DNA of 48,527 nucleotides from a virus. Shown piece by piece: positions 1-48,527 of this stretch (position 1 is the first letter of the stretch; every line of letters begins with the position of its first letter). The position numbers were made by a program, and so were the translations under genes. The notes under the pieces are model-generated. The model did not search any database. It was not told the origin of the DNA and was given only the letters and a program-made list of their open reading frames with translations. The stretch covers positions 1 through 48,527 of IMG/VR virus record IMGVR_UViG_3300009124_000031; one strand, 5' to 3'.

Positions 1-783
1 GTAGTGATGATTGCCGATGAAGACGGCAACCCTCTCAATAGTTATGGATCTGCTGCTAACATCCCGATTGCTGCTGGACAATTAGCAGGTTATTCCTCTG
101 TTGAAAAGTTTGGTAGAAATCCCAGTGTAACTACCAGTATTGAAACTATCTGGGAGCATGGTGGTATCTATCAATATCTAACGACTGCTTCTCAAATTTT
201 TGTTTACTCTGCTTCAGCTAATGATGGTGTAGGGCAAACTGGTGCTATCAAAGTAACGGTTCAAGGTCTGGATGAGAATTACAATATTATTTCAGAAGAA
301 CTAACAATCAATGGTGTTGGATCTACTGCCACTTTCTTAAGAGTATACCGAGCATTTATTACCGAGGCTGGATCTACTGGGTATAATACAGGACATATTA
401 TCATCAGCACTCAAGCTAGTGGTGCTGGAACAGTATTAGCAGATATTGGTGGTGATGGAACTGGTGTTAATTTTATTGGTTATGGACAAACAATGTTAGC
501 ATTGTATACAGTTCCTGCTGGTAAAACTGCTTATGTGACACAATGGACTATTGGTGCTGCTGATTACAATACTTCAACATCTGCTTTCTTGAGAACTAGA
601 GTACCTTTCAATGGATTTGTTATGACTACGAGTGATACTATGGCAGTATCAGGTGGTTTTCATGTAAAGAACTATTCTATTCCATTAAAGTTTCTTGAAA
701 AAACTGACATTGAAGTCCAAGCATTTAATGGTGCTGGAACAATTATTAGTTCAACCTTCAATATAATTCTTGTAGATAACTAA
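1..783 (+). CDS. Virion-type structural protein, 5' end cut by window edge
   Basis: The frame is open from the first base to a TAA at 781-783, so this is the C-terminal part (about 260 residues) of a larger protein. GTG at 4 and ATG at 7 are in frame but need not be the start. The sequence is rich in Gly, Ala, Ser and Thr, has beta-type alternation and lacks Cys, as in secreted or virion proteins. No enzyme motif is seen. Its place just upstream of a DUF6321-like gene and the head/tail block fits a conserved cyanophage virion protein. The structural role is inferred from composition and context only. Confidence 0.6.
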   Translation, partial: VVMIADEDGNPLNSYGSAANIPIAAGQLAGYSSVEKFGRNPSVTTSIETIWEHGGIYQYLTTASQIFVYSASANDGVGQTGAIKVTVQGLDENYNIISEELTINGVGSTATFLRVYRAFITEAGSTGYNTGHIIISTQASGAGTVLADIGGDGTGVNFIGYGQTMLALYTVPAGKTAYVTQWTIGAADYNTSTSAFLRTRVPFNGFVMTTSDTMAVSGGFHVKNYSIPLKFLEKTDIEVQAFNGAGTIISSTFNIILVDN

Positions 784-786
784 ATA
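780..786 (+). promoter_or_regulatory. T4/cyanophage-type late promoter (CTAAATA)
   Basis: CTAAATA overlaps the stop codon of the previous gene and lies about 25 bases before the ATG at 812. The same heptamer or its AATAAATA/TATAAATA variants precede the accepted late genes here (gp17, gp18, gp20, gp22, gp23). In T4-like phages this box is read by the gp55 sigma factor. Confidence 0.6.
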
Positions 787-811
787 ATCTTGTAAACCCT
801 CGTTGTTTATC

Positions 812-1240
812 ATGAGAGATTATAAAGAATTTAAAGAACTCTGTGAAGCTAAGCGTGGTCTCTACGCAAATATCCACGCTAAACGAAAGAGAGGAGAAGC
901 ACCTGCGCGTCCTGGTAGTAAGGACTACCCCGCGAAGGATGCTTTTAAAAAGTCGGCGAGGACTGCCAAAGAAGAAGTTGAATTCACACAAGAAGGAGCA
1001 GCCTGGACAAAAAAGTCTGGTAAGTCCTCTAGCGGCGGACTTAATGAAAAAGGAAGGAAGTCTTACGAGAGAGAAAATCCTGGATCTGACCTTAAGGCAC
1101 CAAGCAAGAAGGTTGGAAATCCCCGCAGGGCGTCATTTTGTGCGCGTATGAAAGGATTAAAGAAAAAGTTAACTTCTAAGAAGACTGCCAGCGATCCTGA
1201 TAGCAGAATTAACAAATCACTACGTAAGTGGAATTGCTGA
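812..1240 (+). CDS. DUF6321-like small basic protein
   Basis: A 142-residue, strongly basic protein. The C-terminal half carries the pattern EGAAWTKKSGK, then GGLNEKGRKSYERENPG, then SFCARMKGLKKKLTS, ending SRINKSLRKWNC. I recognise this as the DUF6321-type family, widespread in T4-like marine phages; its function is unknown. An in-frame TTG at 803 would add three residues, but ATG at 812 (MRDYKEF) matches the usual start. The late promoter at 780 suggests late expression, so a DNA-binding or packaged protein is possible but not shown. Confidence 0.75.
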   Translation: MRDYKEFKELCEAKRGLYANIHAKRKRGEAPARPGSKDYPAKDAFKKSARTAKEEVEFTQEGAAWTKKSGKSSSGGLNEKGRKSYERENPGSDLKAPSKKVGNPRRASFCARMKGLKKKLTSKKTASDPDSRINKSLRKWNC

Positions 1241-1300
1241 CATACTTGTGAAAATATTGTTAAGATAACGAATAATTACCTAGTGAACCTATAATTAGTA

Positions 1301-1525
1301 ATGAGTTTTGAGATGAAAATGCGTCTAAACGACACTGATATTTCCCGTCTGATCACTGCCTGTAAACTCTACCAGGAGAGTACAGGTAGCGAATACATGT
1401 GGGAACAATATGATGATTTGATTAATAAGCTCAATGCTTATCAAGATAACTATTCGGCAGACAATGAAAATTCTATTCGCGTTTCTAGCAACACTATTCC
1501 TAGCAGCACCAGCCTGGGCAGTTGA
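1301..1525 (+). CDS. Small conserved cyanophage protein overlapping petE
   Basis: A 74-residue ORF. The core MRLNDTDISRLITACKLYQE followed by SEYMWEQYDDLINKLNAYQ is a pattern I associate with conserved cyanophage proteins of unknown function. ATGs at 1301, 1313 and 1319 are all possible starts; MRLND at 1319 is the likely family start. The last 20 codons run in another frame across the petE start and signal peptide, and the tail there (Ser, Thr and Asn rich) does not look conserved, so the stop may simply have drifted downstream. Confidence 0.6.
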   Translation: MSFEMKMRLNDTDISRLITACKLYQESTGSEYMWEQYDDLINKLNAYQDNYSADNENSIRVSSNTIPSSTSLGS

Positions 1526-1787
1526 TGTAATGATGGGTGCTGATGGCAACCTCGTTTTTCAACCAGCAGAGGTTACTATCGCTGCAGGAGAATCAGTTCA
1601 CTTTGTGAACAACATGCTACCACCTCACAATGTAATTGTTGAAGATCATCCCGAACTTGATCACGAGGCACTTGCATTGCTTCCTGGTGAAGAGTTCGAT
1701 GTAACCTTTGCCGAAGCAGGTGACTACACCTATTGGTGTGCTCCCCACAAAGGTGCAGGCATGATTGGTAATGTGCATGTTGAGTGA
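1464..1787 (+). CDS. petE: Plastocyanin
   Basis: Type 1 blue-copper electron carrier of 107 residues. The N-terminus MKILFAFLATLFLAAPAWA is a typical Sec signal peptide cut after AWA, sending the protein to the thylakoid lumen. Copper ligands are visible: His in LPPHNVIV, then Cys, His and Met in YWCAPHKGAGMIG. In photosynthesis plastocyanin moves electrons from cytochrome b6f to photosystem I; many cyanophages carry it. The mature part is about 88 residues, a little shorter than the usual 97-99. No good Shine-Dalgarno precedes ATG 1464. An upstream in-frame ATG at 1434 would spoil the signal peptide. Its start overlaps the previous gene and its stop overlaps the next. Confidence 0.93.
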   Translation: MKILFAFLATLFLAAPAWAVDVMMGADGNLVFQPAEVTIAAGESVHFVNNMLPPHNVIVEDHPELDHEALALLPGEEFDVTFAEAGDYTYWCAPHKGAGMIGNVHVE

Positions 1788-2005
1788 TGTTTAAAAACTG
1801 GGGCAAAGACATTGATCCTCCCGAAAGAATAACAAAGGAAGAAGTGCAGGAGATGATTGATGATGCCATACGAAAGCACAATCGAAATGCTGCGATTATC
1901 TCAATGTGTGTTGGTTGGGGTGTTCTTGCACTTTTTGCTGAAGGTCTGCTTCGACTTATCGGAGTGATTCCCCCTGTATTCCCATGGATGAACATACACT
2001 TATAG
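1787..2005 (+). CDS. Small membrane protein
   Basis: A 72-residue protein whose ATG overlaps the petE stop (TGATG), so translation is probably coupled. An acidic/basic N-terminal half (ERITKEEVQEMIDDAIRKHNR) is followed by one membrane helix from about residue 36 to 58 (AAIISMCVGWGVLALFAEGL). I do not recognise the family. Its position between plastocyanin and gnd would allow a membrane-related role in the host, but that is guesswork. Confidence 0.65.
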   Translation: MFKNWGKDIDPPERITKEEVQEMIDDAIRKHNRNAAIISMCVGWGVLALFAEGLLRLIGVIPPVFPWMNIHL

Positions 2006-2021
2006 AGGATTTATTTAAAAA

Positions 2022-3062
2022 ATGAAAGTAGGAATGATCGGACTGGGTAGGATGGGCGAGGGTATGTCCCGCCGTCTTATTGCAGCAGGACACGAAGTAC
2101 ACGGATTTAGAAACAACTATGCAAAAGCTCAAGAACAATTTGAAAAGGGTTATATCAGTGGATGTACCACTTCTCTGGAAAGACTTGTTCAAGTAGTTCA
2201 TACAAACAAAACCACTGGAGAAACCCCTGGTGTCTTCATGATGGTTGTACCAGCAGAAACCGTAGAGGATACCCTTAATGAGCTACTACAATTTTGTGTG
2301 GAAGGCGATATTATTATTGATCATGGCAATTCCAATTTTAAGGACTCTAGACGCAGGGCGGAAAGGTTGTCTAAATTGGGCATCCAATATCTTGACTGTG
2401 GTACTAGTGGTGGTGTTTACGGTTTGGAGCGTGGATATTGTCTTATGGTTGGTGGTGCAGATCATGCAGTATCCGTCTGCCGTCCTATCTTTGACGCACT
2501 CGCCCCAGGCATTAGTGCTGCCCCACGAACAAATAACAGAGACGGCTTCACTTGGTATCCAGAAGAGTTTGGATGGATGTTATGCGGCGGTCCTGGCGCT
2601 GGTCACTTTGTGAAGATGGTTCATAACGGAGTTGAGTATGGGATCATGCAAGCATACGCAGAAGGATTTAATATCCTGCATGAAGCTAATGCTGGGGCAG
2701 CTTACATTAAAGAAGGTGACGCTGAAGTCGCTCCAATGGATTGTCCTGAAGATTATTGCTATGACATTAACGTTGCTAAAGTTGCTGAGCTTTGGCGTCG
2801 TGGTAGCGTGGTTGGTTCTTGGTTACTTGACCTTACCGCTGATGTTCTACGGAGCGATAGAGAGCTTAGCAAGTTCGATGGGGGAGTATCAGACAGTGGT
2901 GAGGGTCGTTGGACTGTCCACGCTGCTGTGGATCTTGGTGTACCCGCTCCTGTTATCAGCAGTGCGTTATACGAAAGATTTGGTTCGAGAAGACTTGGAA
3001 AATTCGCAAACAAAATCCTAAATGGTATGAGAGCTATGTTTGGTGGTCATGATGTTCGATAG
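2022..3062 (+). CDS. gnd: 6-phosphogluconate dehydrogenase, decarboxylating
   Basis: A 346-residue NADP-dependent oxidative decarboxylase turning 6-phosphogluconate into ribulose 5-phosphate. The N-terminus has the Rossmann fingerprint GLGRMG (residues 7-12). The substrate-binding stretch DCGTSGGVYGLERGYCLMVGG lies near residues 126-146, and GPGAGHFVKMVHNGVEYG near 190-207 holds the catalytic Lys. The length fits the short bacterial (GndA-like) type rather than the 470-residue form. Cyanophages use Gnd to push host carbon into the pentose phosphate pathway, giving NADPH and ribose for dNTP synthesis; the nrdA gene at 47749 fits this. Start ATG 2022 has a GAGG upstream. Confidence 0.93.
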   Translation: MKVGMIGLGRMGEGMSRRLIAAGHEVHGFRNNYAKAQEQFEKGYISGCTTSLERLVQVVHTNKTTGETPGVFMMVVPAETVEDTLNELLQFCVEGDIIIDHGNSNFKDSRRRAERLSKLGIQYLDCGTSGGVYGLERGYCLMVGGADHAVSVCRPIFDALAPGISAAPRTNNRDGFTWYPEEFGWMLCGGPGAGHFVKMVHNGVEYGIMQAYAEGFNILHEANAGAAYIKEGDAEVAPMDCPEDYCYDINVAKVAELWRRGSVVGSWLLDLTADVLRSDRELSKFDGGVSDSGEGRWTVHAAVDLGVPAPVISSALYERFGSRRLGKFANKILNGMRAMFGGHDVR

Positions 3063-3276
3063 TCCAGAAGCACCAACAGATGAGAAGGTAGATAAATGGG
3101 GGTTTACAATTAAACCCCCTATTAGTGATGACTTACTAATGCTTAGATGTCTACGAAATGCTCCTTGTGGATCAGACAAGAAACAAGTTGAGCGTCTTTG
3201 TCGTGTTATCGAAGCAAAACTTGCATCTCCTACGGGACTTGCTAACATATTTCCACAACCACAACCAGGAATATGA
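3049..3276 (+). CDS. Hypothetical protein overlapping gnd
   Basis: A 75-residue ORF starting at ATG 3049 (a second ATG lies at 3052), overlapping the gnd stop by 14 bases. It is soluble and mixed in charge, with a middle segment DDLLMLRCLRNAPCGSDKKQ. I do not recognise it. Its stop overlaps the next ATG (ATGA at 3273), which supports it as part of a translated chain. Confidence 0.5.
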   Translation: MMFDSPEAPTDEKVDKWGFTIKPPISDDLLMLRCLRNAPCGSDKKQVERLCRVIEAKLASPTGLANIFPQPQPGI

Positions 3277-3404
3277 CACTAGCACATGTCCTACTTTTCG
3301 GAACAATACCCTTTCTATGTGCCACCGCATATTTCGGGCACAGAAAGGGTGAAAATAACTATTATGAAACTGACGCCTATAGAGGAAATGGAACAGCGCA
3401 TTAG
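3273..3404 (+). CDS. Small single-helix membrane protein
   Basis: A 43-residue ORF starting in an ATGA overlap with the previous stop. Residues 3-20 (LAHVLLFGTIPFLCATAY) form one hydrophobic helix followed by a basic and polar tail (HRKGENNYY). It resembles the other tiny membrane genes in this stretch. The frame is read instead of the 3286 frame because of the coupled start and the clear helix. Confidence 0.5.
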   Translation: MTLAHVLLFGTIPFLCATAYFGHRKGENNYYETDAYRGNGTAH

Positions 3405-3600
3405 AATGAGGTATGCATTTGCCATGTCTTCCTTTGGTAGGATGTTCAGACCTGAAGGCATCGTTCTTGAAATGAGGATACTATGTGACAAGTGGTCTAA
3501 AAATACAGAAGATCTTCCCCCTGGAATGGATTTGTATCAAGTTGATCGTTACTTCCTAGAACTTTGGAAAAAAAGAAACGAACCTCAAGAAGGAAATTGA
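3364..3600 (+). CDS. Hypothetical protein, possibly frameshifted at its end
   Basis: A 78-residue protein starting MKLTPIEEMEQRIRMRYAFA. An ATG at 3286 in the same frame would extend it but would run over the small membrane protein above, so 3364 is preferred. The C-terminus passes an A7 run (3568-3574) and stops at 3598-3600. The +1 frame after that run stays open to 3736 and reads as a Lys/Leu coiled coil, so the true protein may be longer (see findings). Family not recognised. Confidence 0.5.
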   Translation: MKLTPIEEMEQRIRMRYAFAMSSFGRMFRPEGIVLEMRILCDKWSKNTEDLPPGMDLYQVDRYFLELWKKRNEPQEGN

Positions 3601-3736
3601 AAAATTAAGAAAGAAAAACCTTAAATTGCAATTGGAAAATATGAACTTGCGTATCAAACTTCAAGGATTATCTTGTAATGAATGGGTACATCCAAAATCC
3701 TGTTTACATAATGACGACCCTTGGAAGCACCTGTAG
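3560..3736 (+). pseudogene. Open +1 frame with coiled-coil coding character (possible frameshifted tail or short gene)
   Basis: The frame open from 3560 to the TAG at 3734-3736 has no ATG before 3641. It encodes KKEIEKLRKKNLKLQLEN and then an ending with HPKSC and HNDDPW that looks protein-like. Removing one A from the A7 run at 3568-3574 would fuse it to the gene starting at 3364. If not frameshifted, ATG 3641 would give a 31-residue protein. Marked as uncertain. Confidence 0.35.
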
Positions 3737-3745
3737 GAAAGTAAA

Positions 3746-3835
3746 ATGAATCACGTTATCATATCAGGTTTACTTTTAATCTGTCTTATAGTTCTAAGTA
3801 TTTCGTGGAGTTTGGAACATGCATATACAATTTGA
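3746..3835 (+). CDS. 29-residue membrane microprotein
   Basis: ATG 3746 follows GGAAAGTAAA, a weak ribosome site. The product is almost only a membrane helix (IISGLLLICLIVLSISW) with a short polar tail. It overlaps the next small gene by 17 bases. It is included because it sits in a row of coupled small membrane genes; its length alone would not justify it. Confidence 0.4.
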   Translation: MNHVIISGLLLICLIVLSISWSLEHAYTI

Positions 3836-3905
3836 ATTTATATTCATTAGTTTATATTGCTTATTCGGATTATTTCTATTCATCCTATCAATCATATCAG
3901 AATAA
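3819..3905 (+). CDS. 28-residue membrane microprotein
   Basis: ATG 3819 to TAA 3903-3905. The product is a single hydrophobic helix rich in Phe and Ile (FIFISLYCLFGLFLFILSII). Its stop overlaps the next ATG (TAATG), as in other coupled pairs here. No homolog recognised. Confidence 0.4.
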   Translation: MHIQFEFIFISLYCLFGLFLFILSIISE

Positions 3906-4066
3906 TGTTATTAGAATTTGCTAGGTTTTGTGGAAAGACACTAAACAATCCATGGGCGTGTGGTTTCATGGCATGGTGCTTGGTGTTTGTCCCTATCTTA
4001 GGTATGTGGGCGGTACATAAATATGGATGGGAGCACTGGGAACCTTTCCATAGGAGCCACAAATGA
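3905..4066 (+). CDS. Small membrane protein
   Basis: A 53-residue protein with one helix near residues 19-36 (ACGFMAWCLVFVPILGMW) and a Trp/His-rich C-terminus (YGWEHWEPFHRSHK). Start ATG 3905 overlaps the stop of the previous microprotein, and its own stop overlaps the next ATG (ATGA). An in-frame ATG at 3857 is less likely because it would run through the previous gene. Function unknown. Confidence 0.55.
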   Translation: MLLEFARFCGKTLNNPWACGFMAWCLVFVPILGMWAVHKYGWEHWEPFHRSHK

Positions 4067-4272
4067 ATCCAATCATCTTAATCGGTTGTTTTACACCTCT
4101 TATCATCATCTTAATCGTGATGAAACTTGCCGTTTGGGTTGAAGCAGTTAACGCAGAACAGGATTATGTCAAACGAGAACCTTCACGAAAACGAGGACCC
4201 TACTTGGAAAATCCATATGGAGACGTTGACGAGGAGGAAGAAGAATATGGAGATCGCACAGACTATCGATGA
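4063..4272 (+). CDS. Small membrane protein with acidic tail
   Basis: A 69-residue protein starting in an ATGA overlap. Residues 3-25 form a membrane helix (PIILIGCFTPLIIILIVMKL). The rest is polar, with an acidic patch DVDEEEEEYGDR near the end. The acidic codons (GAGGAGGAAGAA) also serve as a strong ribosome site for the next gene at 4247. Function unknown. Confidence 0.55.
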   Translation: MNPIILIGCFTPLIIILIVMKLAVWVEAVNAEQDYVKREPSRKRGPYLENPYGDVDEEEEEYGDRTDYR

Positions 4273-4396
4273 AGCTCTGTATCAATACTATGTTGTGGAA
4301 CGAGGAGAGAAAGTTCCTAACTGGAGATACATGAAAGATGCTGATTGGTGGATTGAGTATCTCAAAAGTTTAGGAATTGATCCAAAAAATCCATGA
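4247..4396 (+). CDS. Small conserved cyanophage protein
   Basis: A 49-residue protein starting MEIAQTIDEALYQYYVVERG, with a Trp-rich end (MKDADWWIEYLKSLG). I chose ATG 4247 because a long purine-rich Shine-Dalgarno (GAGGAGGAAGAA) lies just upstream; ATG 4166 in the same frame would add 27 less convincing residues. It looks like a family seen in other T4-like cyanophages; function unknown. Confidence 0.6.
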   Translation: MEIAQTIDEALYQYYVVERGEKVPNWRYMKDADWWIEYLKSLGIDPKNP

Positions 4397-4605
4397 ATTT
4401 ATTTTTACGCCCGTTGGAAGATGTAACCGATGTGACCTGGAGTATTATCTGGTGTCTCATCATTCTTCTATCTGGAGTTGCCTATTACTTATATACGATC
4501 ATGTCGCTAGCATTTAAGGAGATGGAAGATGGATCAGGACCAGAGCACGGACGAGTGGGCTTGCACGATGACCCTGACCATCGACGAAGTGAGAGCGATG
4601 TATGA
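4393..4605 (+). CDS. Small membrane protein
   Basis: A 70-residue protein starting in an ATGA overlap. One helix spans about residues 16-40 (WSIIWCLIILLSGVAYYLYTIM). The hydrophilic C-terminus overlaps the next gene in another frame for 77 bases, so its last 25 residues may not be constrained. Function unknown. Confidence 0.5.
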   Translation: MNLFLRPLEDVTDVTWSIIWCLIILLSGVAYYLYTIMSLAFKEMEDGSGPEHGRVGLHDDPDHRRSESDV

Positions 4606-4735
4606 CCACTTTTGTTACGCAATTGAAACATGGCCAGGTTATCCAGCACGTCCAATCGATGAACAAGTTTGGTTAGATATTATGAAAAAGCGAATGTTTG
4701 CAATGATAGTAGACTACAACTTTACAGAACTTTGA
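4529..4735 (+). CDS. Small conserved cyanophage protein
   Basis: A 68-residue protein. The core TLTIDEVRAMYDHFCYAIET followed by WPGYPARPIDEQVWLDIMKKR matches a pattern I have seen in several cyanophages with no known function. AAGGA at 4516-4520 supports the start at 4529; ATG 4568 (MTLTIDE) is the other choice. No membrane helix. Confidence 0.6.
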   Translation: MDQDQSTDEWACTMTLTIDEVRAMYDHFCYAIETWPGYPARPIDEQVWLDIMKKRMFAMIVDYNFTEL

Positions 4736-4814
4736 GTTTAGTTAAAAAATTGTAGCCAATTGTTAAACTATTTTCTACTACATACTCTATAATAAGTGTA
4801 TCTGGATGTAACAC

Positions 4815-5030
4815 ATGATGTACGGGACTTACATTATCCTCATCTTTGTTTTAATCCTTTTTGCCGTTGGCGGGGTTGAAGCAACGATGAGGTTTTTTGC
4901 TTATGTGGATCTACAGTTACGCTATGCGTGGATTAGATTTAGAATGGAAATGATGCGTAGGAAACTACATCGTCAACTTTCTAAAGACACCGCAAACATT
5001 GAAAAGATCCTACAGGAACTCAAAAAATGA
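4815..5030 (+). CDS. Small membrane protein
   Basis: A 71-residue protein (a second ATG lies at 4818) with an N-terminal helix (YIILIFVLILFAVGGVEA) and a basic amphipathic tail (RMEMMRRKLHRQLSKD) ending in a short coiled-coil-like stretch. It is preceded by an 80-base gap that holds only a weak TATAAT box at 4788. It resembles a membrane protein found near the terminase gene in other cyanophages. Function unknown. Confidence 0.6.
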   Translation: MMYGTYIILIFVLILFAVGGVEATMRFFAYVDLQLRYAWIRFRMEMMRRKLHRQLSKDTANIEKILQELKK

Positions 5031-5296
5031 ACGATAAAGAACTGTCCGACCTTAAACTTGACAGGAAAGAATGTCAGAAGTGTGGTGCTTTGTGGTTAAA
5101 TGGGCAACACTACTGGTCTGGCACAGGAGTAAAAGGAAATGATCTGGATCTTGCTGGTCTGGTCTGCAATAAGCTTGGTGATGACCGTTGTATCAATCCT
5201 TGCAGAGGGCAAGAGGGCGGCGACACCTGGGCGAAGAGACTGGAAGATCTGGAACAAGGAGAAGAAGAAAAACAAGGAAAGTGGTGGGACAAATAA
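5027..5296 (+). CDS. Small Cys-rich, zinc-binding-like protein
   Basis: An 89-residue protein starting in an ATGA overlap. CQKCGALWLNGQHYW (C16, C19) and later Cys residues (LVCNKLGDDRCINPC, C47, C55, C59) suggest a zinc site. The GQHYW...LAGLVCNKLG pattern is one I associate with conserved cyanophage proteins. The C-terminus is highly charged. It lies just upstream of the terminase late promoter. Function unknown. Confidence 0.6.
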   Translation: MNDKELSDLKLDRKECQKCGALWLNGQHYWSGTGVKGNDLDLAGLVCNKLGDDRCINPCRGQEGGDTWAKRLEDLEQGEEEKQGKWWDK

Positions 5297-5299
5297 ATA
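5292..5299 (+). promoter_or_regulatory. Late promoter upstream of gp17
   Basis: AATAAATA lies about 25 bases before the gp17 start. It matches the T4 late box TATAAATA at seven of eight positions. Position and match support recognition by gp55. Confidence 0.6.
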
Positions 5300-5323
5300 C
5301 TAGTAGTGAACTAGTGTTTTGTT

Positions 5324-6973
5324 GTGTCATCAGATCAGATTTATCTTGGTAATCCGCTTCTAAAAAAAGCAAATGTCCAACAGGACTTTACCAAAGAGCA
5401 AATTGAAGAATATCTTAAGTGTGCCAGAGACCCAGTATACTTCACAAAAAATTATGTGAAGATTGTTTCTCTGGATGAAGGTCTTGTGCCATTTAAGATG
5501 TGGGACTTTCAGGAAGAATTAATTCAAAAGTTTCACGACAACAGATTTAACATTGCTAAACTACCGCGACAGACTGGTAAGTCTACCACCGTGGTTTCTT
5601 ATCTGCTGCATTACATTCTTTTTAATGATAATGTTAACGTTGGTATTCTAGCAAACAAAGCATCTACCTCCAGAGACCTGCTGGCACGTTTAGCTACAGC
5701 ATATGAAAACTTGCCTAAATGGATCCAGCAAGGTGTGGTAGTATGGAACAAAGGAAACATTGAGTTAGAAAATGGCAGTAAGATATTGGCAGCTTCTACA
5801 TCTGCGAGTGCTGTCCGAGGTATGTCGTTCAACATCATCTTTCTCGACGAGTTCGCGTTCGTCCCAAATCACATTGCTGACTCGTTCTTTGCATCTGTTT
5901 ATCCTACTATTACTTCTGGTCAAAGCACGAAAGTAATTATCATCTCTACCCCACAGGGTATGAACCACTTCTACAAGATGTGGGTAGATGCTGTCAATGG
6001 TAGAAATGGATATACATTCCACGAAGTTCACTGGTCTCAGGTTCCTGGTAGAGACGAAGCGTGGAAAGAACAAACAATTAAAAACACTTCCGAGAGACAG
6101 TTCACACAGGAGTTTGAGTGTGAGTTCCTTGGATCTGTTGATACATTAATATCTGCTGCTAAATTAAGAGCACTAACCTTTGTAGAACCTATTCAGAAAA
6201 ATAACAAAGGATTAGATATCTACGAAAAACCACAAGAGAAATCAGAATACTTAATAACTGCTGACGTTAGTCGTGGCATCGGTGGCGACTACTCTGCTTT
6301 TATTGTTTATGACATTACAACTGTTCCATACAAAATTGCAGCAAAGTATAGGAACAATGAAATTAAACCAATGCTGTTCCCCAGTGTAATCAATGATGTT
6401 GCTAGGGCATATAATAATGCCTGGGTATTATGTGAAGTGAATGACGTTGGTGATCAAGTAGCATCTATTCTAAACTACGATCTAGAATATCCCAACGTCC
6501 TTATGTGTGCAATGCGTGGACGTGCTGGTCAGATTGTTGGACAAGGTTTTTCTGGATCTAAGACGCAGTTAGGTGTCAAGATGAGCATCACTGTCAAGAA
6601 GGTGGGATGTGCCAACCTCAAGCAAATCATTGAAGATGACAAACTCGTCTTTAATGACTATGATATTATCAACGAACTAACTACATTCATTCAGAAGAAA
6701 CAATCGTTTGAAGCTGATGAAGGATTTCATGATGACCTCGTGATGTGTATGGTTATCTTTGCTTGGTTAGTCCAGCAAGAGTATTTCAAAGAAATGACGG
6801 ACAATGATATTCGTCAAAGAATTTATGAGGATCAGAAAAACCAAATCGAACAGGACATGTCACCATTTGGATTTATCACTACAGGTCTAGAAGGTGATGA
6901 CGGTTTTGTTAGTGACGGAACGGTTTGGTATGGAGATACTCAAGAAGAAGTAGGATATATGTGGAACTACTAA
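5324..6973 (+). CDS. gp17: Terminase large subunit gp17 (packaging ATPase and nuclease)
   Basis: A 549-residue motor that pumps DNA into proheads and cuts the concatemer. Walker A is PRQTGKST (81-88), Walker B IIFLDE (172-177, with catalytic Glu), and the coupling motif ISTPQG follows near 206. The C-terminal nuclease domain shows acidic sites in TADVSRGIGGDYS, CEVNDVGDQ and EGFHDDLVM, as in the RNase H-like nuclease of T4 gp17. The start is GTG at 5324, giving MSSDQIYLGNP, with no clear Shine-Dalgarno. T4 gp17 is 610 residues; this length is normal for cyanophages. gp16 (small subunit) was not seen in this window. Confidence 0.96.
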   Translation: MSSDQIYLGNPLLKKANVQQDFTKEQIEEYLKCARDPVYFTKNYVKIVSLDEGLVPFKMWDFQEELIQKFHDNRFNIAKLPRQTGKSTTVVSYLLHYILFNDNVNVGILANKASTSRDLLARLATAYENLPKWIQQGVVVWNKGNIELENGSKILAASTSASAVRGMSFNIIFLDEFAFVPNHIADSFFASVYPTITSGQSTKVIIISTPQGMNHFYKMWVDAVNGRNGYTFHEVHWSQVPGRDEAWKEQTIKNTSERQFTQEFECEFLGSVDTLISAAKLRALTFVEPIQKNNKGLDIYEKPQEKSEYLITADVSRGIGGDYSAFIVYDITTVPYKIAAKYRNNEIKPMLFPSVINDVARAYNNAWVLCEVNDVGDQVASILNYDLEYPNVLMCAMRGRAGQIVGQGFSGSKTQLGVKMSITVKKVGCANLKQIIEDDKLVFNDYDIINELTTFIQKKQSFEADEGFHDDLVMCMVIFAWLVQQEYFKEMTDNDIRQRIYEDQKNQIEQDMSPFGFITTGLEGDDGFVSDGTVWYGDTQEEVGYMWNY

Positions 6974-7200
6974 TGAATATAGAAGATCAATTCAAATTAG
7001 ATCACCTATTCTTAAAAGAAAGAGTTTGCCGAACTTGTCATAGATGTAAAAATCTTTTAGATGATTTTTATTTGATCAGAAAAGGTAGAGATAATTTAGC
7101 GTCTTCTTATTCATACGAATGTAAGATGTGTACTATTGAAAGAGTGGTACAAAAAAGAAAGTCTGAAATCTATGACAGATGGGAGTATCCAGACTGGTAG
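6973..7200 (+). CDS. Small zinc-ribbon protein
   Basis: A 75-residue protein starting in a TAATG overlap with the gp17 stop. CRTCHRC (C19, C22, C25) and CKMC (C50, C53) are spaced as in a treble-clef zinc site of the endonuclease VII type, but the rest of that nuclease domain is absent. It sits between terminase and tail sheath. Possible roles are DNA or RNA binding; none is shown. Confidence 0.6.
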   Translation: MNIEDQFKLDHLFLKERVCRTCHRCKNLLDDFYLIRKGRDNLASSYSYECKMCTIERVVQKRKSEIYDRWEYPDW

Positions 7201-7240
7201 GCAGTTCATGCATTGTTTCCCCACTTGAAAGAGTGAAAAG

Positions 7241-7249
7241 AATAAATAA
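7241..7249 (+). promoter_or_regulatory. Late promoter upstream of gp18
   Basis: AATAAATAA lies about 40 bases before the gp18 ATG, with no other gene between. It probably starts the gp18-gp19 transcript. Confidence 0.6.
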
Positions 7250-7284
7250 TTTTAGATAAATTTTGAGTACAAAAGGAGAAAAAC

Positions 7285-9240
7285 ATGGCAAGTCAAGTCT
7301 CGCCTGGAGTTGTTCTTAAAGAGCGTGACATTAGTAATGCCGTTGTAGTTGGGTCTTTAGACATTACTTCTGCTATTGCAGGAAGTTTTGCGAAAGGACC
7401 AGTAGGTGAAATTGTAAACATCAACTCTCAGAAAGAACTAGTAGATACATTTGGCAAACCAACCGATGCTAACGCTTCCGACTGGTATGTTGCATCAGAA
7501 TTCTTAGGATACGGTGGTCGTCTAGCAGTAGTACGTGCTACCTCTGGTCTCCTAAACGCTACTTCTGATGGCAGCGCAGTTCTAGTTGCTAACGATGATG
7601 CATGGGAAGCAGGAACAGGAACTTCCGAAGGTTGGGTTGCACGTACCGCAGGAACCTGGGGCAACTCCCTATTGGTTGCTGTAATCGACAGAGGTGCAGA
7701 TCAAATCGTCACATTTGATGCACCATACGCAACACCCCCATCGAAGAACGATACCATCACCTTCGCTAGCGGCAAGACTGGCGTAGTCTACTCTGTAGAC
7801 GGAAACAACATTGCCGTTGTCCTTGATACTCCTTCTTCACTAATTGCAGTTGGTGATACCGTTGCTGGCGTAGGTGCTGGTTCCGCTGACATCACTGTAA
7901 CCGCAGTTAAGAACTGGTATCTAAACACCACAATCGGCAGCACTGGTGTTCAACTATCTGCTGTTGGTCCCCGTCCTGGAACTTCTGCTTTTGCTTCTGG
8001 CAGAGGCATTAACTATGACGAAGTTCACGTAGCAGTCATCGATACTGATGGCGGTATTTCTGGTTCTACAAACACTATTGTTTCCAGAGCAACATACCTC
8101 TCCAAACTTACCGATGCTACTAACTCGGAAGGAGCAGCAAACTACTTCAAGTCTGTAATCAACGAAGAAAGCGCATACGTTTTCCATGGTGCAACTGAAG
8201 CTGCTACTCTAAATGCTGCTTCTACTGGTGCAGGTGCTGCTTCAGGTCAAGCATCTTCTGCAGTAACAGGCAACCTTGCACTCTATGGTGTAACAACTGC
8301 ATCACTATCATCTGGTACTGATGACTATGAATACACCACTGGAGAAATTTCTGACGCATACGATCTATTCCTAGACACGGAAGCAACCGAAGTTGATTTC
8401 GTTCTCATGGGCGGATCAATGGCATCAGAATCCGACACCAAGACTAAAGCAGCAAAAGCAATTGCAATTGCTACTTCCAGAAAAGATGCAATCGCATTTG
8501 TTTCTCCTCACGTCGGAAACCAAATTGGAACAACTGGAGCACTTGCTGCTGCAGACCAAAGAGATAACACCATCGCATTCTTCGATGGTCTAACCTCAAC
8601 CTCATATGCTGTATTCGATAGCGGATACAAATACTTCTATGATCGTTTTAACGATAAGTATCGCTATCTTGCTTGCAACGGTGACGTTGCTGGTCTCTGT
8701 GTATCAACTTCAGCAACTCTCGATGACTGGTATTCACCTGCTGGTCTGAACAGAGGTTCACTAAGAAATGCAATTAAACTTGCATACAACCCCAACAAAG
8801 CAGATAGAGACGCTCTCTATACCGCAAGAATCAATCCTATTGTTTCTTTCCCTGGTTCGGGCATCACTCTATTCGGTGACAAGACCGCACTTGCATCACC
8901 TTCTGCTTTCGATCGCATCAACGTTCGTCGCCTCTTCCTCAATGTTGAGAAGAGAATTGAAGGTCTCGCTAAGGCGGTACTCTTCGACCTCAACGATGAG
9001 ATCACCCGAGGTTCATTCTCTAGTGCTGCTAATGCTTACCTCAATGAGGTTCAAGCAAGAAGAGGTGTTACCGACTTCCTAGTCGTTTGTAACGAAACAA
9101 ACAACACCCCTGAAGTTATTGACAGAAACGAGTTTGTTGCAGAACTATATCTAAAACCAACACGTTCAATTAACTACATCACTGTTACCTTCACCGCTAC
9201 TAAGACTGGCGTTGAATTCAGTGAAGTTATTGGTGGTTGA
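7285..9240 (+). CDS. gp18: Tail sheath protein gp18
   Basis: A 651-residue contractile sheath subunit. The N-terminus (SQVSPGVVLKERDIS) and the early GSFAKGPVGEI segment are typical of T4-type sheath proteins. The C-terminal domain (INVRRLFLNVEKRIEGLAKAV, then YLNEVQARRGVTDFLVVCNE and YLKPTRSINYITVTF) is the conserved interlocking part. The middle is a Gly/Ser/Thr-rich surface insertion. A good ribosome site (AAAAGGAGA) precedes the start. T4 gp18 has 659 residues, so the gene looks intact. It is followed closely by the tail tube gene. Confidence 0.96.
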   Translation: MASQVSPGVVLKERDISNAVVVGSLDITSAIAGSFAKGPVGEIVNINSQKELVDTFGKPTDANASDWYVASEFLGYGGRLAVVRATSGLLNATSDGSAVLVANDDAWEAGTGTSEGWVARTAGTWGNSLLVAVIDRGADQIVTFDAPYATPPSKNDTITFASGKTGVVYSVDGNNIAVVLDTPSSLIAVGDTVAGVGAGSADITVTAVKNWYLNTTIGSTGVQLSAVGPRPGTSAFASGRGINYDEVHVAVIDTDGGISGSTNTIVSRATYLSKLTDATNSEGAANYFKSVINEESAYVFHGATEAATLNAASTGAGAASGQASSAVTGNLALYGVTTASLSSGTDDYEYTTGEISDAYDLFLDTEATEVDFVLMGGSMASESDTKTKAAKAIAIATSRKDAIAFVSPHVGNQIGTTGALAAADQRDNTIAFFDGLTSTSYAVFDSGYKYFYDRFNDKYRYLACNGDVAGLCVSTSATLDDWYSPAGLNRGSLRNAIKLAYNPNKADRDALYTARINPIVSFPGSGITLFGDKTALASPSAFDRINVRRLFLNVEKRIEGLAKAVLFDLNDEITRGSFSSAANAYLNEVQARRGVTDFLVVCNETNNTPEVIDRNEFVAELYLKPTRSINYITVTFTATKTGVEFSEVIGG

Positions 9241-9271
9241 TCCATAGAAACACATAAGAGGATAATCTAAA

Positions 9272-9916
9272 ATGGCAATTTTCACTAGTAAACTAAGCGA
9301 CTTCATTGATAAGGTGGGTCAGGGCGTAAAGCCCAATATGTTTGTTGTTGACATTGAATTTCCTTCTGCAGTCGGCGCTGGCGGAACTGGTACAGGTTCC
9401 GTCGCCGCTGGCGCTGGCGGAGAAAAGGAATTAACAGATTTAATGTGTAAGTCTGCAGCACTTCCCGCATCCAACCTTGGAGTAATCGAAGTTCCTTTCC
9501 GTGGCAGAACGGTAAAGATCGCAGGTGATCGCACCTTCGATACATGGTCCCCAACATTCTTTAACGACAAAGACTTCAAAGTCCGTGCCGTTATGGAGCA
9601 GTGGATGGAAGCAATCAATGGTCATGCAGGTAACACTGCAGATCTTCTAACTCCATCTGCATCTTCTGGTTACACCAGACACCTCCTAGTTCATCAACTA
9701 GAGAAGGGCACTGAACCTACGAATTCTTCAATTCTAAGAACTTACAAACTCTGGTATGCATTCCCAACCAATGTTTCCCAGATTGATCTTGCTTATGACA
9801 GCAACGATCAGATTGAAGAGTTCTCAGTAGAATTCCAATATTCATACTGGACAACCGAAGATATCTCTTCAGCAAGAGCAGGTCTAAGCACCCGTCAGGT
9901 AAACGCCGACGTTTGA
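9272..9916 (+). CDS. gp19: Tail tube protein gp19
   Basis: A 214-residue subunit of the inner tail tube. It matches the family in its order of motifs: SKLSDFIDKVGQGVKPNMF, CKSAALPASNLGVIEVPFRGR, the short helix EQWMEAINGH, and the C-terminal RTYKLWYAFPTNVSQIDLAYDS. A Gly/Ala-rich loop (about residues 35-50) is inserted near the N-terminus, making it longer than T4 gp19 (163). AGAGGAT precedes the start. A second protein of this fold is encoded at 15857. Confidence 0.95.
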   Translation: MAIFTSKLSDFIDKVGQGVKPNMFVVDIEFPSAVGAGGTGTGSVAAGAGGEKELTDLMCKSAALPASNLGVIEVPFRGRTVKIAGDRTFDTWSPTFFNDKDFKVRAVMEQWMEAINGHAGNTADLLTPSASSGYTRHLLVHQLEKGTEPTNSSILRTYKLWYAFPTNVSQIDLAYDSNDQIEEFSVEFQYSYWTTEDISSARAGLSTRQVNADV

Positions 9917-9922
9917 TCTCGA

Positions 9923-9929
9923 CTAAATA
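9923..9929 (+). promoter_or_regulatory. Late promoter upstream of gp20
   Basis: CTAAATA lies about 32 bases before the gp20 ATG in a short gap. It matches the other late boxes in the window. Confidence 0.6.
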
Positions 9930-9960
9930 GTTGAACTACTATTGATTATTACTTTTAGAC

Positions 9961-11619
9961 ATGAGTCAACTATTTGGTTTTCTAATCAACAATAAGGGGG
10001 ACAATAAGGGGCAATCTCCTGTCCCCCCTAATGATAATGATACCGTAGCCGCTGTAGCAGGCGGTTATTTTGGTACTTATGTTGATGTAGAAGGACAAGC
10101 TAGAAACGAATACGACCTCATCAGACGCTATAGAGATATGGCGCTGCATCCTGAGGTCGATTCTGCTATTGACGAGATTGTCAATGAGTTCATTGTTAGT
10201 GATGCAGATGATAGTCCAGTAGAAATTGAACTATCAAATCTTGATGCTGGTACAAGTTTAAAGAATAGAATTCGCACCGAGTTTGATTACATCAAACGAA
10301 TGTTGAACTTCGACAATCGTGCTCATGAACTAATTCGTAATTGGTATATTGATGGTAGAGTATTTTATCATAAAGTTATCGATCTAGACAATCCCAAGAA
10401 AGGGATTACAGAACTTCGTTATATTGATCCTCTAAGATTGAAGAAGGTTAGACAAAAACTTTCTAACAAGGATGGAGACAAAGAGAAGATTAGAGGAACT
10501 GCTTTAGAATATGATTGGGGAGAGTATGTAGATTACTTTATCTACAATCCAAAAGGTTTTGGCAATGCTATGCCACTAACTTCTGGATATGATTACTCCC
10601 AAAATCAAGGTATTAGAATTGCTAAGGATGCAATCACAGAGTGTACCTCTGGATTGAAGGATCTTAATAAGAAGATGATCCTTAGTTTCTTACACAAATC
10701 AATCAAGGCTCTCAATCAATTGAGAATGATTGAAGATAGTCTTGTTATCTATAGATTATCTCGCGCACCTGAGCGCAGAATTTTCTACATCGATGTTGGT
10801 AATCTTCCCAAAGTAAAAGCGGAACAGTACCTCCGTGATGTTATGTCTCGCTATCGCAACAAGCTGGTATATGATGCTAGCACTGGAGAGATTCGCGATG
10901 ACAAAAAGCATATGAGTATGCTTGAGGATTTCTGGTTACCTCGTAGAGAGGGTGGACGTGGCACTGAGATCACAACTCTACCTGGCGGACAGAACCTTGG
11001 CGAACTCAAGGATGTGGAGTATTTTAAAAAGAAACTCTATAACTCTCTCAATCTTCCTCCCTCCCGTCTCACAGACGACAATAAAGGATTCAATCTTGGT
11101 AAGACCACCGAAGTCCTCCGTGACGAACTTAAGTTTGCAAAGTTCATCGGAAGACTACGTAAGAGATTTGCATCATTATTCAACGATATTCTCAAGACCC
11201 AACTTATCCTCAAAGGAGTAATTGCTCCTGAAGATTGGGAAGATATGGTTGAGCATATTCAATATGACTTCCTCTTTGATAATCATTTCAATGAACTGAA
11301 AGAGCAAGAAATGATGCTTGCTCGCGTCAACCTCGCTACGCAAATGGATCCTTTTATCGGCAAGTATTTCTCTACAGAGTATGTACGTCGTCAGGTTCTC
11401 ATGCAGACCGAAAAAGAATTCAAAGAAATTGACAAGGGTATTAAGAAAGATATTGATAATGGTCTTGCACTAAATCCAGCAGACATGAATACTCTGGATA
11501 TGATGAACCAACAGAACACCGCATTTGCTCCTGAGATCAGACAAGCGGAAGCAGAAGCAAGTGCTGAGCGTGATGTTGAAGCGCAAGCAGCACAATCAAA
11601 ACCTAGTTCTAATAAATAA
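9961..11619 (+). CDS. gp20: Portal vertex protein gp20
   Basis: A 552-residue portal subunit through which DNA enters and leaves the head. Family segments are clear: EYDLIRRYRDMALHPEVDSAIDEIVNE near residue 50, IDPLRLKKVR, YRLSRAPERRIFYIDVGNLPK near 265, and FWLPRREGGRGTEITTLPGGQ near 323. This is the gene commonly used as a cyanophage marker. The N-terminus has a polar, Pro/Asn-rich lead (residues 10-30), and the C-terminus is Ala/Glu rich. T4 gp20 has 524 residues. Confidence 0.96.
   Translation: MSQLFGFLINNKGDNKGQSPVPPNDNDTVAAVAGGYFGTYVDVEGQARNEYDLIRRYRDMALHPEVDSAIDEIVNEFIVSDADDSPVEIELSNLDAGTSLKNRIRTEFDYIKRMLNFDNRAHELIRNWYIDGRVFYHKVIDLDNPKKGITELRYIDPLRLKKVRQKLSNKDGDKEKIRGTALEYDWGEYVDYFIYNPKGFGNAMPLTSGYDYSQNQGIRIAKDAITECTSGLKDLNKKMILSFLHKSIKALNQLRMIEDSLVIYRLSRAPERRIFYIDVGNLPKVKAEQYLRDVMSRYRNKLVYDASTGEIRDDKKHMSMLEDFWLPRREGGRGTEITTLPGGQNLGELKDVEYFKKKLYNSLNLPPSRLTDDNKGFNLGKTTEVLRDELKFAKFIGRLRKRFASLFNDILKTQLILKGVIAPEDWEDMVEHIQYDFLFDNHFNELKEQEMMLARVNLATQMDPFIGKYFSTEYVRRQVLMQTEKEFKEIDKGIKKDIDNGLALNPADMNTLDMMNQQNTAFAPEIRQAEAEASAERDVEAQAAQSKPSSNK
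11611..11618 (+). promoter_or_regulatory. Possible late promoter overlapping the gp20 stop
   Basis: AATAAATA covers the last codons and stop of gp20, about 28 bases before the next ATG at 11647. The spacing is right for a late promoter of the gp67-position gene and gp21, but the A/T-rich context makes chance likely too. Confidence 0.4.
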
Positions 11620-11646
11620 AAATATATTTAAACGTTAATATATACT

Positions 11647-11820
11647 ATGGAATCTGAAATTTTGGATATTGTCAATTTGATTTCTGACAAAAAACGTGCA
11701 GAAGCTCTCGACAAAATCGATGACATTCTGTATGCGAAAGCGTCAGAAACTATTGACACATACAAAAAAACAGTAGCTAATACCTACTTTGATGAACCAA
11801 CCCCAGAGCAAGAAGAATGA
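11647..11820 (+). CDS. Small prohead-core-position protein (gp67-like by synteny)
   Basis: A 57-residue acidic, mainly helical protein (MESEILDIVNLISDKKRAEA, then DDILYAKASETIDTYKKTV). It sits between gp20 and gp21, where T4 has the prohead core genes 67 and 68. Its stop overlaps the gp21 ATG. I cannot show sequence similarity to T4 gp67; the assignment rests on position, size and charge. A scaffold-associated role, perhaps cleaved by gp21, is inferred. Confidence 0.6.
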   Translation: MESEILDIVNLISDKKRAEALDKIDDILYAKASETIDTYKKTVANTYFDEPTPEQEE

Positions 11821-12461
11821 AACTCATCACAGAAAACGTAGAAGAAATTACAGTTCTTACTGAAGAGAAGAACGGTAAGAAGCATCTTTATATTGAAGGT
11901 GTTTTCTTACAGTCTGAAATCAGGAACCGTAATGGACGTGTTTATCCTTTCTCTGTTTTAGAAAAAGAGGTAGGTAGATACAACGAAGAGTATGTGAAGT
12001 CTGGTCGTGCTCTAGGAGAACTAGGTCACCCTGATGGTCCTACTGTCAATCTTGATAGAGTTTCCCATAAAATCACAAGTCTTCGCGCTGAAGGTAATAA
12101 CTTCATCGGTAAGGCTCGTATTCTAGATACTCCCATGGGAAAAATTGCATCTTCTCTTCTAGATGAAGGTGTAAAATTGGGAGTTTCTTCTCGTGGTATG
12201 GGTAGCATCGATAAACGCGAAGATGCATCTTATGTCCGCGATGATTTTATGCTTGCTACTGCTGCTGATATTGTAGCAGATCCTTCCGCACCTGATGCAT
12301 TTGTTAACGGTATCATGGAAGGTAAAGAATGGGTATGGGACAACGGTCTTCTCAAAGAGAAAACTATTGCTCAATACAAGCATTCTATCGATACTGCGGC
12401 AAGAGCGCAGTTAGAAGAAAGGGCGCTAAATGCTTTCCAGCATTTCCTTTCAAATCTCTAA
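11817..12461 (+). CDS. gp21: Prohead core protease gp21
   Basis: A 214-residue serine protease that cleaves scaffold and capsid proteins during head maturation. Family features: the N-terminal beta segment KHLYIEGVFLQSEIRNRNGRVYP, the catalytic His in LGELGHPDG (H71), and the catalytic Ser in LGVSSRGMGS (S124 or S125), followed by an acidic stretch. The length equals that of T4 gp21 (212). Translation is coupled to the small gene before it (ATGA). Confidence 0.94.
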   Translation: MKLITENVEEITVLTEEKNGKKHLYIEGVFLQSEIRNRNGRVYPFSVLEKEVGRYNEEYVKSGRALGELGHPDGPTVNLDRVSHKITSLRAEGNNFIGKARILDTPMGKIASSLLDEGVKLGVSSRGMGSIDKREDASYVRDDFMLATAADIVADPSAPDAFVNGIMEGKEWVWDNGLLKEKTIAQYKHSIDTAARAQLEERALNAFQHFLSNL

Positions 12462-12464
12462 TTT

Positions 12465-12472
12465 AATAAATA
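12465..12472 (+). promoter_or_regulatory. Late promoter upstream of gp22
   Basis: AATAAATA lies about 40 bases before the gp22 ATG, just after the gp21 stop. It matches the late box seen before gp17 and gp18. Confidence 0.55.
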
Positions 12473-12511
12473 ATCTTAGAATAGTTATCAGAAATTCAAG
12501 GGGAAACTCAA

Positions 12512-13666
12512 ATGTCAGATATGTTAAACGAAAAGTTTGAGGAGTTTGTAACTGAATCAGGTTTAGTTGTAGAAGCTGGCGATCCTATGCCAACTGTTTC
12601 CGCATCCGTTATTCCTGGTGGTGGCACACATAATGCTTCTGGTCAATCCAAAACAGAAGTTAACTCCAGAGGGGGTAGTGCAGATCCTCAACCTTCGGTT
12701 GGAACCGAAGTTGCTCCTGCAGGTCAGTCGGTAACCGACAATGGCGGTCCACGTCCTGACGGAAACGACGAGGGCGAGGAGAACCCTGGTGCTAAAGCAT
12801 CTGCTCCTGTTTCTCAGGTTTCTGGTGATCCACAACAGCGTGGCACTGGTAAGGACGAACCTTCAGGTTCTGCTCCTAAGTTCGGCGCTGAAATTGCATA
12901 CGGAACCAAGGAAGGTTCCGATGTTGGTTACCCCATCAAGCCTTCATTTGAAGAACTTGATATGTCCGCAGACGTTGCTGCTCTAACAGAAGGTACACAA
13001 CTTTCTGAAGAGTTCAAAGAAAAAGCAACTACAATTTTTGAGGCTGCTGTTAAGTCCAAACTATCTGAAGAGTGGAAGAAACTCGAAGAGCAGTTTGCAA
13101 CTACAGTTTCTGAGAAAGTCGAAGCAACTAAGAAAGAACTTTCTGAGGAAGTAAACGGCACCATCAATTACGCGATCCAGAAGTGGTTGGAAGAAAACCA
13201 AGTTTCTGTTGATCGTGGTATCAGAAATGAGATCACCGAAGACTTCATTGTTGGTCTCAAGAACCTCTTTGAGGAGCACTACATTAATGTCCCCGATGAC
13301 AAGATTGATGTCGTCGAAGGAATGGCAGAAGATATTCGTGAAATGGAACAGCGTCTCGACGAACAGGTCAAGCGCAATGTGGAACTTCATAATCGTCTAA
13401 ATGAATCAACCAAGCAAATCGTTCTGAATACTGTTTCGGAAGGATTGGTTGAGACCCATAAGGAAAAACTTGCTTCTTTAGCAGAAGGAATTGAATTCAC
13501 TTCCGAGGAAGAGTATTCTAAGAAACTCAACACTATCAAAGAATCTTACTTCAAAGAAGGTGTTGCTAAGACTGTAGGAGAAGTAGACGAAACGCCAGTA
13601 GAGAACACCGAAGTATCAGCTTCTATGGCTGCATACCTCCAGGCGATCAATCGCTGGCAATCCTGA
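12512..13666 (+). CDS. gp22: Prohead scaffolding core protein gp22
   Basis: A 384-residue major scaffold on which gp23 assembles. Residues 20-140 are low-complexity and likely disordered (Gly, Pro, Ser, Asp, Glu). From about 150 on it is a long acidic coiled coil, with family segments such as EEHYINVPDDKIDVVEGMA and the C-terminal MAAYLQAINRWQS. The place between gp21 and gp23 settles the call. T4 gp22 has 269 residues; the extra length lies mostly in the disordered lead. AAGGGGAA precedes the start. Confidence 0.92.
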   Translation: MSDMLNEKFEEFVTESGLVVEAGDPMPTVSASVIPGGGTHNASGQSKTEVNSRGGSADPQPSVGTEVAPAGQSVTDNGGPRPDGNDEGEENPGAKASAPVSQVSGDPQQRGTGKDEPSGSAPKFGAEIAYGTKEGSDVGYPIKPSFEELDMSADVAALTEGTQLSEEFKEKATTIFEAAVKSKLSEEWKKLEEQFATTVSEKVEATKKELSEEVNGTINYAIQKWLEENQVSVDRGIRNEITEDFIVGLKNLFEEHYINVPDDKIDVVEGMAEDIREMEQRLDEQVKRNVELHNRLNESTKQIVLNTVSEGLVETHKEKLASLAEGIEFTSEEEYSKKLNTIKESYFKEGVAKTVGEVDETPVENTEVSASMAAYLQAINRWQS

Positions 13667-13669
13667 TAC

Positions 13670-13676
13670 CTAAATA
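13670..13676 (+). promoter_or_regulatory. Late promoter upstream of gp23
   Basis: CTAAATA lies about 40 bases before the gp23 ATG, directly after the gp22 stop. The major capsid gene needs strong late transcription, and a terminator follows it. Confidence 0.65.
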
Positions 13677-13716
13677 ATTCATACACTTTTCACCCAAAAC
13701 AAATTCGGAGATAAAA

Positions 13717-15123
13717 ATGTTTAACGCAGAACATCTCCAGGAAAAGTGGTCACCTGTTCTTGGTCACGAAGGCGCTTCGCCTATCGGAGACCGTTATAAG
13801 AAGGCTGTTACCGCTGTTCTCCTGGAAAATCAAGAACGCTTCCTGCGCGAAGAGCGCGGTATGCTCAGCGAGGTTGCTGTTAACTCACTAGGCGCTTCTA
13901 CTGTATCCCCTGGTGGATCCGCACTCGGTAATTCTAACACCGCTGGTCTTGCTGGTTTCGACCCCGTTCTAATCAGCCTAGTCCGTCGTGCAATGCCTAA
14001 CCTCATGGCATACGACATCTGTGGTGTTCAACCAATGTCTGGTCCCACTGGACTAATCTTCGCAATGCGTTCACGCTACGAGAACCAAGCAGGCGAAGAG
14101 GCACTCTTCAACGAGCCTGATGCAGGTTTCTCTGCTGCTGGCGACGCATCTGCTGGTGCATACACTCCTAGAACTGGCGCTGGTGTTGGTGGCGATGCAG
14201 AAGGTAACAACCCTTCTCTCCTCAACGACGCTTCTCCTGGCACCTACGAGGTTCCCAAGGGCATGTCCCGTGAGCTCCTAGAGACCATGGGCGAGAGCAA
14301 CAACCTCTTCCGCGAGATGTCATTCAGCATTGAGAAGACTTCTGTGACTGCAAAGTCCAGAGCACTCAAAGCAGAATACACCCTAGAACTAGCACAAGAC
14401 CTCAAGGCGATCCATGGTCTTGATGCTGAGCAAGAACTCGCTAACATCCTTTCTAGCGAGATCCTTGCTGAAATCAACCGTGAAGTCGTTCGTCGCGTTT
14501 ACAGCGTCGCTAAGAAGGGCGCTCAGAACAACGTTGCTAACGCTGGTATCTTTGACCTCGACGTTGATTCCAACGGTCGTTGGTCAGTTGAGAAGTTCAA
14601 GGGTCTACTCTTCCAAATCGAGCGCGATGCAAACGCAATCGCACAAGAAACTCGTAGAGGAAAGGGCAACTTCCTCATCTGCTCTGCAGACGTTGCAAGT
14701 GCTCTAGCAATGGCAGGCGTACTTGACTACTCCTCGGGTCTTAACGGTGCTGGTGGTCCTTCCATCGGTCAGGTTGATGACACTGGTAACCTCGCAGTTG
14801 GTACTATCAACGGTCGCATCAAGGTCTACGTAGATCCTTATTCAGCAAACCTCAGCGACAAGCACTACTATGTCGTTGGTTATAAGGGCACCTCTCCTTA
14901 TGACGCAGGTCTCTTCTACTGCCCCTACGTTCCCCTCCAGATGGTTCGTTCGATCGATCCTAACACCTTCCAGCCTAAGATTGGCTTCAAGACCCGTTAC
15001 GGCATGGTATCGAACCCATTCGTTACCACTAATGGTACATACAACGGTACTCCTGATGGCGAAACGCTTTCTGCGAATGCTAACATGTACTACAGAAGAA
15101 CACAGGTTATCAACCTTATGTGA
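13717..15123 (+). CDS. gp23: Major capsid protein gp23
   Basis: A 468-residue HK97-fold capsid subunit. Landmarks are FDPVLISLVRRAMPNLMAYD, CGVQPMSGPTGLIFAMRSRY, LAQDLKAIHGLDAEQELANI and the C-terminal PKIGFKTRYGMVSNPFV. The N-terminal segment of about 60 residues is expected to be removed by gp21. CGGAGATAAAA precedes the start. Codon use is richer in C-ending codons (GGC, CTC, GAC) than in the small genes nearby, as usual for this highly expressed gene. No separate gp24 vertex protein follows. Confidence 0.97.
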   Translation: MFNAEHLQEKWSPVLGHEGASPIGDRYKKAVTAVLLENQERFLREERGMLSEVAVNSLGASTVSPGGSALGNSNTAGLAGFDPVLISLVRRAMPNLMAYDICGVQPMSGPTGLIFAMRSRYENQAGEEALFNEPDAGFSAAGDASAGAYTPRTGAGVGGDAEGNNPSLLNDASPGTYEVPKGMSRELLETMGESNNLFREMSFSIEKTSVTAKSRALKAEYTLELAQDLKAIHGLDAEQELANILSSEILAEINREVVRRVYSVAKKGAQNNVANAGIFDLDVDSNGRWSVEKFKGLLFQIERDANAIAQETRRGKGNFLICSADVASALAMAGVLDYSSGLNGAGGPSIGQVDDTGNLAVGTINGRIKVYVDPYSANLSDKHYYVVGYKGTSPYDAGLFYCPYVPLQMVRSIDPNTFQPKIGFKTRYGMVSNPFVTTNGTYNGTPDGETLSANANMYYRRTQVINLM

Positions 15124-15145
15124 TCTAAGTTACGATACTCTAACA

Positions 15146-15173
15146 GGGGGGACCTTCGGGTCCCCCTTTTTTT
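15146..15173 (+). terminator. Intrinsic terminator after gp23
   Basis: Eight-base-pair G/C-rich stem (GGGGGACC and GGTCCCCC) closed by a TTCG tetraloop, then T7. It ends the gp22-gp23 transcript 22 bases after the gp23 stop. Confidence 0.92.
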
Positions 15174-15188
15174 ATAGATATTAGTATA

Positions 15189-15275
15189 ATGAGATATACA
15201 ATAATTTTACTACTAATACTATTGTTGTATGTGACAACTTTGTGCCCAAAATGTTGGGATGGTACTTTATGGTAA
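15189..15275 (+). CDS. 28-residue membrane or secreted microprotein
   Basis: ATG 15189 to TAA 15273-15275. The N-terminus is a hydrophobic helix (YTIILLLILLLYV) followed by TTLCPKCWDGTLW with a CPKC pair. Its stop overlaps ATG 15269 of the next gene, which suggests coupling. No homolog recognised. Confidence 0.4.
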   Translation: MRYTIILLLILLLYVTTLCPKCWDGTLW

Positions 15276-15445
15276 ACGATATGTCGAGAGCACGTATGAG
15301 TAAGGTTGACATGCTCGCAAGAGCGTATAAACTAAAGAACGAACTCTATGATGGCACTTATCACGATAAATCTGCAGAGTGGCATGACGGAGCACACAAT
15401 GCCCTTAACAGGGTCCTTGATATTTTGAATGAGTATTCTTCATGA
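15269..15445 (+). CDS. Small conserved cyanophage protein
   Basis: A 58-residue helical protein. The core MSKVDMLARAYKLKNELYDG followed by WHDGAHNALNRVLDIL fits a small family I have seen in T4-like cyanophages. GTG 15242 and ATG 15251 are in frame, but ATG 15269 is coupled to the preceding microprotein and close to the family start. Function unknown. Confidence 0.6.
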   Translation: MVNDMSRARMSKVDMLARAYKLKNELYDGTYHDKSAEWHDGAHNALNRVLDILNEYSS

Positions 15446-15609
15446 AAGACTTAGACTTCATCGACGATCTGATGGAAACCGACGAATTAAAGAAACTTCA
15501 TGAGAGATGTGCTAGAATGAAAGCGGATCTTCTCTTTGAAGAACCATGCCCAATTTATGAAGCAGATAAACATGACTGGGAAAACTTCTGGCACAACTAT
15601 GACGAGTGA
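15442..15609 (+). CDS. Small acidic hypothetical protein
   Basis: A 55-residue ORF starting in an ATGA overlap (MKDLDFIDDLMETDELKKLH) and ending with a Trp/His-rich acidic tail (KHDWENFWHNYDE). Chain overlaps at both ends support it. Not recognised. Confidence 0.5.
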   Translation: MKDLDFIDDLMETDELKKLHERCARMKADLLFEEPCPIYEADKHDWENFWHNYDE

Positions 15610-15832
15610 CTGGCGACTTAGCGACAAGAGGTTTGAACAACGAAAACTTCTTCTTTCAGGACTAATTGCAGAAGGACTTGTACTCTATCCAAGAGTATAT
15701 GAATTCTGTGATTTTGCTATCAGTCAAGGTTACGGAGAGACATACGAAGTTCTTGCCAACACTGATAGAAACATGTCAGATGAATGGTTGCGACGCAGGT
15801 ATGAAGAATGGGAGGTTCATATCTTCTCCTAA
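15599..15832 (+). CDS. Hypothetical protein
   Basis: A 77-residue helical protein starting MTSDWRLSDKRFEQRKLLLS at ATG 15599, overlapping the previous gene by 11 bases. The segment LIAEGLVLYPRVYEFCDFAI, then EWLRRRYEEWEVH, resembles a small cyanophage family of unknown function. Its stop overlaps the late promoter of the next gene. Confidence 0.55.
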   Translation: MTSDWRLSDKRFEQRKLLLSGLIAEGLVLYPRVYEFCDFAISQGYGETYEVLANTDRNMSDEWLRRRYEEWEVHIFS

Positions 15833-15835
15833 ATA
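15829..15835 (+). promoter_or_regulatory. Late promoter upstream of the gp19-like gene
   Basis: CTAAATA overlaps the previous stop and lies 22 bases before ATG 15857. It fits late expression of a virion protein even though recombination genes follow it directly. Confidence 0.55.
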
Positions 15836-15856
15836 GTATATGCTTGGGAAGCTGAT

Positions 15857-16372
15857 ATGGCTGCTGATTGGTATAATAAACAACCAAAGAACAGAAACTT
15901 TCTTTCACCTGCTGGGTTTAAGTTAAACCTAGAAAAGTTTGAAGGTACTGATTTCTTTTGCCAGAAAGTAAATCTTCCTGATATTTCTGTACCATTTACA
16001 GAGGTCCCCACAAGGTTTAGATCATTTCCAGTTATTGCTGGAGGTGGCGTAACCTTTGGGGATCTTTCTGTGTCATTTATTATTGACGAAGACCTTAAGA
16101 ACTACCATTCTATTCATGAATGGATTAGAACTAACGGTGCGTCAGAAGGACACATGACCACAGAAAAGATCGACTATACTAATGGACAACTTCATATCTT
16201 GACATCCAATTACAACAATCAATTTATTATTGATTTTCAAAATCTATTTCCAGTATCACTGACAGATATTTCTTTTGATGCTGGTATTACCGATTTAGAA
16301 TACTTCACTGCCCAGGTAGTATTTAAATTTACTGGGTACACTTTCAAGGACAAAGACTTTAATGATTTATGA
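15857..16372 (+). CDS. Tail-tube-fold protein, paralog of gp19
   Basis: A 171-residue protein whose motif order follows gp19 at 9272. The segment from CQKVNLPDI through EVPTRFRSFPVIAG to HEWIRTNGA parallels gp19's CKSAALPAS through VPFRGRTVKIAG to EQWMEAINGH. FQNLFPVSLTDISFDAG parallels gp19's WYAFPTNVSQIDLAYDS. It is therefore probably a tube-like virion protein; T4 gp54 (tube initiator) and gp3 (tail terminator) are candidate roles, and in other cyanophages a gene at this place may be labelled gp3. I cannot decide between them by eye. Late promoter upstream; its stop overlaps uvsY. Confidence 0.7.
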   Translation: MAADWYNKQPKNRNFLSPAGFKLNLEKFEGTDFFCQKVNLPDISVPFTEVPTRFRSFPVIAGGGVTFGDLSVSFIIDEDLKNYHSIHEWIRTNGASEGHMTTEKIDYTNGQLHILTSNYNNQFIIDFQNLFPVSLTDISFDAGITDLEYFTAQVVFKFTGYTFKDKDFNDL

Positions 16373-16842
16373 AATTTGATCAGATTTTGAAATTATTTGA
16401 AAAAATTAAAGAGGAATGGGCAGAAGATACAAAGGTTGATTTTCAATTCAAGAACAAAGAGTATACGGAAGATCTAGCGCGTCTCTCATTAGAGATACCT
16501 TTCCAACATAATAAATACTTAAACCACTACACAGATCTTAGTGCAGTAAAGACTTCTCTAGAATTTGAAATCCGCAAACTAGTCAGACAAAAAAGAGAAT
16601 ATTATAGTGGCGAAGCAGACGCCAAAATATATGCGGAGAAACCATTCGGTGCTTCTATTAAAACCGCCGAAAAAATGAAAACGTATTTAGAAGCAGACGA
16701 AGATATTATCAACATCGAAGCAAAGATAAAACTAATTGATCAGATCTTATATTTTCTTGATCAAGTTCTTAGGATGATATCACAGAGAAACTACCACGTT
16801 AAGAATGCTATTGAGTGGGAGAAATTTATTAATGGTGATTAA
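16369..16842 (+). CDS. uvsY: Recombination mediator UvsY
   Basis: A 157-residue helical protein that loads UvsX recombinase onto gp32-covered single strands. The match to T4 UvsY is visible in EFEIRKLVRQKREYYSGEAD (T4 has KARLDYYSGRGDG), AEKMKTYLEADEDIINIEAK (T4 SEMKTVLSADKDVLKV) and the C-terminal helix with ISQRNYHVKNAIEWEKF. It starts in an ATGA overlap and lies two bases before uvsW. Confidence 0.88.
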   Translation: MKFDQILKLFEKIKEEWAEDTKVDFQFKNKEYTEDLARLSLEIPFQHNKYLNHYTDLSAVKTSLEFEIRKLVRQKREYYSGEADAKIYAEKPFGASIKTAEKMKTYLEADEDIINIEAKIKLIDQILYFLDQVLRMISQRNYHVKNAIEWEKFINGD

Positions 16843-16844
16843 GA

Positions 16845-18308
16845 ATGACCTCCTCCCTTACTGTCAAAAAGAAGAATGAAGTCTATTTGACTATCCAGTC
16901 CGAACCTCATGTTCATCGTGAGCTTTCGGACTATTTTACTTTTGAGGTCCCAGAAGCAAAGTTCCTGAAAAGAAATCCTAGGTATAGATACTGGGATGGA
17001 ACCATTCGTCTGTACTCACCTGCAACTGGAGAAATTTACGGCGGACTTCTTCCTCATTTACAAGAGTGGGCGGATGAAAGAAAGTATCGTATTTGCTATG
17101 AGGAGAATGACTGGTATGGTTCTGTAGTAGAGCAGAACGAACTAGTGTCTCCTGGTGGTGTAAAAGTCTACATGGATAAGATCTGCAAGTACACGCCCAG
17201 AGACTATCAATACGCCACTGTATACAAAGCATTAAAATATAATAAAGGATTGTTTCTCTCACCTACAGGGTCGGGAAAATCTTTAATGATCTACAGCATT
17301 GTGAGATATTATGTTGCTACAGGTAAAAAGATTCTATTAGTAGTTCCTACTACTTCATTAGTAGAACAAATGATTAAAGATTTCAAAGACTATGGATGGA
17401 ATGCCGACGAGTTTTGTCACACCATTTATTCAGGCAAAGATAAGAATACTGATAAACCAGTTGTCATATCTACCTGGCAATCAATCTATAAATTTCCCAA
17501 AAGATACTTCGATGACATTGACTGTGTTATCGGTGATGAAGCACACCTATTTAAGTCGAAAAGTCTGACAGGTATTATGACTAAACTACATAATGCCAAG
17601 TATCGTTTTGGTTTTACTGGAACACTTGACGGAAGTAAGACGCATAAGTGGGTGTTGGAAGGATTGTTTGGTGCATGTGAAAAAGTAACCAAGACTGATG
17701 ATCTAATTAAACAAGGTTATCTTTCTAACTTCAGAATTAAAATTCTTTTGTGTCACCATGAGTACCGTCATTTTGAAGACTTCCATGAGGAGATGGAGTA
17801 CATTATAACACATCAGAAGAGAAATAATCTAATCAAAAACTTAGTATCTGATATTGAAGGTAATACACTTGTGCTGTTCAATTATGTGGAGAAGCATGGT
17901 GAACCTTTATATGAGTTGATAAATAATTCTGTCGGTGATACCCGCAAAGTATTTTTTGTACATGGTGCAACCGATGTGGATGATAGAGAAAAAGTTAGAG
18001 CAATTACTGAAAAAGAAAACAATGCTGTGATCATTGCTTCTTACGGAACATTCTCTACAGGCATTAACATTAAAAAGTTACACAACATTATTTTTGCTTC
18101 CCCTAGTAAATCAAGGGTACGTAATCTCCAAAGTATTGGACGTGTCCTCAGGAAAGGAGAAGGAAAAGATCTAGCAACACTGTATGACATTGCTGATAAC
18201 ATTTCAAATAAGTATAGACAAAACTATACCTACAATCATTTGCTAGAAAGAATTAAAATTTATAATGAAGAAAATTTCAGACATGAATTAATTTCAATCA
18301 GATTGTAA
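16845..18308 (+). CDS. uvsW: RNA-DNA and DNA-DNA helicase UvsW
   Basis: A 487-residue superfamily 2 helicase acting on branched DNA and origin R-loops. Residues 1-105 form the N-terminal DNA-binding region (PEAKFLKRNPRYRYWDGTIRLY). Motif I is PTGSGKSL (140-147), motif II DEAH (231-234), motif III GFTGTLDG, and motif VI QSIGRVLRKGEGK. T4 UvsW has 503 residues. In T4 the gene is late and ends origin-dependent replication; here it shares a unit with the late-promoted gene at 15857. Confidence 0.95.
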   Translation: MTSSLTVKKKNEVYLTIQSEPHVHRELSDYFTFEVPEAKFLKRNPRYRYWDGTIRLYSPATGEIYGGLLPHLQEWADERKYRICYEENDWYGSVVEQNELVSPGGVKVYMDKICKYTPRDYQYATVYKALKYNKGLFLSPTGSGKSLMIYSIVRYYVATGKKILLVVPTTSLVEQMIKDFKDYGWNADEFCHTIYSGKDKNTDKPVVISTWQSIYKFPKRYFDDIDCVIGDEAHLFKSKSLTGIMTKLHNAKYRFGFTGTLDGSKTHKWVLEGLFGACEKVTKTDDLIKQGYLSNFRIKILLCHHEYRHFEDFHEEMEYIITHQKRNNLIKNLVSDIEGNTLVLFNYVEKHGEPLYELINNSVGDTRKVFFVHGATDVDDREKVRAITEKENNAVIIASYGTFSTGINIKKLHNIIFASPSKSRVRNLQSIGRVLRKGEGKDLATLYDIADNISNKYRQNYTYNHLLERIKIYNEENFRHELISIRL

Positions 18309-18310
18309 AT

Positions 18311-18706
18311 ATGGAAGAAGAATTTTACTCTACAGTGAAACTATCTTCTGGAGAAGAATTAATATCTAAAATTTGTTTTCTACCAGAAGAAGATTCATTG
18401 CTACTAGACAAACCTTTGTTAGTAGAAAAAATTAAACACAAAAAGAATGGCATGGAGGTAGGTGGTTTTACTCTCCATGAATGGATTAAATCTAGTTATG
18501 ATACGATGTTCGTCATTAAGATGGAACAAGTAATCACTCTCACAGAACTAGACAAGAAAGTAAAAAGATTTTACTTAAAGTTTCTTGATGAAGATTACAA
18601 AGATAGCAATCAAATGAAACCCCAAAAGATGTCGAAGCGCATGGGGTATCTAGGATCAGTCAAAGAAACTAAGAACTTCTTAGAAAATATCTATAAAAGA
18701 AGCTAA
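18311..18706 (+). CDS. Sm-like (LSm fold) small protein
   Basis: A 131-residue protein two bases after uvsW. TVKLSSGEELISKICFL followed by a beta-rich stretch, then FTLHEWIKSSYDTMFVIKM and EQVITLTEL, resembles the Sm1 and Sm2 strands of LSm/Hfq-type proteins. The protein at 32499 has the same order, with a matching W-I...D-T...I...V-x-T signature. A basic helical tail follows. RNA binding is inferred from fold reading only; this is not a textbook Hfq. Confidence 0.5.
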   Translation: MEEEFYSTVKLSSGEELISKICFLPEEDSLLLDKPLLVEKIKHKKNGMEVGGFTLHEWIKSSYDTMFVIKMEQVITLTELDKKVKRFYLKFLDEDYKDSNQMKPQKMSKRMGYLGSVKETKNFLENIYKRS

Positions 18707-18760
18707 AAGCTACTATTTCTTTTGAACCCTTACAGAGTTATTGTACTGAGTTTCTGAGGT

Positions 18761-18778
18761 TCTGTCAAGCTTGACAGA
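18761..18778. promoter_or_regulatory. 18-bp perfect palindrome over the gp55 promoter -35 box (operator-like)
   Basis: TCTGTCAAGCTTGACAGA reads the same on both strands. Its right half contains the TTGACA -35 box of the promoter at 18771. There is no T run after it and no stable loop, so a terminator is unlikely. A dimeric repressor or activator site is the natural reading. Confidence 0.6.
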
Positions 18779-18799
18779 TCATTATTGTTGAGATATACT
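18771..18799 (+). promoter_or_regulatory. Consensus sigma-70-type promoter for gp55
   Basis: TTGACA (18771-18776), a 17-base spacer and TATACT (18794-18799). The -35 is perfect and the -10 has one mismatch. It is in the 118-base gap before gp55, so host RNA polymerase with its housekeeping sigma factor should read the gp55-gp47-gp46 unit early in infection. Confidence 0.85.
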
Positions 18800-18824
18800 G
18801 ATATGAGGTAAAACAAATGTATGA

Positions 18825-19319
18825 ATGTCAAAAGCAAAAAGCAAAGAGTATTACGTCAATAACAAAGAATTTCTAGAAGCAATCACTGTTTATCGAAAGA
18901 AGGTTATTGCGTCTAAAGAAAATGGAACAGCAAAACCGAGAGTTCCCAACTATATTGGTGAATGCTTTCTGAAGATTGCTACGCATCTATCATACAAACC
19001 AAATTTTGTCAACTACATGTTCCGTGAGGACATGATCTGTGATGGCATTGAGAACTGCCTACAGTATATTGACAACTTCGATCCAGAGAAGAGTTCCAAT
19101 CCTTTTGCATACTTCACTCAAATCATTTATTATGCTTTCCTGAGACGTATCCAGAAAGAGAAGAAGCAACTAGAGATTAAAGGTAAGATCCTAGAGAAGT
19201 CTGGTTACCAAGAGATCATGCACACTGATACATACGATGGTGACATGGCAGGAATGAATGCTTCGTATTCTGATATGGGTAGTATTAAAGAAAATATTGA
19301 AACAAGGATGAACCGATGA
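18825..19319 (+). CDS. gp55: Late-transcription sigma factor gp55
   Basis: A 164-residue sigma-70-related factor that directs host RNA polymerase to the TATAAATA-type late boxes. The core PRVPNYIGECFLKIATHLSYKPNF, then MICDGIENCLQYIDNFDPEKSSNPFAYFTQIIYYAFLR, is region 2-like (core binding and -10 recognition). T4 gp55 has 185 residues. ATG 18825 gives the family start MSKAKSKEYYVNNKEFL, but the GAGGT at 18805 is 16 bases away; ATGs at 18817 and 18821, in the other two frames, are closer. It begins the recombination unit with gp47 and gp46. Confidence 0.93.
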   Translation: MSKAKSKEYYVNNKEFLEAITVYRKKVIASKENGTAKPRVPNYIGECFLKIATHLSYKPNFVNYMFREDMICDGIENCLQYIDNFDPEKSSNPFAYFTQIIYYAFLRRIQKEKKQLEIKGKILEKSGYQEIMHTDTYDGDMAGMNASYSDMGSIKENIETRMNR

Positions 19320-19531
19320 AAAAACTAATTCGTAAAATGAAACAAAATGTTTCTGCTCAGCGAATGACATTTCTTTCTGTCGCTGCTGTGGTAGCATTGG
19401 GGAACACACTTACTGGATGGACATCAGTTTCATTTGTCCTTTGGATCCCTCCCATTGCACTTACTCTAGCAGCAATCACAGGAGTATGTCCCTTCCTTAT
19501 TGTGTGGCAAAAACTAGGATTTAAAGAATGA
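19316..19531 (+). CDS. Two-helix membrane protein, YgaP/DUF2892-like
   Basis: A 71-residue protein starting in an ATGA overlap with gp55. After a basic N-terminus come two helices (MTFLSVAAVVALGNTL and LWIPPIALTLAAITGVCPFL). The TGVCPF...LG ending is like the GxCP motif of the YgaP-type transmembrane domain (DUF2892), found alone or fused to rhodanese in bacteria. The role in a phage is unknown. Confidence 0.6.
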   Translation: MKKLIRKMKQNVSAQRMTFLSVAAVVALGNTLTGWTSVSFVLWIPPIALTLAAITGVCPFLIVWQKLGFKE

Positions 19532-19824
19532 CTGATACTGAAACCAAACAAAAAGCAAAACTCTCCAATTCTTTTGGAGGAACTGTTGAGAAAAACATTC
19601 CCGAAGATGTTGAGTGGATTGATGATACTTTCTACATCAAGAAAACTAGATTTGGTACGCACACCAGTATTCTGAGAGAACCTCTAGGACAACACTTCAT
19701 CACTGGTCTTGAATATGATACTGTACTACAAGTTACACGGTGGCATCTAAAAGCCTTACAAGATGGCAATCTTGACGAGTATACTCGTGTTATTAATGAC
19801 GGAGTTGTTGGGGGTAAACTATGA
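19528..19824 (+). CDS. Hypothetical protein between gp55 and gp47
   Basis: A 98-residue soluble protein. It starts in an ATGA overlap and its stop overlaps gp47. Segments such as WIDDTFYIKKTRFGTHTSILREPLG and VTRWHLKALQDGNLDEYTRV look well conserved in character, but I do not recognise a family. No Cys and no membrane helix. Confidence 0.6.
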   Translation: MTDTETKQKAKLSNSFGGTVEKNIPEDVEWIDDTFYIKKTRFGTHTSILREPLGQHFITGLEYDTVLQVTRWHLKALQDGNLDEYTRVINDGVVGGKL

Positions 19825-20861
19825 AGATTGCTTTAATCACAGACCAGCATCTTGATGGACGCAAAGGTAATCTTGCATTCTGGAATTATTTTCAGAAGTT
19901 CTATGACGAGATCTTTTTTCCCACTCTTGAGAAAGAAGGTATTACAACTGTCATCGATCTTGGTGATACGTTTGATAATCGAAAGTCAATGGACTTCAAT
20001 ACTTTCCACCGTGTCAGGGACAACTACTTTGAGCGTTTGAAAGATTACAAAGTTCACATGATCCTTGGCAATCACTGCACGTATTACAAGAACACTAATC
20101 GCGTCAATTCTCCAGAACTTCTGCTAGAGCAGTATGACAACATCACCATCTACTCCACCCCAAAACACGTCAAACTCGGAAGCAAAAAATTCCTCATGTT
20201 GCCTTGGATCAACAAGGAGAATCATGATGATGTCATGGAGCTACTTGAAACGAGTGAAGCAGAAATTTGCTGCGGTCATCTTGAACTCACGGGATTTGAG
20301 GTGACACCTGGCATGAAGATGGATCACGGTATGGATCCTAAACTATTCCATCGTTTCCAACGTGTGTGGTCTGGACATTACCATCACAAATCAAAGAAAG
20401 GTAATGTTCAGTATCTTGGCAACCCCTATCAGATGTACTGGAATGATTACAAAGACGTTCGCGGATTCCATATCTACGATACTGAAAGTGATAAGCTTAA
20501 GCATATCGCAAACCCGTTTGAAATCTTCGACAAGATCTTTTATGACGACACCAGTGTGGACTACAACAAACAAGATGTGTCTGGTTATAAGGACAAGTTT
20601 ATCAAAGTCGTCGTCAACGAAAAGCGAGACTACCAAATGTTTGAAACATTGGTTGATCGTCTTTACAACGTAGGCGTCCACGATGTCAAGATTGTAGAGA
20701 CACTTGTCGATGAAGACAGCAAAACCGACATTGAAATCTCCGCAAAAGATACATTGACATTGCTCAATGAGTATATTGATGAGGTAGAGATGTCCGTAGA
20801 CAAATCAGATCTGAAAAGTTTGATGAGAACTCTATATATTGAAAGTTGCGAAGTAGTATGA
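19821..20861 (+). CDS. gp47: Recombination endonuclease subunit gp47 (SbcD/Mre11-like)
   Basis: A 346-residue metallophosphoesterase nuclease subunit that, with gp46, resects DNA ends. Metal-site motifs in order: TDQHLD (D8, H10), DLGDTFDNR, LGNHCTYYKN, CGHLEL and WSGHYHHKSKK. These match the Mre11 motifs I to V. T4 gp47 has 339 residues. It shares the unit with gp46, one small gene apart. Confidence 0.95.
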   Translation: MKIALITDQHLDGRKGNLAFWNYFQKFYDEIFFPTLEKEGITTVIDLGDTFDNRKSMDFNTFHRVRDNYFERLKDYKVHMILGNHCTYYKNTNRVNSPELLLEQYDNITIYSTPKHVKLGSKKFLMLPWINKENHDDVMELLETSEAEICCGHLELTGFEVTPGMKMDHGMDPKLFHRFQRVWSGHYHHKSKKGNVQYLGNPYQMYWNDYKDVRGFHIYDTESDKLKHIANPFEIFDKIFYDDTSVDYNKQDVSGYKDKFIKVVVNEKRDYQMFETLVDRLYNVGVHDVKIVETLVDEDSKTDIEISAKDTLTLLNEYIDEVEMSVDKSDLKSLMRTLYIESCEVV

Positions 20862-20862
20862 C

Positions 20863-21126
20863 ATGTATATCCTCACTTTAGAAGAAATGTCAGATGGCGT
20901 GTTTTCCATCCTAAATGATGATGGAGAGCAGATTATTCCTATCTTTGAGAGTGAGGATGACATTTCTCGATATCACCTTTTACTACAAGAGGATACAGGT
21001 TACATCCCACTATCTGAGCATGAAGTTGAAGAAGAAGTTATAATCACTGCATGTGAAGTTAGAAACCAAAAATATGCTATAATATCTAAAGATGATTTCA
21101 TTGTTCCCCCTACAAGTTTGGCATGA
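20863..21126 (+). CDS. Small acidic protein, DUF3110-like
   Basis: An 87-residue acidic protein between gp47 and gp46. MYILTLEEMSDGVFSILNDD, then IIPIFESEDDISRYHLLLQ, resembles cyanobacterial and cyanophage DUF3110-type proteins, whose function is unknown. Its stop overlaps the gp46 ATG, so the two are probably coupled. The family assignment is tentative. Confidence 0.55.
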   Translation: MYILTLEEMSDGVFSILNDDGEQIIPIFESEDDISRYHLLLQEDTGYIPLSEHEVEEEVIITACEVRNQKYAIISKDDFIVPPTSLA

Positions 21127-22853
21127 TTATTTTTCAAAAAGTTCGCTGGAAGAATTTTCTCTCAACGGGCAATGTATTCACTGAACTTGATTTGCGTAAA
21201 AGCAAAACCAATCTAATCGTTGGAACTAACGGCGCAGGTAAGAGTACCATCTTAGATGCTCTTACTTTTTCTTTGTTTGGAAAACCGTTTCGTAAGATCA
21301 ACAAACCTATGCTAGTTAATAGCATTAATGAAAAGGATTGTGTGACTGAGATTGAGTTTTCCATTGGGAAGCAAGAGTATAAGGTTGTCCGTGGTATCAA
21401 ACCAAACAAGTTTGAGATCTATTGCAACGGTCAACTGTGGAACCAAGAAAGTTCTCTAGTAGAACAGCAGAAGAACTTTGAGCAGAACGTGCTCAAGATG
21501 AACTACAAATCCTTCACACAGATTGTAGTTCTTGGTTCTTCTACTTTTGTTCCTTTTATGCGTCTGCCACTCGCGCAGCGTCGTGAAATCATTGAGGATA
21601 TCCTTGACATTCAAGTGTTCTCGACGATGAATGTTCTCCTCAAAGATAAAGTTCGTGAGAACAATGAAGAGATTAAAACTCTTGATTACGAACTCCATCT
21701 TCTTGAGGAGAAGATTGATCTCCAGAAAAAATACATGATGGAACTGGAGAAGAAAAACAAAGAAGAGATTGCTCGTAAAGAAAGCAAAATCACCGAACTT
21801 CTTCAGGAAGAAAATAAACAACATCAATCTATCGAGAAGTTGTCTGCTGAGGTTCAGAAAAATTCTGAAGATATGCAGACATATCAAACTTCTAATGATA
21901 AATTGAAGAAGTTGTCAACGTTCTTGGTCAAGGTTCAAAGTAAACTTCAGACGTGTCAAAAAGAACATGAGTTCTTTGAACATAATCATGTGTGTCCTAC
22001 ATGCACACAAGATCTATCTGATGAATTCCGTGATGATAAATTGGTTACTGGAAAACAAAAGGTAGATGAAATGCTTGTAGGATACAATGATATCCTTGCT
22101 GCTATTGGAGATGAAGAAAAGAAGTTTGCAAAGTTTACTGAACTTTCAAACACTGTCATGTCTCTCAATAACTCTATCAGTCAAGCAAACTTTCAGATCA
22201 CCACTATCAAGAATACTATTTCTGAAGTGGAGGCAGAGATCAAAGAACTTGAAGGTAGTAATCCAGACAAGAAAGCAGAGTTTGTAAAACTGCAAGGACT
22301 AGTTACTACCAAGAAGGAGCATAACGCAGAGATTGCGAACTGTAAAAAAGATCGTGATGTTCTTACTACTGCTTCTCAACTCCTCAAGGACAACGGGATC
22401 AAGACCAGGATTATCAAGACTTACTTGCCTGCGATGAACCAGCTGATCAATCAGTATCTCCAGAGTATGGATTTTTATGTCAACTTTACTCTAGATGAGA
22501 ACTTTGAGGAGGTTATTAAATCTAGATACCGTGATGTGTTTTCCTATGATAGTTTCAGTGAAGGAGAGAAATCTCGTATTGACATCGCTTTGTTGCTTAC
22601 TTGGCGTAGTATTGCTAAACTTAAGAATAGCGTGGATACTAACCTCCTCATTCTAGACGAGATCTTTGATGGATCTCTTGATCAACAAGGCGGTATGGAC
22701 CTTAGTTGGATCCTACGAAACTTCGATGAGAACTCTAATGTATACGTCATCTCACACAAAGAACAAATGGATGGTAAATACGGCAGAACTATCAACGCAG
22801 TCAAAGAAAAAAATTATAGTTACCTCACTGAGACAGTTGAGGAACTGGACTAG
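21123..22853 (+). CDS. gp46: Recombination endonuclease subunit gp46 (SbcC/Rad50-like)
   Basis: A 576-residue SMC-type ATPase. Walker A is GTNGAGKST (34-42), and long coiled-coil arms flank a zinc hook CPTC (about residue 290, HVCPTCTQDL). The ABC signature FSEGEKSRIDIALLL and Walker B NLLILDEIFDGSLD lie near the C-terminus. It works with gp47 to make 3' tails for UvsX. T4 gp46 has 560 residues. The stop codon lies inside the terminator stem. Confidence 0.95.
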   Translation: MIIFQKVRWKNFLSTGNVFTELDLRKSKTNLIVGTNGAGKSTILDALTFSLFGKPFRKINKPMLVNSINEKDCVTEIEFSIGKQEYKVVRGIKPNKFEIYCNGQLWNQESSLVEQQKNFEQNVLKMNYKSFTQIVVLGSSTFVPFMRLPLAQRREIIEDILDIQVFSTMNVLLKDKVRENNEEIKTLDYELHLLEEKIDLQKKYMMELEKKNKEEIARKESKITELLQEENKQHQSIEKLSAEVQKNSEDMQTYQTSNDKLKKLSTFLVKVQSKLQTCQKEHEFFEHNHVCPTCTQDLSDEFRDDKLVTGKQKVDEMLVGYNDILAAIGDEEKKFAKFTELSNTVMSLNNSISQANFQITTIKNTISEVEAEIKELEGSNPDKKAEFVKLQGLVTTKKEHNAEIANCKKDRDVLTTASQLLKDNGIKTRIIKTYLPAMNQLINQYLQSMDFYVNFTLDENFEEVIKSRYRDVFSYDSFSEGEKSRIDIALLLTWRSIAKLKNSVDTNLLILDEIFDGSLDQQGGMDLSWILRNFDENSNVYVISHKEQMDGKYGRTINAVKEKNYSYLTETVEELD

Positions 22854-22878
22854 GGGGACCTTCGGGTCCTCTTTTTTT
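22853..22878 (+). terminator. Intrinsic terminator after gp46
   Basis: GGGGGACC TTCG GGTCCTCT forms an eight-pair stem with two G-T wobbles, then T7. It has the same TTCG core as the terminator after gp23. It begins on the last base of the gp46 stop codon. Confidence 0.88.
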
Positions 22879-22909
22879 GTATATACTAATGGCATCAACA
22901 GGAGACGCC

Positions 22910-25027
22910 ATGATCAGTCAAGAAATCAAAGGTCAACTTGCCAAACTGCTCGCAACAGAAAATCTGATCGTAGAGCACAAGCGTGTGTCCACTGCTTCAT
23001 TTGATGTGAACAAGCGGGTCCTTGTCCTTCCTGTTTGGGATCGTGCTAAACCTGTAGTCTATGACCTCCTGGTCGGTCATGAAGTCGGACATGCATTGTA
23101 TACACCTAACGAAGACTGGACCAAGCGCACAAAAGCACCTAAGGACTATATCAATGTGGTAGAGGATGCTCGTATCGAAAAGATGATGAAGCGTAAGTAT
23201 CCTGGTCTTGCCAAGACTTTCTACAAAGGATATCAAGTTCTCCATGACGAAGATTTCTTCTCTGTCAAAGATGTAGATTTTGAAGAAGTAAAATTTATTG
23301 ATCGTATTAACTTGCACTTCAAGGTTGGTGCATATGATCGTATTCCTTTTGCTCCAGAGGAGCAAGAATATGTTGACATGATTGACAAGATCGAGACCTT
23401 TGATGATGTTGTAAAGGTCTGTAATCTTATTTGGGATTTTATCAAAGAAGATCCTAAAGAGATGGAAACTGAAACAAACTCTGTCTCACAATCTGGGCAG
23501 CAATCTACTTCTCCCGAAGGATCTGCTGGTGGTGAAATGACCCACGAAGATATGCTAGAAGAAGCAGAACGTCGCGAAGATGAAAACGAAAGTAGCGGTG
23601 CCGAAAAATCTGAGGGGCAATCTGATAAACCTTCTGGTGGGGATATTGGTAGTTCTGACACACAGTCATCTTTTGATGAAGCAATGGAAGAACTTACAGA
23701 CATCCATCGTTACGGTCGTGACATGGTTTATCTGGAGATCCCCAATGTCTACGAAGAAAACATCATTGTAGAAACTGAAGACATTCATAATTACATTGAA
23801 GGTTTTTGGCAAGATAAGGAAACTTATGAAGATGCTTTCTCGTTTCCAGATGACATGTATACTAAATTTAAGAAGGAAGCGCAGAAGGAGGTAAACTACC
23901 TTGTTAAAGAGTTTGAGTGCCGTAAGTCTGCTGACGCTTACGCTCGTGCTGGTCAATCTAAAACTGGTGTGCTTGATACTACTAAGCTTCATACTTATAA
24001 GTTCAATGATGACATCTTCAAGAAAGTAACTGTGCTTCCTGATGGTAAGAACCACGGTATGATCTTTGTCCTTGACTGGTCTGGTTCTATGGGCAATGTT
24101 ATGACTGATACCATCAAGCAACTTTACAACTTGATGTGGTTCTGTCGCAAAGTTCAGATCCCATTTGAGGTGTATGCTTTTACATATTCTTGGACCAATC
24201 GTCTTATCGATCCCCAGTGGGACGAAGATGAGAATATCAAGTACGATCGTGAAAGCAACATGTTTAACATTCACGATAACTTCCACCTCTTCAAGTTCTT
24301 CAGTTCCGATACAAACAACAAAACGTTTGAGCAACAGTGTAAGAACATTTGGCGTATTACTACAGCGTTATCCTATTACGTTGCTTCTTATCAAGTTCCT
24401 CCTGGTCTTGATCTGAGTGGCACTCCTCTTAACGAAACTATTATTTGCCTGAAGAAGATCATTCCAAATTTCATCAAAAAGTTCTCTATCCAGAAGGCAA
24501 ACGTTTGTATCCTCACCGATGGTGAAAGCAACAGCATCTATCATGATGTGGAGATCAACCGTAATGGTCATCATTACATTGGAAAGAATGTTGTTGATCA
24601 GGGAAAGTGTCTGCGTGATCGTAAACTTGGTCGCGTGTACAAAGAGTTTGAGAATGATTTTGAAACTTGGGTCACCAATGTTCTCATTCAAAACCTCAAG
24701 GATAATTTCCCTAATGTCAATCTGATTGGTTTCCGTATCTGTACTACTGGGGAGTTTACTCGTCTCCATCGTTGTATTCACAACACCGTGTGGAATGATG
24801 ATGCTCACCTGAAAGTATGGAGAAAGCAAAAGTCTTGGACATTCCAATACTCTGGATGGGATGCTTTCTATGCAATTTCTACTACTGGTCTGTCTTCAGA
24901 TCAAAACAATTTGGATGTTGCTGAAGATGCAACCAAAGCGCAGATCACTAAAGCATTCAAGACTATGCTTAAATCTAAGACCGTGAACAAGAAAATTTTG
25001 AATTCATTTGCAACGCTGGTGTCTTGA
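22910..25027 (+). CDS. VWA-domain protein with HEVGH zinc-protease motif (CobT-like)
   Basis: A 705-residue protein. Near the N-terminus is HEVGHALYTP (H57-H61), a zinc-metallopeptidase signature, followed by NVVEDARIEKMMKRKYPG. Residues about 185-260 are acidic and low complexity, as in CobT. The C-terminal half is a von Willebrand A domain with MIDAS DWSGSMG (D389, S391, S393) and a later ILTDGES. CobT-like VWA proteins work with MoxR-type AAA+ ATPases; a CobS-like one lies at 25694. Cyanophage versions are annotated after cobaltochelatase, but no CobN is seen here. CAGGAGACGCC supports ATG 22910 over ATG 22889. Confidence 0.82.
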   Translation: MISQEIKGQLAKLLATENLIVEHKRVSTASFDVNKRVLVLPVWDRAKPVVYDLLVGHEVGHALYTPNEDWTKRTKAPKDYINVVEDARIEKMMKRKYPGLAKTFYKGYQVLHDEDFFSVKDVDFEEVKFIDRINLHFKVGAYDRIPFAPEEQEYVDMIDKIETFDDVVKVCNLIWDFIKEDPKEMETETNSVSQSGQQSTSPEGSAGGEMTHEDMLEEAERREDENESSGAEKSEGQSDKPSGGDIGSSDTQSSFDEAMEELTDIHRYGRDMVYLEIPNVYEENIIVETEDIHNYIEGFWQDKETYEDAFSFPDDMYTKFKKEAQKEVNYLVKEFECRKSADAYARAGQSKTGVLDTTKLHTYKFNDDIFKKVTVLPDGKNHGMIFVLDWSGSMGNVMTDTIKQLYNLMWFCRKVQIPFEVYAFTYSWTNRLIDPQWDEDENIKYDRESNMFNIHDNFHLFKFFSSDTNNKTFEQQCKNIWRITTALSYYVASYQVPPGLDLSGTPLNETIICLKKIIPNFIKKFSIQKANVCILTDGESNSIYHDVEINRNGHHYIGKNVVDQGKCLRDRKLGRVYKEFENDFETWVTNVLIQNLKDNFPNVNLIGFRICTTGEFTRLHRCIHNTVWNDDAHLKVWRKQKSWTFQYSGWDAFYAISTTGLSSDQNNLDVAEDATKAQITKAFKTMLKSKTVNKKILNSFATLVS

Positions 25028-25052
25028 CATTTGCGGGTGCATCTCATATAAT
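25024..25052 (+). promoter_or_regulatory. Perfect sigma-70-type promoter (TTGACA, 17 bases, TATAAT)
   Basis: TTGACA at 25024-25029 overlaps the stop codon of the previous gene; TATAAT is at 25047-25052. Both boxes match the bacterial consensus exactly, with optimal spacing. It drives the gene at 25078 and probably what follows. Confidence 0.88.
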
Positions 25053-25077
25053 TAATTCTGTAAATTGACATGAACTC

Positions 25078-25626
25078 ATGCTTCATTCTCTAATCGACAA
25101 AGAAGACTGGTATGGAGTGATGGATCTCTATGCCGAGTGGGCACCAAATAACAAGAAAAAGTGCCACACTGGTTTTGCAAAAACTAAAATGCCTCTAGAA
25201 CAATTTACCAGTCCTTGGGGTATTATCAATTTCCTCAAAGAATCTGGTGTCAACCAGGATCTTGCGGAACATACTCGCCTTCGTATCTCCACTATTCTCT
25301 CTAAAGATCCTGCATCTGCAGAGAAAAAAGCAAAAGTTTTTTCAAAACTTTTTCAAAACCTCATTGAAACTAAGAAAAATAACCTGAAGAAAAGGGAGGC
25401 TAAGCATAAAGTAGAAGCCGCCAAGAAGCAACGTAATGCTGAAAAGGCATTGCAGCAGTTTTTCCAAAACGATCTGCCTCTTCAAGACGTTCTTCTTACT
25501 GAGGAACCTGTAGTTTCTGAACCAACCACGGAAATGTCTGATAGCACAGGCAAGATCATGGTTGAACTCCTGAAAGCAGGGGCGAAGGAAATCAAGTCTC
25601 CCGATGGGTGGGTGGTCCAATCCTGA
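25078..25626 (+). CDS. Hypothetical protein between CobT-like and CobS-like genes
   Basis: A 182-residue soluble protein. N-terminal segment LIDKEDWYGVMDLYAEWAPN; the middle is a Lys/Ala-rich helix (about residues 95-125) likely to be coiled coil; the acidic C-terminus ends in ELLKAGAKEIKSPDGWVVQS. It has its own consensus promoter upstream. I do not recognise the family. Being placed between a VWA protein and its likely AAA+ partner suggests an adaptor or substrate of that pair, which is inference. Confidence 0.6.
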   Translation: MLHSLIDKEDWYGVMDLYAEWAPNNKKKCHTGFAKTKMPLEQFTSPWGIINFLKESGVNQDLAEHTRLRISTILSKDPASAEKKAKVFSKLFQNLIETKKNNLKKREAKHKVEAAKKQRNAEKALQQFFQNDLPLQDVLLTEEPVVSEPTTEMSDSTGKIMVELLKAGAKEIKSPDGWVVQS

Positions 25627-25661
25627 ACCTGTCCACTAACCGCTTTCTTGAACACCATCCT

Positions 25662-25670
25662 TGTTATACT
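25662..25670 (+). promoter_or_regulatory. Extended -10 promoter for the CobS-like gene
   Basis: TGTTATACT: a TGN extension directly before TATACT (25665-25670), 23 bases before ATG 25694. No good -35 box is present at 17 bases (TTGAAC at 25648 is only 11 away), as is allowed for extended -10 promoters. Confidence 0.5.
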
Positions 25671-25693
25671 TACAACGTACTCAAGAAAACGCC

Positions 25694-26752
25694 ATGACTA
25701 TCAAATCCAATTTTGAAGTTTCCGATCTCCGTGACAAGTATGGTAATGATGTGACTGCAGCAAACCTGCGTGAGTTTGCATCCGAAGTTGGTCTTTCTTA
25801 TCCTACGGTCGTCAAGCGTCTCGATCAGTATAAAATTTCTCGTGGTCTGTGGCGTTTGACTATTGAAGAAGCTCGCGAACAACTTGAGGAACAGATTGCT
25901 CCCGCTCGGGAAAAAATCAATCTTGTTCCTGTTCATGATGACAATTATGTCCCGTTCGGTAACTTTTCTGATGTTAAGAAGATCATCAAGTCCAAGATCT
26001 TCTATCCTACTTTCATTACTGGCATGTCTGGTAATGGCAAAACTTGTTCTGTAGAGCAGGCATGTTCTCAACTGGGTCGTGAATTGATCCGTGTAAACAT
26101 TACAATTGAAACTGATGAAGATGACCTCATCGGTGGTTTCCGCCTTGTGGATGGGAACACTGTTTGGCATAATGGTCCCGTTATTGATGCACTTCAGCGG
26201 GGTGCAATCCTTCTACTTGATGAAGTTGATCTTGCCTCAAACAAGATCCTCTGTCTCCAGTCTGTACTAGAGGGTAAGGGCGTCTTCCTGAAGAAGATTG
26301 GCAAGTATGTCCAACCTGCTCCTGGTTTCAATGTGATTGCTACTGCCAACACCAAAGGTAAGGGTTCTGATGACGGTCGCTTCATCGGCACCAACGTTCT
26401 CAACGAAGCATTCCTTGAGCGTTTCGCCTTGACCTTTGAGCAGGAGTATCCTACCCCTGCTGTTGAGAGCAAGATCTTGAAGAAGGTTGGTACTGATGAT
26501 GATTTTGCTGAGAACCTTGCCAACTGGGCAGATATCATCCGTAAAACTTTCAAAGATGGTGGTATCGATGAGGTGATCTCTACCCGTCGTCTGGTCCACA
26601 TCATGCGAGCATTCTCTATCTGGGGTGATCGTATGAAGGCAATCAAAGTTTGTGTGAACCGTTTCGATGATGAGACTAAGCAGTCCTTCATCGAATTGTA
26701 TGATAAAATTGATGCTGACGTTAACACTGAGGAAGAAGATGCCGCAAACTAG
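25694..26752 (+). CDS. cobS: CobS-like MoxR-family AAA+ ATPase
   Basis: A 352-residue AAA+ protein. An N-terminal region of about 90 residues includes a helix-turn-helix-like LREFASEVGLSYPTVVKRLDQY. Walker A is GMSGNGKT (110-117), Walker B ILLLDEVDLAS near 172-180, and sensor 1 IATANTKGKG near 215. The closest known relatives are CobS cobaltochelatase subunits and MoxR chaperones. Cyanophages carry it widely, usually called cobS; a link to cobalamin synthesis has not been shown in this sequence, since CobN is absent. Its partner is probably the VWA protein at 22910. Confidence 0.88.
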   Translation: MTIKSNFEVSDLRDKYGNDVTAANLREFASEVGLSYPTVVKRLDQYKISRGLWRLTIEEAREQLEEQIAPAREKINLVPVHDDNYVPFGNFSDVKKIIKSKIFYPTFITGMSGNGKTCSVEQACSQLGRELIRVNITIETDEDDLIGGFRLVDGNTVWHNGPVIDALQRGAILLLDEVDLASNKILCLQSVLEGKGVFLKKIGKYVQPAPGFNVIATANTKGKGSDDGRFIGTNVLNEAFLERFALTFEQEYPTPAVESKILKKVGTDDDFAENLANWADIIRKTFKDGGIDEVISTRRLVHIMRAFSIWGDRMKAIKVCVNRFDDETKQSFIELYDKIDADVNTEEEDAAN

Positions 26753-26915
26753 GACTGATAAGTTCCACGGTTATGTCAACCATCTTGCCATGCTTGACAC
26801 TGGCAAGACTGTTAAGATCTTAGGTGGCGAGGGTCTAAAGTTGTTTGTCAAAGATCTTGACGGCAACGTACAAGAATGCTACCATAATAATATTCGCCAT
26901 ATTTGGGGTAAATGA
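26739..26915 (+). CDS. Small conserved hypothetical protein
   Basis: A 58-residue protein starting MPQTRTDKFHGYVNHLAMLD at ATG 26739, overlapping the cobS-like stop by 14 bases. Its beta-type core KTVKILGGEGLKLFVKDLDG looks like a small barrel. ATGA overlap with the next gene. Function unknown. Confidence 0.55.
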   Translation: MPQTRTDKFHGYVNHLAMLDTGKTVKILGGEGLKLFVKDLDGNVQECYHNNIRHIWGK

Positions 26916-27199
26916 CTTTTAAATATAATGAAGATGAACTCCTGCGGGAGTTACGTGATTACATTTCTGGAACCTACAATCAACATTACTCTGCTGGTAA
27001 TGACGCTATCCAAACGTTAGATTTGATTGAAGCATGTGGTGACGCTGAGGCATTCTGCCGAAGCAATATCCTCAAGTATGCTTCTCGCTATGATAAGAAG
27101 GGAACTGCTCGACGGGACATTATCAAGATCCTGCACTACGGTTTGCTCCTCCTACACTTTTCTGACAAAACTAACGAAACTGAAACCTATCCTCAATGA
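26912..27199 (+). CDS. DUF3310-like protein (SaV-like)
   Basis: A 95-residue helical protein. YNQHYSAGNDAIQTLDLIEA, then EAFCRSNILKYASRYDKKG and IIKILHYGLLLLHF, follow the DUF3310 pattern (H-Y ... D-L-I-E ... F-C-x-x-N-x-x-K-Y-x-x-R ... K-x-G) common in phages. DUF3310 proteins are often called nucleotide kinase-like, but the role is not established. It lies upstream of the sliding clamp in an ATGA-coupled chain. Confidence 0.7.
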   Translation: MTFKYNEDELLRELRDYISGTYNQHYSAGNDAIQTLDLIEACGDAEAFCRSNILKYASRYDKKGTARRDIIKILHYGLLLLHFSDKTNETETYPQ

Positions 27200-27861
27200 G
27201 TAAAGTTACCCTATCAAACCAAACTCTCAACGTACTTAAAAACTATTCTACGATCAATAGTTCAATTCTCATTCGAGAAGGTAATCAACTGAAGACTATC
27301 AGCGTCGGTGAAAACTCTATTGCACAATACACTTGTGAAGAAACTTTTCCACAGACGTTTGGTATCTACGATCTAAACCAGTTTCTTTCTGGTCTTACTC
27401 TTTTCAACGATCCAGTTCTGGAGTTTGCTGGTGACGAGTATGTGACTATTCGCAGTAAAGGGCAGAGTGCTAAGTATTACTTCTCCAATCCAGAGATTAC
27501 ACTTAAGTCTGCTCCTGACCGCAATGTCAACTTCCCCGAAACTGACATTGAATTTGATCTTTCGATGGAGCAGATCTCTGGACTTCACAAAGCGTCTAGC
27601 GTTTACAGTATTCCTGATCTTTCTTTCATGTCTACTAGTAGCGGGGTTAGCCTGAGTGTCTGTGACCGAGAGAATGAAACTGGCAACGTCTTCTCTGTTG
27701 ATGTTCCAGGAACTTCTACTGGAGAGTATGAGCTTTTCATGAAGATGGAAAACGTTCGTCTCCTTCCTGGTGACTACAAAGTAAAAGTTTCCAGCAAACT
27801 TATTACTGAGTGGAAGCACAAATCCCTAGACCTTACTTATTACGTTGCCTTAGAACCTTGA
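27196..27861 (+). CDS. gp45: Sliding clamp gp45
   Basis: A 221-residue DNA polymerase processivity clamp, also a co-activator of late transcription in T4. Family segments: SNQTLNVLKNYSTINSSILIREGN, ETFPQTFGIYDLNQFLSGLTLF and the C-terminal KHKSLDLTYYVALEP. T4 gp45 has 228 residues. It is coupled to the gene before it and to the AdoMet decarboxylase gene after it (TTGA). The loader genes gp44 and gp62 are nearby. Confidence 0.94.
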   Translation: MSKVTLSNQTLNVLKNYSTINSSILIREGNQLKTISVGENSIAQYTCEETFPQTFGIYDLNQFLSGLTLFNDPVLEFAGDEYVTIRSKGQSAKYYFSNPEITLKSAPDRNVNFPETDIEFDLSMEQISGLHKASSVYSIPDLSFMSTSSGVSLSVCDRENETGNVFSVDVPGTSTGEYELFMKMENVRLLPGDYKVKVSSKLITEWKHKSLDLTYYVALEP

Positions 27862-28193
27862 AACATATTCTCTTTACCTTAAAGGGTTGCACGAAAGATC
27901 TTCTAAATGACGAAGAGTTCGTTAGGGATATTGTTTACACTGCATCCAGGAAGTGCAAATCAACTTTGCTTGCTTTGCACTCTCATAAGTTTGATCCTCA
28001 GGGTGTAACCTGTGTCGCCATGCTTGCTGAAAGTCATATCAGCATTCATACGTGGCCAGAGAAAGGAATGGCGGTGTGTGATATTTTCACATGCGGTGAG
28101 CATACTAAACCCAAAAAGGGTGTAGAGTATATGCAAATGATGTTCAATGCCACGGATATCATATCTAAATCATTTACCAGACCACTTGAATGA
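27858..28193 (+). CDS. speD: S-adenosylmethionine decarboxylase proenzyme
   Basis: A 111-residue pyruvoyl enzyme making decarboxylated AdoMet for spermidine synthesis. AESHISIHTWPEKG holds the self-cleavage site between Glu58 and Ser59, with the catalytic His following; CDIFTCGEHTKP supplies the catalytic Cys. This is the short prokaryotic class 1B type. The start is taken as TTG 27858, which overlaps the gp45 stop (TTGA) and gives the family start KHILFTLKGC. No in-frame ATG gives a plausible N-terminus. Polyamines could help pack phage DNA. Confidence 0.9.
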   Translation: MKHILFTLKGCTKDLLNDEEFVRDIVYTASRKCKSTLLALHSHKFDPQGVTCVAMLAESHISIHTWPEKGMAVCDIFTCGEHTKPKKGVEYMQMMFNATDIISKSFTRPLE

Positions 28194-29134
28194 GCAAAGA
28201 GTTTCTTTGGGTTGAGAAGTATCGACCCAGTAAAGTTGAAGACTGTATTCTTCCTGAGAGCACCAAAGAGGTGTTCCAGGGTTTTGTCAACCAGGGAGAA
28301 ATCCCTAACCTGCTACTCGCTGGAACTGCAGGTGTTGGCAAGACTACGGTTGCTAAAGCATTGTGTGATGAGATCGGTGCTTCCTATATCGTGATCAATG
28401 GATCCGATGAGGGACGCTTTCTAGATACCGTGAGGAACCGTGTGAGGCAGTTTGCTACAACGGTCTCCTTGACCTCTGGAGCGTCCCACAAGGTCGTTAT
28501 CATCGATGAGGCAGACAACACCACTAACGACGTGCAACTGTCTCTCAGGACCGCTGTGGAGGAGTTCCATGGTAACTGTCGTTTCATCTTCACCTGCAAC
28601 TTCCCTAACAAGATCATTGAACCGCTGCACTCACGCTGCACGGTAATTGACTTTAGGGTCAAGAATGGTAGCAAGATGGAACTGCAGGGAGCATTCTTCA
28701 TGCGTCTCAAACAGATCTTGAAGGAGAACAAAGTTGAGCATGATGATAAAGTTCTGGTAAAACTTATCCAACGTTTTTATCCAGACTGGCGTCGTCTGAT
28801 CAATGAGTGTCAGCGATATGCTTCTACTGGAAAAATCGATGCAGCTATCCTTTCTGAGATTGCTGACGTAAGCATCGAACAACTTATGTACTCTTTGAAG
28901 AACAGAGAGTTTACTAACGTGAAGAAATGGGTAGTCAATAATATTGATGGAGACCCAAATATTATCTTCCGAAAGATCTATGATGGTCTCTACGAAACTA
29001 TCAAAACATCTTCTATTCCAGAAGCAGTATTGATCTTGGCGAAGTATCAGTATCAAATTGCTTTTGTTGCTGACCAGGAGATCAACATGCTTGCATGTCT
29101 AACTGAAATTATGATGGGATGTGAATTCAAATGA
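28190..29134 (+). CDS. gp44: Clamp loader large subunit gp44
   Basis: A 314-residue AAA+ clamp loader ATPase. It starts with WVEKYRPSKVEDCILP, has Walker A AGTAGVGKTT (residues 44-53), Walker B VVIIDEADN and the Arg-finger SRC-type motif PLHSRCTVIDF. T4 gp44 has 319 residues. ATGA coupling to speD before it and to the small gene after it. It partners with gp62 at 31092. Confidence 0.95.
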   Translation: MSKEFLWVEKYRPSKVEDCILPESTKEVFQGFVNQGEIPNLLLAGTAGVGKTTVAKALCDEIGASYIVINGSDEGRFLDTVRNRVRQFATTVSLTSGASHKVVIIDEADNTTNDVQLSLRTAVEEFHGNCRFIFTCNFPNKIIEPLHSRCTVIDFRVKNGSKMELQGAFFMRLKQILKENKVEHDDKVLVKLIQRFYPDWRRLINECQRYASTGKIDAAILSEIADVSIEQLMYSLKNREFTNVKKWVVNNIDGDPNIIFRKIYDGLYETIKTSSIPEAVLILAKYQYQIAFVADQEINMLACLTEIMMGCEFK

Positions 29135-29322
29135 ATGTACCTACGCAAGAAGAACTGATCCACCTGAAGATCCAAGCAGCACTGCGAGAGCATATGTTTG
29201 ATGATACTGAGATGAAGTATCTTGGTGAACGTGCTGGACATCACTGGTATCTGGTAGCAGGAGAACATAAAGTTCCTGCATGTGATATTGAAGAATTTGA
29301 AAGAGTTGATGATGAAAGTTAA
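29131..29322 (+). CDS. Small hypothetical protein
   Basis: A 63-residue acidic protein in the place where T4 has gp62, but too short and unlike it; gp62 is found at 31092. Core: MFDDTEMKYLGERAGHHWYL, then VAGEHKVPACDIEEFERV. ATGA overlap with gp44. Not recognised beyond a likely cyanophage family. Confidence 0.55.
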   Translation: MNVPTQEELIHLKIQAALREHMFDDTEMKYLGERAGHHWYLVAGEHKVPACDIEEFERVDDES

Positions 29323-29566
29323 AACTACACCAGAGAATGTAGGAGAAGCAAACGAAGCGTTGTTTCGTGCTACAATGAACTTACCTGCTGCTGCCGCTCA
29401 CTGTGGCATGACGCAGAAAGAAATGAAGTTAACCTTTTGGGAATACCTTAAATATCATGCCCCAGACTTTGAAATCCCTGAAAACACCTCTTCGCTACCC
29501 AGGGGGGAAAAGCAGAGCCCTAAGCAAACTGTTCCAATTCCTCCCAGACCTTTCCCAGGTAAGTGA
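29312..29566 (+). CDS. Small conserved cyanophage protein overlapping dam
   Basis: An 84-residue ORF (ATG 29312, or 29309 one codon earlier). The core KVKTTPENVGEANEALFRAT, then MNLPAAAAHCGMTQKEMKLTFWEYL, looks like a helix-turn-helix-type small family of cyanophages. The last 36 codons overlap dam in another frame and encode a Pro-rich tail of no clear character. Function unknown; DNA binding is possible. Confidence 0.6.
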   Translation: MKVKTTPENVGEANEALFRATMNLPAAAAHCGMTQKEMKLTFWEYLKYHAPDFEIPENTSSLPRGEKQSPKQTVPIPPRPFPGK

Positions 29567-30302
29567 ATACCGCGAACCATTTGTTGGTGGTGGTTCTGTA
29601 GCACTAGAAGTTTCTAAGCGTTATCCTAAAATGGATATCTGGATCAATGATTTGTATGAACCTCTCTACAATTTCTGGTGCGAACTACGAGATCATGGAC
29701 AACAACTCCGAGACGAACTGGTCCAACTTAAACACAGACATATCGATAGGGTATCAGCAAAAAATCTATTCCTTGACGCCAAAGGATATCTTGAGCGACC
29801 TGTGGACGACACTGAAAATTTCCACCGTGCTGTTTCCTTCTATATTGTTAATAAGTGTTCTTTCTCGGGTCTTACTGAATCCAGTTCATTCTCGCCACAA
29901 GCAAGTGACAGCAACTTCTCCTTCAGTGGAATTGACCGATTGTCAGAATACCAAAAACTAATTGCTAACTGGAAAATCACTAACCTAAGTTATGAAGAGC
30001 TCCTCACCGATAACCGAAAAGTATTCACCTACCTTGATCCCCCCTACGAAATCGGATCTAACCTTTACGGTCGTCGCGGGTCAATGCACAAGTCCTTCGA
30101 CCATGATCAGTTTGCTCTCGACTGCGATCGTTTTGTTAGTCCTCAACTTATTTCTTACAATTCGTCGCAACTGATCCGAGACCGTTTCAAGGAGTGGACA
30201 GCTGCTGAATTTGCACACACTTACACCATGCGCTCCGTAGGGAGTTATAATACAGATCAAGCGTCTCGCAAGGAACTCGTCCTTACTAACTATGAAATGT
30301 GA
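29457..30302 (+). CDS. dam: DNA adenine methyltransferase (Dam family)
   Basis: A 281-residue N6-adenine methylase. PLRYPGGKSRAL near the N-terminus and REPFVGGGSVALEV form the AdoMet-binding motifs, and LDPPYEIG (D194) is the catalytic DPPY motif. The SFYIVNKCSFSGLTESSSFS segment is typical of the T4/EcoDam (GATC) group. GATC sites are common in this window, so the phage DNA is probably modified. It overlaps the previous gene by 110 bases. Confidence 0.92.
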   Translation: MPQTLKSLKTPLRYPGGKSRALSKLFQFLPDLSQVSEYREPFVGGGSVALEVSKRYPKMDIWINDLYEPLYNFWCELRDHGQQLRDELVQLKHRHIDRVSAKNLFLDAKGYLERPVDDTENFHRAVSFYIVNKCSFSGLTESSSFSPQASDSNFSFSGIDRLSEYQKLIANWKITNLSYEELLTDNRKVFTYLDPPYEIGSNLYGRRGSMHKSFDHDQFALDCDRFVSPQLISYNSSQLIRDRFKEWTAAEFAHTYTMRSVGSYNTDQASRKELVLTNYEM

Positions 30303-30432
30303 AGTTACTCTCTACGTTGCTGGCAAGGTCTTCAAGGAAGAAGTCTATGCTCGTGACTACCAAGAAGCACGGGAAGTTGCCCTTGCTCGCAATCCTAATG
30401 CAAAAGTTATGGGGGTTACAGCGAAGTTCTAA
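30292..30432 (+). CDS. 46-residue conserved cyanophage protein
   Basis: ATG 30292 overlaps the dam stop by 11 bases. It is a small beta-alpha protein (MKCEVTLYVAGKVFKEEVYA, then DYQEAREVALARNPNAKVMG) ending VTAKF. I recognise this as a recurrent small cyanophage protein of unknown function. Stop overlaps the next ATG (TAATG). Confidence 0.65.
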   Translation: MKCEVTLYVAGKVFKEEVYARDYQEAREVALARNPNAKVMGVTAKF

Positions 30433-30944
30433 TGAATATATTTGTCACACATGAATTCCCAGCAGAGAGTGCTGTAGTTCTACCTGATAAACACATTGTC
30501 AAGATGCCACTAGAGTGCTGTCAAATGCTGTCTATCGTGGCATCAGACAAGTGGGGTCATGGTTATGGCACTCTTCCTAGAGCAGATGGTCAACCCTATG
30601 CTACTGAGAAGGGTGCGTTTCGTAATCATCCTTGTACAGTCTGGGCACGAGAAAGTATCCACAATGCATATTGGTTGATCAAGCATGGTATGAATTTGTG
30701 CGACGAATATACACTTCGTTATAACAAACATCATACATGCTATAATACTTTATTACATGCTTACTATCTTTTTCCTAAAGGTAAGATTACTGAGCACACA
30801 CCATTTGTTCGTGCTATGCCTGACGAGTATAAGTTTGATATGAATATTACAACTTTCGATGCTTACAAAATGTATATTGCATCAAAACCCTGGGTAGCAG
30901 ATAACTACCTCCGTATGCCTAATCGTAAACCAGAGTGGGTGTAA
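30432..30944 (+). CDS. Pyrimidine-dimer DNA glycosylase-like protein
   Basis: A 170-residue protein. MNIFVTHEFPAESAVVLPDK, then HIVKMPLECCQMLSIV, NHPCTVWARESIHNAYWLIK and LCDEYTLRYNKHH follow the pattern of a phage family related to T4 DenV (endonuclease V) and the Pyr_excise domain. T4 DenV has 138 residues. If active it would remove UV-made dimers, useful for phages of sunlit water. The catalytic residue is not obvious to me, so the enzyme role is inferred. Confidence 0.65.
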   Translation: MNIFVTHEFPAESAVVLPDKHIVKMPLECCQMLSIVASDKWGHGYGTLPRADGQPYATEKGAFRNHPCTVWARESIHNAYWLIKHGMNLCDEYTLRYNKHHTCYNTLLHAYYLFPKGKITEHTPFVRAMPDEYKFDMNITTFDAYKMYIASKPWVADNYLRMPNRKPEWV

Positions 30945-31138
30945 TGTGGAGAATTTGGGCAAAAGCACTAGGTGAAAAGTATGGACGCACAGACAGAGAG
31001 GCTGATACTATTGCTGGCATACGCACCTTTATTTTTATTTCTTACTTGGTTACCAACCTTTTTATTATTAGTGGAGTGATTAGACACTGGAATGACGTAC
31101 CAACTCAAAGACTACCTGTACAGCATCAATCAATCTAA
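30944..31138 (+). CDS. Small membrane protein
   Basis: A 64-residue protein in a TAATG overlap with the gene before it. WRIWAKALGEKYGRTDREAD leads into one membrane helix (about residues 26-45, IRTFIFISYLVTNLFIISGV) and a basic tail that overlaps gp62 in another frame. The pattern recurs in cyanophages next to gp62. Function unknown. Confidence 0.6.
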   Translation: MWRIWAKALGEKYGRTDREADTIAGIRTFIFISYLVTNLFIISGVIRHWNDVPTQRLPVQHQSI

Positions 31139-31481
31139 GAAGAATATTCTCGATGGTAATGCTGATGCTGAGCGAGGTTATCCTCCTTTCATTGTTAATA
31201 AGTGCCTCTCTGGTTTTACGGATACTATCTTGTTTGCCAATGAGATGAATAAGTATAACTTCCTTGATAAGAAGTTACAATACGATTTTTTTATAAATAG
31301 TTTGAAACCTAGGAAGAGATTTTCTCCCTGGTTACGAAAAGAAACTCTTGAGCATCTTGATTTGGTGAAGGAGTATTATGGTTACAGTCATAATAAAGCT
31401 ATATCCGCTTTGAGAATTCTCACGACATCTGATCTTGAAAAAATAAAGAAACTATTATATAAAGGTGGTAAAACAAAATGA
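31092..31481 (+). CDS. gp62: Clamp loader small subunit gp62
   Basis: A 129-residue protein that bridges gp44 subunits. The match to cyanophage gp62 is seen in PPFIVNKCLSGFTDTILFANEMNK, LDKKLQYDFFINSLKPRKRFS and the C-terminal helix. The NKxLS...D...ANEMN and PRxR motifs also have partial counterparts in T4 gp62 (187 residues), which is longer. It overlaps the membrane protein gene by 47 bases and is coupled to regA by ATGA. Confidence 0.85.
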   Translation: MTYQLKDYLYSINQSKKNILDGNADAERGYPPFIVNKCLSGFTDTILFANEMNKYNFLDKKLQYDFFINSLKPRKRFSPWLRKETLEHLDLVKEYYGYSHNKAISALRILTTSDLEKIKKLLYKGGKTK

Positions 31482-31903
31482 GCACAGATATTGAAATTCA
31501 GTGGCAACCATCTGATATGCTTGAAGTCAATCTGGCAGAACCAGATGACTTCTTAAAAGTTCGTGAGACGCTCACTCGTATCGGTGTAGCATCCCGAAAA
31601 GAAAAAAAGTTATATCAGTCTTGTCACATTCTTCATAAGCAGGGTAGATATTACATCGTTCATTTCAAAGAGTTGTTTGCTCTTGATGGAAAGAAAACTA
31701 ATCTTTCATTGAATGATATTCAGCGTCGTAATCGTATTGCAAAACTTTTATTCGATTGGGGATTGATTACGATTGTAGATGAAGCACGAACGGAAGATGT
31801 TGCTCCTCTCAATCAGATCAAAGTTCTCTCATTCAAAGAGAAGGACGATTGGACACTCGAAAGCAAGTACAACATCGGTCGAAAGAAGCAAGAAGCAGAA
31901 TAA
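31478..31903 (+). CDS. regA: Translational repressor RegA
   Basis: A 141-residue RNA-binding protein that blocks ribosomes at early mRNAs. It matches T4 RegA closely in EPDDFLKVRETLTRIGVASR, KLYQSCHILHKQGRYYIVHFKEL and LLFDWGLITIVDEAR. T4 RegA has 122 residues; the extra length is an N-terminal lead of about 15. It ends the clamp/loader transcript, as a terminator follows 15 bases later. Confidence 0.95.
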   Translation: MSTDIEIQWQPSDMLEVNLAEPDDFLKVRETLTRIGVASRKEKKLYQSCHILHKQGRYYIVHFKELFALDGKKTNLSLNDIQRRNRIAKLLFDWGLITIVDEARTEDVAPLNQIKVLSFKEKDDWTLESKYNIGRKKQEAE

Positions 31904-31918
31904 ACCGAATATAAATGT

Positions 31919-31943
31919 GCGGGGTTCAACACCCCGCTTTTTT
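31919..31943 (+). terminator. Intrinsic terminator after regA
   Basis: A seven-pair stem GCGGGGT and ACCCCGC with loop TCAAC, then T6. It separates regA from hsp20. Confidence 0.9.
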
Positions 31944-32017
31944 ATGTCTAGTTATAATTAGTAGTGGATGCCGAATGGGTCCAAAAACTAAACTCGCTTA
32001 AATATAAGGAGATAACA

Positions 32018-32428
32018 ATGACAAAATTCACTTGGGATATTTACTCCCCCCACTTTGTAGGTCTGGATGACGTTTTTCATCGATTAGATTCGATGACGCA
32101 TCATAACAAAAACTATCCGCCCTACAATTTAATCAAGCATGATAATAGTAACTTTGAAATTGAAGTCGCTCTTGCAGGATTTAAAAAAGAAGAGATTGAA
32201 GTATCTACTGAATCAAACATTCTCCGAGTTGCCAGCAACTCTGCAGGATCGGATCTTAAAGTTGAGTATCTCCACAAAGGAGTGTCCAAAAGATCATTTG
32301 TCAGCACTTGGCAGCTCGGTGACGATGTTAGAGTTGTGGATGTAGATTTTGAAGATGGTCTTCTCAGGATCAATCTAGAGAGAACTGTTCCTGATCACAT
32401 GAAGAAAATCACCTACGAGGTCAAATAA
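32018..32428 (+). CDS. hsp20: Small heat shock protein Hsp20
   Basis: A 136-residue alpha-crystallin-type chaperone. The domain begins at about NFEIEVALAGFKKEEIEVS, and the C-terminal part FEDGLLRINLERTVPDH carries the conserved GxLxI strand. AAGGAGATAACA before ATG 32018 fixes the start; ATG 31964 upstream lacks a site. Hsp20 is a core gene of T4-like cyanophages and often lies near gp43, as here. It stands alone between two terminators. Confidence 0.93.
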   Translation: MTKFTWDIYSPHFVGLDDVFHRLDSMTHHNKNYPPYNLIKHDNSNFEIEVALAGFKKEEIEVSTESNILRVASNSAGSDLKVEYLHKGVSKRSFVSTWQLGDDVRVVDVDFEDGLLRINLERTVPDHMKKITYEVK

Positions 32429-32437
32429 ATAAGTGTC

Positions 32438-32466
32438 ATGGGGGCAGTTTGCCCCCATCTTTTTTT
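32438..32466 (+). terminator. Intrinsic terminator after hsp20
   Basis: An eight-pair stem ATGGGGGC and GCCCCCAT, loop AGTTT, then C and T7, ten bases after the hsp20 stop. Confidence 0.92.
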
Positions 32467-32467
32467 A

Positions 32468-32476
32468 TGCTATAAT
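32468..32476 (+). promoter_or_regulatory. Extended -10 promoter for the Sm-like/gp43 unit
   Basis: TGCTATAAT: TGN then a perfect TATAAT (32471-32476), starting one base after the T run of the terminator. No -35 box is clear. It would start the transcript of 32499, 32957 and gp43. Confidence 0.6.
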
Positions 32477-32498
32477 ATATCGGAGTACATATAGACTT

Positions 32499-32960
32499 AT
32501 GGAAAGAGCATCGATTGTCGTTATGAAAACAGGTGAGCAAATTATTTGCGAACTGAAAGAAGCATTTGAGGGAGAGGGTGATGAGCGTAAGGGTGTCTGC
32601 CTGGTAATGATCCATCCCTACATTCTGGAACTTGTCCAGGTAAGCAATGTAGAAAATCCTGAGCAGGATCTCCAGGTCAAGTTCAGCAAGTGGATCCCCT
32701 ACGCTGTGGACACCCAGTACAAAATTCCTTATGATGTGGTAACTGCCATTGGAACCCCTGACAGCGGTCTTGAGAGAGCGTATGCAGCGAAGGTTGAAGC
32801 AGTCACTGCTGTACCCCCTGAGCAGATCCAGCAGGCATCTGAGGAGGCAGCAGCGATCAATCCTGAGGTGATCAGTCCTGATGGATCTTCTATCAACATC
32901 CAGGAGCAGCAGCGAGCGGTTGAGGAAGCTATTGGCATGTCCAACAAAGGTGTGGTATGA
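32499..32960 (+). CDS. Sm-like (LSm fold) protein
   Basis: A 153-residue protein. RASIVVMKTGEQIICELKEA, then VCLVMIHPYILELV, resembles the Sm1 strands, and KWIPYAVDTQYKIPYDVVTA the Sm2 strands. The C-terminal 50 residues are Ala/Glu/Gln-rich and likely disordered. The layout parallels the proteins at 18311 and 32957. Start ATG 32499 has CGGAG 13 bases upstream. RNA binding is inferred. Hypothetical homologs are present in many cyanophages near gp43. Confidence 0.55.
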   Translation: MERASIVVMKTGEQIICELKEAFEGEGDERKGVCLVMIHPYILELVQVSNVENPEQDLQVKFSKWIPYAVDTQYKIPYDVVTAIGTPDSGLERAYAAKVEAVTAVPPEQIQQASEEAAAINPEVISPDGSSINIQEQQRAVEEAIGMSNKGVV

Positions 32961-33211
32961 TAAAACTGCTGCGATTTGACGGTTACTGGTTGGTTGCAGA
33001 CATTGATGAGATCCCTGAAACTGAGTTCGGGGATCCCGACTGTACATTAAATGCTCCCTGTGAGGTAACCGAGGATGGTCTAGTCCCATTCCCACCATTC
33101 ACCGATGAGAAACAACTTGCTGTTCGTTCAGCAAACATCTCTCTCATTGCTGAACCTGATGCCACAACGTTGGCACTTTATTATGATCTAATCAAACCTG
33201 ATCCTGAATGA
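32957..33211 (+). CDS. Small protein, probable third Sm-like family member
   Basis: An 84-residue protein coupled by ATGA to the previous gene and to gp43. LLRFDGYWLVADIDEI, then DCTLNAPCEV, PFPPFTDEKQLAVRSANISLIAEP, follows the same strand order as the Sm-like proteins at 18311 and 32499, in a shorter form. The match is weaker than between the other two. Function unknown. Confidence 0.5.
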   Translation: MIKLLRFDGYWLVADIDEIPETEFGDPDCTLNAPCEVTEDGLVPFPPFTDEKQLAVRSANISLIAEPDATTLALYYDLIKPDPE

Positions 33212-35694
33212 AATTTTACACTAGTGTTGAACAGTCTGGAAACTATATTCATGTGCGTGGATATGAACACGACAGAGAATTCAAAAACCGAGTATCCTTC
33301 AACCCAACACTATTTCTGCCATCCAAGAAACCATCTGAGTGGAAAACACTGGATGGCAGAAACGTTCGTCCAGTAAAGCAAGGTTCTATTTCTGATGCAA
33401 AGAAGTTTATCGAGACCCACAAGGATCTCGATGATTTTGAAATTTGTGGTCAGACGCGATATCTAAATCAATATATTTCTGAAGAGTATCCTGACGAAGA
33501 ACTAAAGTTCAACCCTGGTCTCATTCGAGTATTCACTCTTGATATCGAGACTGCTGCTGAGAATGGTTTCCCTGACATTGAAAGTGCTGACCAAGAAATC
33601 CTCCTAATCAGTATTAAAGATAGTCGCAGTGGTAGGGTTACTGTGTTTGGGTCTAGACCTTTTGACAACATCCATAAGGATGTGGACTACATGGAGTTCA
33701 ACACCGAAGTCGGTTTGTTGAAAGCATTCTTGAACTGGTGGATGGCAAACTGTCCTGATGTTATCACTGGATGGAATGTCCAACTGTTCGATATTCCATA
33801 TATTCTCAAGCGCATCTCCAGGGTTATTGGAGATAAAGAAGCAAAACTAATTTCTCCGTGGAAGTCTATTCTTGCTCGTGAGATTTATATTAAAGGTCGT
33901 AAGCAGTTTGCCTACGATATTAGTGGTATTGCTTGCTTGGATTACTTGGAACTGTATAAGAAATTTACTTATACAAACCAAGAGAGTTATCGTCTGGATC
34001 ATATCGCCAGTGTCGAACTTGGCACAAAGAAACTTGATCACAGTGAATACGATACTTTCAAAGAGTTCTATACAAAAAACTGGCAGAAGTTTGTAGAGTA
34101 CAACATCATTGACGTTCGTCTGGTTGACCAGTTGGATGACAAGATGAAGTTGCTAGAACTCGCATTCACCATGGCATATGACGCCAAGGTGAACTACGAA
34201 GATGTATTCTCCCAGGTTAGGATGTGGGATAATTACATTTACGTTGAACTACTGAAACGTAAGATTGCTATTCCACCAAAGAAAGAGGCTACGAAAGATG
34301 CAAAATACGCAGGCGCATACGTTAAGGAACCCATTCCAGGGTTTTATGATTGGGTTGTCTCTTTTGATCTTAACTCCCTGTATCCTCATCTCATTATGCA
34401 GTACAATATATCGCCCGAGACGCTGCTTGATGAGAGACACCCCAAAGCAACCGTAGATGGTTTCCTTCAGAAGGAAGTAGATATCGATGGTGAGTATGCT
34501 GTGTGTGCCAATGGCGCACAGTATCGCAAGGATGTTCACGGGTTTCTTCCTCAAATGATGAAGAAGATGTATGACCAACGTGTCATCTATAAGAAACGTA
34601 TGCTTGCTGCAAAGCAAGAATACGAAAAGAAACCATCTGTAGAATTGATGAAAGAGATTGCCCGCTGTAATAACATTCAGATGGCAAAAAAGATCTCCCT
34701 CAACTCTGCCTATGGTGCTATCGGTAATGAACACTTCAGATACTATCGTCTTGCCAATGCCGAGGCGATCACTCTGTCTGGTCAGCTCTCGATCCGCTGG
34801 ATTGAGAACAAGATGAACGGGTATCTAAATAAACTTTTGTCTACAGAGGAAGTTGATTATGTTATCGCATCCGACACTGACAGTATCTATCTTAACCTTG
34901 GACCTCTTGTTGCTAAATTCTTTAGTAATAAGTCTGGCGATAAAGCAGCGATTGTTTCCATACTTGACAAGATCTGTCAGGAGAAGTTGGAACCTTTCAT
35001 CGAATCCAGTTATCAGGAACTTGCGGATTACGTTTCGGCATATGACCAAAAGATGCAGATGAAGCGTGAGAATATCGCTGACCGTGGTATCTGGACTGCG
35101 AAGAAGCGTTACATTCTCAACGTATGGGACAGTGAGGGTGTCCGATATAAAGAACCAAAGATGAAGATCATGGGTCTTGAGACTGCACGATCTTCTACTC
35201 CTGCTTACTACAGAGGAAAACTGAAAGAAGCATTTAAGATTATCATCACTCAAACTAATGAGGATGTAATCAAGTTCATTGAAGATGTGAAGGAGGACAG
35301 TAAGCAGCAAGACTATATGAATATCGCATTTCCTCGCGGTTGCAATGGTCTTTCCAAATACAAGAGTACCTCCCATATCTATAGCAAAGGAACTCCCATC
35401 CATGTTCGGGGAGCACTTTTGTACAACCATTATGTACAGAAGAAAAAGATCTCTAACAAGTATCCTTTGATCCAGGAGGGCGAGAAGATTAAGTTTATCT
35501 ATCTCAAGTCTCCTAATCCTATCCAGGAAAACTGTATTTCATTCTTCAGTGAAATCCCCTCAGAACTCAACCTAGAGAAGTACATCGACTATACCAAACA
35601 ATTTGAAAAGTCTTTTCTTGAACCTATCAAGAATGTGCTAGAATGTGTCGGTTGGAACTGGGAACACAAAATCTCTCTACTATCATTTTTTTAA
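33208..35694 (+). CDS. gp43: DNA polymerase gp43
   Basis: An 828-residue family B replicative polymerase with 3'-5' exonuclease. Exo I is LDIET (111-115). Polymerase motif A is SFDLNSLYPHL (about 385-395), motif B KKISLNSAYGAIGN (about 492-505) and motif C ASDTDSIYL (about 554-562). T4 gp43 has 898 residues. The gene is one piece; no intein or split is seen. Coupled by ATGA to the Sm-like gene, with uvsX one base after its stop. Confidence 0.97.
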   Translation: MKFYTSVEQSGNYIHVRGYEHDREFKNRVSFNPTLFLPSKKPSEWKTLDGRNVRPVKQGSISDAKKFIETHKDLDDFEICGQTRYLNQYISEEYPDEELKFNPGLIRVFTLDIETAAENGFPDIESADQEILLISIKDSRSGRVTVFGSRPFDNIHKDVDYMEFNTEVGLLKAFLNWWMANCPDVITGWNVQLFDIPYILKRISRVIGDKEAKLISPWKSILAREIYIKGRKQFAYDISGIACLDYLELYKKFTYTNQESYRLDHIASVELGTKKLDHSEYDTFKEFYTKNWQKFVEYNIIDVRLVDQLDDKMKLLELAFTMAYDAKVNYEDVFSQVRMWDNYIYVELLKRKIAIPPKKEATKDAKYAGAYVKEPIPGFYDWVVSFDLNSLYPHLIMQYNISPETLLDERHPKATVDGFLQKEVDIDGEYAVCANGAQYRKDVHGFLPQMMKKMYDQRVIYKKRMLAAKQEYEKKPSVELMKEIARCNNIQMAKKISLNSAYGAIGNEHFRYYRLANAEAITLSGQLSIRWIENKMNGYLNKLLSTEEVDYVIASDTDSIYLNLGPLVAKFFSNKSGDKAAIVSILDKICQEKLEPFIESSYQELADYVSAYDQKMQMKRENIADRGIWTAKKRYILNVWDSEGVRYKEPKMKIMGLETARSSTPAYYRGKLKEAFKIIITQTNEDVIKFIEDVKEDSKQQDYMNIAFPRGCNGLSKYKSTSHIYSKGTPIHVRGALLYNHYVQKKKISNKYPLIQEGEKIKFIYLKSPNPIQENCISFFSEIPSELNLEKYIDYTKQFEKSFLEPIKNVLECVGWNWEHKISLLSFF

Positions 35695-35695
35695 T

Positions 35696-36724
35696 ATGAA
35701 TTTTCTATCACAAGTAATTAAGGACAGCAAAAATGAATTTGCTAGCTTTGCCAGCGATGGAATTGCTGCTGGTGATGTTGAAACTTTTGTTGATACTGGG
35801 TCTTATATTTTTAATGCCCTTGTTAGCGGTGATCTGCGCGGAGGCATTCCCTCGAATAAGATCACGGCTCTGGCTGGAGAGAGCGGCACAGGAAAGACTT
35901 TCTTTTGTCTTTCTATCGTTCGTAATTTCCTCGACACTGATCCTGATGCTGGCGTCATTTACTTTGAAACTGAGTCTGCCATTAGTAAGAACATGATTGA
36001 GAGTAGAGGCATTGATAGTAGTCGATTGATTATCATGCCTGTGAATACTATTGAGGAGTTCCGCACTCAATCTGTCAGGATCATCGACAAATATATGGAA
36101 CAAAACACAGAGAATCGTAAACCTCTCATGTTTGTCCTAGATAGTCTAGGTATGCTTGCCACCAACAAAGAAGTTGTCGATGCGTCTAACGACAAGAACG
36201 TCCGAGACATGACCAAGGCTCAACTTGTTAAATCAGTCTTTAGGATCTTGACATTGAAGATGGGCAAGGCTAATATACCAATGATCGTTACTAATCACAC
36301 CTATGATGTCGTCGGCGCTTACGTTCCTACAAAAGAAATGGGAGGAGGAAGTGGTCTCAAGTATTCCGCCTCTACAATCGTTTATCTCGGAAAGAAAAAA
36401 GAAAAGGATGGAACAGATCTCATCGGAAACATTATCAAATGCGAGGCTAAGAAGTCTCGTCTGACCCGAGAGGGTTCTAAAATTGAAACACGCTTGTTCT
36501 TTGACGAGCGTGGTCTGGAGCGTCACTACGGTCTGCTGGAGTTAGGCGAGAGAGCAGGGATGTGGAAGAACGTTGCAGGTCGTTACGAAATTGACGGCAA
36601 AAAACTTTATGCAAAACAGATCCTTGCTGACCCAGACAAATACTTTACAGAAGATATTATTGATCTTTTGAACGAGCAGGCAAATAAAGAATTTTTGTAT
36701 GGGGTAGCAGATGGAGACGATTGA
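35696..36724 (+). CDS. uvsX: Recombinase UvsX (RecA-like)
   Basis: A 342-residue RecA/Rad51-type strand-exchange ATPase. Walker A is GESGTGKT (61-68), catalytic Glu in YFETESAI and Walker B PLMFVLDSLGML. MGGGSGLKYSASTIVYL matches T4 UvsX. An in-frame GTG/ATG upstream lies inside gp43 and is not used. T4 UvsX has 391 residues. It overlaps gp41 by 14 bases, and its mediator UvsY is at 16369. Confidence 0.96.
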   Translation: MNFLSQVIKDSKNEFASFASDGIAAGDVETFVDTGSYIFNALVSGDLRGGIPSNKITALAGESGTGKTFFCLSIVRNFLDTDPDAGVIYFETESAISKNMIESRGIDSSRLIIMPVNTIEEFRTQSVRIIDKYMEQNTENRKPLMFVLDSLGMLATNKEVVDASNDKNVRDMTKAQLVKSVFRILTLKMGKANIPMIVTNHTYDVVGAYVPTKEMGGGSGLKYSASTIVYLGKKKEKDGTDLIGNIIKCEAKKSRLTREGSKIETRLFFDERGLERHYGLLELGERAGMWKNVAGRYEIDGKKLYAKQILADPDKYFTEDIIDLLNEQANKEFLYGVADGDD

Positions 36725-38102
36725 ACTAACAATTCTTAGAAATCTTTTGATCAATGAGGACTACTATAGAAAGGTAGTCCCCTTTGTCAAACCTGATTAC
36801 TTTGAACAACATCATGAACGTGTTATTTACGAAGAGGTGTGGGACTTCGCTAGTAACTATGAAACTGTTCCCACCGCAGAAGTTCTTATTATCAATCTCC
36901 AAAATAGAAAAGATTTAAATGAGGAAACTTACCAGAGTGCTGTTAAAACTCTTAAGTCGTTTGAAGAGATCCCTGTTGAGTACAATTGGTTACTCGACAC
37001 GACGGAAAAGTGGTGCAAGGACAGAGCAATCTATCTTGCTCTACTCGAATCCATCAAGATTGCGGATGGAGGTGAACAGAAAGTATCAAAGGATGCGATC
37101 CCAGCAATCCTACAGGAGGCCCTGGCAGTATCGTTCGATGAACACGTCGGACACGACTATGTAGAAAACGCCGAAAATCGCTATGATTTTTACCACAAGA
37201 GGGAAGAAAAGATCCCATTCGACATCGAGAAGCTTAACCTCATTACAAAGGGCGGTCTGCCAAACAAAACTCTCAATGTTGCTCTTGCTGGAACTGGTGT
37301 TGGCAAGTCTCTTTTTATGTGTCATTGCGCCGCTGCTGCTCTTTCGCAGGGTAAGAATGTTTTGTACATTACTCTTGAGATGGCAGAGGAAAAGATTGCA
37401 GAAAGGATTGACGCAAATCTACTCAATGTCAACATCAAAGATATTGTTGGATTACCAGAGCAAATATTTACATCAAAGATTAAAGACATCGGACGAAAAA
37501 CAGAAGGTCGTCTCATTATTAAAGAATACCCAACAGCATCTGCACATGCTGGACATTTTAAAGCACTAATTAATGAACTACAATTAAAGAAGACTTTTGC
37601 TCCTGATATTGTATTCATTGATTATTTGAACATCTGTGCATCATCACGATATAAAGGACACATTGTAAACAGTTATACCTATGTCAAAGCGATTGCTGAA
37701 GAACTTCGTGGTTTTGCTGTCGAAAACGATGTTCCAATTGTCACGGCTACACAAACTACTCGTTCTGGTTTTGGCAGCACTGACGTTGACCTTACTGATA
37801 CTTCTGAATCATTTGGTCTTCCTGCCACTGCTGATTTTATGTTTGCTCTCATATCCACTGAAGAACTTGAGCAATCGGGTAGAATTATGGTCAAGCAACT
37901 TAAAAACCGATACAACGATGCTGCCTACTATCGCCGTTTCACGGTGGGGATTGACAGGGCGAAGATGAAGTTGTATAATGTTGACGATGAAGATGCATCC
38001 GATCCCCTGATCGATCAACAGGAAGAAGAAACATTTGACTATCTACAAGATGTTTCTGACAAACAATCCCGTATGAGTAAATTTCAAAACTTTGTTGTCT
38101 AA
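36711..38102 (+). CDS. gp41: Replicative helicase gp41 (DnaB-like)
   Basis: A 463-residue hexameric 5'-3' helicase. Walker A is GTGVGKSL (about 191-198), motif H1a-like ITLEMAEEKIAERID follows, and Walker B IVFIDYLNIC is near 300. TATQTTRSGFGSTDVDLTDTSES is the H3-type motif. T4 gp41 has 475 residues. It works with the primase gp61 at 46763. Confidence 0.95.
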   Translation: METIELTILRNLLINEDYYRKVVPFVKPDYFEQHHERVIYEEVWDFASNYETVPTAEVLIINLQNRKDLNEETYQSAVKTLKSFEEIPVEYNWLLDTTEKWCKDRAIYLALLESIKIADGGEQKVSKDAIPAILQEALAVSFDEHVGHDYVENAENRYDFYHKREEKIPFDIEKLNLITKGGLPNKTLNVALAGTGVGKSLFMCHCAAAALSQGKNVLYITLEMAEEKIAERIDANLLNVNIKDIVGLPEQIFTSKIKDIGRKTEGRLIIKEYPTASAHAGHFKALINELQLKKTFAPDIVFIDYLNICASSRYKGHIVNSYTYVKAIAEELRGFAVENDVPIVTATQTTRSGFGSTDVDLTDTSESFGLPATADFMFALISTEELEQSGRIMVKQLKNRYNDAAYYRRFTVGIDRAKMKLYNVDDEDASDPLIDQQEEETFDYLQDVSDKQSRMSKFQNFVV

Positions 38103-38104
38103 TT

Positions 38105-38512
38105 ATGTCTAAAGTAAATTTTGACCGTTATCAAGAATTTGTATCTGCAGTTACGTCAGATGCTTCTACAAACTTTGTTGACTTCGCTGATAGGATTGGC
38201 GAGCTTGATCGTCAGGGTGCCAATATTGAGCGTCTCCTTACTAGTGGTGTTGGGATTAATGCTGAAGGTGGTGAGTTCCTTGAGATCATTAAGAAGATGG
38301 TCTTCCAAGGAAAACCTTGGAACGAAGACAACAGGGAGCACCTGATCATTGAACTTGGTGACGTGATGTGGTATGTCGCTCAGGCATGTATGGCACTGGA
38401 AGTATCATTTGATGATGTTATCGAAACCAATGTAAACAAACTTAAAAAACGTTATCCAGGAGGAGAGTTCGATGTCTTCAAGTCAGAAAACAGAGCGGCG
38501 GGTGACCGATAA
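38105..38512 (+). CDS. mazG: MazG-type nucleotide pyrophosphohydrolase
   Basis: A 135-residue all-alpha NTP pyrophosphatase. The EXXE...EXXD metal motif is seen as E54-GG-E57 and E83-LG-D86, followed by VMWYVAQACMALEVSFDDVIETN and KLKKRYPGGEFD. Cyanophage MazG is widely conserved and hydrolyses dGTP and dCTP in tested cases; it was once thought to lower ppGpp. It follows gp41 by two bases. Confidence 0.92.
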   Translation: MSKVNFDRYQEFVSAVTSDASTNFVDFADRIGELDRQGANIERLLTSGVGINAEGGEFLEIIKKMVFQGKPWNEDNREHLIIELGDVMWYVAQACMALEVSFDDVIETNVNKLKKRYPGGEFDVFKSENRAAGDR

Positions 38513-38648
38513 GATGTATCATATCTACGATGAGAATGGTGTTATAGCTCATTCTTTGACAGAGGAGGACTTTGACCTCTTCTATGATGCAACTAAATAT
38601 GAGTGTGAAGAATGCGAAGTAAATAAAACCGAGGACGCATCTTACTAA
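38472..38648 (+). CDS. 58-residue conserved cyanophage protein
   Basis: ATG 38472, with the strong ribosome site AGGAGGAG inside the mazG end. KTERRVTDKMYHIYDENGVI, then LTEEDFDLFYDAT and an acidic CEECE ending. I recognise the TERRVTDKMYHIY pattern from other cyanophages; function unknown. It overlaps mazG by 41 bases and its stop overlaps the next ATG (TAATG). Confidence 0.65.
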   Translation: MSSSQKTERRVTDKMYHIYDENGVIAHSLTEEDFDLFYDATKYECEECEVNKTEDASY

Positions 38649-38881
38649 TGTATTCATTATGGATTCATGTGGTAGCATTCTTCCACGTTGTAGTGATGAA
38701 TTGTATTCAACCAGTCAACTGGAAGTATTGCTATCGGGTGGACCAGTGGTTGATCCCAGATCTTGTAGAAGGATATGAGATCTGGACACAACAAAAACAT
38801 CCTTATCAAAATGAAAAGGATTATCTAAGGAAGAGTGGTCGAGTGGTTGATGGCACTGGTCTTGAAAACCAGCAACGTTAG
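38648..38881 (+). CDS. Small protein with N-terminal hydrophobic helix; end overlaps tRNA-Ser
   Basis: A 77-residue ORF starting in a TAATG overlap. SLWIHVVAFFHVVVMNCIQP is a hydrophobic helix; then WKYCYRVDQWLIPDLVEGYEI. The last 17 codons lie within the tRNA-Ser gene, so the C-terminus is the tRNA read as protein. The front half looks real; the tail may be acquired. Confidence 0.5.
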   Translation: MYSLWIHVVAFFHVVVMNCIQPVNWKYCYRVDQWLIPDLVEGYEIWTQQKHPYQNEKDYLRKSGRVVDGTGLENQQR

Positions 38882-38914
38882 TAGCGTTCGTGGGTTCAAA
38901 TCCCACCTCTTCCG
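38829..38914 (+). tRNA. tRNA-Ser (anticodon TGA)
   Basis: An 86-base cloverleaf. The acceptor stem GGAAGAG pairs with CTCTTCC; the anticodon stem CTGGT/ACCAG holds loop CTTGAAA with TGA at 38863-38865; the long variable arm AACGTTAGTAGCGTT is typical of tRNA-Ser; and the T arm GTGGGTTCAAATCCCAC is perfect. The discriminator is G38914 and no CCA is encoded. It reads UCA and, by wobble, other UCN codons. Confidence 0.95.
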
Positions 38915-38930
38915 TTTACTATTAAATTAA

Positions 38931-39548
38931 ATGAAAGTAACTTTTGTCAATAATCCCACTCCACATCTTCTTTTAGAGGATGTTTACAGTGAGGATCAAC
39001 TTTCTATTTTGTGGAAAGAAATTGAAATCTTAACTCCAAGTCTAGATCCTCCATCTGAGACAGGATCTGCTTGGCATGAAGATGATGAGCAGACTTTGAA
39101 GAAACAAAATGAAGGTTTGTTTCTATACAATGTTTATAACAGGCGAGATGTTTCTCCTATAATTTCTATCACAGAGCAGATTTTATTCAAAGACATGGCA
39201 GAGCATGTTGATGAAAACAATTGGATCACCAAAGTATACAAAGCGTGTAATTGGAATACTTTGCTTCTAAGTTACTATCAAAATAATCATTACTACGAAC
39301 CACATACAGATCTATCTACATTGACATGTCTGATCTGGTTGTGGAAAGAACCAAAGAAATTTAGTGGTGGCAATCTAACGCTTACTAATTACGATCACAC
39401 TATCGAGTGTAAAAATAATACAGGTATTATTTTCTTTGGTGGTGAAGAACATGCTGTAGATAATGTCACTCTAGATGAAGAGTACAACAATCAGAACCTT
39501 GGACGCTATACTATTTCTACATTTATGGGCACTGGACGCGCCGACTAA
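38931..39548 (+). CDS. 2-oxoglutarate/Fe(II)-dependent oxygenase
   Basis: A 205-residue jelly-roll oxygenase. The iron site is H125-T-D127 in YYEPHTDLST and H174 in GGEEHAVDNV, and R192 in GRYTISTF should bind 2-oxoglutarate. FSGGNLTLTNYD is the family's middle strand. The substrate is unknown. Such genes are frequent in cyanophages and have been linked to nitrogen state or to nucleotide or protein modification without proof. The tRNA lies directly upstream. Confidence 0.85.
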   Translation: MKVTFVNNPTPHLLLEDVYSEDQLSILWKEIEILTPSLDPPSETGSAWHEDDEQTLKKQNEGLFLYNVYNRRDVSPIISITEQILFKDMAEHVDENNWITKVYKACNWNTLLLSYYQNNHYYEPHTDLSTLTCLIWLWKEPKKFSGGNLTLTNYDHTIECKNNTGIIFFGGEEHAVDNVTLDEEYNNQNLGRYTISTFMGTGRAD

Positions 39549-39551
39549 ATA
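39545..39551 (+). promoter_or_regulatory. Late promoter upstream of the nuclease/ligase-like operon
   Basis: CTAAATA overlaps the stop of the oxygenase gene, 22 bases before ATG 39573. It has the same form and spacing as the gp20 and gp23 boxes. Confidence 0.6.
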
Positions 39552-39572
39552 TTTTTGTAGGAAATTGTAGAC

Positions 39573-41042
39573 ATGGCATACAGTATAAGACCAACTAGTG
39601 CTGAAGAATTGTCACGTAGTTTGGGTGCGTATGCTCCTACAAAACATGCTGACATTTTAAGTCTGTATAATTATTTGACTAGAACTTATAGAGGAGTTTC
39701 TAATCCTCTAATCTTGAATGATAGAAATGGTGGCAACGCTGTCAAGGTCCATCCAGCAGTTCTACAGAGTGACAGTAGATTGGATGTATCTGATGTTAGA
39801 AATGCGGGTAGAACACTGGCACGAGCTGCTGGTGTGACACTCAACGTACTGTTCGGTGTGGGCAGTTCAGGTGGCAGGGGTCCAGGTTATAATATGGGTA
39901 ATGCTGCTGAGGGCGTCCTTGCCGCTGCTATTGCTGCTCGCTTCATCAATAAAGAAAAACGTATCAATAATAATGATGTCCTGCGTGTGCTCACCGAAAT
40001 GAGCAGGCATCTCACACGAACTGGTAACAGTACAGAACATACATTCAAATCAAGGAACTTCAAGACGAGTAGAGAAACCAAGATTGTTCCTGATGACGAT
40101 GTTAGAGTTTTAATTAATTTGTCTCCTGTCAACATGCGACTGGTGTTTGCTGACACTTTGTTGGAAGGAGATGATAGAGCACAGGGTATTTTTGATAGGA
40201 ACCAGATCATCGGACCTTGTGTACAGTATGCTAACTCCCGAGAGATATCTCAACTAGCAAATGTTATGTACTACAATCGTGTCAAAGATACGATTGAAGT
40301 TCTTGCTGACGGTATTGGAGGAGAACTTACTACCAAGGTTGATGTATATCTTCTCATCAATGGACAGAAGTCTATTACTGTTCCAGCAAACTATAGGATG
40401 GGAACTACTCACACACTGAACATCACTCAAATTTCTTTGAAGCGAGAGGTAGATCAGTTTGCTCAAGTTGGTGGGTGGGATATAGAAACTGCTCAAAGCT
40501 TCTGGGGTCTTATTTTAAACGAAGATATTAGAAATAGTCAGCAGGTTCAGAACATCTATGCCAAACATGCTGATGAGCAATATCCCACAACAAAACATCA
40601 TGCTGCTGCAGTGATGGCAGAAGTTTATACCTGGGCAAACCAAAGACTACAAAGCAAACTTAATAATGCGACATGGAAAACTCATTTTGTAAATACTCTG
40701 GATGAATTTGCTACCAAGAATGAGGAGAATGTCAAACTAGTTGAAATCATTGGTAGTGGATATGAGAAGTATGATTTCAGTAAACTCCATGTTGCATTGA
40801 ACGGTCGCAGAGATCTGGAAGTGCCATCTAATCTGACATTGCAGTCTAGGGTTGCAATGTCTAGACCAGACAATGCTAATAGTTCTCCACTTCCAACAGT
40901 TTTTATTGAAGCAGTAAATTCAAATGACAATAAAACTTACAGGTTTTTGAAACTTAGACATAAGATTGAGTGGAGTGGAACTGCTATTCGTAACTACGTT
41001 GAGAAACAACCAGGACTTGCGGAGTACATTGCAGGACAATGA
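39573..41042 (+). CDS. Putative PD-(D/E)XK (restriction-endonuclease-fold) nuclease
   Basis: A 489-residue protein I do not recognise by name. The motif order fits a PD-(D/E)XK nuclease: a helix Glu in NMGNAAEGVLAAAIAARF (E113), Asp in TKVDVYLLING (D257), and QISLK (Q286 to K290) in place of (D/E)XK, followed by QFAQVGGW. The ISLK...QFxQVxGW form is like some type II restriction-type enzymes. This is motif reading only. The gene starts a late-promoter operon and overlaps the ligase-like gene by ATGA. Other options include an uncharacterised virion protein. Confidence 0.5.
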   Translation: MAYSIRPTSAEELSRSLGAYAPTKHADILSLYNYLTRTYRGVSNPLILNDRNGGNAVKVHPAVLQSDSRLDVSDVRNAGRTLARAAGVTLNVLFGVGSSGGRGPGYNMGNAAEGVLAAAIAARFINKEKRINNNDVLRVLTEMSRHLTRTGNSTEHTFKSRNFKTSRETKIVPDDDVRVLINLSPVNMRLVFADTLLEGDDRAQGIFDRNQIIGPCVQYANSREISQLANVMYYNRVKDTIEVLADGIGGELTTKVDVYLLINGQKSITVPANYRMGTTHTLNITQISLKREVDQFAQVGGWDIETAQSFWGLILNEDIRNSQQVQNIYAKHADEQYPTTKHHAAAVMAEVYTWANQRLQSKLNNATWKTHFVNTLDEFATKNEENVKLVEIIGSGYEKYDFSKLHVALNGRRDLEVPSNLTLQSRVAMSRPDNANSSPLPTVFIEAVNSNDNKTYRFLKLRHKIEWSGTAIRNYVEKQPGLAEYIAGQ

Positions 41043-42253
41043 GTAAGAATACACACTTAGAACACTTAGAAGATAGTATCCTCCTTGACGGTATCAACGG
41101 TGCCAAGGATGCATTCAAGTTTTTAGATCAACTGGCAAAAACTTTTTCAGGTACATCTGGTAACAACTTCAAAATTACTACGAAATGGGATGGTGCTCCT
41201 GCAATTTTCTGTGGCATTTATCCTGGTACAGATAAGTTTTTTGTCGGTACAAAATCTGTCTTCAATAAAGATGCAAAGATCAACTTTACTGATGATGATA
41301 TTGATGTCAATCATGGTCACGCTCCTGGTCTAGTATCTAAACTGAAAGCGGCTCTTAAGTATTTTCCTTCTCTTGGCATTCAAGGAGTTGCTCAGGGAGA
41401 TCTTTTATTTACTGATGATAAGAAAATACAAATCATTGGTGGTAAGAATTGCATAACTTTCCAACCAAATACAATTACCTATTGTATTTCTGATGATAAT
41501 GATCTACACGCTCAGGCAAAAAAAGCAAAGATTGGAGTAGTTTTCCACACAGCATATAAAGGAAGTGACATTAGTTCTATGAATGCTTCTTTTGGGTATG
41601 ATATTAGCAAGTTGGAAAAATCAAATGATGTGCTAGTGCTTAGTGCAGAAACTTCTCATCTTGGGAAAGATACTTTACTTACAGAACAAGAATATGTAGT
41701 TCTTGGAAGGTTGAAAAAACAAAGTCCAAATCATTTGAGGAAAGCAGGAGCATTCCTTAACGAAGTTGCTGATCAGATTGTCAAGAAAGATCAACTAACA
41801 ATTGGACCTAGACTAAAAATCTTCTTCAATGCATATGTCCGCCAGGGTAAGACTGTTCCATCTGCTGCAAAGTTCTATGCAGAGTTTACTGAATATTTTA
41901 CTAACGAATGTCAGAAAGCAGTAGATAAGGTCAAGACGCCGAAAGCGAAGAGCACCAAGAAAAAGAAAATGTATGACGGTCTTGATTTTATCGAGAAGCA
42001 CAAAGATGCACTCCATAGCACAGTCGAACTATATAAGATACTGCAAGAAGCTAAACTGGTCTTTATCAGAAAACTTGAGAAGGGCGAAAGGATTGGAACA
42101 TATCTGAAGACCGAGGATGGTTATGAAATTACAGCACCAGAAGGTTATGTTGCCATCAGTGATGGAACTAATGCAGTAAAACTGGTTGATCGATTGTCAT
42201 TCAGTGTGGCGAACTTCAACGTATCTAAGGACTGGGTATCTGGAGACAAATGA
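41039..42253 (+). CDS. Covalent nucleotidyltransferase, DNA/RNA ligase-like (DUF6267-like)
   Basis: A 404-residue protein. TTKWDGAPAIF contains motif I, K49-x-D-G52, the adenylated Lys of ATP ligases. GVAQGDLLF (G120-D121) fits motif III, EGYVAI (E368-G369) motif IV and VKLVDR (K381) motif V. A helical, Lys-rich insertion (about residues 240-345) separates III from IV. This suggests a ligase that seals DNA or RNA ends, although T4-like phages usually also carry gp30. Start and stop are in ATGA overlaps. The family name is tentative; the motif set is visible. Confidence 0.68.
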   Translation: MSKNTHLEHLEDSILLDGINGAKDAFKFLDQLAKTFSGTSGNNFKITTKWDGAPAIFCGIYPGTDKFFVGTKSVFNKDAKINFTDDDIDVNHGHAPGLVSKLKAALKYFPSLGIQGVAQGDLLFTDDKKIQIIGGKNCITFQPNTITYCISDDNDLHAQAKKAKIGVVFHTAYKGSDISSMNASFGYDISKLEKSNDVLVLSAETSHLGKDTLLTEQEYVVLGRLKKQSPNHLRKAGAFLNEVADQIVKKDQLTIGPRLKIFFNAYVRQGKTVPSAAKFYAEFTEYFTNECQKAVDKVKTPKAKSTKKKKMYDGLDFIEKHKDALHSTVELYKILQEAKLVFIRKLEKGERIGTYLKTEDGYEITAPEGYVAISDGTNAVKLVDRLSFSVANFNVSKDWVSGDK

Positions 42254-42810
42254 GAAAGATTGTTCTAGCATTCGGGAGAATGAACCCTCCCACTATTGGT
42301 CACGAAAAACTAATCAAAATTTGTGCCGATGTTGCTAGGCAAAATAATTGCGACTACCAAATTTATTTGAGTAATAGCAATGACAAAAAGAAGAACCCTC
42401 TAGATCCACAGACAAAGATCAAGTTAGTGAAGAAAATGTTTCCCACTTATGCTGATCATATTCATGTGGATAGAACAGTATCTAATCCATTCAAATTATT
42501 AGCAATGTTCAATGGAGAATATGATGATGTAATTTGGGTTGCGGGTGGCGAAGATGCTGCTAATTATGATAGAAGTTTTCATAATCATATGAAAACAGAA
42601 GCACCAGACTTTTTCTTCAGATCTCTAGTTATTCACAGTTCTGGAGAGAGAAGTGCAGATGCCGAAGGCGCAACTGGTATGTCAGGTACAAAGATGAGAA
42701 ATTTTGCTTTGCAATCAGATTTTAATAGTTTCCGTTCAGGTATGCCAACAACAATTAGTGATAGAGAATGTAGATCCGTGATGAAAAAAATCCAAGATTA
42801 TATGCTATGA
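42250..42810 (+). CDS. NMN-adenylyltransferase-like nucleotidyltransferase
   Basis: A 186-residue protein of the HxGH family. GRMNPPTIGHEKL (G9-H18) is the first motif with T15-x-G-H18, and GMSGTKMR (S145-R150) is the C-terminal SxTxxR motif in a slightly changed form (SGTKMR). Such enzymes transfer AMP or CMP to NMN or related substrates. T4-like cyanophages often encode one; the substrate is unproven, with NMN the best guess. Translation is coupled to the ligase-like gene before it and the small gene after it. Confidence 0.82.
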   Translation: MRKIVLAFGRMNPPTIGHEKLIKICADVARQNNCDYQIYLSNSNDKKKNPLDPQTKIKLVKKMFPTYADHIHVDRTVSNPFKLLAMFNGEYDDVIWVAGGEDAANYDRSFHNHMKTEAPDFFFRSLVIHSSGERSADAEGATGMSGTKMRNFALQSDFNSFRSGMPTTISDRECRSVMKKIQDYML

Positions 42811-43031
42811 AGAATTTTAAGAGACTACGAGAAGAAGCACTTCGTCAGCAGCAGAGACATGACGAAGTATTCAGGGAAGGTGATAGTGTTATGTCTGCTC
42901 GTACAGGTATAAAAGGAACTATTCATAGAGTAGGTGGAAACTATGCCATTGTTATTTCTGAAGAGGGAGAAATGTTCCGCGAATGGATGAAGAACATCCG
43001 TGCTATAAATAAAGAAAGGAAACAAGTATAG
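42807..43031 (+). CDS. Small SH3/KOW-like protein
   Basis: A 74-residue basic protein starting in an ATGA overlap. VFREGDSVMSARTGIKGTIH, then RVGGNYAIVISEEGEMFREW, reads as a small beta barrel of the KOW/SH3 type. I associate the pattern with conserved cyanophage proteins. Function unknown; RNA or DNA binding is possible. Confidence 0.6.
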   Translation: MKNFKRLREEALRQQQRHDEVFREGDSVMSARTGIKGTIHRVGGNYAIVISEEGEMFREWMKNIRAINKERKQV

Positions 43032-43041
43032 TGTTTAAAGG

Positions 43042-43992
43042 ATGAATAAGCAGCAACCAACGACCAGTGTGCGTCATAATGACGCATTCTCTCAAGGATT
43101 GATGTCTTCATACACTCGTTGGATGGGTGGTGAGGGATTTCAGGGATCCACTCTTTCCGAGGAAAGCATTCCTTCCTTAGAGAAAAAAGAAACCAAGGAT
43201 GATTTCTCGCAAAAAGATCCAAAAGCAAAAGCAGGTGCTCCAGATCCCGCTACCAACCTCCGCGCAGGTCTAGGTGTTAAGCAGTCCCATGGCGCAGAGA
43301 TTAGAGATACCACAAAGGTGGTTGCTCGTGAAGAGTATGGTAAGAAAAAGAAGTGTCCTGAGTGTGGTGGAAAGGGTTGCTCCCACTGTGGTGGTGATGG
43401 ATATCATTCCATGAAAAAAGAAGCACTATCATTTGAACTTAATGGTGTTGAGTACGTCTTTGAAGAGGAAACTCTAGAAGAAGGTAGCATGAAGCAAGCA
43501 CGTAAGAATGTTGGTGCTTCTACCTGCTGGAAGGGTTACACGGCGAAGGGCACTAAGATGAAGAATGGTAAGTCCGTTCCTAATTGCGTCAAAGAATACT
43601 TTGAAAAAGATAAAGACGGCAAGATGGTGAAGAAGCACAACTGTGCTAAAAAAGTTAAGAAGGAAGGACTTGAGTATAATGTTGTTCCTGGTGAACACAC
43701 CATGCTAGAAGATGGAACTGTCACTCACTATGATATTGTGAGAGAAAATGAAATTATTCATAACGTTCCTGTCAACGAACTTGAGATCATGATCAGTGAA
43801 GTTCATGAGCACGTTGTAAACGATGACAAGAACAGAGAAGTTCTTGGTGAAAAGAAACTTGATCCTGTTGGTAAAGCAGACGCTGATATTGACAATGATG
43901 GTGATGTAGATAAGTCTGACAAGTATCTTCACGCTCGCCGCAAGAAGATCAGTAAGATCGTCTCTGCGAAGGGAAAAGCATCAAAAAAGTGA
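43042..43992 (+). CDS. Modular protein with zinc-finger-like and EF-hand motifs
   Basis: A 316-residue Lys/Glu-rich protein. A DnaJ-like CPECGGKGCSHCGGDG cluster (C105, C108, C113, C116) can bind zinc. ASTCWKGYTAKGTKMKNG is a segment I associate with cyanophage virion proteins. Near the C-terminus D282-I-D-N-D-G-D-V-D-K-S-D293 is a canonical EF-hand calcium loop (DxDxDGxVxxxD), followed by a basic helix (HARRKKISKIVS). It lies in a late-expressed unit, so a virion or head-internal role is likely. No known enzyme domain is seen. Confidence 0.7.
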   Translation: MNKQQPTTSVRHNDAFSQGLMSSYTRWMGGEGFQGSTLSEESIPSLEKKETKDDFSQKDPKAKAGAPDPATNLRAGLGVKQSHGAEIRDTTKVVAREEYGKKKKCPECGGKGCSHCGGDGYHSMKKEALSFELNGVEYVFEEETLEEGSMKQARKNVGASTCWKGYTAKGTKMKNGKSVPNCVKEYFEKDKDGKMVKKHNCAKKVKKEGLEYNVVPGEHTMLEDGTVTHYDIVRENEIIHNVPVNELEIMISEVHEHVVNDDKNREVLGEKKLDPVGKADADIDNDGDVDKSDKYLHARRKKISKIVSAKGKASKK

Positions 43993-44138
43993 ATGAGGAG
44001 CACCTAGACGAGGGTGCTCCAAAGAAAAAGAAACCAACGGTAGAAGTTATGCCTGAGGTTCCTACTAAGGCAGGGGACGAATATAGTAAGTCCTTTAAGA
44101 GTAATAAAAAGTATATCGAGAAAGCACGCATCCGCTGA
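43989..44138 (+). CDS. Small basic hypothetical protein (GTG start)
   Basis: A 49-residue ORF. GTG 43989 overlaps the previous stop (GTGA). The product is acidic then strongly basic (LDEGAPKKKKPTVEV, then FKSNKKYIEKARIR). The coupled start and lack of any other coding frame support it, but there is no ATG start. Not recognised. Confidence 0.45.
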   Translation: MNEEHLDEGAPKKKKPTVEVMPEVPTKAGDEYSKSFKSNKKYIEKARIR

Positions 44139-44144
44139 TAAATA
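44137..44144 (+). promoter_or_regulatory. Late promoter (GATAAATA)
   Basis: GATAAATA overlaps the previous stop, 25 bases before ATG 44169. It is one mismatch from the T4 late box. Confidence 0.5.
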
Positions 44145-44168
44145 ATTCAGCACCCCGTGTATAAAATC

Positions 44169-44363
44169 ATGTTATCCTTTTTACTCCCTATTGCACAAAA
44201 GATCATCACTGATGCCGTTGCTAAGATCCCCGATGACGAGGAACTTGGCGAGAAACTAATTGAAGTATGTCTGATTATTCTCAAGAAAGCAGTCAAACTA
44301 ACAAAGACTGATATGGATGACAGACTTCTTCATAAAGTAGAAGAGGCAATCAAATCTCGTTGA
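44169..44363 (+). CDS. Small helical conserved cyanophage protein
   Basis: A 64-residue, all-helical protein. MLSFLLPIAQKIITDAVAKI, then DDEELGEKLIEVCLIILKKAVKLTKT. GTG 44157 is in frame but only 13 bases after the late box, so ATG 44169 is preferred. The pattern recurs in cyanophages. An N-terminal amphipathic or membrane helix is possible, and a holin-like role cannot be excluded. Confidence 0.55.
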   Translation: MLSFLLPIAQKIITDAVAKIPDDEELGEKLIEVCLIILKKAVKLTKTDMDDRLLHKVEEAIKSR

Positions 44364-44386
44364 TACTCAATAAAATACTTACTTGC

Positions 44387-44411
44387 GGGGACCTTAGGGT
44401 CCCCATTTTTT
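44387..44411 (+). terminator. Intrinsic terminator
   Basis: A seven-pair stem GGGGACC and GGTCCCC with loop TTAG, then A and T6. It is close to the terminators at 15146 and 22853, with TTAG in place of TTCG. Confidence 0.9.
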
Positions 44412-44418
44412 ATAAATA
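44411..44418 (+). promoter_or_regulatory. Perfect T4-type late promoter (TATAAATA)
   Basis: TATAAATA matches the T4 late consensus exactly and starts on the last T of the terminator, 34 bases before ATG 44452. Confidence 0.75.
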
Positions 44419-44451
44419 CATATTAGAAAACGTACCCGAAGGATATTTCAA

Positions 44452-45285
44452 ATGGCAATCTTAGGAAAGCTTGATGCCAAAGCGATGGGAACCGCAGTTG
44501 CCGTTCTGAACGGTGATGCTACGGTAACTACTGCTGGCGATTTTACTGATGCTGCAGATAATAAAATCAATGCTGGAGACATTCTCCGCTTAGATGGTGT
44601 AGATTATATTGTAAAGAGCGTAGACAGTGCTACCTCTCTAGAACTTCATACTGCATATGCTGGTTCTGATGCAACTATCGCTGCTGGTTCTGCAATCCGC
44701 CGTACCGCTCCTAAAGAAGTTGCCGCATATATCGTCAAAGGTGGCGATAGCAATCCTGGTCAACTCCTTCAGGTAAACCAAGAGGAAGCAGCACTAGACG
44801 AGAACCGTTCACGCGGTATCAACGGTCCTGGTTGGTGGATCTACAAGACCCACACCGACGTTGGTGGTAACACCCGTCACAAAGCAGAGTGCATTGCATC
44901 CTTCGCTGCAGTTGCCGCAACAACTCTCGACGATACTGATGACGCACTCGTAGCAGACGTTACTTCTACGATCACCATCTCGGCACAACCTGCTGATGTT
45001 GGTGCTGCAGCAGATCCATTCACTGGAACCTTTGTTGTTGCAGCAAGTGCATCTACTGGAAGTCTTGTATTCCAATGGCAGCGTCAAACTGCAACTGGAA
45101 CTCGCTGGGTCAACATCACTGGTTCACTCGATGGTGGTGTTTACAGTGGTCAGACTGGTTCAACCCTTACAGTTACCGCTGCTGCTAAAGCAGACCTCGA
45201 TGGTTACAAGTTCCGTGTCAAACTAACATCTGACGCTGGTGCAGAGGAAGTAATCTCCGACGCAGCAACCCTAACTTATGCATGA
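44452..45285 (+). CDS. Virion protein with C-terminal Ig-like domain
   Basis: A 277-residue protein. The N-terminal 170 residues (MAILGKLDAKAMGTAVAVLN, DILRLDGVDYIVKSVDSATS, GPGWWIYKTHTDVGGNTRHK) match a head-associated protein type widespread in cyanophages. The last 100 residues form an Ig-like beta sandwich (TITISAQPADVG, SLVFQWQRQTATGTRW, LTVTAAAKADLDGYKFRVKLTS), as in T4 Hoc and other surface proteins. A perfect late promoter precedes it. A capsid decoration role is inferred. Confidence 0.78.
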   Translation: MAILGKLDAKAMGTAVAVLNGDATVTTAGDFTDAADNKINAGDILRLDGVDYIVKSVDSATSLELHTAYAGSDATIAAGSAIRRTAPKEVAAYIVKGGDSNPGQLLQVNQEEAALDENRSRGINGPGWWIYKTHTDVGGNTRHKAECIASFAAVAATTLDDTDDALVADVTSTITISAQPADVGAAADPFTGTFVVAASASTGSLVFQWQRQTATGTRWVNITGSLDGGVYSGQTGSTLTVTAAAKADLDGYKFRVKLTSDAGAEEVISDAATLTYA

Positions 45286-45290
45286 TGTAA

Positions 45291-45647
45291 ATGAACTTTG
45301 ATGAATTGACAAAAGATAACTGGATCTTCTTCGCTATTCGTAACTATAACAATCCATCTTCGGTTACAAAAGAAGACTTTGAAGAAGATCTAAATAGGTT
45401 TAAGTACATTAAAAGATTATTCCGTAGGTATGAAACTACGGGTGAACTTAAAACCCATTTGATCCTCAATCATATTATTTTAATGTATAATGTTTTTGAT
45501 GATGCTGCTACGCCTCTGCTATTTTTCAAAATAGAAGCGTCGTATTGGCCTATCTTAAAAGCGTTTTTGCTTTTCTTAAATAGATTGCCACCAACTTTAG
45601 AAGACGAAATAGATCAAGAATGTCTGAAACATCTAAACCTATTGTGA
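45291..45647 (+). CDS. Conserved phage hypothetical protein
   Basis: A 118-residue helical protein. KDNWIFFAIRNYNNPSSVTKEDFEEDL, then LNHIILMYNVFDDAATPLLFFKIE and WPILKAFLLFLNRLP. The NHxIxLYNVF...LLFFKIE pattern occurs in many T4-like marine phages; function unknown. It overlaps the next gene by 28 bases. Confidence 0.68.
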   Translation: MNFDELTKDNWIFFAIRNYNNPSSVTKEDFEEDLNRFKYIKRLFRRYETTGELKTHLILNHIILMYNVFDDAATPLLFFKIEASYWPILKAFLLFLNRLPPTLEDEIDQECLKHLNLL

Positions 45648-46342
45648 ATGAAATGATGGCAGGAGACGGATCAGGTCTCTCAATGCCACCTGCTTTTGTA
45701 TTTGTTAATCCTAGATCTCACCGTCGCTATAAAAAATCAAATCAAGATAAAGTTGATGGCAGGACAAAAGGAGCAAAACGGATGCTCTCTCGTATCACAA
45801 CCCGTAGAAAAATGAAAGAACAAGTAGAAGAAACAATTATTTCTGAAGCGGTGCCCTCCGAAACTGAGAGAGCACAGAAGCAGATCGGTCAGATGAAAAA
45901 ACTGAACCGTGCAAAAGATCTGCAAAAGAAACGCGAAGAAGCAAAGAAAAAGATGCAGTCTAAGACTAAGGAAATGGACACTTTGATGAAGGCTCGTATG
46001 CAAGACTTCAAAAAGAAAGCATCTGATCAGACTAAAAAATCACAAATGAAAAACTCTTACGAAATGGAAGGTGAACAAATCATGGAAACTACAAAAACTG
46101 ATGCACTCGAAGTAGCACTGCAAGTTGCAACTTCCGAACTCAATCCTACTGGTGAAACTGCATTCGCAAAGATCAACTTCAATGATGGATCTGAGCAGAA
46201 CCTAGACAACTTCTCTGCTAAGCGTATCGCTGCTTGCTATGCTCAACTAGATGAGCCCAAGCAAAACCAGTTCCGTTATATGCTCAATAAGGACGCAGCA
46301 ACCTTCCAATCTGCTCTCGATTTTGCAGTAAGGAATGTCTAA
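45620..46342 (+). CDS. Conserved Lys-rich hypothetical protein
   Basis: A 240-residue protein. The N-terminus MPPAFVFVNPRSHRRYKKSN leads into a basic coiled coil (about residues 75-150). The C-terminal 80 residues form a helical domain (NFSAKRIAACYAQLDEPKQNQFRYML). It has the look of a head-internal or neck-associated late protein, but no family is recognised. Its stop overlaps the next ATG. Confidence 0.62.
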   Translation: MSETSKPIVNEMMAGDGSGLSMPPAFVFVNPRSHRRYKKSNQDKVDGRTKGAKRMLSRITTRRKMKEQVEETIISEAVPSETERAQKQIGQMKKLNRAKDLQKKREEAKKKMQSKTKEMDTLMKARMQDFKKKASDQTKKSQMKNSYEMEGEQIMETTKTDALEVALQVATSELNPTGETAFAKINFNDGSEQNLDNFSAKRIAACYAQLDEPKQNQFRYMLNKDAATFQSALDFAVRNV

Positions 46343-46776
46343 TGGCGTTTGGTCTTCAAAAGTTAGCAGTTTTAGAATCGAAACTTGATATTTATGAAGA
46401 TCTCTCCAAGGAGATGCTTGACAAACTTGAACGTGCTGTCGGCACTATCTCGGAAAATAGCAATAGGATTGCTATAATCTTGGAGCGTCATGAAGGACGT
46501 TTGGAAGAAAGCGAACGGACAGATAAACTCATCATCAAAATGATTGAGGATTTGAAAATTAAGGTGGATAAAGATCACGAAGTAATGCACACTAGAGTTT
46601 CTCAGTTGCAGAAGAAAGTGGATGTCAATGCTAAGTTTGTCATTGGCGCTGGTGCTGTTCTCGCTACCCTTGTGGCAGTGTTACAAGTGGTTCCACCTAT
46701 CATCAAAGTATTGACGCCACAGGCATCCTCTGTTAGTATGACTGCAGTGATGCCTGTTGTTCGTGAGCTTTATTGA
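46342..46776 (+). CDS. Coiled-coil membrane protein, XhlA/holin-like by layout
   Basis: A 144-residue protein. A long coiled coil (residues 1-95, with ISENSNRIAIILERHEGRLEES) is followed by one membrane helix (VIGAGAVLATLVAVLQVVPPII) and a short tail. The layout resembles XhlA-type hemolysin/holin helpers and similar small phage membrane proteins. Function not shown. It overlaps gp61 by 14 bases. Confidence 0.6.
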   Translation: MAFGLQKLAVLESKLDIYEDLSKEMLDKLERAVGTISENSNRIAIILERHEGRLEESERTDKLIIKMIEDLKIKVDKDHEVMHTRVSQLQKKVDVNAKFVIGAGAVLATLVAVLQVVPPIIKVLTPQASSVSMTAVMPVVRELY

Positions 46777-47752
46777 CACCCAATATATTCAACTAGTCTC
46801 TCCTACGTTGCAGAAGTTTGCACGTAAGAAGGACAGTTTGTATAATTTTAGGTGCCCATATTGTGGAGACAGCAAGAAGCATAAGAACAAGTGTCGCGGA
46901 TATATCTTTAAGGTAAAAAACGACTTTGTATTTAAGTGTCACAACTGTGGTGTTGGAAAAACATTTACAAACTTTCTAAAAGATCAAAGTCCTCATCTCT
47001 ATGATCAGTATATTCTAGAGAGATACAAGGAAGGACTGACGGGTAAAGGATCACAGACACCAAACCCCAAGTTTGTGTTTGAAAAACCTGTTTTTAAAAC
47101 CTCAAAGAAGGTTGATCTTGAACCTGTCTCGGAACTAAATAAAGAACATCCTGCCCGAGAATATCTTGAGCAAAGAAAAATTGAAGATCTAAAAAGTTTT
47201 TACTACTGTCCAAAATTTAAAGAGTGGACTAACAAACAGAAGAAAACATTTGACACTCTACGTCAAGATAGTCCACGAATTATAATCCCACTAAAGGATA
47301 AAGATGGAACCATGTTTGGTTTCCAGGGTAGATCTCTTGCCCCTAAAGCTAAGATTAGATATATTACCATTATGCTTGACGATACCATGCCTAAAGTGTA
47401 TGGTTTAGATCGTATTGACCCTACCAAAGAAGTATATGTCACAGAAGGACCCTTCGACAGTCATTTCATTAGAAATGCTATTGCTATGTGTGGTAGCGAT
47501 GTTGACCTTAGCACTTTCGATTATAACTTTGTATACACCTTCGACAACGAACCCAGAAGCAGAGAGATTGTCAATAAAATTGCAAAATCGATCAAGATGG
47601 GACGGAAGGTAGTTATCTTTCCCAAGAATATTAAAGAGAAAGACCTGAACGACATGGTTCTCGCTGGACATGACGTTCAATCTCTGGTAGAATGTAACAC
47701 TTACAGCGGACTAGAATCAACACTTAAACTGAACGAATGGAAAAAAGTATGA
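46763..47752 (+). CDS. gp61: DNA primase gp61
   Basis: A 329-residue DnaG-type primase subunit acting with gp41. The N-terminal zinc site is CPYCGDSKKHKNKCRGY and CHNCGVGKTF. The TOPRIM-like region includes YVTEGPFDSHFIRNAIAMCG and a later TFDNEPRSREI. T4 gp61 has 342 residues. GTG 46763 gives the family start MSFIDTQYIQL; TTG 46757 is two codons upstream. ATGA overlap with nrdA. Confidence 0.94.
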   Translation: MSFIDTQYIQLVSPTLQKFARKKDSLYNFRCPYCGDSKKHKNKCRGYIFKVKNDFVFKCHNCGVGKTFTNFLKDQSPHLYDQYILERYKEGLTGKGSQTPNPKFVFEKPVFKTSKKVDLEPVSELNKEHPAREYLEQRKIEDLKSFYYCPKFKEWTNKQKKTFDTLRQDSPRIIIPLKDKDGTMFGFQGRSLAPKAKIRYITIMLDDTMPKVYGLDRIDPTKEVYVTEGPFDSHFIRNAIAMCGSDVDLSTFDYNFVYTFDNEPRSREIVNKIAKSIKMGRKVVIFPKNIKEKDLNDMVLAGHDVQSLVECNTYSGLESTLKLNEWKKV

Positions 47753-48527
47753 GCAGCATCAATGTTAAGAAGCGAGATGGTTCCTTTGAACCGCTTAACC
47801 TAGATAAACTTCATAAGATGGTTGAGGAGGCGTGTGAGGGTCTCTCAGGGGTGTCTGAAAGTCAAGTAGAGATCAATTCCAACATCCAATTCTTTGACAA
47901 TATCACGACCGAAAATATTCAAGAAATTCTAATTCGTTCTGCTTCGGATCTTATCAGTTTGGATTATCCAAACTATCAATTTGTTGCTGCTCGTTTGCTT
48001 CTGTTCAGTCTTCGTAAGCAGGTGTTCAATAAGAACGTCTGGAAAGAGGGTATGCCCAGTGTATACGACGTAGCATTATATAATGCTACAGTTAATAAAG
48101 TTTACGATGAAGAAATCCTAGATAAGTATAGTGATGAAGATTGGGTCAAAGTTAATAGTTGGATTGATCATGATCGCGACTATCTATTCACTTATGCAGG
48201 TCTACGTCAGGTCGTTGACAAGTATCTCGTGCAGGATAGAAGCAGTGGCGAGGTATATGAAACCCCTCAGTATATGTACATGATGGTCGCCCTGACCCTG
48301 TTTTGTGATTACCCCCTATCATCAAGGCTCGATTATGTCAGACGATACTACAACGCGATCAGCAAGCACAAAATCAACATTCCCACACCTATCATGGCAG
48401 GGGTTAGAACTTCGCTTCGACAATTTGCTAGCTGTGTGCTTGTTGACAGCGATGACACCCTCGATAGTATCTTTACTAGCGATATGGCTATTGGCAGATA
48501 CGTTGCACAAAGGGCGGGCATCGGTAT
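47749..48527 (+). CDS. nrdA: Ribonucleotide reductase alpha subunit, 3' end cut by window edge
   Basis: The first 259 residues of class Ia reductase. The N-terminal ATP-cone region (NVKKRDGSFEPLNLDKLHKM) is followed by the catalytic-domain start with TPQYMYMMVALTLF, and then TPIMAGVRTSLRQFASCVLV, which holds the first active-site Cys. It makes dNTPs from host NDPs; gnd at 2022 could supply NADPH. Start ATG 47749 overlaps the gp61 stop (ATGA). The frame is open to the end of the window. Confidence 0.95.
   Translation, partial: MSSINVKKRDGSFEPLNLDKLHKMVEEACEGLSGVSESQVEINSNIQFFDNITTENIQEILIRSASDLISLDYPNYQFVAARLLLFSLRKQVFNKNVWKEGMPSVYDVALYNATVNKVYDEEILDKYSDEDWVKVNSWIDHDRDYLFTYAGLRQVVDKYLVQDRSSGEVYETPQYMYMMVALTLFCDYPLSSRLDYVRRYYNAISKHKINIPTPIMAGVRTSLRQFASCVLVDSDDTLDSIFTSDMAIGRYVAQRAGIG

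Follow-up and report, generated by a model that had tools for sequence, protein, structure and literature searches.

The window analysed in this study is a stretch of 48,527 nt from the virus record IMGVR_UViG_3300009124_000031, with positions counted from its first letter. Its late gene unit comprises the following features:

39545..39551, plus strand: late-promoter box CTAAATA, 28 nt upstream of the gene 1 ATG
39573..41042, plus strand: gene 1 (P0001, 489 aa), the slot protein, a probable PD-(D/E)XK nuclease (invariant residues, phrog_3560)
41039..42253, plus strand: gene 2 (P0002, 404 aa), DUF6267 / T4-GC_71, a predicted covalent nucleotidyltransferase of the ligase superfamily (PF19782, motifs, model)
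42250..42810, plus strand: gene 3 (P0003, 186 aa), a predicted T/HxGH-family nucleotidyltransferase, T4-GC_190 ("cytidyltransferase"; phrog_3041, phrog_395, motifs)
42807..43031, plus strand: gene 4 (74 aa), a separate ORF for the SH3-like C-terminal portion of the nucleotidyltransferase (phrog_4808, phrog_395)
43004..43011, plus strand: second late box TATAAATA, 38 nt upstream of the gene at 43042
43042..43992, plus strand: downstream gene (316 aa), which has phrog_4359 in common with SSCSM1_92, labelled a virion protein

Genes 1 to 4 are chained by ATGA overlaps. An earlier note on this DNA had described three ORFs joined in this way, and both their coordinates and their joins were recovered as claimed; the three genes are real, but a fourth ATGA-coupled gene (42807-43031) had been overlooked. 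The late box proposed there is likewise present at 39545-39551. With the pattern [ACT]TAAATA and a 90 nt upstream window, a comparable box was observed at 278 of the 293 slot genes of related loci (95%), against 650 of 2653 other ORFs and 439 of 7220 random positions. Enrichment of CTAAATA by raw count was rejected, as the 10 copies observed against 7.6 expected are not above chance; the box is informative because of its position rather than its count, and five of the nine plus-strand copies in the window sit 23-47 nt 5' of listed gene starts. Late transcription, a characteristic of T4-type internal proteins, is thus indicated by the late boxes, and on this sequence evidence the unit is expressed late. 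In ACG-2014f and S-SCSM1, these genes are not in a single operon.

The order E113, D257 and SLK that had been noticed in gene 1 is borne out by conservation: none of E113, D257 and S288-L289-K290 varies among 14 homologues, of which some are only about 30% identical. This corresponds to the PD-(D/E)XK order of a Glu in the first helix, an Asp and xxK, here in the variant form SxK. Q298 was also listed among the marked residues of P0001. The protein matches phrog_3560, while no Pfam, NCBIfam or PADLOC family was found by profile searches and no solved relative by sequence search. Its AF2 model has a mean pLDDT of 77.9, with the active-site loop below 50, and the best structural match is HinP1I (Z 4.9, 200 residues, rmsd 5.8), which is weak and well within the chance range; the proposed check for a restriction endonuclease fold gave this match only. 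Foldseek searches of the gene 1 and gene 2 models against the PDB returned nothing at E <0.001, and the BFVD structure search returned only uncharacterized phage proteins at that threshold, gene 1 family members first. Gene 1 is probably a PD-(D/E)XK nuclease by its sequence, with the fold weakly supported.

Gene 2 belongs to PF19782 (DUF6267; E 5e-126), that is T4-GC_71. Among 262 distinct DUF6267 proteins, KxDG is present in all and ligase motifs IV/V (EG, Lys) in 261, the conserved residues in the window being K49-W-D-G52, E368-G369 and K381. The KxDG reported earlier at 49-52 is therefore an invariant element, and motifs IV and V are present too, but are best placed near the C-terminus (E368GYV...K381LVDR385) and not in the IGVVFH stretch. 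No similarity to solved structures, ligases included, was detectable by sequence; the AF2 model (pLDDT 86.8) nevertheless adopts a ligase-superfamily fold. Ligases of RNA or DNA account for all 24 of its best structural matches, with Z from 8.8 down to 6.3, and RNA ligases head the list at Z up to 8.8. Both motifs I, IV and V and the adenylation-domain fold of the covalent nucleotidyltransferase/ligase superfamily were found in P0002, while an OB-fold after motif V and a KxK form of that motif were not, as only one helix and about 20 residues follow K381 in the model and the motif reads KLVDR. The model and motifs support a covalent nucleotidyltransferase (ligase-superfamily) protein with a predicted fold nearest to RNA ligases.

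Gene 3 matched phrog_3041 (E 1e-52) and phrog_395 (E 5e-35). Its supposed HxGH is actually TxGH (T15-I-G-H18), as in 203 of 216 relatives, and is accompanied by a second motif, MSGTKMR (family [IM]S[AG][ST]KxR); these T/HxGH-family motifs and the phrog cytidyltransferase families uphold its identification as nucleotidyltransferase-like. NadR/NMNAT profiles gave weak, sub-threshold matches only (12.6 bits versus a cut-off of 341). Gene 4 matches phrog_4808 and residues 208-271 of phrog_395, and in many phages its equivalent belongs to the gene 3 protein itself, at the C-terminus. Taken together, the box, the motifs and the gene 2 structure model support the proposed late unit of nuclease-like, ligase-like and nucleotidyltransferase-like proteins; the joint function in DNA end processing, RNA repair or defence also suggested in the earlier note is a hypothesis.

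The position of gene 1 is a hypervariable slot. BLAST sorts its 296 complete ORFs in related loci into 15 clusters, and a D...SxK signature is present in nearly all of these. The automated test for this signature was correct in seven of nine larger slot families, and scored 4 of 20 control families, including L016, which is in fact a slot family; the signatures of c3 (ISHK) and c7 (SSK) were assigned by visual inspection, the automated match of c7 being spurious. Family c0 has 12 invariant residues, D and SLK among them. A single detectable sequence family for all slot proteins was rejected, since HHalign links few clusters: c0 with SCSM1_90 and c13, c5 with c7, S-PM2_143 with c11 and c5, and c8 with c10. 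Loci L260 and L262 are 100% identical in both DUF6267 and gene 3 and carry different, unrelated slot families, and in six such swap pairs identity breaks at or near the ends of the slot ORF. The gene is thus swapped whole between near-identical phages, and slot families recur across different DUF6267 clades. That these swaps affect a single gene speaks against a toxin-immunity pair. As to whether the genes are kept together, genes 2 and 3 lie next to each other in 268 of 273 loci, but the gene 1 family occurs in part of the loci, another D...SxK protein usually substituting for it.

In T4, residues 4, 7, 8 and 10 of the capsid-targeting sequence matter (PMC9026906). N-termini of this type were observed in relatives on 14/35 DUF6267, 7/29 slot and 24/40 gene 3 proteins, as against 5/461 other ORFs, counted over 37 DUF6267 loci from genome assemblies and, for gene 3, 20 further slot-protein loci. 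A strict form of the motif fitted 100 of 3843 ORFs; 98 of them are homologues of gene 3, and the other two are truncated gene 3 N-termini. In S-SCSM1 the tight pattern fits one ORF out of 553, which is gene 3, and in S-CREM2 all three motif-positive proteins among 104 tested are virion-detected (Fisher p 0.01). The window's own genes 1-3 gave no match, and the N-terminus of gene 4 (MKNFKRLREEA), kept in 43 split homologues, only resembles the tag, with F4, L7 and E10 but R at the cleavage-relevant position 8. As the three proteins are without the tag, packaging in the window phage would follow by homology. No literature linking capsid targeting to these cyanophage proteins was found in a search of mainly open-access papers.

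A relative of gene 3 was detected by mass spectrometry in virions of S-SM1 (PMC3037559), and relatives were also detected in virions of S-SCSM1 (PMC9602691), S-SZBM1 (PMC9146016) and S-CREM2 (PMC10665884). GenBank labels SSCSM1_89 to _93 as virion proteins, the slot protein included, while the S-SCSM1 DUF6267 is encoded far off and is without such a label. DUF6267 is absent from the detected virion proteins of S-SZBM1 (PMC9146016), among which the slot protein was likewise undetected. The authors of two proteome papers caution that non-structural proteins in virions are possibly carry-over.

Capsid-targeting N-termini, virion detection of relatives and exchange of the nuclease cassette together point to injected cargo. 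Our main reading, with a probability of about 0.55, is that the operon encodes late-expressed enzymes, an exchangeable nuclease among them, which are packaged in the prohead and enter the next cell together with the DNA. As proteins of many relatives carry the head-loading tag, the phage probably injects the operon proteins alongside its DNA. The slot would hold PD-(D/E)XK-type nucleases exchanged as a single cassette, and the DUF6267 ligase-like adenylyltransferase and the TxGH nucleotidyltransferase with its SH3-like part would be retained during swaps. The nuclease would most likely act directly after injection on a target varying between hosts or competitors, which may be the host chromosome, a plasmid, a defence element or a resident phage. 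Its partners may assist the nuclease, for instance through nucleotidylation, sealing or control. The fuller proposal, that a head-borne restriction-type nuclease is injected with its conserved partners and destroys nucleic acid specific to a host or competitor, and that a single-gene swap changes its specificity, is put forward only tentatively.

DUF6267 could instead be the missing replicative ligase of cyanophages, sealing phage DNA nicks in place of T4 gp30, with the NMNAT-like partner recycling NMN or supplying NAD/ATP and the nuclease a separate repair enzyme. Cyanomyoviruses have no gp30 (PMC2984593), and the ligase motifs, the ligase-superfamily fold and a gene position that in many genomes falls between gp41/MazG and gp61 agree with this role; we consider it unlikely, given that the promoter is late and not early or middle, that the OB-fold and KxK are lacking, that DUF6267 carries capsid-targeting leaders in 14 of 35 genome-assembly loci, and that the roughly 95 kb covered of the 175 kb S-CREM2 genome contained none. 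Alternatively, the slot genes may be selfish, as homing-type endonucleases of the PD-(D/E)XK kind, which cleave alleles without them and copy themselves into one favoured site, so that exchange reflects homing and not functional selection. Homing endonucleases are common in phages, and both the observed whole-ORF replacement between near-identical flanks and the presence of the same slot families in different DUF6267 clades fit this view; against this improbable account, nearly all slots hold one full-length late-promoter gene, slots with no ORF or a short ORF only being rare (12 of 317 loci), and 7 of 29 slot proteins bear capsid-targeting leaders and one is labelled virion, neither of which homing requires.

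A metabolic module, in which gene 3 would be an injected NMN adenylyltransferase keeping early NAD high, possibly against NAD-depleting defence, with gene 2 using or regulating it and gene 1 incidental, accords with the NAD regulation suggested by virion-proteome authors and with the weak NadR/NMNAT matches. Its probability is low, as the window protein falls far below the NMNAT cut-off and has TxGH rather than HxGH, and the exchangeable nuclease slot is left unexplained. Very improbable is a set of catalytically dead proteins that solely fill the head or associate with the scaffold: T4 IPIII does function in head assembly (PMC9026906), but in each of the three families residues of catalytic type rank with the best-conserved positions, even against a background of otherwise low conservation.

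Both T4-GC_71 and T4-GC_190 occur widely among T4-like cyanophages, and the operon is found across T4-like ocean phages. If the reading of injected enzymes is true, an abundant class of ocean viruses delivers nucleic-acid enzymes at infection, which could account for the attack on host DNA by cyanophages without DenA/DenB, and a single exchangeable gene may determine host range or competition between phages. Cyanophage genomes could also be screened simply for injected proteins with the capsid-targeting pattern.

Among known systems, the operon resembles T4 IPI, IPII, IPIII and Alt in its late genes, in a brief targeting motif at the N-terminus (positions 4, 7, 8 and 10), in the presence of the protein in virions, here those of relatives, and in cargo that varies quickly between related phages. 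It differs in that T4 cargo consists of small inhibitors and an ADP-ribosyltransferase, whereas here nuclease-, ligase- and nucleotidyltransferase-like enzymes would be the cargo, a single slot is exchangeable while its partners are conserved, and the window copies are without the tag. Gene 1 shares with HinP1I and type II PD-(D/E)XK enzymes the E in a helix, D and xxK in order, HinP1I being its top, weak match, but has Ser in place of the acidic residue or Gln two before the Lys and about twice the length, and, unlike type II restriction, its cassette is swapped without a cognate methylase. Gene 2 shares its KxDG, EG and K motifs with the Rnl2-like and NgrRnl RNA ligases, which its model matches over about 180 residues at Z 7.5-8.8, but has a long helical insertion (~216-348) between motifs and is without the second motif V Lys and the C-terminal extra domain. 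P0003 belongs to the cyanophage T4-GC_190 "cytidyltransferase", a virion-detected cyanophage core gene (PMC3037559), from which the window lineage differs by having no N-terminal targeting extension and by carrying the SH3-like C-terminal part as its own ORF.

The 48,527-base virus record is of T4-like cyanophage type. Shortly before the late operon come gp43-, UvsX-, gp41- and MazG-like genes, in an order that matches relatives. The earlier note had described a string of three genes; its ORFs, ATGA overlaps, CTAAATA box and named residues were all confirmed in the window sequence, with TxGH in place of the HxGH reported for the third protein, and a fourth ATGA-coupled gene also belongs to the string:

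39573-41042, gene 1, 489 aa, slot protein (exchangeable position upstream of DUF6267), probable PD-(D/E)XK nuclease
41039-42253, gene 2, 404 aa, DUF6267, ligase-like
42250-42810, gene 3, 186 aa, TxGH nucleotidyltransferase
42807-43031, gene 4, 74 aa, SH3-like

Profile match and alignment identify gene 4 as the C-terminal part of the nucleotidyltransferase in many phages; PHROG 4808 names this family 'ribonucleotide reductase alpha subunit', apparently an annotation error that has spread. A tRNA-Ser(TGA) (38829-38914) lies directly upstream of a 2OG-Fe(II) oxygenase gene and the operon. As a word, CTAAATA is not over-represented by count in the window; five of its nine plus-strand copies are located 23-47 nt before gene starts, including those at 9961 and 13717, whose translations we read as probably portal-like and major-capsid-like, respectively. 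Among the related loci, a late box stands within 90 nt upstream of 278 of 293 slot genes; the corresponding shares are 24% for other ORFs and 6% for random positions.

The gene 2 product matches Pfam DUF6267 (E 5e-126) and T4-GC_71. DUF6267 is present in 465 phage records; of 262 distinct proteins, all show Lys49-x-Asp-Gly and 261 show the C-terminal EG.V...K.V.R. Its AlphaFold2 model (pLDDT 86.8) gave no significant Foldseek match; with a second-look aligner the 24 best places were all RNA and DNA ligases, headed by the RNA ligase of Naegleria (Z 8.8 over 181 residues, rmsd 3.6), TbREL1 (Z 7.7) and T4 Rnl2 (Z 7.5), though a structural Z near 8 is by itself compatible with chance. Because of the motif order and the uniform ligase list, the modelled protein likely belongs to the ligase superfamily; the model lacks an OB domain after motif V, and the protein is therefore not a canonical DNA ligase. 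In Bellamy and P-TIM68 (L108, L109), short homologues are separated from gene 3 and have DNA methyltransferase and helicase genes as neighbours.

Gene 3 belongs to phage cytidyltransferase families (phrog matches) and directly follows DUF6267 in 268 of the 273 loci having downstream room, even though these loci were retrieved via gene 1 or gene 2 and just a few via gene 3. In S-PM2, one ORF joins the second half of DUF6267 to gene 3. Given this adjacency and the single ORF, the pair is, as judged from gene order, a stable functional unit.

Twenty viral contigs encode close relatives of the gene 1 protein, and ACG-2014f phages encode relatives about 30% identical to it; E113, D257, SLK288-290 and Q298 are invariant. 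Its model (pLDDT 77.9, low near the active-site strand) matched HinP1I best, at a weak Z of 4.9, a suggestive fold likeness. The 296 complete slot ORFs fell into 15 BLAST clusters, most of them unlinked by profile comparison. They share an Asp, then hydrophobic-SxK, often with Gln/Gly behind, the singleton c14 standing outside this pattern. An automated D...SxK test matched correctly in 7/9 larger families versus 3/19 true control families, the motifs of c3 (ISHK) and c7 (SSK) being assigned by eye; the shared motif suggests that the families may have one fold. An 869-aa ORF (L029:4606-7215) comprises slot protein and DUF6267, either a fusion or a frameshift error.

In six pairs of loci, DUF6267 and gene 3 are the same or almost the same in both members, with unrelated slot genes.

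Locus pairs differing in the slot gene
L260/L262: DUF6267 and gene 3 each 100% identical; different slot genes
L204/L210, L237/L241, L131/L132, L352/L359: both identical or nearly so; unrelated slot genes
L311/L312: both identical or nearly so; slot families c5 and c7, remotely linked by HHalign

In these pairs DNA identity reaches the slot gene and returns at or near its end. Among pairs with DUF6267 at least 99% identical, 23/242 (not independent) differ in slot superfamily. Each of four large DUF6267 clades harbors several slot families, and the largest, rich in the window's family c1, harbors four. A linked immunity gene is unlikely, since one gene alone changes; self-protection would instead have to come from DNA modification, missing target sites or the conserved partners. 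A DNA adenine methylase-like ORF (29457-30302; YPGGK..., DPPYE) is a possible source of such protection for phage DNA.

The T4 capsid-targeting sequence is MKTYQEFIAEA. In T4, internal proteins reach the prohead by means of such short N-terminal sequences; targeting depends on positions 4 and 7, and processing on 8 and 10 (PMC9026906). When a pattern built on these constraints was run over the 3,843 distinct ORFs in the related loci, 100 fitted; 98 were gene 3 homologues, and we read the other two as probable gene 3 N-termini severed by contig ends. Gene 3 was the single tight fit among 553 ORFs of the whole S-SCSM1 genome. In S-CREM2, 3/104 tested CDS fitted, all three virion-detected (SAM hydrolase, kinase-like, gene 3), and none of the 81 undetected CDS did. 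In a later set of loci, drawn from genome assemblies that were mainly bins of marine metagenomes, the N-terminus occurs in DUF6267 (14/35, e.g. MYSFKQYLNEAKNTHLEH; p 4e-14), the slot protein (7/29, e.g. MHSFKTYLNEAKV; p 8e-7), gene 3 (24/40, slot-protein-search loci included; p 1e-25) and other ORFs (5/461), the p values being inflated by related sequences. Methylophilales phage Melnitz has such a start in four genes: the slot gene, DUF6267, one of 130 aa, and gene 3, where it is one residue shorter. None of window genes 1-3 carries the tag; gene 4 begins MKNFKRLREEA, with positions 4, 7, 10 and 11 conserved in 43 split homologues and Arg at 8. In the window's lineage, the proteins may be packaged through association, or packaging may have disappeared.

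Related N-termini were also seen outside the module. The S-CREM2 SAM hydrolase and kinase-like virion proteins with capsid-targeting-type N-termini are encoded within L370 3837-13331, and the virion-detected gp13, gp15 and gp136 have looser versions. An ACG-2014f gene near two Dam methylase genes (L102:11346-14231) encodes a protein of 961 aa whose N-terminus is capsid-targeting-like and which also has an HNH-type stretch; its relative S-CREM2 gp12 ('Cas9-like') is virion-detected. The ORF at L238:6126-6644 starts MKTYSQFIEEGKKKGL, strongly resembling the T4 internal-protein leader, and its GKKKGL start recalls a motif in the window's ORF 803-1240, GL(W/Y)ANIHAKRKRG (MRDYKEFKELCEAKRGLYANIHAKRKRG).

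Published proteomics detected gene 3 homologues in virions of S-SM1, S-SCSM1, S-SZBM1 and S-CREM2. SSCSM1_89 to _93 are annotated as virion proteins in the S-SCSM1 record; among them are the slot protein, SSCSM1_90, and a protein related to the window's 43042-43992 product. In that record we counted 48 such labels versus 45 proteins in the paper, and labels and spectra may not correspond one to one. DUF6267 was undetected in S-SZBM1 virions, carries no virion label in S-SCSM1, where it is encoded elsewhere in the genome, and was not found within the fetched part of the S-CREM2 genome.

Our preferred interpretation is a module of enzymes that would be made late, packed in the head and carried into the cell together with the DNA, an exchangeable nuclease among them. 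This cargo content (nuclease-like, ligase-like and nucleotidyltransferase-like proteins) is new to us and had no match in the literature searched. Compared with T4-like systems, the module would occupy the place of the internal-protein cargo.
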